Positions 1-37,409 of a stretch of DNA of 37,409 nt are shown here, piece by piece (position 1 is the stretch's first letter; each line of letters starts with the position of its first letter). Origin of the DNA: Verrucomicrobiota bacterium (GTDB lineage: Bacteria > Verrucomicrobiota > Verrucomicrobiia > Limisphaerales > CANJSG01). The notes beneath the pieces were generated by a model, which saw only the letters and a list, made by a program, of their open reading frames with translations, was not told the DNA's origin and made no database searches. Both the position numbers and the translations under genes were made by a program. The DNA lies in the NCBI GenBank assembly GCA_947476875.1, contig CANJSG010000012.1:1-37409 (forward strand). Reading direction: 5' to 3'.

Positions 1-189
1 ATCCATCCGCAGGCCTCCCTTCAGCTTCTTGGCCGAGGCGCTGTGGCATTCGTAGCAATGCTCCGCCATCACCGGACGGATCTTCGTCTCGAAAAATTCG
101 GGGCCCGAGGTGGCCGCAAGGACGCCAAACGAACCCGCCGTCCATGCGAGGACGGTCGACAGCAATGCGGGTGTGGAGCGGATCTTCAT
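1..189 (-). CDS. Exported planctomycete-type cytochrome c domain protein (PSCyt1 type), N-terminal fragment
   Basis: This frame stays open from an ATG at 187-189 to the window edge, so only the first 63 residues are present. They consist of a signal peptide (Lys-Ile-Arg start, hydrophobic stretch to about residue 26) followed by [19 protein letters not shown], in which CYECH (45-49) is a CxxCH haem-binding motif. This sequence is typical of the PSCyt1 domain that opens DUF1549/DUF1553 proteins of Planctomycetes and Verrucomicrobia, and those proteins usually reach 700-1000 residues. It is therefore a probable periplasmic cytochrome-like protein. It diverges from the beta-propeller gene that starts at 311, leaving a 121-bp shared upstream region. 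Which C-terminal domains follow cannot be seen. Confidence 0.8.
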
Positions 190-310
190 TGGGCTAGATA
201 GGGGACTATCGAACGGCCTCGAACCAACGTCGAACCGAAATACCGGTCAAACGACCGATGACTTTGGCTTTCCAGCAGGACCAAGGTTTGGTGTGTTCTT
301 CGGCAATCCC

Positions 311-1252
311 ATGTTTCGCCAACTCATACTTCCAACGCTCGCCCTTGCAATCGGACTTTCCGTCGGCGTCGGCGTCGCCGCCGAGCCGGCTGTCGAGAGC
401 ACCGTCCGCCACTCGTATCTCGTCCTCGGCGGCAAGACCGCCATCATCGGCGAGGACGGGAAGGCCCAATGGGAATTCAAAGCCGGTTCACGGGACGGTT
501 TCGTGCTGCCGAACGGCAACGTGCTGCTCGCCTTTTCAGACCGTGTTGAAGAAATCGTGCCCGCCGGCGAAAAGCTCAACCGCACCGTCTTTACCTACGA
601 GCGCAGCAAGGAGAACGGCGAGATCGGCACCGTTCAACGCCTCTACAACGGCAACACGCTCATCACGGAACTCGGCGGAAAACCCAGGCTGCTTGAAGTG
701 AACCCCCAGGGCAAAGTCGTGCTCGAAGTTCCGTTGCAGCCAGAAACCGACAATACCCATTTGCAGACGCGCATGGCCCGGCAGCTCCGGAACGGCAACT
801 ACCTGGTCCCGCACCTCCTCGCCTTCGCCGTTAAGGAATACTCGCCGGAAGGCAAAATAGTGCGCGTCCTGAAGACCGATCTCGACGAGCTCGGAGGCCG
901 CAAGGCGGAGAACTGGCCGTTCACCGCCATCCGCCTCGACAACGGCAACACGCTGGTTTCCCTCACGCACGGCAACAAGGTCGCGGAGTTCAATCAACTC
1001 GGGGAAGTAGTCTGGAAGGTGACCAACGAACACGTGGGCGGCCAGTTCAAGGACCCGTGCGGCTCACAGCGCCTCGCCAACGGCAACACCGTCGTCGGCA
1101 GCCACGCCGCGAACAAGGGAGTCTCGATGATCGAGGTCACACCCGACCACAAGATCGTCTGGACCAGCGACCACCCGCTCGCTGCCGGCGTGCATCACTT
1201 CCAGATCCTCACCACCAACGGCAAGCCCGAGCCCGGGATGCCGCTGAAGTAG
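311..1252 (+). CDS. Exported beta-propeller protein with five NGN repeats (arylsulfotransferase/PQQ-like fold)
   Basis: A 313-residue protein. I chose the ATG at 311 because it opens directly onto a signal peptide (MFRQLILPTLALAIGLSVG, likely cut near residue 24); the frame is open further upstream but that part has no coding character. Five repeats carry the core NGN followed by a hydrophobic turn, at residues 68-70, 113-115, 161-163, 211-213 and 257-259, spaced about 45-50 residues. This is the pattern of beta-propeller blades like those of arylsulfotransferase and PQQ-type propellers. No catalytic residues of arylsulfotransferase could be identified, so an enzymatic role is not claimed. 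It converges with the DUF1552 gene with 13 bases between the stops. Confidence 0.8.
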   Translation: MFRQLILPTLALAIGLSVGVGVAAEPAVESTVRHSYLVLGGKTAIIGEDGKAQWEFKAGSRDGFVLPNGNVLLAFSDRVEEIVPAGEKLNRTVFTYERSKENGEIGTVQRLYNGNTLITELGGKPRLLEVNPQGKVVLEVPLQPETDNTHLQTRMARQLRNGNYLVPHLLAFAVKEYSPEGKIVRVLKTDLDELGGRKAENWPFTAIRLDNGNTLVSLTHGNKVAEFNQLGEVVWKVTNEHVGGQFKDPCGSQRLANGNTVVGSHAANKGVSMIEVTPDHKIVWTSDHPLAAGVHHFQILTTNGKPEPGMPLK

Positions 1253-1265
1253 ACGAGGCGAGCGC

Positions 1266-2573
1266 CTAAACCTCTTCCAGCGCCTTCGTCGCATCGCCGA
1301 ACTTCGGCAGGCGGACGTTCATCTTGTCCATCATCGACAGGTAGAGACGGCACATCTGGCGGTCGGACTTCCCCTTGTAGTCGAGCACGCGTCCGCCCTT
1401 GATCCGGCCGCCGCCGCCACCCACCACCACCACCGGAAGCTGCGTCGCGTCGTGGTTGCCGTTCAGCATCGAGGAGCAATACATCAGCATCGTGTTGTCG
1501 AGCAGCGTGCGGTTGCCTTCCTGGATGGCGTCCAGCTTGCGCGCGATGTAGGCGACCTGCTGGAGGAAAAATTGGTTCACCTTCAGCCAGTCCGCCGTGT
1601 CGCTGTGCGAGAGCAAGTGATGGATCATGTAATCCACGCCGAGGTTCGGGAAGCGCAGCGAACTGTGGTCGTTGTTCAGCTTGAGCGTGGTGATGCGTGT
1701 AGTGTCGGTCTGGAAACCGAGCACGAGGATGTCGCACATCAACTTCATGTGTTCGGCAATGTCCTGCGGGATGCCGTCGGCGGGACGCGGAATGTTCGGT
1801 GCGGAGAGCGTCGGACGCCAACCCTGCAACTCGCCCTTCTTGCCGGCGTTCTCGATGCGCTGCTCCACGTCGCGCACGGAGTCGAGATACTCGTCCAGCT
1901 TGTGCTGGTCGTTCCTGCTGATCTGGCGACGCAGGTCCGTCGCGTCGGACAACACGGCGTCGAGCACGCTCTTGTCACCGCGGCTCACCTCGTCCTTGAA
2001 CAGCCGGTCAAACGCCAGCGCGGGATAGATCTCCAGCGGCGTCGGAGTGGTCGGCGACGTCCACGAGATGTGGGAACTGTAGAGCATCGAGTAATTCTTG
2101 TGGACGGACGGGTTCGATTTCTCACAGCCCAGCACGAGGCTCGGCACCTTGGTCGAACGGCCGTAGGTCTGCGCCATCAACTGGTCGATGCTCGTCCCGG
2201 ACCGAATCTCTCCGCCGGACGCCAATGGCGCACCGGACAGAAGGTTGCCCGTCTGCGAGCTGTGGATGTTCCCCTTCAACGCCTCCTCGTTGTATAGCCC
2301 ACGGACAAACAGCATCTTCTCGCGGAAGTCGTTGAGCGGCGCGAGCACCTTACCGAGCTCCATCTGTTTGCCCTCGCCCTTGGCCCACCATTCCTTCGAG
2401 TGAAAGCCGTTGCCGGAAAAGAGCACGGCCAGGCGCACGGGCGCTTCGCTGGCGGGCTTGACACCGGCGGGCGGCGTATCGCCCCAGACGGTGAGCGATT
2501 CCATCCACGGCAGCGCCATCGTGACGCCGGCGCCACGGAGAAAGGTGCGACGGGAGAATTGGTGTCGGCTCAT
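1266..2573 (-). CDS. DUF1552 family protein, Tat-exported (operon 1)
   Basis: A 435-residue protein of the DUF1552 family. The ATG at 2571-2573 puts a twin-arginine signal (SRRTFLRGAG, residues 7-16) at the very N-terminus followed by a hydrophobic stretch, so it should be exported folded to the periplasm. DUF1552 proteins are typically 420-470 residues and have no assigned reaction; they are habitually encoded beside DUF1592-type cytochrome proteins, as here, where the start lies 31 bases after the stop of the 1413-residue protein. Family-like segments include LFSGNGFHSKEWW near the start and LLSHSDTADWLKVNQFF in the second half. A glycine run (VVVVGGGGGRIKGG) sits near the C-terminus. It is a paralogue of the gene at 9347-10675. 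Confidence 0.9.
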   Translation of the reverse strand: MSRHQFSRRTFLRGAGVTMALPWMESLTVWGDTPPAGVKPASEAPVRLAVLFSGNGFHSKEWWAKGEGKQMELGKVLAPLNDFREKMLFVRGLYNEEALKGNIHSSQTGNLLSGAPLASGGEIRSGTSIDQLMAQTYGRSTKVPSLVLGCEKSNPSVHKNYSMLYSSHISWTSPTTPTPLEIYPALAFDRLFKDEVSRGDKSVLDAVLSDATDLRRQISRNDQHKLDEYLDSVRDVEQRIENAGKKGELQGWRPTLSAPNIPRPADGIPQDIAEHMKLMCDILVLGFQTDTTRITTLKLNNDHSSLRFPNLGVDYMIHHLLSHSDTADWLKVNQFFLQQVAYIARKLDAIQEGNRTLLDNTMLMYCSSMLNGNHDATQLPVVVVGGGGGRIKGGRVLDYKGKSDRQMCRLYLSMMDKMNVRLPKFGDATKALEEV

Positions 2574-2604
2574 AGTCAGTTGAGGTTTGACGTCGTCGGT
2601 CGGG

Positions 2605-5600
2605 TTAATCTTCGGAAACCATTTCCTTCCCACGAATCTCGCGGAACTGCCTGCTTTGGACAATCGATTCGATGGCGGCGGTTACTCGGTAGTCGCTCCT
2701 CTTCAGCTTGGCCTGCATCTCCGTGATCAACGGGTTGTCGGACAACTGGACGCCCCGCCCGAGCGAATAGCCGAGCAGCTTGCGGCAGAATTGTCTCAGG
2801 AAGGCATCGCGGCGTTGGGTCAGGAGATAGGTCCGCAGGCCTTCGAGTCCGTTGATATTGGAACCGTCCATCACCTTCGTGCGGCTATCGATGGGCCGCC
2901 CGCCAAGGTCGTGGTCACGCAGGCGGCCGATGGCATCGAACGCTTCCAAGGAATAGCCGAACGGGTCGATGCGGCGATGGCAGCCGGCGCACTTCGGATC
3001 GGTGGTGTGCTTCTCCGTCAGTTGGCGAACGCTCAGCGCCTCGGTGGCCTCGTCTTCCGGGAGGCGCGGCACATCTTTCGGCGGGCGCGGCAGCTTCTCG
3101 CCGAGCAGGACCTCGTTGAGCCAGTTGCCCCGCAGGATCGGACTGGTGCGCGAGGCGCCAGATTGTTTGGCGAGCGTCGCCGCCTGTCCGAGCACCCCGC
3201 CACGGCCGAAGAGTTTGACGCCGTCCACCCTTTGCCAACCGGGACCGCTGAAGCCGGGGATCCCGTAGTGGCGGGCCAGGTCGGCGTTCAGGAAGGAATA
3301 GTCGGCGTCGAGGATGTCGAGGACGCGGCCGTCGCGTTGGAAGAGGTCGGTGAAGAAGCGGATCGGCTCCTCATACATCGCGTCGCGCAGCCCGTTGAAG
3401 GTCGGGAAGTGGCGCTCGCTCTTTTCGTTGAGCTCGTTGAAGTCGTAGATGTGCAGCCACGCACAGGCGAACTCGGTCGCCAACCGGCGCACGCGAGCAT
3501 CCTGCAACATCCGCCGCGTCTGGGCGGCGAGCACCTTCGGTTCGTGCAGTGTGCCATTGGCAGCGACGGCGCGGAGTTCGGCATCCGGCGCGGAGGACCA
3601 CAGGAAGTAGCTCAGGCGGGTCGCGAGGTCCCAGTCGTTGACCGGCGCGGCCTTTTCCCCGGGCCCGGGTTTCTCGGCGCGATAAAGGAAAGCCGGCGCC
3701 ACCAGCACCCGGGCCAACGTCAGACGGACCGCGGCCTCGTGTGGCAACTCCTCGGTGCGAAGCTTGCGGTAGAGGTCGCGGAGTTCGTCCTGTTCACCGG
3801 TGGAAAGAGGACGACGATACGCGCCTTCGGCGAACTTCAGCACGGCGTCCAGATGCTTCGGCTGCGTGTCCACGAGCAGCTTCTTGAAGACTTCGGCACG
3901 TTGTTTGATCGGTTCGCGCATCGGCGTGAACGCGCTCGGATCGGCATCCTGGGTGGCGAACTGCCAGAGCTGTTCGAAGGCATCGACGAGTTTGAGCGCG
4001 TCCTGGCTGACGAAGTGCAACTCGGACCAGAGCCGCTCCAACTCGGCTGTCTGGGCATCGTCCAGCATGAGGCGACGGAGAGCGTCGTCCTCCCGGTGGT
4101 AGAGCGTGAGCGTCACGACCTCGTCCACCGGGACGATCTTCGTGTAGCAGAGTGCGGCCGGGAACAGCTGCCGGAACTGGTCCATCGCCGTCTCGATCCG
4201 CTGGCGGGCCGCGCTGCCGCCGGTCACGAGGATCGGCGAATCGGACACGATCGGACGTTCGCCATCGGACCACGTGTTTTTTCCTCCCTGCTCTTTCGAT
4301 GAGCCCGTGGTCAAAACGACCGAGGCCGGCCGGCTCGTGAGCACCTGCATCTGCACGCTGCCCTCGGAACCGGTCTCCTTGTGCAGCGTCGTCGTGGCGA
4401 CGAACTCGCAGCCTTCGAACAATTCCGCCGGCAGCCGCACTTCAATGACCGACGGCGCACGCACGCACAGGCTGGTCGCGGCCACCTTTGCTCCTTCCGG
4501 ATGTTTGCCGAAGAGCACCGGATCAAGGCCACTTCTTGAAGCCGTTCTCCCGGCTGTGGCAGTCGCCTCGTCGCCCCGCCGACTGCGCAGAATGCCGCTG
4601 AGCAGCGGGCCATTCAGCGATGTAAGTTGGCGACGGAGCAAGGCATCGGGCGAATCCTTCGCGAGGCCGGTCGGATTGCTGGCGAGGAGGCTCTGCACTT
4701 CGCGGGCGAGACGCTTCTTCTCGTCATCGTTGGGAGCGGCCTGCCATTTCGAGAGCACGGAACCGACGGGAAGAACGGACTCGGCGGCGCCCGCTTTGTC
4801 GGGTTCGCTGTGGAAGTGCCAGACGCCGGCGTTGCCAAGGGAGTCGGCATGCGGATTGCCGGCAATGATGTTCGGCGAGACGTCCTTCGCCAGATCCCAG
4901 ACCCGGTTGCCGTCGCTCAGGCGCAGGTCAATGGCGGTGAGATCGCAGGAGTGGTTGCCGTCACGCGGGCCAATGACGACCGAGACCACGTCACCGGGTT
5001 GCACGGAGATGTTCTCGGGCGCCCCGAACTTGACCTCCTTCGCGCCCTGGGCGGTGCCGGCCCCGAGGCGTTGGCGGGTCGGACCGCGGCGCAGTTCCAG
5101 CGCCCAAGTGACGCCGTTACCGCACTCCGGATGGGCGTGCTGGACGGTTCCCTCGATCCGCAGCGTCGCCGCCACGGGACTCCGCCAACTCACGAGCACC
5201 CGACGGCTCGGCGCGGGATGCACCGCGACACCGTGGGGCTTCATGTTTCCGGGAATCCGCACGGGTTGATCGGAGGAATTGGCGAGCACGCTCAAGGCAT
5301 CCGCACCGGTCCAGCCTTTGATGAAGTCATAGTTCGGCGAGGTATCCATCCGGCCGGTGATCGGTGATTCGATACGGGTTTCCCCGACGCCGATGCCCAG
5401 ACACCCAAGCCATGCAGCCAGAACGGTGGGTTCGACGCCATGCTTCCCGGCAAGTTGGGAGATGCCGGCGTCATCGACGGCGCCGGTGACCTCAGAGGCG
5501 GCGGCGAGGCACTGCGCGGCAGTCGCGAAGACCTTTTCACGATGGGTCTCCAGCGCGGCGACGGCTGAACGCACGTCGCGCAACGCAAGGTCCGGACGGC

Positions 5601-6846
5601 CCGGAGCGACGAGCCGGGGATTCTCCCACAGCGCGAAGTCGTGCCCATTGCCGTCCCCGGCATCTGACGCCACGAGGTAGAGCGTGACGTCCTTGGCCCC
5701 GGCCGCTGCGGGAATCTTCAGCCGCACTTCCCGCGCTTCGGCCAATGGAGTCACGGGAACCTGCCAGGCTTTCGGACCGTCGCGTTTGCCGATGTGGCCG
5801 ACCTGCGTGAAGCGCCAGAGCGACTGCTGCCATTGGGCAATCGACTTTGACAGAGCGGCCGCGTCGCCCGGCTTTGACCCGCGCCATTGGGCACGGATGG
5901 GATCGAGCACGAGCGAAGGGTTCGTGGCGTCCAGAGCATTCATGACCGCCAATAGATACTTGCCAGAAATGCCTTGTTTGGCGGCGTAGTTCGTCACCAG
6001 AGAGGGATTCGCCCATCCCCATGAATATTTAGCCCGCAGTTCCAGCGTCGCCTCCAGATACTTTTCCAACGGCAGAACACCGCCGTCCTTCGTATCAAAT
6101 TTGATCCCCTGGAGGTTCACCGCGGAACCGCCACCGTTTTCGGTGAAGCGTCCGTAGAAGGCGCGGATCGCGGCGAGACGTTCCTCCGCCCAATCGCGCT
6201 GGGATGTGCTGGGAGAGAAGCCGATTCCGTCCGGCAGCAACACGGCGTGTTCGGCGATGTCTTTGGCGGCGTCGAGATACTTGGTCAGGAGCGACGGGGA
6301 CATGACGAGCGAGTTGCCGACGTTCATGAAGCCTTCGCCGGAAGCGGAATCAGCCGGGAACTCCTTGGCCGGCGCCAGCGACGTGACGCCCGTGAGATCA
6401 CGGAGGGTGTAGGTGTATTCCGCGTTGGAGAGCCGCCTCAGGACAACCGGTCCCGGATCGCCGGCCCGGGCATTGGCCGCGACTTCGAGGGCGGAGTTGA
6501 CCCAACCGGTGAGTTGCTCGCGCTGGGATTTGCTGGGCTGGGGTTTTTCCTTGGGCGGCATTTCGCCGAGGGCCATCTGCTCCAGGACGCCTTGCCAGAC
6601 CTTCGGATGCTTCAGAACTTCCGCCGAGGAAGTGAACCGTTCGAGATCGAGATCGCCCTTCTGTTTCCCGGTCGAATGGCATCCGAGGCAATACTCCTTC
6701 AGCAAAGGCCGAACGGTCTTCTCGAAGGCGCGGCCGTCCGCACCCGCGCCAGACGCGGACACCAGGCTGGCGAACACGAAAGCCGCGCTCAACAGGCATG
6801 GGCGGCAACGGGCACGGATTAATTCAAGGAAAGCGAAGCGCTTCAT
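2605..6846 (-). CDS. Very large DUF1587/DUF1592/DUF1588/DUF1585 cytochrome-type protein (operon 1)
   Basis: A 1413-residue exported protein. The ATG at 6844-6846 is preferred over a GTG two codons upstream. A signal peptide (to about residue 37) is followed by a cytochrome c-like domain with CLGCHS at 53-58 and the family segment ALGEMPPKEKPQP, then a DUF1587 region (about 135-195). The C-terminal third holds the family blocks in order: DUF1595-like (about 998-1058), DUF1592 (about 1070-1200), DUF1588 with a second haem-type motif CAGCH at 1286-1290, and DUF1585 (about 1340-1410). The roughly 800 residues between the DUF1587 and DUF1595 blocks are far longer than the 255 or so in the paralogue at 10719-13298. 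They include a beta-rich, probably carbohydrate-binding-like stretch around 545-690. It leads an operon with DUF1552. A redox role is inferred from the CxxCH motifs; no substrate is known. Confidence 0.9.
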   Translation of the reverse strand: MKRFAFLELIRARCRPCLLSAAFVFASLVSASGAGADGRAFEKTVRPLLKEYCLGCHSTGKQKGDLDLERFTSSAEVLKHPKVWQGVLEQMALGEMPPKEKPQPSKSQREQLTGWVNSALEVAANARAGDPGPVVLRRLSNAEYTYTLRDLTGVTSLAPAKEFPADSASGEGFMNVGNSLVMSPSLLTKYLDAAKDIAEHAVLLPDGIGFSPSTSQRDWAEERLAAIRAFYGRFTENGGGSAVNLQGIKFDTKDGGVLPLEKYLEATLELRAKYSWGWANPSLVTNYAAKQGISGKYLLAVMNALDATNPSLVLDPIRAQWRGSKPGDAAALSKSIAQWQQSLWRFTQVGHIGKRDGPKAWQVPVTPLAEAREVRLKIPAAAGAKDVTLYLVASDAGDGNGHDFALWENPRLVAPGRPDLALRDVRSAVAALETHREKVFATAAQCLAAASEVTGAVDDAGISQLAGKHGVEPTVLAAWLGCLGIGVGETRIESPITGRMDTSPNYDFIKGWTGADALSVLANSSDQPVRIPGNMKPHGVAVHPAPSRRVLVSWRSPVAATLRIEGTVQHAHPECGNGVTWALELRRGPTRQRLGAGTAQGAKEVKFGAPENISVQPGDVVSVVIGPRDGNHSCDLTAIDLRLSDGNRVWDLAKDVSPNIIAGNPHADSLGNAGVWHFHSEPDKAGAAESVLPVGSVLSKWQAAPNDDEKKRLAREVQSLLASNPTGLAKDSPDALLRRQLTSLNGPLLSGILRSRRGDEATATAGRTASRSGLDPVLFGKHPEGAKVAATSLCVRAPSVIEVRLPAELFEGCEFVATTTLHKETGSEGSVQMQVLTSRPASVVLTTGSSKEQGGKNTWSDGERPIVSDSPILVTGGSAARQRIETAMDQFRQLFPAALCYTKIVPVDEVVTLTLYHREDDALRRLMLDDAQTAELERLWSELHFVSQDALKLVDAFEQLWQFATQDADPSAFTPMREPIKQRAEVFKKLLVDTQPKHLDAVLKFAEGAYRRPLSTGEQDELRDLYRKLRTEELPHEAAVRLTLARVLVAPAFLYRAEKPGPGEKAAPVNDWDLATRLSYFLWSSAPDAELRAVAANGTLHEPKVLAAQTRRMLQDARVRRLATEFACAWLHIYDFNELNEKSERHFPTFNGLRDAMYEEPIRFFTDLFQRDGRVLDILDADYSFLNADLARHYGIPGFSGPGWQRVDGVKLFGRGGVLGQAATLAKQSGASRTSPILRGNWLNEVLLGEKLPRPPKDVPRLPEDEATEALSVRQLTEKHTTDPKCAGCHRRIDPFGYSLEAFDAIGRLRDHDLGGRPIDSRTKVMDGSNINGLEGLRTYLLTQRRDAFLRQFCRKLLGYSLGRGVQLSDNPLITEMQAKLKRSDYRVTAAIESIVQSRQFREIRGKEMVSED

Positions 6847-6975
6847 CGGCACAGGTGATTACAGGTGATCCTATCCTTCGTTGCGCGGACAAGACGAGTT
6901 GGAATCGGGGTGAACCCGGAATTTGTTCGAGCTCGTTTCCCAACAAGGAGCAGCGGGCAACCACGGGTCAGATCC

Positions 6976-9333
6976 TCAGGGCCGCGCGACCTCGAATCTC
7001 GCCGTCACCCGGCTCGACCAAGGCGTCGATATGGGAGGCCCATCCGTCTGCCGCCGCTGGGCATTCCACGCGCGAAGGACGACGACGCAGTTTGTGCTAA
7101 GCGTGATCGGGCCGGCGTAGGCGAACGCGTTCGAGGAAACGGCTCCCTGCGACAGGCGCGGATCGGAACCATCGAGCGTGTAGTAGACGGTGGTGTTGGT
7201 CGAAGCGACAGGCGCGGCCAGCGACAGGGCGAAACCCGGCTCCACCCGACCAGCCACGCGGTTCAACGTCGGCTGAGGGGTCAGCTGGCCGTCGATGAAG
7301 TCCACCCGGTTCGACAGCCACTTCTTCATCAGGTCGATCTCGCCCTGGAAAGAGCCGCCGCGAGGCCGGAGGTCCCATCGTTTGTATTGGCGCGGCTGGG
7401 CTTCGCGCAGTTCGTCGGTGAGGCGATCGACAAGGCCGTAAAGATTGGTGGTCGAGAAATGCGTGCCGCGCAGTTCCTGCCACCGGTCCACCCAGCGCTG
7501 CCAGAAGTCCGGATCAGTGAACAACCGCGGCCACCACGCGCCGCTGAAGAACGGGCCGGTGTTCCAAAACCTCGGATTGTCGTCCCGGCCATCGGTGGAG
7601 CCGAGCGCCCGGTCGAAGTCCCAGTGCGGGCCGAAAGTGATCTTTCCGTTGCGCGGCTTATAGAGGTGCGTGCTTAGGACAATCGCATCGACGTTGCCGC
7701 TGAGGACTTCGAGCACGTGGAAATCGATCGCCGCGTCGACGTCCACAAACGACGCGTAGCCCTTCTCCGGATCCTTCCAATCGGGTCCATGGAGAACCCG
7801 GTCGAAGTCGTTGAAGTAGGACCGGAGATACTTCATCTGCGGTGTGCGCTGCGGGAGGGTGACCAGCTGTTCCTTGGGTTCGACGAACACCATGCCCGCC
7901 CCGGCCACGTTCAAGCCCTCCTCGCCCGGCCCGAGCCGGTCGAACTTGAGGAGATAACCGCCGGTGACCCCGGGCGACTTCAGATCGTCCGGGCCGGCCT
8001 TGTCGATCGCGACGCGGTGTTTGCCGATCTTGATCTTTTCTTCGAGGACATAGACGCCGTGATAGTTCGCGTCGCGCACGGGGCCCGCGCCGCGAACAAA
8101 AAACACCTCCACGAAACGCGTGCGCGGCGAGTAGCGCCCCATGTCGCGGCTGAGCTGGTGGATGAACGGATTGTGGATCATCACCGGCTCGAAATCGTTC
8201 GGAGCGTAAAGGATCCAATCGGCATCGGCCGGCAGGCCCAACGGCGAAAGATCACGGTCGCCGTTGAACTCATCGAGAAACGTGATGGCGAATCCCGACT
8301 GGGCCATCCCGGCTGATGTCGAACCCCGCACCCGGAAGCCAGCCCGCGTGGCCAGGGTCGGCGCATTCGTCAGCGAGGTCCGGCCGTTGACGGGTTCATG
8401 GAGCGCCAAGTGGACGAAAGAACGTTGCGCCGACACGGACACCTCTTTTCCGAAGGTTTCCATCACGAGGATCGGCAACGGCGACGTGAACCCGATGACG
8501 TTGGACGAAATCTGGCGATAGGCCTCGGTGCGCGGCGGACCCGGAAGGAGCCCGTCCTGATAAGCCCGCGCGCGGACGATCACACTGTTGGTGATCGACA
8601 ACGGGCCCGAGTAAACAGCGGAGCCCGAGTTCGGCAACGTGCCGTCAAGCGTGTAGCGGATCACCCTGTTCGTCGCCCCGCCCGAGAGATCCACCGTGAG
8701 CGGTTCGACAAAGCTGCCGCCCGGTTTCGAGGAGCGCACTTCCGCCGCGAAGCCCGGCCCGCTTGAGTGGTTGGGCCGACCTGGCGTGGGACGGAGCATC
8801 GGACCGACCAGGGCCGGTTCGCCCCGGACCCGCCCGATCGAGACGCCGGCGGCCGGGGGCGGTTGCGACGGACGAAGCTCCGAAACGAGATTCGTCCTGC
8901 GGTCAAGGAGCGCGAGGTAGTCCCACCGCGTTTCCAAACGGAAGCCGGCGTGAAGCGGGGCCAGGTTGTTGGTCCGATCTTTTCCGGAAACGAACACCAA
9001 CAAGTCCTTGGCGGGCGGGATGGCCACGTCGGGGAAACGCCACTTCGTCGGGTTCAACGGCGAGTCCGTGAGGAACCATCCCGCCAGTGAGAGCGTCGTT
9101 GGCCCGCCGTTATGGATCTCGATCCAACCGGGGCGATCTCCGTCCTCGTCCTTCAGGCCGCGGACGTTCACGGCGAGAACTTCGGAGATGTAGGCCGAGG
9201 TGAAGGTCTCGGCGGCGGAAGCGCGCAGAATTCCCAAGGCCAACACTGCGCCCATCAGGCCCAACAGGCCAAGTCGCGCAGGAGACCTGCGACGTCGGCG
9301 AAGCAAGAGGCCGGGTTCCTGGAAAGCGGCCAT
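6976..9333 (-). CDS. CotH kinase family protein with lamin-tail and chitobiase-like domains (operon 2)
   Basis: A 785-residue exported protein, third gene of operon 2, starting 13 bases after the DUF1552 stop. The ATG at 9331-9333 leads to an Arg-rich n-region (LLLRRRRRSPAR) and hydrophobic signal segment. Then come a lamin-tail domain (about 45-185; YISEVLAVN, GWIEIHNGG, LAGWFLTD), a chitobiase/hexosaminidase C-terminal-like domain (about 200-275; IRYTLDGTLPNSGSAVYSGPL), the CotH domain (about 330-680) and a second chitobiase-like domain (about 690-785; VYYTLDGSDP). GPHWDFDRALG (about 569-579) matches the metal-binding Asp motif of CotH kinases, and GVYVLEEKIK the upstream conserved strand. 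CotH proteins phosphorylate secreted or spore-coat proteins using ATP in well-studied members; the source of phosphate and the target here are unknown. The partners in the operon are candidate substrates. Confidence 0.9.
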   Translation of the reverse strand: MAAFQEPGLLLRRRRRSPARLGLLGLMGAVLALGILRASAAETFTSAYISEVLAVNVRGLKDEDGDRPGWIEIHNGGPTTLSLAGWFLTDSPLNPTKWRFPDVAIPPAKDLLVFVSGKDRTNNLAPLHAGFRLETRWDYLALLDRRTNLVSELRPSQPPPAAGVSIGRVRGEPALVGPMLRPTPGRPNHSSGPGFAAEVRSSKPGGSFVEPLTVDLSGGATNRVIRYTLDGTLPNSGSAVYSGPLSITNSVIVRARAYQDGLLPGPPRTEAYRQISSNVIGFTSPLPILVMETFGKEVSVSAQRSFVHLALHEPVNGRTSLTNAPTLATRAGFRVRGSTSAGMAQSGFAITFLDEFNGDRDLSPLGLPADADWILYAPNDFEPVMIHNPFIHQLSRDMGRYSPRTRFVEVFFVRGAGPVRDANYHGVYVLEEKIKIGKHRVAIDKAGPDDLKSPGVTGGYLLKFDRLGPGEEGLNVAGAGMVFVEPKEQLVTLPQRTPQMKYLRSYFNDFDRVLHGPDWKDPEKGYASFVDVDAAIDFHVLEVLSGNVDAIVLSTHLYKPRNGKITFGPHWDFDRALGSTDGRDDNPRFWNTGPFFSGAWWPRLFTDPDFWQRWVDRWQELRGTHFSTTNLYGLVDRLTDELREAQPRQYKRWDLRPRGGSFQGEIDLMKKWLSNRVDFIDGQLTPQPTLNRVAGRVEPGFALSLAAPVASTNTTVYYTLDGSDPRLSQGAVSSNAFAYAGPITLSTNCVVVLRAWNAQRRQTDGPPISTPWSSRVTARFEVARP

Positions 9334-9346
9334 CCCAGACTCACTC

Positions 9347-10675
9347 TCAGGCCATTTCCAGCCCGCGCATCGTTCCCGTGGACGACGCGAACTTGTCGGT
9401 CTCGAGACCCATGCGTTGGAGCATGGAGACGAAGAGATTCGGGAGCGGGTAGTTGCGTTCGGTGTCGAAGGCGAGGTGCTGGCCGTGTTTGAAACCACCT
9501 CCGGCGAAGAGAGTCGGCAGGTTCGTGGTCACGTGGGTGTTGGCGTTTCCGAGATTGGAACCGTAGAGGATCATCGTCCGGTCCAGCAGCGGCTCGCCGT
9601 CTTCGCGGACATTCTTCAGCTCGGTGAACAGGTTCGCGAGGAGCTTCATGTGCCATTCGTCGATGGCCTTCAACTGGGAGAGCTTGGCCTCGGAACGCCC
9701 GTGGTGGGACAGGTTGTGATACGCGTCGTTCAGCTTGGTGTCGCCAAGTTCGATGACGGGCGAGTTGACGCTGTCGAGCAGGAGCGCGATGGAGCGGGTC
9801 GAATCGGTCTCGAAGGAAAGCCGCGCGATGTCATACATCAGGCGGACCTTCTCCATGTATTCGCGGGGGCTGGCGGGATCGAGCGGCATCGGCGCCGAGA
9901 CCTTGGGTTTGGGTTTGTTCTCCCATTCGCGGGACATCTTCATGCGTTTCTCCAGCTCGCGCACGCTGGTGAAATACTGGTCGAGCCGGTCGCGGTCATG
10001 CGCCCCGACGTTGCGCTTGAGGTCCTTGGCCTGTCCGGCGACAGCGTCAAGGATGCTCCGGCCCAGTTCAAGTTTCCGGATCTGGCCTTCTGTCTCGGCC
10101 TTGGTGCCCTGCATGAAGAGATGGCGGAACACGTCGGAAGGTTTCTCTTCGCACGGGATCAGCACGCCGGAACCGGTCCACGCGAGGCTGCGCTGTCCCT
10201 GCTGGACGTTGACGCCGAGATTGAGCGACGGGAAACGGGTCAGATGGCCGATGCGTTCGGCGATGTATTGATCGAGCGAGATGGTGTTCTTGAAACCGCC
10301 GCTGCCGGGATGCGGGGCCGCCGTGAGGAAGCAGTTGTCCGCCGGATGGCCGCCGTCGACATCGGGATGGGAGACGCCGCTGAAGACGGTGAAGTCGTTC
10401 CGGTGTTCCTTCAGATTCTGGAGGTAGGGTGAAAGCGCGTAGTCGCGGCCGGCCTGCTTGGGAAAGAACTGGTCGGGCAACAGGCCGAGGTTGTTGCAGA
10501 TGCCGAAGACCCGGCGCGGCTTGTTGTCGGGTTTGCCCGCCGTGACAGCCTTGGCCACCGAAGCGAACGCGGGCGTCATCGAGTCGAGCAACGGAAGCGA
10601 CAGAGCGATGCCGGCGCCACGCAGGAAGCTGCGGCGGGAGAGGGACCGTTGCGTGGCGACGAAGGGAGTGTTCAT
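9347..10675 (-). CDS. DUF1552 family protein, Tat-exported (operon 2)
   Basis: A 442-residue DUF1552 protein with a clear twin-arginine signal ([20 protein letters not shown], residues 13-32) and ATG at 10673-10675. It starts 43 bases after the stop of the 859-residue DUF1592 protein and is followed after 13 bases by the CotH kinase, so all three are probably cotranscribed. Typical family segments are visible: [35 protein letters not shown]-like region with [12 protein letters not shown], and [24 protein letters not shown] near the end. The resemblance of the last segments to DUF1501/sulfatase-like folds is noted but unproven. Only about family-level similarity is visible to the operon 1 paralogue, so this is an old duplication or independent acquisition rather than a recent copy. 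Confidence 0.9.
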
Positions 10676-10718
10676 GGGGTGGAGGGTTTTCTTCGTTTTT
10701 GCGACCGGGCTGCTGCCA

Positions 10719-13298
10719 TCATTTATTCAGGAACAGCCGGCTCTGCACAAGCCCGTGGATCAGGCTGCGGACGCCATAGTGGCTGGAGCCGGCGCGCGCC
10801 AGGACCTGCTCGATCTCGTTCCTGTCACTGAATCGGACGGGGGCGCCCGTGGCATAAACGGCGAGCTGCCGGGCAAGGTTGCGGGCGATCTGTTTCTCGT
10901 CGTCGAGCAGGAGGGATTTCAGTTCGCGCACGTCGGCGAACTTCCGCCCGTCAGGCAGTTCGCCGGACGGATTCACCGGCAACGCGAGACTGAACTCGAA
11001 TTTCTGTCCGCTCTTGGCGAGGCCCTTCTCCGGCGGGCCGGATCCATGCGCCCGGTAGCGCTCGCGGAAGCCGCCCATGACATCAAAGCTCTCGAGGGCG
11101 AAGCCGGCAGGATCGATCTTCGTGTGGCACGCCGCACAGGATTCCTGCGAACGGTGCTGGTCCAGTTGTTGGCGAATTGTGACGGCCCCGCGGATATCGG
11201 GCTCGACCGCCGGGACGCTCGGCGGCGGCGGCGGCGGTTGCTTGCCGAGGATGCGCTCCATGATCCAGGCACCGCGCAGCACGGGCGAGGTCGTGGTGCC
11301 GTTGGCGGAGACCTTGAGAACGCTGGCCTGGGTCATGATTCCACCGCGCGGGCTGTCCTTTGGAAGGTTTACCCGCCTCAACGCGACTCCCTCGAAATGC
11401 GGCAGCCCGTAGTGGACCGCGAGCCGCTCGTTCAACATGGCGAAATCGGACGCGACGATGTTGCGCGCCGGCAGGTCTCCACGGAGCAGTTCGCCGAAGA
11501 AAGCCTGCGTTTCCTCCAGGGCCGATTCGGTCAGAAGATCGTCGAGGTAATAATCGGAGTAGAGCGTGGCGTCGGGCGTGGTGGCCTGGATCCGGCGCAG
11601 GTCGAGCCAGTAGTCGAGGAAGGCGTCGACGAACTGGCGAGCCTTGGGATCGGCCAGCAGGCGGTCGGTCTGGACGCGAAGAACGTCCGGCTGTCGCAGC
11701 TGGCCTTTCGCCGCCAACAACCGGAGTTCGGCATCGGGCGTGGAGTTCCAAAGGAAGAGTGAAAGCCGCGAAGCCAACGCATGGTCGTTGAGTTTGCCGG
11801 GACGCTCCTCGACGCAGATGAACTCCGGCGAGCAGAGCACCGCCGTGTAGCCGGCGATCATGGCGTCGGCGAAGCTGCTGCCGGACTTCAGGGCGCTTTC
11901 GATCACCGGCAGGAAGCGCTTCGACTCCCTGTCGGCATCCGGCCGCCGATAGGCGGCATTGAGGAAGTTGCGGAGAAGACGCTCGGAATCCTTCTTCGGG
12001 TTGCTTGAAACGACATCGACCTTGGTTCCCGTCGTCCCGGATTTCTTCAACGGCAGATCGCCGAAGAGCAGCCTGTGGCCAGCGGTCGGCCACTGTTCGA
12101 AGATCGGACCTTCGACCTCCAGCCACCGGAACACGACGCCGGGTTGGCCGTCGCGTTCCGCAAGCGGATTCTGCCAACGCGATGCGCCCGGTCGCGACCG
12201 GAACAACCGCGCAGGATCCACCCGGACGATCTCACCCGCGAGGAGCCACACGTCGAGTTCGTGGACCGAGGGCTCGGGACTGACATCGAAGGCCCCGAGC
12301 TTGCGCAGGAGGCGCGGCGGCGTCTCGGAATAGACGGTGATCGGCTCGGAGCGGCGGCCTTTGGAAACGTCATCGAGATTGGGGATGAACCACTTGTTGG
12401 TCAGCCCCGGTCCCACCCAGACGGAAAAGCCATTCAGGCGCAGCTTGTAGCGGCCGGCGACGGGCGCCTTGAAGTTGCTGAACTTGGGCTCAAGCGGCTC
12501 ATAGCTTCCCGCCACGACCCCGACGCCTTCGATCTCCCTCAGCGCGGCATTGGTCTTTCCAGCGGAGATTGGACCCTTTCCGGCGCGCACATCGGCCTGG
12601 CCTTCGAATCCAAGCACCGGAAACGTCGCCCGTTCGGGCGCCGTGTTGAAGACGGAGAACTTCATCGGCCCGGTGTAGCTGCGCTGGTCGCGCGCATAAT
12701 GCCGGACGACCGTCGTTTCCGGTTGCTCCACCTTCCCGGCCATCACCTGGCGCAACGCATGGTCGGCCGCGCCCAGATACCTCGCCATTTGCACATAGGA
12801 CACGTCCAAGGCATCGCCGACTTTGTTGAACCGATGGGCCACTCCGTCCTCCGGCAGGGAATCCCGCACCTGCAACCAAGGCGCCTGCAGGAGATCACGC
12901 AGCGCGTTCTCATATTCGTAGCGGTTCAAACGGCGCTGCACGGACCGGCCCTCTTTCGCGACCAGCTTGTCCTCCACCATGTTGATCGAATTCGAAAGCG
13001 TTGCCTTGAAGGCTTCGAGATCCTTGGCGTCGGGCCGGGGCTTCTTCTTGGGCGGCATCTCACCAACGTCCACGCGGTCAAACACGCCGACCCACTTGGT
13101 CAGATCCTTGGGTGAGCCGGCTTCCAGTTTGAGGGCCGTCAGATCAAGCCCGCCCTTCTTGATCTCCCCGTCATGGCACTCGATGCAGTGCTGGTCTACG
13201 AAGCGGGAAACGACCGTGCCGGGGACAGCGGACGCCGTCCACGTCCCCAGCAGAATCGAAGCGGCCCCGGCGAGGAGAATGTGGCGTGTGGACTTCAT
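10719..13298 (-). CDS. DUF1592/DUF1588/DUF1585 cytochrome-type protein (operon 2)
   Basis: An 859-residue exported protein, close to the usual length for this family. The ATG at 13296-13298 opens a signal peptide ([18 protein letters not shown], cut about residue 24). A cytochrome c-like domain carries CIECHD at 38-43 and [12 protein letters not shown]; a DUF1587 region follows (about 120-185; [16 protein letters not shown]). After a beta-rich central region come DUF1595-like (about 440-505; [10 protein letters not shown]), DUF1592 (about 508-640; [19 protein letters not shown]), DUF1588 with CAACH at 721-725, a run of seven prolines just before it, and DUF1585 to the C-terminus (VQSRLFL). 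It heads operon 2. A periplasmic redox or haem-dependent function is inferred only from the CxxCH motifs. Confidence 0.92.
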
Positions 13299-13558
13299 GG
13301 TGGAACACCCAAATCTGACACATCGGAAGCACCAATATCAAGGCTCCGGCCCTGCCAGATCGTCCTGAATTTCGTGACGGGAATGCGACGAACGGGATCT
13401 TTGACCGAACTCACCGGTAGACATTCATCTGGAGTCGCTTGATCCGTCCTGGGGCGTTTTCACCGCACTTCCGGGTTGCCACTGCCATGCCGCCTGCGAG
13501 CGTCACCCCATTTCCCCCGCCCGACGTGCGTCGATGCCGTTCAGTCCAAATCGAACCT

Positions 13559-14677
13559 ATGAATCTACTCCTCAGCCTTCTCATCGCGGTTTCGACCGCA
13601 TTGGCCGCCCCCGCGCAGGTGCCACGGCCGGACACACTCGTCTCGCCCGAGATGCAGGCGGATCGACGGGTGACGTTCCGCGTGCGGGCGCCCAAGGCGG
13701 CGGAGGTTGGCTTGGGCGGCGATTGGATGACGCCGAACACCACACAGCCAATGACGCGCGACGGGCAGGGCGTCTGGAGCCTCACTGTCGGGCCGTTGGA
13801 GCCCGGACTGGCCATCTACGCCTTCACCATCGACGGCGTGACGACGCCTGATCCGGTCAATCCGCGCATCAAGCTCCGGGCCCGCACTTCTGCCAGCCTG
13901 GTCGACGTGCCGGGGAATCCGCCTGAGTTGTGGGAGGCGCGTGACGGGCCGCACGGCAGCGTGGAGGTGAATTGGCACAAGTCGTCCGTCACCGGGGACA
14001 CGCGGGCGTATCATGTTTACACGCCGCCCGGCTACGATCCGGCGCGGCGCACGCGGTATCCGGTGCTGTTCCTCCTCCACGGCAACAACGACACCGCCTC
14101 GGGCTGGACCGATGTGGGCAAGGCCAACTTCATCTTCGACAACCTCATCGCCGAAAAACGCGCCGTGCCGATGATCGTGGTCATGCCTTGGGGCCATGCG
14201 TTGCCCTACACCGGGCCCCAGTCAAACAACACGGCTTTGGTCGAACGCTACCTCGTCGATGAGGTGATGCCGCTGGTGGAGAAGAACTACCGCGTGGCCG
14301 GCGGCCGCGAAAACCGCGCCATCGTCGGGCTCTCGATGGGCGGCGGCCACGCCCTGCACATCGGGCTCAGCCATCTCGACCGCTTCAGCGCCGTGGCGGC
14401 CTTCAGCTCGGCGATCCCGCCCAACTTCGAGACCCGCTTCCAGCCGTTGCTCGACGATCCGCAAGGCACAAACAAGAAGCTCAAGCTGCTCTGGATCGGT
14501 TGCGGCCGACAGGACGGAGCCTTCGAGCGGAATCAGAAGCTCTCGGAGTTGCTGACCACTCGCGGCGTCCGCAACACGTTCCATCCCACCGAAGGCCTGC
14601 ACAACTTCGCCATCTGGCGGAAGTATCTCGTGGAGGTCGCGCCCCTGCTCTTCCGCAAGGACGGCAAGGCCCACTGA
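13559..14677 (+). CDS. Exported esterase D-type carbohydrate esterase with N-terminal CBM48-like domain
   Basis: A 372-residue protein. The ATG at 13559 was chosen because it begins the signal peptide (MNLLLSLLIAVSTALA); 40 open codons upstream look non-coding. Residues about 30-110 resemble a CBM48/E-set domain (VTFRVRAPKAAEVGLGGDW, GLAIYAFTIDG) as found in front of feruloyl and other carbohydrate esterases. The rest is an alpha/beta hydrolase of the esterase D family: LFLLHGNND oxyanion region, nucleophile Ser259 in GLSMGG, probable acid Asp319 in GCGRQDGAF, and catalytic His348 in EGLHNFAIW. It probably removes acyl groups (acetyl or feruloyl) from polysaccharides outside the cytoplasm. 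The exact substrate cannot be read from sequence. It converges with the next gene with 9 bases between stops. Confidence 0.9.
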   Translation: MNLLLSLLIAVSTALAAPAQVPRPDTLVSPEMQADRRVTFRVRAPKAAEVGLGGDWMTPNTTQPMTRDGQGVWSLTVGPLEPGLAIYAFTIDGVTTPDPVNPRIKLRARTSASLVDVPGNPPELWEARDGPHGSVEVNWHKSSVTGDTRAYHVYTPPGYDPARRTRYPVLFLLHGNNDTASGWTDVGKANFIFDNLIAEKRAVPMIVVMPWGHALPYTGPQSNNTALVERYLVDEVMPLVEKNYRVAGGRENRAIVGLSMGGGHALHIGLSHLDRFSAVAAFSSAIPPNFETRFQPLLDDPQGTNKKLKLLWIGCGRQDGAFERNQKLSELLTTRGVRNTFHPTEGLHNFAIWRKYLVEVAPLLFRKDGKAH

Positions 14678-14686
14678 CCACGGGCC

Positions 14687-16147
14687 TCAAGGCCAGCGAT
14701 ACTGTGGCGGACTTTCGGGTCCGGGCAGATTGATCCACTCGTTGTGCCGGAAAGGATCGTAGGCGGGGTCCAGCTCGGCGAAGTCGTCGATGTCCACCAG
14801 CCGCACGACTTCCGGATGTCCATCCAGCCGTTGGTCCAGGCGGATGGCCACGCGATCGGGATGATGGCGGCGCACCAGTTCGCGGGCGTAGTGGTGGTAA
14901 AGGTAGGGATCCCCAATCGTCCGGATGCTCGCGCCCAGGAAATACTGGGGATTGAAGAGGACTTCGTTGCCGTCGCGGATCGGCTGGGTGACGGCGAACG
15001 AGCTCGAGAGCCAGCCGTTCTGGTAATAGTCGCAGTGGATCCGCATGCCGGGATCGACCCCGGCTGGTTCACCGGGATTCCGCCACGACCGCGTGACCTG
15101 GATGGTCCAGAAGTTGGTGCCCTTCTGGATATCCGCTTCAAACCGCACCTCGCGATTGGCATCGAACATGAACAACCCAAAGTATTTTCCCTCCGCCGTC
15201 AGCCGCGCGTCGCCCGGGATCAAGAGGTGATAAAAACTTCCGAACAGCGCCACGGCGAAGACGGCCAAAGTCGGCAGATGACGCCGCGAAAACCGGTAGC
15301 CCGCCTGCAACGGTTCATTGAATCCCATGAACGCCACCACCGCCAGCGGCAGCATCAGCGACATATACCAGTAGCCCACGATGAACCCCGAATAGACGTG
15401 GAACAGGATGAACGCGCCGAACGACAACCGCCGGAGCCACTTGATCCGCGTGAACCAACAGAGCGGCCCGAACAGCTCAAGAACGATCAACGCCACGCTC
15501 GCCGTCGTCACCACCCAGCCGGCCTGCGGTAACAAAGGGAGCTTGCCCGGGACCGAGTTGAAGTATTCCCCGGACAACCACGAAGGGGTCATCTTCACGA
15601 TGGCGGACATGACGTAGCTCAGGGCCAGCACGGCGCGAAACGACCGCATCTTTTCCGCCGAAATCAGGACCACCAGCGTGAAGAGGAGATGGAAGTGGTG
15701 GTAGTTGGCGAACAGCCGGAGGTCGCACAGGTAGAAGAAGACCTTGTTGAGGAACAGGAACGCCAACACGCAAAGCGCGAGCAGACTTGTGCGGAGCAAG
15801 AACAGGGAAAACATCCCGAGCAGCGCCAGCATCCCGAGCAGATACAGGTAGGATTCCGTCTGGAAGCCGTCCATGAACACGAGCCACCGCAGGTTCTGGA
15901 ACAAAGGCGACGGCACGAAGTCGAACGCCTCGTTACCCCTCGTGGACAGCGACCCCGCGTGCCTCCACCAGAACGCGAAGGTCATATGGAAGTAGAACAA
16001 CAGGGCGGCGCAAACCGCCTTCAGCCGCGGATCACGGTTTACCTCCTCGCACCCGAGCAATCCACTCAGGCGTTGGCCAACCGAAGCCAACCGCCCGTTT
16101 CCGGCGGACTCAACCGACGATGAGATTCCTGATGAAGACGGGAGCAT
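14687..16147 (-). CDS. Polytopic membrane protein, HTTM / vitamin K-dependent carboxylase-like
   Basis: A 486-residue protein; the ATG at 16145-16147 is preferred over a GTG two codons upstream. After an approximately 40-residue polar N-terminus there are about seven or eight hydrophobic segments up to residue about 320, with Trp/Tyr/Phe-rich stretches such as FYFHMTFAFWWRH, FFYLCDLRLFANYHHFHLL and FHVYSGFIVGYWYMSL. The last 160 residues are hydrophilic and probably extracytoplasmic. Size, layout and the His-rich second membrane region recall HTTM proteins, the bacterial relatives of vitamin K-dependent gamma-carboxylase, but no catalytic residue could be confirmed, so the family call is tentative. 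It follows the CBM6-like gene by 9 bases, indicating an operon. Confidence 0.62.
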   Translation of the reverse strand: MLPSSSGISSSVESAGNGRLASVGQRLSGLLGCEEVNRDPRLKAVCAALLFYFHMTFAFWWRHAGSLSTRGNEAFDFVPSPLFQNLRWLVFMDGFQTESYLYLLGMLALLGMFSLFLLRTSLLALCVLAFLFLNKVFFYLCDLRLFANYHHFHLLFTLVVLISAEKMRSFRAVLALSYVMSAIVKMTPSWLSGEYFNSVPGKLPLLPQAGWVVTTASVALIVLELFGPLCWFTRIKWLRRLSFGAFILFHVYSGFIVGYWYMSLMLPLAVVAFMGFNEPLQAGYRFSRRHLPTLAVFAVALFGSFYHLLIPGDARLTAEGKYFGLFMFDANREVRFEADIQKGTNFWTIQVTRSWRNPGEPAGVDPGMRIHCDYYQNGWLSSSFAVTQPIRDGNEVLFNPQYFLGASIRTIGDPYLYHHYARELVRRHHPDRVAIRLDQRLDGHPEVVRLVDIDDFAELDPAYDPFRHNEWINLPGPESPPQYRWP

Positions 16148-16156
16148 GGCCACGCT

Positions 16157-16837
16157 TCAGGGCTTGGCCGGTGGTTTCGAAGCCATCTCCTCAAACTGGA
16201 AGCAGGCGAAGTTGTTTCCCTTGCCGTAGTGGAAGGTCAGGACCTGCGGGCCGGCCTCGGGAAACTGGATCGTTCCGATCTCGGCGAAGTTCCAGTAGTG
16301 ATAGCCTGCGGTCTTCACCGGAAGCCGGCACTTGGAAGCCGGTTTGCCATTGAGGTCGAAGGTCACGGTGTTCGTCTGAAACGCGTAGAGCGCCTTGATG
16401 CGATAAGTGCCGGAGCGGGCCACGTCGACCGTGTAATTGCACCACTCGTTGTCCTCGGTCCAACCGATGTAGAACTGGTTGATATGCGGGCTGACCAGGT
16501 TCGTGTGGTTCAGGTCGGCCCAGTCCTTCACGAAGGAAATGTCCACGCCTTCGTCCCGGCGGAAGTGCCAGACATAGGCGCTCGCATGGGCGCGCTGGTG
16601 GCCGGGTTCCAAGTTGAGTTTGCCGCTGCCGTTATTGGTCGAATCGGTGTCGTGATAGGCGACGCCTTCGCCGCCGAGATCGTAGAGCGCGCACTGCACG
16701 ATGCCGGGGATGGCGGGCACACCGGCCTTGTGGATGGCATCGGCGAACGGCGTGCCCCTGTAGTCTGCCGGCACGGCGGCGATTCCTACAACGCAGACTG
16801 CGGCCAAGACGAAGCAGACGAGACATCGGGAGGACAT
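16157..16837 (-). CDS. Secreted CBM6/DUF5010-like carbohydrate-binding protein
   Basis: A 226-residue protein. Of the in-frame starts, ATG 16835-16837 gives a good signal peptide (MSSRCLVCFVLAAVCVVGI, cut about residue 20); ATG 16873 would add 12 polar residues. The mature part reads like a single beta-sandwich carbohydrate-binding module of family 6 type: IPGIVQCALYDLGGEGVAYH, YHDTDSTNNG, IGWTEDNEWCNYTVDV, GTYRIKALYAF, and a final QVLTFHYG strand. No enzyme domain is attached. It begins an operon with the HTTM-like membrane protein and diverges from the glycosidase-like lipoprotein at 16902, which makes a joint role in binding or processing a glycan likely. Confidence 0.72.
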   Translation of the reverse strand: MSSRCLVCFVLAAVCVVGIAAVPADYRGTPFADAIHKAGVPAIPGIVQCALYDLGGEGVAYHDTDSTNNGSGKLNLEPGHQRAHASAYVWHFRRDEGVDISFVKDWADLNHTNLVSPHINQFYIGWTEDNEWCNYTVDVARSGTYRIKALYAFQTNTVTFDLNGKPASKCRLPVKTAGYHYWNFAEIGTIQFPEAGPQVLTFHYGKGNNFACFQFEEMASKPPAKP

Positions 16838-16901
16838 GGCCGGACGATCGCGGCCGAGGAATTCGATTGTCATCAATCGTTGCAGCCGGATGACTTCGTC
16901 G

Positions 16902-18113
16902 ATGAACCCCGTGGATCGCAGAACCTTTCTGTTGGCATCTGGCGCAGCGGTGTCGGCCCTGGCGACGGGATGCCATTCGCGCGACGTCGCCGGGCGGGTC
17001 GACACGACACCGTATCCGTGCGCCCCTGGTCGTTGGCGAAAGCACGGCATCGTCCTCGAAGCCACCGAGCCCTGGGAAGGCGACAACGTGCAGAACTTCA
17101 CCGCCAGGGCGGAACCCCTCGGAAAGGACGACTGGCGCCTGTGGTATTCCGTTTCCGGAAGCCGTGCGGGCTACACGATCGCCTACGCGGAGGGCTCCCC
17201 GGGCGAACGGATGAGGAAGGTCCCGGCCGTGCTTTCAGTGGGCGATCCGGCGGATGCGCCGTTTGCCATCGGGAATCTGCCGGACAAGTGGCGGCCGATC
17301 CAGCCGGTCCACATCCGCCTGCGAAACGGCCGGCACCGTCTCTACTTCTGGGTCCACGGCCCCGGCGTGACCCGCTACCTCGCGGCGGAAAGCGATGACG
17401 GCCGACGCTACCGCGTGATCGACCCGCTTCGGCCCGTTCTCTACCACCCCTATGACCGGGCCGCGGCGGGACGGCCTGCGCCCGACGGAGTGGTTCTCGG
17501 AAAACTTGCGACCAATCGTCCGGCAGACGAACCGCCGGCCCTCAGCCGATTGATCTCAAACGACGCGACCAACCTCTACCAACTTCCTGACGGCACGTTC
17601 GAAATGTATTCGGTCGGGCTCGTGAAAGTGGACAAGTCGGACCCGGCCTACGTCGCCGAGGACAATGCTCCGGGACTGCTCCGCGTCATCGATCGCTACA
17701 CGTCGGGCGATGGCCTGAATTTCGAAACACGGCAGCGCATCATCACTCGTGACGCCGGCGATCCGGCCGACCAGCAGTTCTACTATCTTGCGGTCACCCA
17801 TACACCCCGTGGGCGGGTCGGCATGCTGGGGCACTATCGGTGCCGGGCGCAGACGATGGACTTGGAATGGTGCCACTCGCACGACGGCGTCGAGTGGCGA
17901 CGGCCGTTCCGCAGCGGTTGGCTCACGCGCGGGAACCCGCCGGCGCCCGACTGCTTTGGGCTCTACGGAGGAAGCCAACTGGTCCAGCACAACGGCCGCT
18001 GGCACCTGTTCTACACGGGAGTCAACAGCAGCCATAACGGGCGTGAAGCGCATGGAAAGCCGCGCCAAGTCGTGATGCACGCGTCGACCGATTCGATCTG
18101 GTCCGATCGCTGA
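16902..18113 (+). CDS. Tat-type lipoprotein with GH43/GH32-like five-bladed propeller
   Basis: A 403-residue protein. ATG 16902 is preferred because it begins a twin-arginine signal (DRRTFLLASGAAV, residues 5-17) that ends in ALATGC, a lipobox-like site with Cys near residue 24; ATG 16890 is an alternative. The mature part has repeating beta-propeller signatures of the GH43/GH32/GH130-like group: DDWRLWYSVSGSRAGYTIAYAEG, HRLYFWVHGPGVTRYLAAESDDGRRYRV, WCHSHDGVEWRRP and GRWHLFYTGVN. It may therefore cleave or bind oligosaccharides at the membrane surface; which acidic residues are catalytic could not be fixed. It converges with the PQQ-like gene at 18122, with 8 bases between stops. Confidence 0.7.
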   Translation: MNPVDRRTFLLASGAAVSALATGCHSRDVAGRVDTTPYPCAPGRWRKHGIVLEATEPWEGDNVQNFTARAEPLGKDDWRLWYSVSGSRAGYTIAYAEGSPGERMRKVPAVLSVGDPADAPFAIGNLPDKWRPIQPVHIRLRNGRHRLYFWVHGPGVTRYLAAESDDGRRYRVIDPLRPVLYHPYDRAAAGRPAPDGVVLGKLATNRPADEPPALSRLISNDATNLYQLPDGTFEMYSVGLVKVDKSDPAYVAEDNAPGLLRVIDRYTSGDGLNFETRQRIITRDAGDPADQQFYYLAVTHTPRGRVGMLGHYRCRAQTMDLEWCHSHDGVEWRRPFRSGWLTRGNPPAPDCFGLYGGSQLVQHNGRWHLFYTGVNSSHNGREAHGKPRQVVMHASTDSIWSDR

Positions 18114-18121
18114 AGGCGGGA

Positions 18122-19525
18122 TCACTCGGCCGTCCAGAGCGTCAGCGAGTCTTTGTCTTTGATGAAGATCCGGTTGCCTGAGACCACGGGATACGCGTGC
18201 GTCTGGCTGGAAGCGACCTTGTAGCTCACGACCTGTTTGAATTCCTTGTCGCCCGGCTCGAAGACGACCAACTGCGCGCTCGGTGTGAGGGCGAAAAGAA
18301 CCGACCCAGCGTCCACGATGGTCCCGTAGCCGCCCCCACCACCGCCGCCTCCGCGTCCACCAAATCCTCCGGGTCCGCCCGGTCCCCCAGGGCCACCGGG
18401 ACGGCGTTGTCCTTCGGGCGGAGTCGCCTGTCCGAACACGGTCGCGACGGAAGATCCACCGGGCAGTGAGGCGCGCATTCCGCCGGCCGGCGCACCGGCC
18501 GGCATGGGAGCCGACCACGCGGTTTTGCCGTCTTTCGAGCTGAGACAGAACAGCTCGTTGTTGCCGGTGAGCCCGTAGATCAGGCCGTTCTTCAGCGCGG
18601 GCGTGTTGAACGAGATGGTCTTGTCGGGATTGCTCCACAGTTCCCGGCCGACGAACTTGCCGCCTTCCTTCTCGATCTTCACCGCCGAGACCCCGCGTCC
18701 GGCCGAGATGATGACCTGTCCCTCGACGATGGGCGTGGCCGCCTTGTAGTCCCTGCCGCCGCCAACGCGTCCACCGCCACCGGGCCCGCCGGCTTGCGGA
18801 GCAGCGGCGGATTCCCACACGAGCGTTCCGTCGGCGGCATTGACGGCCACGAGTTTCGATTCGGTCTGGGCGACGACGAGCTTGGTGCCACCGACGTTCA
18901 TCAACACGGGCGATGAGTAGGAGGGACTGGGGCCGCTCCATTTCCACTTCTGGGCTCCGGTGGTCAGATCATAGGCGACGAGCGCGCCGTTCCCGCGTCC
19001 ACCGAGCTGGGCGATGGCCAGCCCGTCGACGATCATCGGGGAGCTCGACGGATGGAAATTGGGGAAGGAGTTGAACTCGTCCTTGCGCCACAGCGTTTTG
19101 CCGGTCGCCGCATCCACGCCGGAAATCATCCCGCGCACGCCCAGCGTCACGACCCTGCCATTGGCCACGGCCGGCGAACTGCGCGGGCCGGAGAATCCCT
19201 GCGCCGGGCCGCTCGCTCCGAGCGCCTCATATTTGTCCTGCCAGAGCTCCTTGCCGTCGGCGGCGTTCAGCGCACGGAGGACTTCGTTGCCTTGTTCACG
19301 GGAGAAGACGTAGAGCCTGTCGCCGACCAACGCCGGGGTCGCGACGCCTTCGCCCACGGTCACCTTCCACTTCTGCGTCAGTTCCTTGGGCCAGGTCTTG
19401 GGAGCCTTGAAGCCGGCCGCCTTGGCGTCGCGGTTGGGACCGAGCCACTGGGGCCAGTCCTGAGCCGATGCGCCGCCGATGCCGAGGAATGTGAGACAAA
19501 CCAATACCGCCGTCCGAGTTTTCAT
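18122..19525 (-). CDS. Exported PQQ-type beta-propeller repeat protein with glycine-rich insert
   Basis: A 467-residue protein with ATG at 19523-19525 opening a signal peptide (MKTRTAVLVCLTFLGIGGASA, cut about residue 21) followed by QDWPQWLGPNRD, the usual N-terminus of bacterial PQQ-like (PF13360-type) outer proteins of this phylum. Blades show the motif of a small residue, aspartate, glycine and tryptophan: NAADGKELWQ, DAATGKTLWRK, DLTTGAQKWKW, NAADGTLVWES, SSKDGKTAW. No residues for PQQ enzymatic activity are evident, so it is taken as a structural or binding propeller. Residues about 374-401 form an almost pure Gly/Pro/Arg run (bases about 18323-18406), and a shorter Gly-rich stretch lies at 246-257; both would be disordered loops. 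Confidence 0.88.
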   Translation of the reverse strand: MKTRTAVLVCLTFLGIGGASAQDWPQWLGPNRDAKAAGFKAPKTWPKELTQKWKVTVGEGVATPALVGDRLYVFSREQGNEVLRALNAADGKELWQDKYEALGASGPAQGFSGPRSSPAVANGRVVTLGVRGMISGVDAATGKTLWRKDEFNSFPNFHPSSSPMIVDGLAIAQLGGRGNGALVAYDLTTGAQKWKWSGPSPSYSSPVLMNVGGTKLVVAQTESKLVAVNAADGTLVWESAAAPQAGGPGGGGRVGGGRDYKAATPIVEGQVIISAGRGVSAVKIEKEGGKFVGRELWSNPDKTISFNTPALKNGLIYGLTGNNELFCLSSKDGKTAWSAPMPAGAPAGGMRASLPGGSSVATVFGQATPPEGQRRPGGPGGPGGPGGFGGRGGGGGGGGYGTIVDAGSVLFALTPSAQLVVFEPGDKEFKQVVSYKVASSQTHAYPVVSGNRIFIKDKDSLTLWTAE

Positions 19526-19776
19526 GAGTGGGCCTTTTTTGGTGGGATGGGGGGAGCTGCTGCCCAATGGAGAGACCGCGCGGTGCCAACGGTTACAGCC
19601 CGTTTTTGGAATCGACTCCAACCAATGCCGGATCGCAGGCAGGAACGGAAGCACTCGGATGGTCAAAGACCCGTTCGGGCACCCGCGGACCATCTCCCCA
19701 GGTTTGCCCGGAAATCCGGCGCCCGCGAAAGCGGCGTTGTTTCCCTTCCAGACCACGAGCGACACCTAGCCCGGAT

Positions 19777-20610
19777 CTACTTGAGCCGCCGCTGCAGCGC
19801 TGCGAGCGAGTCCTGGAGCGAATCCACCAGCCGACGGAGAGCCACCACGTCGTCGCCGACCGACGCCGCGCCGGTCGCCTCGACGTGGCGTCGACGGTTC
19901 TCGTCCTCCATTTCCTGCCGGGCCTCTTCCATGCCGCTGACAATCACGCCGATCAGCAGGTTCAGGACGATCATGGTGCCAAGGAGGATGAACGAAACGA
20001 AGTAGGCCACTGTGACGGGCGCCGCGCCCCTGGCCTCGATCTGCGCGCGCATGATGTCCGCCCAGCCTTCCAGCGTGACGACCTGGAACAACGTCAGGCC
20101 CGCCGCTCCGAGCGAACCGAAATGTTCCGGGTCCGTCTTGCCGAAGAGCGACACGCCGAGCACCGCGTAGACGTAGAACAGGACGCTGAGCAGCAGCGCC
20201 ACGTAGCTCATGGAGGGAATGCTCTTCAGGAGGGCACCAACCAGGATCTGGAGGCGCGGCACGGCCGTGATGAGGCGGAGCACCCGGAGCACCCGCGCGA
20301 GCCGCAACACCGCCGCGAACTCCGCCTGAAACGGCAGGAGACACACGGCCACCACCACGAAGTCGAAGATGTTCCACGGGTCATGGAAGAACTTCCACGG
20401 CCGCGAACCATGCACGCCGACGCGGAGGACCAGTTCACCCACGAACAGCCAGAGCACGATCCGGTCGACCAGATGGAGAAATCCCCCGATCCGTTCCATG
20501 ACGGCGGCGCTTGTCTCCAGACCGACGAGCACTCCGGCCAAAAGAATGAGCCCGAGGATGAACCGCTGGAAGATCACGGCGTCAGTCACGCATTTGCAAA
20601 AACTCTGCAT
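19777..20610 (-). CDS. BacNav-type voltage-gated cation channel subunit with Gly-containing filter
   Basis: A 277-residue six-segment channel subunit, the normal size for prokaryotic voltage-gated sodium channels (homotetramers). The ATG at 20608-20610 was chosen; the open codons upstream overlap the hydrolase gene. S4 has Arg103, 106, 109 and 112 at three-residue spacing (RLARVLRVLRLITAVP). The pore region is FGSLGAAGLTLFQVVTLEGW, with filter T179-L180-E181-G182-W183-A184-D185, then S6 (MIVLNLLIGVIVSGMEEA) and an Arg/Glu-rich C-terminus ending in a coiled coil (VALRRLVDSLQDSLAALQRR), as expected for tetramer assembly. Well-known sodium channels have LESW here; the Gly and the downstream Asp resemble calcium channel repeats. 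It lies 47 bases downstream of the serine hydrolase gene. Confidence 0.93.
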   Translation of the reverse strand: MQSFCKCVTDAVIFQRFILGLILLAGVLVGLETSAAVMERIGGFLHLVDRIVLWLFVGELVLRVGVHGSRPWKFFHDPWNIFDFVVVAVCLLPFQAEFAAVLRLARVLRVLRLITAVPRLQILVGALLKSIPSMSYVALLLSVLFYVYAVLGVSLFGKTDPEHFGSLGAAGLTLFQVVTLEGWADIMRAQIEARGAAPVTVAYFVSFILLGTMIVLNLLIGVIVSGMEEARQEMEDENRRRHVEATGAASVGDDVVALRRLVDSLQDSLAALQRRLK

Positions 20611-20657
20611 GGCGACAACAGGTGCGCGTTCCCGCCCGTCCTTCAAGAGGAGCCATT

Positions 20658-21776
20658 TCACCGCCGCAGCCACTTCCCGATCATGGAGGAAGCGACGTCG
20701 TCGCAGGCCTTCGTGGCTTCGGCTCCGGCGACATTGGTCCCGACGACCACGGAGAAATCCCGCTCGGGCGCGAGCCACATGACGACGAACCACATGGTGT
20801 TCGATCCATTGTGCGTCAGCGCCTTCCCGCCCGCCCAACCGCGCGTCAAGCTGCTCCAACCGCAGGCGTAGTCCTGCTTCTCCGGCGGCGTGTGGAGGTG
20901 GTGGAACGACTCCGGCTTGAGCAGCGCCTTCTCACCGACACCGCGCCGCAGATGCATCCGGGTGTAAAGCGCCAGATCCTCCAGCGAACAATGGACGATG
21001 CCGGCGGGCCCGATGGCCGGAGGATTGTCGGATTGCATGGGCTGGTTCTTGCCGTCCTTCACGACGTGACCCCAAGGCTGGTCGACTCGCCCGATCGTGC
21101 CCGGGACCCCGAAACCGGCCGTCTTCATCCCGAGCGGTTGGAAGAGCCTCTCTGCGATCAATCGTTCCCACGGCGTGTCTGTCGCCTTTTCCAGCATTGC
21201 TCCGGCGACGGCGAAGCCCTGGTTCGAATAGGTGAACTTCGTGCCCGGCTTGGCAACGGGCTCCTTCGCCAAGACAGCCGCGATGAACTCGCGGCGTTGC
21301 GCGGTCGGCGTGCCGATCTTCTCCCACGCGCGTTTCCAGGCCGCTGGTGGCGCTTCCGTTGGCAACCCTCCCCGGTTCTGGAGAAGCATCTCCAACGTCG
21401 CCGACTCGAAGTCCGGGTGGATCCTGCCCTTCAGGTCCGGCAGGGCCTGCACGATCGTCGTGTCCCAGCGGATTTTGCCTTCCTCGATCAGCAGCGCCGC
21501 GAGCGTCGCGGTCATCGACTTGGTGCAGGACCCGATGTGGAACCGGTCGCCGATCGTCACGGGAGCAGGGTCCCCTTCCTTGCGCACACCGACCGCCGCT
21601 TGATCACAGACCGTGCCGCCCTTCGACACCACCACGGCGAGCGCCGGCAGCTTCGCCTTGGCGCGCAATGCCTCCAGACGGTCGACGGTTTTCTCCGCCG
21701 ATTCGGCCCCCTTCAACAGCGACGGAAGCAGCAGCGGCGCGGTCAGGAGAATGGCGGACGCTTCGCGGCGGTTCAT
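20658..21776 (-). CDS. Exported serine hydrolase, beta-lactamase (class C) fold
   Basis: A 372-residue protein with ATG at 21774-21776 and a short signal peptide (REASAILLTAPLLLPSLLKG). It has the three active-site motifs of the serine beta-lactamase/penicillin-binding fold: SxxK at 83-86 (SCTK, nucleophile Ser83), YxN at 183-185 (YSN), and the HxG form of the third motif at 322-324 (HNG). Such proteins act as D-Ala peptidases, esterases or beta-lactamases; nothing here identifies a true beta-lactamase and esterase or peptidase activity is at least as likely. It diverges from the DUF1080 gene at 21869 (92 bp between starts) and precedes the ion-channel gene on the same strand. Confidence 0.9.
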   Translation of the reverse strand: MNRREASAILLTAPLLLPSLLKGAESAEKTVDRLEALRAKAKLPALAVVVSKGGTVCDQAAVGVRKEGDPAPVTIGDRFHIGSCTKSMTATLAALLIEEGKIRWDTTIVQALPDLKGRIHPDFESATLEMLLQNRGGLPTEAPPAAWKRAWEKIGTPTAQRREFIAAVLAKEPVAKPGTKFTYSNQGFAVAGAMLEKATDTPWERLIAERLFQPLGMKTAGFGVPGTIGRVDQPWGHVVKDGKNQPMQSDNPPAIGPAGIVHCSLEDLALYTRMHLRRGVGEKALLKPESFHHLHTPPEKQDYACGWSSLTRGWAGGKALTHNGSNTMWFVVMWLAPERDFSVVVGTNVAGAEATKACDDVASSMIGKWLRR

Positions 21777-21868
21777 TGAACCGTGAGGCTAGGCGGCCGG
21801 GAATTGCCGTCGAGTCCGGTTATATTTCGCGTTGTCGTCGACGCCCGGGTCGGCCAGCGTTTCCACAT

Positions 21869-22603
21869 ATGAAGCATCCGCTCGCCGCACTCGCCGCCGC
21901 CGTCGCCCTGTCCGCAGGTCTCTTCCTCAACGCCGCCGACGCCCCTGCTTCCAACACATTGACCGCCTCGGAGAAGGCCGCCGGTTGGAAGCTCCTGTTC
22001 GACGGCAAGTCGCTTGGCGGCTGGCACAACTTCAAGAAGGAAGGCGTCCGCAAAGGCTGGCAGGTCAAGGACGGCACCCTCGTCTGCGTGGACCCGCACG
22101 ATGCCGGCGACATCGTCACGCCCGAGGACTTCACGTGGTTCGAACTCCAGCTCGAATACAACATCTCGGAAGGCGGCAACAGCGGCATCATGTATCACGT
22201 GACCGTCGACGGCGGCTCGGCCTGGGCCACCGGTCCGGAAGTCCAGCTCGAGGACAACGCCAAGGCCAAGGACCCGCAGAAGTGCGGTTGGCTCTACGCC
22301 CTCTACCAGCCGCCCATCGATCCCAAGACCGGCAAGACGCTCGACGCGACCAAACCCGCCGGAGAGTGGAACCACATCAAGGTCCTCATCAGCCCCGAGA
22401 AGTGCGAACACGTCGTCAATGGAGTGAAGTATTTCGACTACGTCCTCGGCAGCGACGACTTCAAGGCCCGCGTGGCCAAGAGCAAGTTCGCCCAGATGCC
22501 CAAGTTCGCGAAAACCGGCCACGGCGCCATCGCGCTTCAGGGCGACCACGGCCAAGTCTCCTTCCGCAACATCAAGATCCGCCCGATCGAAGCGAAGAAG
22601 TAA
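21869..22603 (+). CDS. Exported DUF1080 (3-keto-disaccharide hydrolase-like) protein
   Basis: A 244-residue protein. ATG 21869 begins a signal peptide (MKHPLAALAAAVALSAGLFL, cut about residue 23). The rest is a single DUF1080 domain (PF06439, concanavalin-like jelly roll): WKLLFDGKSLGGWHNF, WFELQLEYNISEGGNSGIMY, GPEVQLEDN, GEWNHIKVLIS and a closing GQVSFRNIKIRPI strand. Members act on 3-keto-glycosides or bind glycans. An exported, single-domain form of this length is common in this phylum. It is followed by a hairpin terminator at 22647, so it is probably monocistronic. Confidence 0.92.
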   Translation: MKHPLAALAAAVALSAGLFLNAADAPASNTLTASEKAAGWKLLFDGKSLGGWHNFKKEGVRKGWQVKDGTLVCVDPHDAGDIVTPEDFTWFELQLEYNISEGGNSGIMYHVTVDGGSAWATGPEVQLEDNAKAKDPQKCGWLYALYQPPIDPKTGKTLDATKPAGEWNHIKVLISPEKCEHVVNGVKYFDYVLGSDDFKARVAKSKFAQMPKFAKTGHGAIALQGDHGQVSFRNIKIRPIEAKK

Positions 22604-22646
22604 CGACCCCGCGGTCGGAGCGCGTGAAGGCGCCTCAGGAATTCAG

Positions 22647-22673
22647 CCGGTGGCGCAAGCCACCGGTTTTCTT
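22647..22673 (+). terminator. Rho-independent-type terminator after DUF1080 gene
   Basis: A perfect 8-bp stem (CCGGTGGC / GCCACCGG) closes on a GCAA tetraloop and is followed at once by TTTTC TT. It lies 43 bases beyond the DUF1080 stop. Related GGTGGCGCAAGCCACC palindromes are common as intergenic repeats in this phylum, so it may also be a repeat element doing duty as a terminator. Confidence 0.75.
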
Positions 22674-22726
22674 CTTGTTTGGGAGTGTCTTCAAACCGGC
22701 GACTGAGCAACCGGGGAGGTTTGGCC

Positions 22727-22887
22727 GGTAGGGCGATGGCTCCTGCCGAGCCGCCGCAGCGCTTCCTAAAGTCCTCCCGGCCACCGCGGCCATGCCAGTC
22801 GGCCTTAGATCGCTTCGAACTTCCCGCGAGATGCCTTCCCGTTGGCTGAAGACCACAAGGCGGCTCGGCAGGAGCCTTCGCCCTACC
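22727..22887. repeat. 29-bp inverted repeat pair (22727-22755 and 22859-22887)
   Basis: The left arm begins GGTAGGGCGATGGCTCCTGC and the right arm is its reverse complement with one difference (T to A at position 11) over 29 bases. The arms enclose 103 bases without a supported gene. The arms could pair into a long stem, or they could mark two oppositely oriented copies of one short dispersed repeat. No transposase or target duplication is visible. Confidence 0.8.
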
Positions 22888-22994
22888 TCCTTCGGCTTCG
22901 ACCGGCTTGCCCTGGTGGTCCATTCGCCGGAGCGCGGTTGCACTCAGTCCAACCATGCCTTGACGCAATCGGGTAGGCCTTGAAGCCTGAGCCC

Positions 22995-23774
22995 ATGTCC
23001 CGCCTTCTCCTCGCACTCCTGCTCGCGTCGTTTTCGTTGCATGCGGCCGAGGTCAAACCCCTCCGCGCCCTCATGATCGCCGGCGGCTGCTGCCACGACT
23101 ACGGCGCGCAGAAGACGATCATCAGCCAAGGCATTTCCGCCCGCGCCAACGTCGTCTGGACGATCCACCATGAACCCGGCGACGCCCGCACCAACGAGGT
23201 CGCGCTCTACACCAAGCCCAACTGGGCTGCCGGCTACGACGTCGTCGTCCACAACGAATGCTTCGGCTACGTCACCAACGTGGCCTTCGTCGAAGGCATC
23301 GCCGCCGCCCACAAGGCCGGCGTGCCCGCCGTCCTGCTCCATTGCTCCACCCACAGCTACCGCATGGCCCCCACCGACGCCTGGCGTGAAGTCGTCGGCC
23401 AGAAATCCATGAGCCACGAGAAAGGCCGCGACCTGGAGATCAAGAACCTCAAGCCCGAGCATCCTGTCATGAAGAGCTTTCCTATGACGTGGCTGAACAA
23501 GAACGACGAACTCTACAAGAACGAGAAGCTCTGGCCCGACTTCGTTCCCCTGGCGGAATCCTACGGCGTCGAGACCAAGAAGACCCACGCCGTGGTCTGG
23601 CTCAATAAGGTGGGCAAAGGCCGCGTCTTCGGCACCACCCTCGGCCACAGCAACGCCACCATGTCCGACCCCGTCTACCTCGACCTCGTGACCCGCGGCC
23701 TGCTCTGGGCCTGCGACAAGCTCGACGAAAACGGCAAGCCGAAGGCGGGTTTCGCCGCTATTGCCGGCAAATAA
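22995..23774 (+). CDS. Exported ThuA-domain protein (trehalose-utilisation-like)
   Basis: A 259-residue protein of the ThuA family (PF06283), a glutamine-amidotransferase-like fold named from trehalose utilisation and linked to 3-keto-sugar metabolism. ATG 22995 opens a signal peptide (MSRLLLALLLASFSLHAA), so this member is periplasmic; a TTG five codons upstream is less likely. Typical segments are ALMIAGGCCHDYGAQKT, YDVVVHNECFG, VPAVLLHCSTHSYR, HPVMKSFP and GKGRVFGTTLGHSNATM. It stands between the terminator-bounded DUF1080 gene and the convergent esterase/SMP-30 fusion, 57 bases from the latter's stop. Confidence 0.88.
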   Translation: MSRLLLALLLASFSLHAAEVKPLRALMIAGGCCHDYGAQKTIISQGISARANVVWTIHHEPGDARTNEVALYTKPNWAAGYDVVVHNECFGYVTNVAFVEGIAAAHKAGVPAVLLHCSTHSYRMAPTDAWREVVGQKSMSHEKGRDLEIKNLKPEHPVMKSFPMTWLNKNDELYKNEKLWPDFVPLAESYGVETKKTHAVVWLNKVGKGRVFGTTLGHSNATMSDPVYLDLVTRGLLWACDKLDENGKPKAGFAAIAGK

Positions 23775-23831
23775 CCCTTTTAGGCTGCGCACTTCGAACG
23801 CCTCGGCTCCTACTACTCCGTCCCGCGTCCC

Positions 23832-25571
<1,740 letters not shown>

Positions 25572-25640
25572 GCCGGCGATTGTTGGAGGTCACCAAGGGC
25601 GCCTGTCAAAAGGGATTCCGTGGCTCCGAGTTGTATCCGT

Positions 25641-25704
25641 GTAGGTGGGCCGAGTCGCGCTGCGACTCGGCGGCCAGCCGCAGCGCGGCTGGCCCCACCT
25701 TCTC
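25641..25704 (+). repeat. Double-hairpin repeat, copy A
   Basis: An outer stem AGGTGG (25643-25648) / CCACCT (25695-25700) encloses two perfect hairpins: a 9-bp stem with loop GCT (25650-25670) and a 10-bp stem with loop AGC (25672-25694). It ends in TTCT before ordinary sequence. It sits between two divergent genes. Copies B (33086) and C (26736, opposite orientation) show the same layout. Confidence 0.85.
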
Positions 25705-25770
25705 AGGTCTCAGGCTACGGGAAGATGGTTCGCGGCTTGACCGACTGGCCGCGCCCTTCAGCGTCCGGCC

Positions 25771-26250
25771 ATGAAACTTCGCCTGCGTTGGTTCAGCTCC
25801 CTGCTGGGCTCGGTGATGCTGCTTTGCTTGGCCAGCTGCGCTTCGACCGGTGATTCCGGCGGCCTGAGCGTGCGGCTCGCGAATCTGCAGTTCACGGGCG
25901 CCACCGCCTTCGAGACGACCGCGGTGTTCACCATCCGCGTGCAAAACGAAACCGCCTCGCCCATCCGGCTCAAGGGCGCCGTGCATCGCGTGACGCTCAA
26001 CGGCCTGAAGATCGGCGACGGTGTGACCAACGAGGAACTGGAGATCGCCGGCTTCAGCTCGACGACGCAGGAGGTGGAAGTGCATTTCAGCAATCTGCGC
26101 ATGGCCACCCGGATCTCGGGCCTCATGCAGTCGCAGGTGTTCGACTACGCGCTCGACAGCACGTTGCACGGCGTCGGGATGTTCGGCTCGACGCGCGTGA
26201 AGACCGAAGGCCGGCTGGACTTGAAGGAGTTTCAGCCGAAGGGCCGTTGA
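25771..26250 (+). CDS. LEA14-like (type 2 LEA/WHy domain) lipoprotein
   Basis: A 159-residue lipoprotein with a Lys/Arg n-region (MKLRLRWFSSLLGSVMLLCL), then lipobox LASC with Cys23. The mature domain fits the LEA type 2/WHy beta-sandwich: VRLANLQFTGATAFETTAVFTIRVQNETASPIRLKGA style strands, LNGLKIGDGVTNEEL, and a final VKTEGRLDL strand. Such proteins are inner- or outer-membrane-anchored with no enzymatic activity known. It is followed after 7 bases by the GNAT gene, probably as one transcript. Confidence 0.82.
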   Translation: MKLRLRWFSSLLGSVMLLCLASCASTGDSGGLSVRLANLQFTGATAFETTAVFTIRVQNETASPIRLKGAVHRVTLNGLKIGDGVTNEELEIAGFSSTTQEVEVHFSNLRMATRISGLMQSQVFDYALDSTLHGVGMFGSTRVKTEGRLDLKEFQPKGR

Positions 26251-26257
26251 TCCCGCC

Positions 26258-26722
26258 ATGCAACCGCTCCATTTCCGCGACGCGACTCTGGCCGACGTTC
26301 CAGTCATCACCGACTACCAGTTATCCATGGCCCTCGAGACCGAGGGTCTGCAACTGCATCGCCCGACCACCGTGAAGGGCGTCGAAGCCGTGCTCGCCAA
26401 CCGATCCCTCGGCCGCTACGTGATCGCCGAACGCGGCGGCAAAGTCGTCGGCTCGCTGCTGGTCACGCTGGAATGGAGCGACTGGAGGAACGGCGAATAC
26501 TGGTGGATCCAGAGCGTCTTCGTCGTGCCCGAGGCGCGGGGATGCGGGGTGTTCAAGGGCCTCTACGCCCACGTGAAGGGCATGGCCGAAGCCGATCCCG
26601 CCGTGCGCGGCCTCCGGCTCTACGTCGACCGCCGCAACGCCGCCGCCCAGCAGGTCTACACCAGGCTCGGCATGAACGGGGACCACTACCAGGTCTTCGA
26701 GTGGATGAAACCGGGAGTGTGA
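26258..26722 (+). CDS. GNAT family N-acetyltransferase
   Basis: A 154-residue cytoplasmic acetyltransferase of the GNAT superfamily. It shows motif D/A layout: FRDATLADVPVITDYQ, YVIAERGGKVVGSLLVTLEWSDW, the acetyl-CoA-binding strand-turn WWIQSVFVVPEARGCGVFKGLY, and RLYVDRRNAAAQQVYTRLGM near the C-terminus. The usual Q/R-x-x-G-x-G/A loop is present as ARGCGVFK. The acceptor substrate is unknown. It starts 7 bases after the lipoprotein stop. Confidence 0.9.
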   Translation: MQPLHFRDATLADVPVITDYQLSMALETEGLQLHRPTTVKGVEAVLANRSLGRYVIAERGGKVVGSLLVTLEWSDWRNGEYWWIQSVFVVPEARGCGVFKGLYAHVKGMAEADPAVRGLRLYVDRRNAAAQQVYTRLGMNGDHYQVFEWMKPGV

Positions 26723-26735
26723 GGGGCAGGACCCT

Positions 26736-26781
26736 CCGCGCTGCGGCTGGACGCCGAGTCGCAGCGCGCCTCGGCCCACCT
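26736..26781 (-). repeat. Double-hairpin repeat, copy C (reverse orientation, partly decayed)
   Basis: Read on the minus strand, these 46 bases match copy A bases 25643-25688 with only two differences. The first hairpin keeps its GCT loop with one mismatched pair; the second hairpin keeps the AGC loop but its distal arm has changed to GCGGAGGGTCC so it pairs poorly. It lies between the GNAT stop and the next DUF1080 start. Confidence 0.8.
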
Positions 26782-26842
26782 TCTCTACCCGCGATGAATC
26801 TTGCCAAGGTCCGGCGCGTCTGAGACACGAAACGCACTCCGT

Positions 26843-27661
26843 ATGAACATCTCCAAACCTCTCGCCCTCACCTTGGGCCTCACCGTTGCCGCAGCCGCGG
26901 TCATCGCCGCCGACGGCAAACTCGGATACACCACCACGCCGATGATCCCCGGCACGCAATGGCACGTGCATGACGGCGACCGGCCGCAACCGCGCGTCGT
27001 GACGCCCGGCGAATCCTTCAGCCACGGCGCCAAGCCGCCCTCCGACGCCATCGTCCTCTTCGACGGCAAGGACCTTTCCAAGTGGAAATCCGGCGGCGGC
27101 GAAGCCAAATGGAAGGTCGCGGACGGCTTCATGGAAGTCTCTCCCAAGGGCGGCAGCATCCAGACCAAAGACCGTTTCGCCGACTTCCAGCTGCACCTTG
27201 AATTCGCCACGCCCATCGAGGTGAAGGGCACCGGCCAAGGCCGCGGCAACAGCGGCGTCCTCTTCAACGGCATCTACGAAGTGCAGGTGCTCGACTGCTA
27301 CAACAACCAGACCTATCCCGACGGCCAGACCGGCGGCCTCTACGGCCAGACTCCTCCTCTCGTCAACGCCTGCAAACCGCCCGGAACCTGGCAGAGCTAC
27401 GACATCATCTGGGAATCCCCGCGCTGGGATGCGGACAAGAAGCTCGTGAAGAAGGCGGCCGTGACCGTGATCCACAACGGCGTGGTGCTCCATCACCGCA
27501 AGGAACTCACCGGCCCGACGCCCCACCAGCAGAACGGCGTCTACAAGCCGCATGATCCCGAGATGTTCATCGAACTCCAGGACCACAGCAACCCGACCCG
27601 CTTCCGCAACATCTGGCTCCGCAAGCTCGGCGAATACGACAAGCCCGAGATGCCGAAGTAA
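26843..27661 (+). CDS. Exported DUF1080 protein, second type
   Basis: A 272-residue DUF1080 protein. ATG 26843 begins a signal peptide (MNISKPLALTLGLTVAAAAVIA). A linker TTTPMIPGTQWHVHDGDRPQPRVV precedes the jelly-roll domain with AIVLFDGKDLSKWKSGGG, DFQLHLEFATPIEVKG, GRGNSGVLFNG, VQVLDCYNNQTYPDG and RFRNIWLRKLG. This linker-carrying subfamily differs from the protein at 21869 and the two are only distantly alike. It may act on 3-keto-glycosides or bind polysaccharide. A strong hairpin terminator follows at 27673. Confidence 0.92.
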   Translation: MNISKPLALTLGLTVAAAAVIAADGKLGYTTTPMIPGTQWHVHDGDRPQPRVVTPGESFSHGAKPPSDAIVLFDGKDLSKWKSGGGEAKWKVADGFMEVSPKGGSIQTKDRFADFQLHLEFATPIEVKGTGQGRGNSGVLFNGIYEVQVLDCYNNQTYPDGQTGGLYGQTPPLVNACKPPGTWQSYDIIWESPRWDADKKLVKKAAVTVIHNGVVLHHRKELTGPTPHQQNGVYKPHDPEMFIELQDHSNPTRFRNIWLRKLGEYDKPEMPK

Positions 27662-27672
27662 GCGTTACGCTT

Positions 27673-27715
27673 AAAAACGAAACAGGCGCCGGGTAACCGG
27701 CGCCTGTTCTGTTTT
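27673..27715. terminator. Bidirectional hairpin terminator between convergent genes
   Basis: A perfect 12-bp stem (AACAGGCGCCGG / CCGGCGCCTGTT) with a GTAA loop lies between two convergent stops. On the plus strand it is followed by CTGTTTT; on the minus strand the stem is followed by TCGTTTTT. It can therefore end both the DUF1080 transcript and the isomerase transcript. Confidence 0.85.
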
Positions 27716-27732
27716 CAGATGGATCGATCCGG

Positions 27733-28575
27733 TTACTTCACCGGTTGAGCCGGGGCGAAGGCCTCATCGACGAATTTGACGGCTCCGGCCACGAACGGAT
27801 CGGGCGCGCCGGCGAAGGCGCCGCTGTCGGTTTCGATGGCCATGACGCCGGCCCAGTTGGCCTTCTTCATCTCGGTGAAGAGGCCCTTGAAGTTCACGTC
27901 GCCCTTGCCGATCTCGGTGTCGGTGGCCACGTCGCCCTTCTCGGTGTTGTTCACCTTCTTGTCCTTCAAATGGATGTCATGGACGCGACCCTCGTAGTCG
28001 CGGAAGACCTTGGCGACATCGAGACGGGTGCTGGCGATCCAGCCGACGTCGAGGCAGACGCCCATGCGGGGATCGCGGTATTTGAGGAGGCTCTTTACGA
28101 CGGCGGGATTGCCGTAGGGGGAGAAGACGCCGTGGTTATGCAGGGCGATCTTGATGTCATACTCCTTCACGAGCTCTTCGAGGTTATCGAGGATCTTGTA
28201 GTCGCCGGGCTCGGTGACGATGACCTTGATGCCCATGAATTTCGCGAACTCGAACAGCTTCCGGTTGTCCTCCTTGTCCAGCGTCGTGCCGGTGACGCCG
28301 AACGTGTAGACGGACAGCCCGGCGGCATCGAGGACGGCCTTCTTCTTCGCGGTAACTTCCTTGGGAGCCTTCGGGTCCATGTGATTCCCGATGAGCTGGA
28401 GCTTGGTGATATGGTGCTTTTTCGCGAACTCGACGACCTGCTCAAAGGTCATGTTGCGGAGCGTCCACGACTGGATGCCGACGGTGGGTTTGTAGTCCGC
28501 GGCCATCGAGGATGAGGCGAACGCGGTGGCCGCGACGACGGCGGCGACCAGGAGGGATCGAAGTGTGTTGCGCAT
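27733..28575 (-). CDS. Exported sugar phosphate isomerase/epimerase-type TIM barrel
   Basis: A 280-residue protein. ATG 28573-28575 gives a signal peptide (MRNTLRSLLVAAVVAATAFA), placing it in the periplasm. The rest is a xylose isomerase-like TIM barrel (PF01261) with the metal-ligand set Glu122 (VIVTEPGDY), Asp176 (GVCLDVGW), His202 (HDIHLKD) and Glu248 (MAIETD), plus ALHNHG (145-149). Related enzymes isomerise or epimerise sugars and 3-keto-sugars; recent work on glycan breakdown through 3-keto intermediates used proteins of this fold. Export of such a barrel is characteristic of this phylum. Its start is divergent from mntR, 346 bp away. Confidence 0.88.
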   Translation of the reverse strand: MRNTLRSLLVAAVVAATAFASSSMAADYKPTVGIQSWTLRNMTFEQVVEFAKKHHITKLQLIGNHMDPKAPKEVTAKKKAVLDAAGLSVYTFGVTGTTLDKEDNRKLFEFAKFMGIKVIVTEPGDYKILDNLEELVKEYDIKIALHNHGVFSPYGNPAVVKSLLKYRDPRMGVCLDVGWIASTRLDVAKVFRDYEGRVHDIHLKDKKVNNTEKGDVATDTEIGKGDVNFKGLFTEMKKANWAGVMAIETDSGAFAGAPDPFVAGAVKFVDEAFAPAQPVK

Positions 28576-28921
28576 GGGATTAGCAACCCGACTCAACCTC
28601 CCCCGACGCGTGGCGTCAATTCCTGGGAGACGACGGAAACAAACGGTTTGATCATCGTCCGCTCGCGGACTATTCAGGCATCGGCTAGGCGACGTGGCCG
28701 GGATTGCCAACATCCTTCCCGAAGGAAACGGCTCTCCATCGGTCTGGAACTCGCCGAAGGCGGCGGCAAGGAGGAACCTTAACCGACCTTGCCGCCGCCG
28801 GCCCTTTGTGCGGACGGTCCGGAGTGGGGTCAGGCTGCTCTCGCTCCCTCACTCTCAACGTCGCGTTTACCTCCACCCGTCGGCTTGCCTCGGCTCCGGG
28901 GCTGGGGCTTACTCGGTGCAC
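28576..28921. other. 346-bp divergent intergenic region with 13-bp hairpin before mntR
   Basis: The region carries no supported gene. It contains an exact 13-bp inverted repeat (28759-28771, GGCGGCGGCAAGG, and 28787-28799) with a 15-base loop, about 120 bases before the mntR start. No T-run follows it, so it is not a standard terminator. No manganese riboswitch or MntR box could be recognised with confidence. Confidence 0.6.
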
Positions 28922-29353
28922 ATGCCCGGACCCTCACATCCAAGCACCAGCGCGGAGGACTATCTCGAACGCATCCATGAGCTGATCGAGGAGAAGGGTT
29001 ACGCCCGGGTGGTGGACATCGCGTCGTCCCTCAACGTGAAGCAGGCGTCCGTGACCAGCATGGTCCAAAGGCTCGACGGCCTAGGCTACCTCAACTACGA
29101 GAAATACCGGGACTTGATCCTAACCGAAAAGGGCAAGGAGGTCGCCACGCAGATCCAGCAACGGCATGAGACGTTGACCCGCTTCTTCTCCATCTTCGGC
29201 CTCGATCCGGAAACCCAGCGCCGGGACATCGAAGGCATCGAACACCATCTCAGCCCGGAGACGGTCCATTTCCTGTCGGAGCTCGCCGCCTTCTTCGAGA
29301 AGAACCCCGCCGTGCTGGATCGCTTCACCAAGTGCCGGACGCCGCAGCCATGA
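28922..29353 (+). CDS. mntR: Manganese-dependent transcriptional regulator MntR
   Basis: A 143-residue DtxR/MntR family repressor, close to the 142 residues of Bacillus MntR. ATG 28922 is used; the 76 open codons upstream look non-coding. A winged helix (AEDYLERIHELIEEKGYARV, VKQASVTSMVQRLDGLGYL) is followed by the dimerisation and metal domain (IEGIEHHLSPETVHFL). All six metal ligands known from B. subtilis MntR are found at the expected +5 offset: Asp13, Glu16, His82, Glu104, Glu107, His108. It should bind DNA when loaded with Mn(II) and repress manganese uptake genes. No Mn transporter is in this window. Its stop overlaps the next start (ATGA), so the two are coupled. Confidence 0.93.
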   Translation: MPGPSHPSTSAEDYLERIHELIEEKGYARVVDIASSLNVKQASVTSMVQRLDGLGYLNYEKYRDLILTEKGKEVATQIQQRHETLTRFFSIFGLDPETQRRDIEGIEHHLSPETVHFLSELAAFFEKNPAVLDRFTKCRTPQP

Positions 29354-29733
29354 GCCATCCGCTTCCGCCGGATTGGACGACGCTCCTGCGGCTCGCCGAA
29401 ACCGAGGTCACCCGCACCATCGGCGATCTGCCCGAAGACCTGCGAGCCCACGCGGCCCAGTTGCCCGTCTGCTACGAGACCCGGCCCACCCAGGAGATGG
29501 TCGATGATGGGATCGAGACGGACACGCTCGGACTCTTCCTTGGGGAACCGATCCACGAACAGGGCGCGTCTCCCCTGCCCTCGCAGGTCGTGCTCTTCCT
29601 CGACGTGATCTGGGAGTTCGCGGAGGGCGATCCGGAGATCTTCCAGGACGAAGTCCATGTCACGTATCTGCACGAACTGGGGCACTTCCTCGGCCTGAAC
29701 GAAGACGAACTGGAAGAACGCGGACTGCTGTGA
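29350..29733 (+). CDS. Minimal zincin-like metallopeptidase (PF06262 type)
   Basis: A 127-residue protein starting at ATG 29350, which overlaps the mntR stop as ATGA and so decides the start. It carries HELGHFLGLNEDEL (HELGH at 108-112), the extended HExxH zinc motif with a downstream acidic residue found in the minimal zincin family. Known members are small cytoplasmic proteins with no well-defined substrate. The ATGA coupling ensures co-expression with MntR, which suggests a role in metal stress, but this is inference. Confidence 0.88.
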   Translation: MSHPLPPDWTTLLRLAETEVTRTIGDLPEDLRAHAAQLPVCYETRPTQEMVDDGIETDTLGLFLGEPIHEQGASPLPSQVVLFLDVIWEFAEGDPEIFQDEVHVTYLHELGHFLGLNEDELEERGLL

Positions 29734-29840
29734 AAGCCCGGTCCACGGCCAACTTTCCCTTGATTTCGAAGTGCCGGTTGGCAGCTTAGCGCCCGCCTGC
29801 GGGCGATGACCTGCGGAGATCCAAATCACACGAAGTCGTT

Positions 29841-30059
29841 GTGCCGAAGGAAGACCACATTCAGCTCACTGGAACCGTGACCCAGGTGCTGCCGGGAACC
29901 ATGTTCCGCGTCGCCCTGCCGAACGGACACGAAGTGCTCGCCCACATTTCGGGGAAGATGCGCAAGCACTTCATCCGCATCGGGCCCGGCGACAAGGTCA
30001 CGCTCGAGATGTCGCCCTATGACCTGGCGAAGGCCCGGATAACTTTCCGCGAGCGTTGA
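29841..30059 (+). CDS. infA: Translation initiation factor IF-1 (GTG start)
   Basis: Seventy-two residues, exactly the family length, with the OB-fold signatures [36 protein letters not shown] and [18 protein letters not shown]. The start codon is GTG (29841); there is no suitable ATG upstream in frame, and the next Met would remove a third of the protein. IF-1 blocks the A site of the 30S subunit during initiation. It stands here apart from the ribosomal protein operons, downstream of mntR by 107 bases and 32 bases before the cyclophilin. Confidence 0.95.
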
Positions 30060-30091
30060 ACCGACGCCGCGCACGGAACGTCAGACACAAC

Positions 30092-30688
30092 ATGAAATCG
30101 ATACTCATCACCTGCCTTTTGGCCCTGGGCCTTCCGCTCATGGCCGCTGAACCCGCAACGAAGAAAGAAGATACGAAAACTGTGAACACCAACGAAGTCG
30201 CCGTCATCACCACCACCGAGGGCGTCATGGTCCTGGAATTCTGGCCCGACGTCGCGCCGCTGCATGTCGAGAACTTCAAGAAGCTCGCCAAGCAGGGCTT
30301 CTACGACGGCACCGCGTTCCACCGCGTCATCAAGGGCTTCATGATCCAGGGCGGCGATCCGCTCACCAAGGATCCCGCCAAGGAATCCCAATGGGGCACC
30401 GGCGGCCCGGGCACCCGGGTCAAGGCCGAGTTCAACAAGAAACCCCACGTCCGCGGCGTGCTCTCGATGGCGCGTTCGCAGGATCCGGATTCCGCCGGCA
30501 GCCAGTTCTTCATCTGCCACGGCAGCCCGTCCTTCCTCGACGGCAAATACACCGGCTTCGGCAAGCTGATCAAAGGCGACGACGTCCTCGAGAAGATCGC
30601 CACCACTGCGACCCATCCCCAGGACCGGCCGGACAAGCGCATGGGTGTCGAGAGCGTGAAGATCGTTCCCGCCAGCGAGGTGAAGTAA
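30092..30688 (+). CDS. Exported cyclophilin-type peptidyl-prolyl cis-trans isomerase
   Basis: A 198-residue protein. ATG 30092 starts a signal peptide (MKSILITCLLALGLPLMAA), so it is periplasmic. The cyclophilin domain shows FHRVIKGFMIQGGDP (catalytic Arg in FHRV), GVLSMARSQDPDSAGSQFFI, and LDGKYTGFGKLIKG. It speeds proline isomerisation during folding of exported proteins. The start is 32 bases past infA and the gene ends with a strong terminator. Confidence 0.93.
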   Translation: MKSILITCLLALGLPLMAAEPATKKEDTKTVNTNEVAVITTTEGVMVLEFWPDVAPLHVENFKKLAKQGFYDGTAFHRVIKGFMIQGGDPLTKDPAKESQWGTGGPGTRVKAEFNKKPHVRGVLSMARSQDPDSAGSQFFICHGSPSFLDGKYTGFGKLIKGDDVLEKIATTATHPQDRPDKRMGVESVKIVPASEVK

Positions 30689-30702
30689 CCAACTCAAACC
30701 AC

Positions 30703-30735
30703 AAGGCTCCGGGATGACCGGAGCCTTTTTTGTTT
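30703..30735 (+). terminator. Rho-independent terminator after cyclophilin gene
   Basis: A 10-bp stem (AAGGCTCCGG / CCGGAGCCTT) with loop GATGA runs into six Ts (30726-30731) and then GTTT. It lies 14 bases past the cyclophilin stop and 16 bases before the next start codon. Confidence 0.88.
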
Positions 30736-30750
30736 CCACGATTCCCCGCC

Positions 30751-30954
30751 ATGCCGCTCGACCCGACCCAACTCGCCCCCGTTCTCGTCGCATTGGGCTG
30801 TCCGCAGGACAAATCGCTGGAGATGGCCGGGCAACTGGACAAACGCGCCAAGCAGCTCGCCGAACAGCGCGGCCAATCCTACGACGAAGCGATGACCCAT
30901 CTCCTAAAACTGATGGCCCAAGGCTGGGCCGCGCCAGAGAATCTCAAAAACTAG
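30751..30954 (+). CDS. Small conserved-type hypothetical protein
   Basis: Sixty-seven residues from ATG 30751 (MPLDPTQLAPVLVALGCPQD). It looks helical, with a basic amphipathic stretch (MAGQLDKRAKQLAEQRGQSYDEAM) and no membrane segment or signal. Codon use and composition fit its neighbours. No known domain was recognised. It lies just after the terminator, so it needs its own promoter or readthrough. Confidence 0.7.
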   Translation: MPLDPTQLAPVLVALGCPQDKSLEMAGQLDKRAKQLAEQRGQSYDEAMTHLLKLMAQGWAAPENLKN

Positions 30955-30958
30955 CCCC

Positions 30959-31085
30959 CCACAGATTCACACAGATGAAGCCGAACAGCGTAAACCCCCG
31001 ACGCGAAAGCTCCGACGGCCACACGATTGGTGCCGACGCGTGCCTTGGAACGGATCCGTGTTTATCTGTGTCCATCTGTGGTTAA
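30959..31085. repeat. MITE-like element with ACAGAT-rich inverted ends
   Basis: The left end (30959-30979) reads CC ACAGATTCACACAGATGAA; the right end (31060-31085) reads as its imperfect reverse complement, TTTATCTGTGTCCATCTGTGG. Each end holds two ACAGAT units about 9 bases apart. About 80 bases lie between the ends, without a gene. This type of repeat occurs widely in Verrucomicrobia, Planctomycetes and other bacteria as a dispersed non-autonomous element. Confidence 0.7.
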
Positions 31086-31097
31086 CGCCTTCCCGAC

Positions 31098-31688
31098 ATG
31101 CTCGAACCCTGGCCGCTCATCTCGTCCACGCCGGTGGGCAACTTCCGGATCTTCACCATCCGCTCGGACAAGAAGATCAATCCCCGCACCGGCAAACCCT
31201 TCGACTTCTTCGTCATCGATTCGCCGAACTGGGTGAACATCGTCGCCGTCACGCCAAAGGATGAGTTGGTCATGGTCGAGCAGTTCCGGCACGGCACGAA
31301 CACCGTCGAGCTGGAAATCCCGGGGGGCATCATGGACCCGGAAGACACATCGCCCGTGGCCACCGCCGTGCGCGAACTGCGCGAGGAAACCGGCTACGAA
31401 GGCGTGAACGCCCGCCCGCTCGGCGACATCGCGGCCAACCCCGCGATCATGAGCAACACCTGCTTCAGCGTGATCATCGACGGCTGTGAGCTGAAGCACA
31501 CGACCGAGTTCGACGGCGGCGAAGACCTCATGACCAGGCTCGTCCCCATCGCGGAGATTCCGGGCCTCGTCGCCAGCGGCCGGATCAAACACCCGCTCGT
31601 CGTCGTGGCCCTCTACCAGTTCGATCTCCTGCGCCGTGGCTTGAAACGGCGATCTGCGATCGAGACGGGGCCTCCCGGGGGCGAATAA
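31098..31688 (+). CDS. NUDIX hydrolase, ADP-ribose pyrophosphatase-like
   Basis: A 196-residue cytoplasmic protein. The Nudix box starts at the second Gly of ELEIPGGIMDPEDTSPVATA and continues VRELREETGYEG. It is one residue longer than the canonical G-x5-E-x7-REUxEExGU, with Asp in place of the first Glu, a variant found in other ADP-ribose-type members; the core RELREETG is intact. N-terminal strands (FDFFVIDSPNWVNIVAVTPKDELVMVEQFRHG) resemble the ADP-ribose pyrophosphatase group. It would hydrolyse nucleoside diphosphate derivatives; the substrate is not shown. Confidence 0.9.
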   Translation: MLEPWPLISSTPVGNFRIFTIRSDKKINPRTGKPFDFFVIDSPNWVNIVAVTPKDELVMVEQFRHGTNTVELEIPGGIMDPEDTSPVATAVRELREETGYEGVNARPLGDIAANPAIMSNTCFSVIIDGCELKHTTEFDGGEDLMTRLVPIAEIPGLVASGRIKHPLVVVALYQFDLLRRGLKRRSAIETGPPGGE

Positions 31689-31776
31689 ACCGGATCGACA
31701 GGACCGCGGTTCCCTGAGACGGTCCCTTTCCTAAACCCGTCCATCACCTAAACCCGCGGGACATCCGCGTTCATCG

Positions 31777-32511
31777 ATGCGCACATCACCCAGACCCGGT
31801 CGCAGCTTGCCCAGGCGCACGCTTTGGCTATTCGCGGCGACCGTTCTTGCGATGGCCACGATAGCTCGGGTTTCCGGTGATGAGCCTTCCGCCGCACCAT
31901 CCGCGAAGCCCGGCACCGAGGTTTCCAGGGAAGCCGCTCCCAAGAAAAAGGCGCCTCCGGCGGCGCCCCAACGCAAATCTTCCCGATCCCGTTCCACCAC
32001 CGCGTTCGCCCTCGTCGGCATCGCGGGCTACGGGGAACACTCGGTGGCATTGTTCGACGGCACCGATGCCGGCTTCAAGCAGATGCTCCACCCCGGCGAG
32101 ACGATCGGCTCGTTCACGCTGCTGACCATCTCGTCGGACCATGTCGAACTGCAGTCGGACACCAACGTCGTCCAACTCCCGCTCCAAAAACAGCTCCGCA
32201 TGGAAGACGGCGGCACCTGGCGTGTGCAGGATCTCGCCACCCCGTTCACCCCCTCCAACGTCCAGCCGGTTGGCACTTTGGCTTCAACCAGCCGATCGTT
32301 CAGCTATCCCACCGACCGCTCCGGCTCTTCAGGAAAATCCAATCGTGACGCCGAACGCAGTTCGTCGTCCGGCGAGTTCTCATCCAAGGAGCTCAAGAAA
32401 GCCGAGAAGGCGATGAATCCCGACGCCACCGGAGGACCGAGCCGCAAGAAGATGGCGCAGGTGGTGAAAGCGGCGAAGAAGATGGATCGACGGACTCGGC
32501 CGGCAGAGTAG
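31777..32511 (+). CDS. GspC/PulC-like exported or membrane-anchored protein
   Basis: A 244-residue protein with an N-terminal hydrophobic segment (RTLWLFAATVLAMATIA, about 14-30), an Ala/Pro/Lys/Arg-rich linker (36-73), then a compact beta-domain (about 75-150): TTAFALVGIAGYGEHSVALF, MLHPGETIGSFTLLTISSDH, VELQSDTNVVQLPLQKQL. This matches the HR domain of type II secretion GspC/PilP-like proteins. The C-terminal third is Ser-rich then Lys/Arg-rich and probably disordered. No other secretion gene is next to it. Function is therefore a guess from fold similarity. Confidence 0.6.
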   Translation: MRTSPRPGRSLPRRTLWLFAATVLAMATIARVSGDEPSAAPSAKPGTEVSREAAPKKKAPPAAPQRKSSRSRSTTAFALVGIAGYGEHSVALFDGTDAGFKQMLHPGETIGSFTLLTISSDHVELQSDTNVVQLPLQKQLRMEDGGTWRVQDLATPFTPSNVQPVGTLASTSRSFSYPTDRSGSSGKSNRDAERSSSSGEFSSKELKKAEKAMNPDATGGPSRKKMAQVVKAAKKMDRRTRPAE

Positions 32512-32587
32512 GCGACATGCGACCGAGTTCGGAACTAGCGGCGTCGCGGAGTAAAGAAGCGAGACTTCGAGTGCCGATCCAGCCGGT

Positions 32588-32995
32588 TCAAATGTTGAAC
32601 TGGAGATAGAACGCGTTCGTGTCTCCCCGTTGCCGCCACAGGAACTCGTGTCCCTGGCCTACGTCCCGGAAATAGATCTCGTAGCTGCTATCCTTTGGAT
32701 CGGGCCCACCGCCGGGTATGAAGTCGTCCTTGAATCCGGAGAATCCACCCGCCTTGAGCAGCTTGCCAAAATCCTCCACCGCGACGACGAATCGTCCTCG
32801 GTAAACCCGTTCGCCCAAGTCGAAGAGAATCCCCAGTCGGAAAGGATCATCCCGTTGCCACCGGATGTCCGAAACGGGCACCGGAATCCGGGCACCGCGA
32901 CAAACCAGTTTCCGGAACGTCCACTCACCGGAAGCCGAGTAGGCCGCGAGCCAGCACAGGATTCCACCGGTGAAACAAACGGCGAACGCGGCCAA
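32588..32995 (-). CDS. Hypothetical protein with N-terminal membrane segment, start uncertain
   Basis: About 135 residues in a frame whose first standard start is TTG 32995. Upstream, the frame stays open for nine codons and begins IKRRTAILAAFAVCFTGGIL at an ATT (33014-33016), which would give a normal basic n-region before a membrane or signal segment (AVCFTGGILCWLAAY); the ATT position is where an ATG would be expected. The rest (RLGILFDLGERVYRGRFVVAVEDF, SSYEIYFRDVGQGHEFLW) looks like a real folded domain. No family was recognised. GC content is lower than in neighbouring genes. It may be a recently altered or decaying gene. Confidence 0.45.
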   Translation of the reverse strand: MAAFAVCFTGGILCWLAAYSASGEWTFRKLVCRGARIPVPVSDIRWQRDDPFRLGILFDLGERVYRGRFVVAVEDFGKLLKAGGFSGFKDDFIPGGGPDPKDSSYEIYFRDVGQGHEFLWRQRGDTNAFYLQFNI

Positions 32996-33085
32996 GATTG
33001 CTGTTCTGCGTTTAATGGAACTTCACCGACCACGCTTCCAACTGCCGGAAAACGACCAGGTCAACGGGTCAATCCTCTTGTTCGG

Positions 33086-33143
33086 GTAGGCCGGGCCGCG
33101 CTGCGGCCCGGCCGGCAGTCGCAGCGCGACTGCCGCCACCTGC
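33086..33143 (+). repeat. Double-hairpin repeat, copy B
   Basis: Two perfect hairpins in tandem: 9-bp stem CCGGGCCGC / GCGGCCCGG with loop GCT (33091-33111), one C, then 10-bp stem CGGCAGTCGC / GCGACTGCCG with loop AGC (33113-33135), flanked by GTAGG and CCACCT. Stem sequences differ from copy A but pairing is kept. It lies just after the stop of the dehydrogenase gene. Confidence 0.85.
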
Positions 33144-33150
33144 GTTTTGA

Positions 33151-34314
33151 TCAGGCGTCGAGCTTGGTCCAGGCGGCGTTGGCCTTGGACGATTTCACCA
33201 CGGCTTCGATGAAGGCCATGCCGCGCACGCCGTCCTCGATCTTGGGATAGTCGTTGGCGAGATCGTCCTTCTTCAACTTCGTGCCGGCCTGACGGGCCCG
33301 GATCGCGGTGGCGAAGTTCTTGTAGATGTTCGCGAAGCCTTCGAGGTAGCCCTCGGGATGCGCGGGCGGCGTGCGGCCGGCGGCCTTGGCGGCGTCGCTC
33401 AGGTAGCCGTTGGCCGTGCGATAGACCTGCATCGGCTGGTCGGGCCACTTCAGGAGCATCGTGTTGGGTTCGCGCTGGTGCCATTCGAGCCCGCCGAGTT
33501 CACCGTAAACGCGGATGTTGAGGTTGTTCTCTTCGCCGACGCTGATCTGCGAGGCGTGCAGGACGCCCTTGGCGCCGCCCTTGAAGCGGAGGAGGACGTT
33601 GCCGTCGTCGTCGAGCTTGCGGCCTTTCACGAAGGCGGTGATGTCGGCGGCAAGTTCGCTGATCTGAAGGCCGGTGATGTATTCCGCCAAGTTCTCGGCG
33701 TGGGTGCCGATGTCACCGATGCAGCCGGCGGCGCCGGAACGTTTCGGATCGGTGCGCCACGCGGCCTGCTTCTGACCGGAGGCCTCGATGCGGGTGGCGA
33801 GCCAGCCCTGCGGATATTCGACGACCACCTTACGGATCTTGCCGAGCTTGCCGCTGTGGACGAGGTGACGGGCTTCCTTGACGAGCGGATAGCCGGTGTA
33901 GTTGTGGGTGAGTCCGTAGAGCAGGCCGGTCTTCTTGACGATGGCGGCCAGTTCCTTGGCTTCGGCAAGATCGAAGGTGGCCGGCTTGTCGCTCAGCACG
34001 TGGAAGCCGCCTTCGAGCGCGGCCTTGGCGGCGGGGAAATGGACGTGGTTCGGCGTGACGATGGCGACGAAGTCGATCCGCTGGTCGGCGGGAAGCGCCG
34101 CTTCCTTGGCGACGAGTTCGGTGTAGCTGGCGTAAACGCGTTCCGGGGCGAGGAAGAAATCGGCACCGGAGGCCTTGGACTTCTCGGCATCGGAGGAAAA
34201 CGCGCCGGCGACGAGTTCGATCTGCCCGTCGATGTTGGCCGCAATGCGGTGGACTGCGCCGATGAACGCGCCGCGTCCGCCGCCGATCATGCCGTAACGA
34301 ATCTTTCTGCTCAT
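33151..34314 (-). CDS. Gfo/Idh/MocA family NAD(P)-dependent oxidoreductase
   Basis: A 387-residue cytoplasmic dehydrogenase; ATG 34312-34314 directly precedes the Rossmann strand (RKIRYGMIGGGRGAFIGAVH), which fixes the start. The usual EKP motif is present as SDKP (Lys110), and the catalytic region reads GAAGCIGDIGTHAENLAEYI with Asp201 and His205. LLYGLTHNYTGYP and the C-terminal alpha/beta domain are typical. Such enzymes oxidise sugars or inositols, often at C3; no signal peptide is present, unlike many relatives in this phylum. It is divergent from panD (146 bp between starts) and followed by repeat copy B. Confidence 0.92.
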   Translation of the reverse strand: MSRKIRYGMIGGGRGAFIGAVHRIAANIDGQIELVAGAFSSDAEKSKASGADFFLAPERVYASYTELVAKEAALPADQRIDFVAIVTPNHVHFPAAKAALEGGFHVLSDKPATFDLAEAKELAAIVKKTGLLYGLTHNYTGYPLVKEARHLVHSGKLGKIRKVVVEYPQGWLATRIEASGQKQAAWRTDPKRSGAAGCIGDIGTHAENLAEYITGLQISELAADITAFVKGRKLDDDGNVLLRFKGGAKGVLHASQISVGEENNLNIRVYGELGGLEWHQREPNTMLLKWPDQPMQVYRTANGYLSDAAKAAGRTPPAHPEGYLEGFANIYKNFATAIRARQAGTKLKKDDLANDYPKIEDGVRGMAFIEAVVKSSKANAAWTKLDA

Positions 34315-34460
34315 AAACGTGGAATGAAGCTGTTGATGCGAATGCCAGGAAACCCCGGGCTTATAGTCGGCGGGCCTTGGCCGGGTCAACGGATGACTTG
34401 GCCCTGCGGCAAAATGAGTTGGCGCACCGATGGGGCCGCCCCTAGTTTGCCAGCCAACCG

Positions 34461-34823
34461 ATGCTGGTCCACCTCCTCAAATCCAAGATCCACCGCGCGA
34501 CCGTCACCGCCGCCAGCGTCGACTACGAAGGCAGCCTGACGATCGCCGCCGACCTGTTGGAAGCCTCCGGCATGCGCCCCTACGAGCGGATCCTCTGCTC
34601 GAACATGGCGAACGGCGAACGGTGGGAGACCTACATCATCAAGGCTTCCTGGGGCTCCAATTCGATCGAGCTCAACGGCGCCGTGGCCCACCTCGGCAAG
34701 CCCGGAGACCTGATCACGATCATGAGCTACACGCTGGTGGATGAGTCCGAGGCCGACGAGTGGCATCCGAAGATCATCGTCCTCGGCGCGGGCAACGTGA
34801 TCATCGACCGTCGCGGCAAGTAG
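34461..34823 (+). CDS. panD: Aspartate 1-decarboxylase (pyruvoyl enzyme)
   Basis: A 120-residue proenzyme, close to the usual 117-130. It decarboxylates L-aspartate to beta-alanine for pantothenate and coenzyme A synthesis. The self-cleavage site is Gly24-Ser25 in DYEGSLTI; Ser25 becomes the pyruvoyl group. Arg54 and Tyr58 (NGERWETY) match the substrate and processing residues of E. coli PanD. HRATVTAASVDYEGS and LNGAVAHLGKPGDLITI are family segments. It is 14 bases from lpxD and probably cotranscribed with it. Confidence 0.95.
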   Translation: MLVHLLKSKIHRATVTAASVDYEGSLTIAADLLEASGMRPYERILCSNMANGERWETYIIKASWGSNSIELNGAVAHLGKPGDLITIMSYTLVDESEADEWHPKIIVLGAGNVIIDRRGK

Positions 34824-34837
34824 ACGCTTCCGGAACC

Positions 34838-35872
34838 ATGCCATTCTCAGCCCAAGAAATTGCCCAGCAACTCGGCGGCGAAGTCGTCGGCGATCCGGCC
34901 ACGCGGCTCTCGGGATTCTCGCCGGCGACCAACGCCAAGGCGGGCGACCTGACCTTCGCGGAGAACGAAACTTTTTTCCAGAAAGCGGAGCAGTCGGCCG
35001 CCGTCGCCATCCTGGTGGACGGGCCGTTTCAGTCGGACAAGAAGACCGTCATCCGCGTGCCCAACGCCCGGATCGCTTTCGCCAAGGTCCTGCCGATCTT
35101 TTTCCCGGAAGCCAAGTTCGCGGCTGGAATCCATGCGTCGGCGGTCATCGCACCCACCGCGGTGGTTGATCCGTCGGCCCACATCGGGCCGCATTGCACC
35201 ATCGCGGACGGGGTGAAGATCGGCCCGCGCACGGCTTTGGTCGCATCGGTCTTCGTTGGATCCGGCAGCACCGTCGGTGAGGACTGCGTTTTGCAGCCGA
35301 ACATCACTCTTTATTCCAAAACCCAGATCGGAAACCGCGTCCGCATCCATGCGGGAACGGTGGTGGGTTCCGACGGCTTCGGCTACGTCCTCGACCAGGG
35401 ACTGCACCGCAAGGTTCCGCAGGTCGGCCACGTCGTGATCCATGACGACGTCGAGATCGGCGCAAACGTGACGATCGACCGAGGCGCGCTCGGACCGACG
35501 ACCATCGGCCGGGGCACCAAGATCGACAACCTCGTGCAGATCGCCCACAACGTGACCATCGGCGACCATTGCCTGCTCATCTCCCAGGTCGGCGTCGCGG
35601 GCAGCACCAAGATGGGCAACTACGTGACGCTGGCCGGCCAGGTCGGAGTCGCCGGGCATCTCAAGATCGGCAGCAAGGCGGTCATTTCCGCACAGTCCGG
35701 CGTCATGCACGACGTGCCCGAGGGCGAGAAATGGTTCGGGACCCCGGCCCAGCCGGACCGCCGTCTGAAACGCCAACTCATCGCCATCCAGCACCTGCCC
35801 GACCTCGTCAAACGGGTGGCCGCGCTCGAGGCCCGACTCGCCAACGAGGCATCGCGGACGGCCGAATCGTAG
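34838..35872 (+). CDS. lpxD: UDP-3-O-acylglucosamine N-acyltransferase
   Basis: A 344-residue protein; ATG 34838 has a GGA 6-9 bases upstream and begins the usual MPFSAQEIAQQLGGE. It adds the third acyl chain from acyl-ACP in lipid A synthesis. An N-terminal nucleotide-binding domain (to about 100) is followed by a left-handed beta-helix of hexapeptide repeats (HIGPHCTIADGVKIGPR, VEIGANVTIDRG, IGRGTKIDNLVQIAHNVTIG) with catalytic His237, and a C-terminal helix (LPDLVKRVAALEARL). Its presence implies a lipopolysaccharide-type outer membrane. Confidence 0.96.
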   Translation: MPFSAQEIAQQLGGEVVGDPATRLSGFSPATNAKAGDLTFAENETFFQKAEQSAAVAILVDGPFQSDKKTVIRVPNARIAFAKVLPIFFPEAKFAAGIHASAVIAPTAVVDPSAHIGPHCTIADGVKIGPRTALVASVFVGSGSTVGEDCVLQPNITLYSKTQIGNRVRIHAGTVVGSDGFGYVLDQGLHRKVPQVGHVVIHDDVEIGANVTIDRGALGPTTIGRGTKIDNLVQIAHNVTIGDHCLLISQVGVAGSTKMGNYVTLAGQVGVAGHLKIGSKAVISAQSGVMHDVPEGEKWFGTPAQPDRRLKRQLIAIQHLPDLVKRVAALEARLANEASRTAES

Positions 35873-35985
35873 GAGCAATTCTCCGACGCGCGAAGCCGGC
35901 CTTCCCGGGTTGATCGTGCAGCCGGCAACGAATCCATTCCATCCGGCGCTTGGCGTTTGGCTGATGGACCCCATACTCCCTCCCC

Positions 35986-36483
35986 ATGGTTCACGTAGGC
36001 ATCGGTTATGACGTTCATCCGCTGGTTCCCGGCCGCAGGCTGGTGCTCGGCGGCGTGGAGATTCCGCACACGCTCGGCCTCGACGGCCATTCGGACGCCG
36101 ATGCGCTGTTGCATGCGTTGACAGACGCGGTCCTCGGCGCGCTTGGCGAAGGGGACATCGGCCATTTTTTCCCAAACACGGACCCGCGCTGGAAGGGTGC
36201 TCCGAGCAAAGTGTTCCTCGAAGAAGCCGCCCGCCAGGTGAAGTTCCACGGCGGCCGCATCGTCAATGTCGACATGACGCTCGTGTGCGAGGCCCCCAAG
36301 ATCAAACCGCACATCGAAGCGATGAAGTTCTGCATCGCCGAAGCGCTGGGCGTGAACCCAAAACGGATCGGCATCAAGGCCACCACCAACGAGCGCCTCG
36401 GATTCATCGGACGCGAGGAAGGCATCGCCGCGATGGCCGTCGCGAGCGTGGACCTGCCGGAGCCGAAGGAGTTCGTGGCCTGA
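35986..36483 (+). CDS. ispF: 2-C-methyl-D-erythritol 2,4-cyclodiphosphate synthase
   Basis: A 165-residue enzyme of the non-mevalonate isoprenoid pathway, converting CDP-ME 2-phosphate to the cyclodiphosphate with release of CMP. Zinc ligands Asp9, His11 and His43 (GYDVHPLV; DGHSDADALLHALTDA) are present. GEGDIGHFFPNTDPRWKG, ATTNERLGFIGREEGIAAMA complete the family signatures. It lies 113 bases after lpxD and 21 bases before the next gene. Confidence 0.96.
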   Translation: MVHVGIGYDVHPLVPGRRLVLGGVEIPHTLGLDGHSDADALLHALTDAVLGALGEGDIGHFFPNTDPRWKGAPSKVFLEEAARQVKFHGGRIVNVDMTLVCEAPKIKPHIEAMKFCIAEALGVNPKRIGIKATTNERLGFIGREEGIAAMAVASVDLPEPKEFVA

Positions 36484-36504
36484 TCCACCGGAAAATTTCC
36501 CACC

Positions 36505-36789
36505 ATGAACAAAGGACAAATCGGTTGGCGGCGGAAGCTGGAGGACGGCACCCACATGAACTGCTACGCCGTCGCCAAGGGCGACCGGTGGCAGTTCTAC
36601 GCGCAGAAGGAACGCTTCGAGCATTGGGAACCCCTCAAGACCGCGCCGGTGGAGGACTGGCTTTCCCTGCTCGACGCGGTGGACCGCCGCATCCGCCGCA
36701 TGGCCGCCCGCCCGGAGACCGCCGCCAAGATCCGCAAGCGCATCAAGGAGCTGTTCCCGGAAACTGAAGTCCCGGCTTTTCACCGATGA
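36505..36789 (+). CDS. Small conserved-type hypothetical protein
   Basis: Ninety-four residues from ATG 36505. No recognised family. The N-terminal half seems to be a small beta-sheet (IGWRRKLEDGTHMNCYAVA, RWQFYAQKERFEHWEPL) and the C-terminal half a strongly basic helix (VDRRIRRMAARPETAAKIRK). No signal or membrane segment. It is 21 bases after ispF and overlaps the next start by ATGA, so the three are likely one transcript. Confidence 0.78.
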   Translation: MNKGQIGWRRKLEDGTHMNCYAVAKGDRWQFYAQKERFEHWEPLKTAPVEDWLSLLDAVDRRIRRMAARPETAAKIRKRIKELFPETEVPAFHR

Positions 36790-37409
36790 GCCGACGGCCG
36801 TTCATCCTCATCACCCCGTGCATCCAACCGCAGGGCTACGAGTTCGATGACCTGTCCCTCAGCCTCTCGGACTGCTACGCACGCTCGATCGCGAGGGCCG
36901 GCGGCATTCCGTTCATCCTGTCCCGCGAAACCGACCCGGAGATCGTCTCGGAATGCGTCCGCCGCGCCGACGGAGTCCTGCTGACCGGCGGCGAAGACGT
37001 CCAACCGCAGCTCTACCGCAAGAGCCTGCCCCGAGCTCTTGCGGCCACGGTCAAGGAAACGGACCCCATCCGCGACGCCATTGAACTCCAGGTGATCGAC
37101 GAAGTTTTTCGGCTGAAGAAACCGCTGCTCGCCATTTGCCGCGGCCATCAACTGCTCAATGTCGCCCTCGGGGGAACCCTGCTCGTCGACATCCCAAGCC
37201 AACGTCCGAAGGCGTTGGAACACCGCTGCTCGAAACAAAAGGACGGGCTCGTCCATGAAATCCTGCTGAAGCCCGGGAGCCGACTACGTGCCTTTTGGCC
37301 GGACGGCCATCTACGGGTCAATTCCTGCCACCATCAGGCGGTCGACAAAGTCGCGCCGCTTCTCGAAGCGACCGGGGTTTGCCCCTTCGACGGGGTCGTC
37401 GAAGTTCTC
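36786..37409 (+). CDS. Class I glutamine amidotransferase (peptidase C26 / PuuD-like), C-terminally cut
   Basis: ATG 36786 overlaps the preceding stop (ATGA). The frame runs open to the window edge for 208 residues; the usual length is 230-260, so a short part is missing. It resembles gamma-glutamyl-GABA hydrolase-like enzymes: GVLLTGGEDVQPQLY, nucleophile Cys118 in LLAICRGHQLLNVALGG, and the catalytic His region VNSCHHQAVD (182-183). Such enzymes remove glutamine-type gamma-glutamyl groups in polyamine or related metabolism. The Glu after the His lies beyond or near the window end. The substrate is uncertain. Confidence 0.86.
   Translation, partial: MSRRPFILITPCIQPQGYEFDDLSLSLSDCYARSIARAGGIPFILSRETDPEIVSECVRRADGVLLTGGEDVQPQLYRKSLPRALAATVKETDPIRDAIELQVIDEVFRLKKPLLAICRGHQLLNVALGGTLLVDIPSQRPKALEHRCSKQKDGLVHEILLKPGSRLRAFWPDGHLRVNSCHHQAVDKVAPLLEATGVCPFDGVVEVL

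Follow-up and report, generated by a model that had tools for sequence, protein, structure and literature searches.

A Verrucomicrobiota voltage-gated channel with the filter TLEGWAD as a candidate prokaryotic calcium channel

A gene for a voltage-gated cation channel with the selectivity filter TLEGWAD lies in the window, the whole stretch of 37,409 nucleotides of Verrucomicrobiota DNA that was analysed. Judged from sequence and relatives, its product is a candidate prokaryotic Cav belonging to a small family that carries the key glycine of the proven calcium channel CavMr and probably prefers calcium over sodium. The reading we favour, with a probability of roughly two in three, is a clearly Ca2+-selective, homotetrameric, depolarisation-opened channel of the AnclNav type, the "ancestor-like" group that includes CavMr and NavPp (PMC7041947). 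As late as 2026, CavMr was described as the sole prokaryotic Cav identified (PMC12919392), and a literature search on Verrucomicrobial channels found nothing relevant.

The channel gene and its filter

The reading frame is intact from its ATG start at position 20610 to 19777, stop codon included, and residues 14-234 of the 277-residue product match Pfam Ion_trans (E 4.8e-47). The AlphaFold2 model, based on a 51-sequence alignment, has a mean pLDDT of 89 and resolves into a voltage sensor and pore helices followed by a long S6 and a C-terminal helix, and its best Foldseek matches in the PDB are CavAb, NavMs and NavAb, with TM-scores to the target of 0.73-0.90. The Ion_trans domain and the S1-S6 fold with a re-entrant P loop are those of voltage-gated six-transmembrane tetrameric cation channels (the BacNav superfamily), as are the S4 arginines spaced by three (R103, R106, R109 and R112), the four that the first-pass annotation had counted and that are read directly in the sequence. 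By likeness to canonical BacNavs, the C-terminal helix may assemble the subunits as a coiled coil. The same annotation described the protein as an intact BacNav; frame, fold and gating residues uphold its intactness, but the channel belongs to the distinct AnclNav-type group and should not be taken for a canonical BacNav altered at a single position. It occurs in one copy in the genome (assembly 4.17 Mb, 85.5% complete, with the window as contig 12), no named NCBIfam family was obtained for it, and comparison with its closest relatives gives a dN/dS of about 0.15-0.3, at a dS near saturation.

The filter codons are ACG CTG GAA GGC TGG GCG GAC; the residues of the filter had been given correctly at first pass, while the coordinates 20057-20077 were one base off (Table 1). 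Glycine at filter position 4 (Gly4) is shared with CavMr-type prokaryotic Cav channels. Two further features of that type are absent: position 6 is alanine rather than valine, and the L6 loop has 17 residues and no cysteine instead of being long and disulfide-bearing, a property reported for CavMr and not shown there to be required (PMC10120453). The channel likewise departs from canonical BacNavs in having Gly4 in place of a TLESW filter and in standing outside both the NaChBac-like and the NavAb-like groups of the tree. Throughout its clade L6 lacks cysteine and has 17 residues, or 18 in loci L003 and L065. Other Gly4 channels, such as Saprospiraceae L093, L098 and L131, whose filter is likewise TLEGWAD, and L101 (TLEGWVD), have an L6 of 31-33 residues with a cysteine pair, and the short-loop and long-loop kinds of TLEGWAD channel would allow the effect of the loop to be separated from that of the filter.

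Table 1. Features of the channel gene, in window positions
Feature	Position	Strand	Basis
Channel gene; the 277-aa product has six transmembrane segments and is predicted to form homotetramers	19777..20610	-	Open frame and translation, Pfam, AlphaFold2, PDB fold matches
S4 voltage sensor, residues 99-116	20263..20316	-	Direct reading; helix 99-116 in the AlphaFold2 model
Selectivity filter TLEGWAD, residues 179-185, Gly182 at position 4	20056..20076	-	Direct reading; aligned with relatives and with TLESW of NaChBac, NavCt and NavMs
P2 helix plus short L6 loop, cysteine-free, 17 residues from filter to S6	20005..20055	-	Loop lengths across 120+ homologues
Helix at the C terminus (residues 251-276), following S6; may form a tetramerising coiled coil	19783..19860	-	AlphaFold2 helix; Leu/Val spacing from sequence

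Relatives, filter letters and tree placement

Homologues were counted in 62 of 293 genomes of the window's order (E<=1e-10), in 29 of 388 genomes of the phylum and in 40 of 250 genomes of the family of G585 (E<=1e-30), a family that also takes in the genomes of the named Opitutaceae loci. Relatives in a plasmid collection were all below 42% identity. A further 80 named GTDB loci were added with peptide patterns including VVTLEGW, by which EGW filters are over-represented, so that numbers drawn from them are counts and not frequencies. Once duplicates with identical sequence were removed, the nearest relatives came from 17 further genomes; they are 59-75% identical to the window channel and form with it a clade of 18 distinct Verrucomicrobiota genomes, mostly Opitutaceae. 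Gly4 is invariant in all 18, encoded variously by GGC, GGT, GGG and GGA, and positions 3 and 7 are acidic in every one. The occurrence of orthologues in 18 genomes, the varied glycine codons and the low dN/dS indicate that the Gly4 filter is not a chance string. TLEGWAD is found in eight of these genomes and TLEGWVD, the filter of CavMr letter for letter, in five, with TMEGWTE, TMEGWTD, TMEGWND, TMEGWNE and TLDGWAD once each; position 6 thus varies among A, V, T and N. Two Opitutaceae genomes encode a separate TLESWSM channel beside the Gly4 channel (G763, with L149, TMEGWND, and L168; G834, with L153, TMEGWNE, and L169).

Most channels of the window's own order have TLDNW(A/G/S)D or a similar filter, and a few have TLEDWTD. 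The TLDNW(A/G/S)D filter, with aspartate at the high-field position and asparagine adjacent, marks a large Verrucomicrobiota clade (L004-L027, L039-L041, L157-L160), and no characterised channel with it was found in the literature consulted. Odd filters with a basic residue at position 6, TLDDWRN and TLDDWKF, occur in Akkermansiaceae and Verrucomicrobiaceae (L035, L120, L122, L133, L136) and form a single clade with support 100/97.

A tree of 120 non-redundant homologues was built with the filter columns blanked (231 columns, IQ-TREE, LG+C20 PMSF). The sequences of NaChBac, NavCt and NavMs were taken from PDB alignments; CavMr (ZP_04038264) and NavPp (ZP_01909854), absent from the PDB hits and from the 80 named loci, are not among the rows. 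As proxy for NavPp stands L103, which has the NavPp filter TLEDWTD and comes from Enhygromyxa salina, a myxobacterium that is marine, as is Plesiocystis, the host of NavPp. The window channel falls in a clade of 11 rows (support 100/98) with Gly4 throughout, inside a non-canonical group of 102 rows (100/99) that also holds L103 and leaves out NaChBac, NavCt, NavMs and the Verrucomicrobial TLESWSM channels (100/99). Inside the 102 rows, the branches that relate this clade to other groups lack support (58/60 and 70/54). A tree had been proposed as a check in the first-pass annotation, and its outcome favours the calcium proposal made there: the channel stands apart from proven sodium channels, and its clade is uniformly Gly4. 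The channel fits the description of the AnclNav group (PMC7041947), its link to the CavMr and NavPp lineage running through the L103 proxy. The EGW filter state requires 11 changes on the tree, and a topology with all Gly4 sequences in one clade is rejected (lnL difference 109, p-AU 0.0014, for a group named after the tree was seen); Gly4 filters have several origins within the non-canonical group. One long-branch row, L052 (TMEGWQD), adjoins the NavAb-like group.

Probable calcium preference and its alternatives

Measurements on CavMr and NavPp provide the frame in which the filter can be read. CavMr, with the filter 183-TLEGWVD-189, has Gly4 as a key determinant, a residue common to domains I and III of animal Cav channels (PMC7041947); the first-pass annotation was right about this glycine. 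Its PCa/PNa of 218 falls to 12 in G4S, 7.7 in G4D, 40 in V6T and 144 in D7M, and Val6 is needed for full selectivity, V6T also admitting K+ and Cs+ (PMC7041947). NavPp (TLEDWTD) has a PCa/PNa of 0.31, which D4G raises to 41 despite Thr6 and the full CavMr filter to 215 (PMC7041947). A survey likewise tied glycine at position 4 to calcium selectivity in one-domain channels (PMC10120453). Conversely, NavAb S178G, with TLEGW on a canonical backbone, keeps a PCa/PNa below 0.01 and gains only a preference for Li+ (PMC12919392), so Gly4 alone is insufficient: on the AnclNav backbone it matters, whereas NavAb does not become Ca-selective through it alone.

Calcium selectivity is the best-supported reading of the window channel because of its place in the tree, the clade-wide Gly4 and the CavMr filter in five clade genomes. 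Its own filter differs from that of CavMr at position 6 only, and among the 102 non-canonical homologues positions 4 and 6 pair as the mutants would predict, D4 with T6 in 37 of 42 and G4 with A, V, I or F in 22 of 30; N4 goes with G, A or S in 27 of 30, all of these counts ignoring shared descent. Among sequences of solved structures, human T-type calcium channels score best; their domain I also reads TLEGW, though the score sums several domains. In the mechanism proposed, the four Glu181 residues of a homotetramer would form a ring that binds Ca2+, and Gly182, having no side chain, would leave a wider outer mouth through which hydrated Ca2+ could reach that ring, with Asp185 adding negative charge at the pore entrance; depolarisation would move the S4 arginines, S6 would open and Ca2+ would enter. 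A PCa/PNa well above 1 is expected by analogy, while a full CavMr-like value of about 200 is less certain with Ala6 in place of Val6. The first-pass proposal of calcium rather than sodium selectivity is therefore strengthened by tree and clade and weakened in its premise, as Gly4 alone does not suffice and Val6 is replaced by alanine. Against the calcium reading stand the need for Val6 in CavMr, the short cysteine-free L6, the non-calcium-selective NavAb S178G and the asparagine or threonine at position 6 of some clade members, as well as a literature search that found no recordings of current from any clade member.

A rather unlikely alternative is a divalent-preferring but poorly discriminating channel that would favour Ca2+ over Na+ some 10-50 fold through Gly4, admit K+ and other monovalents with Ala6 and serve a mixed depolarising role. 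Such behaviour is seen where TLEGWTD was created by mutation, CavMr-V6T and NavPp-D4G both showing a PCa/PNa of about 40 and a PK/PNa of 0.7-0.8 (PMC7041947); alanine is smaller and less hydrophobic than valine, and position 6 varies within the clade. Within one clade, however, alanine and valine alternate while all other filter positions stay the same, which suggests that the two are tolerated equivalents; and no measurement of an Ala6 mutant was found, a point against this reading and the calcium-selective one alike.

It is improbable that the protein conducts sodium as other BacNavs do, with Gly4 making no difference to the choice between Na+ and Ca2+. NavAb S178G would be the precedent, and the Na-preferring NavPp belongs to the same broad group, but NavAb has another backbone with Met7, whereas the window channel has Asp7 and lies apart from NavMs and the TLESWSM channels; in the CavMr/NavPp backbone, moreover, replacing Asp4 of NavPp by glycine raises PCa/PNa more than 100-fold. 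The retention of a canonical TLESWSM channel beside the Gly4 channel in two Opitutaceae genomes is also what different tasks for the two channels would predict. That the gene is a non-functional or non-expressed relic is very improbable: no promoter match was obtained in a scan that is weak at 64% GC, and the gene neighbourhood is not conserved, but the frame is intact, all gating residues are present, the predicted fold is confident, dN/dS is far below 1 and the filter codons have changed synonymously.

Host, significance and comparison with known channels

The window channel is nested among Opitutaceae sequences (100/95, then 96/85; near L032, L060, L146 and L154), while its host belongs to the subdivision 3/Limisphaerales order, and the simplest reading would be horizontal transfer from an Opitutaceae-like donor. 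The host's order, and with it the first-pass label "Verrucomicrobial", is borne out by homologues from genomes of that order, which over the compared stretch are identical to named records of "Verrucomicrobia subdivision 3", Limisphaerales and Pedosphaera. A binning artefact was judged unlikely: at the cut-off used, the PQQ-like neighbour has matches in the host's own order only; the serine hydrolase neighbour resembles proteins of that order (58%) about as closely as those of another family of the class (59%); and GC content stays level over the whole contig, which the channel matches in GC and GC3. No conserved neighbours of the channel were found and the neighbourhood is not common to L060-L065, for which reason a functional clue from neighbours was rejected. 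Elsewhere in the window, two PSD/planctomycete cytochrome C proteins, with DUF1592 and related domains, are encoded on the minus strand at 2605-6852 and 9347-13298, the second adjoining a DUF1552 protein, and a protein of the same look (SFLRGMGASLALPLLD) stands two genes upstream of the channel in L060 and L061. The genome encodes FliG, which makes a flagellum probable, and no member of the Na/Ca exchanger family was found in the 85.5% complete assembly. A link to motility was proposed for CavMr by its authors; for the window channel it would be speculation.

The suggestion that the channel extends the set of natural calcium channels survives insofar as it is a candidate prokaryotic Cav, but it is no lone example, Gly4 filters being present in many phyla with more than one origin. 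Tentatively, and at somewhat less than even odds, the Opitutaceae/Limisphaerales clade may represent a second, independently evolved lineage of bacterial calcium channels, with Gly4 and Ala6 and without the L6 disulfide loop, some of whose species also run a sodium channel. If so, distinct voltage-gated Na and Ca currents would exist within bacteria, and the genomes that combine a Gly4 channel with the sodium-type TLESWSM channel would offer a handle on how bacteria use voltage-gated Ca2+ entry. The 18 orthologues, with Gly4 fixed and A, V, T or N at position 6, together with the Asp4 and Asn4 sister channels, would form a natural panel for the choice between Ca2+ and Na+ in homotetramers.

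Among known channels, CavMr of Meiothermus ruber (Shimomura et al. 2020, PMC7041947), compared by its published description, is alike in being a homotetrameric six-transmembrane voltage-gated channel with a TLEGW-x-D filter, Gly4, Asp7 and an AnclNav-type backbone, and differs in Val6 and its long disulfide-bearing L6. NavPp of Plesiocystis pacifica (TLEDWTD) and the Enhygromyxa channel L103, the latter 52% identical to the window channel, fall in the same broad tree group but carry Asp4 and Thr6, and NavPp prefers Na+ and is blocked by Ca2+. The canonical BacNavs NaChBac, NavCt and NavMs (38-39% identity) and NavAb (compared by fold match) share the fold, the S4 arginines, Glu3 and Trp5, but have Ser4 and are split from the window channel by a branch with 100/99 support. 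In domain I of human Cav3.1, Cav3.2 and Cav3.3 (T-type), the filter region QV(V/I)TLEGW(A/V)(D/E)IM is nearly identical to that of the window channel, although there it belongs to one of four different domains of a 24-transmembrane protein.
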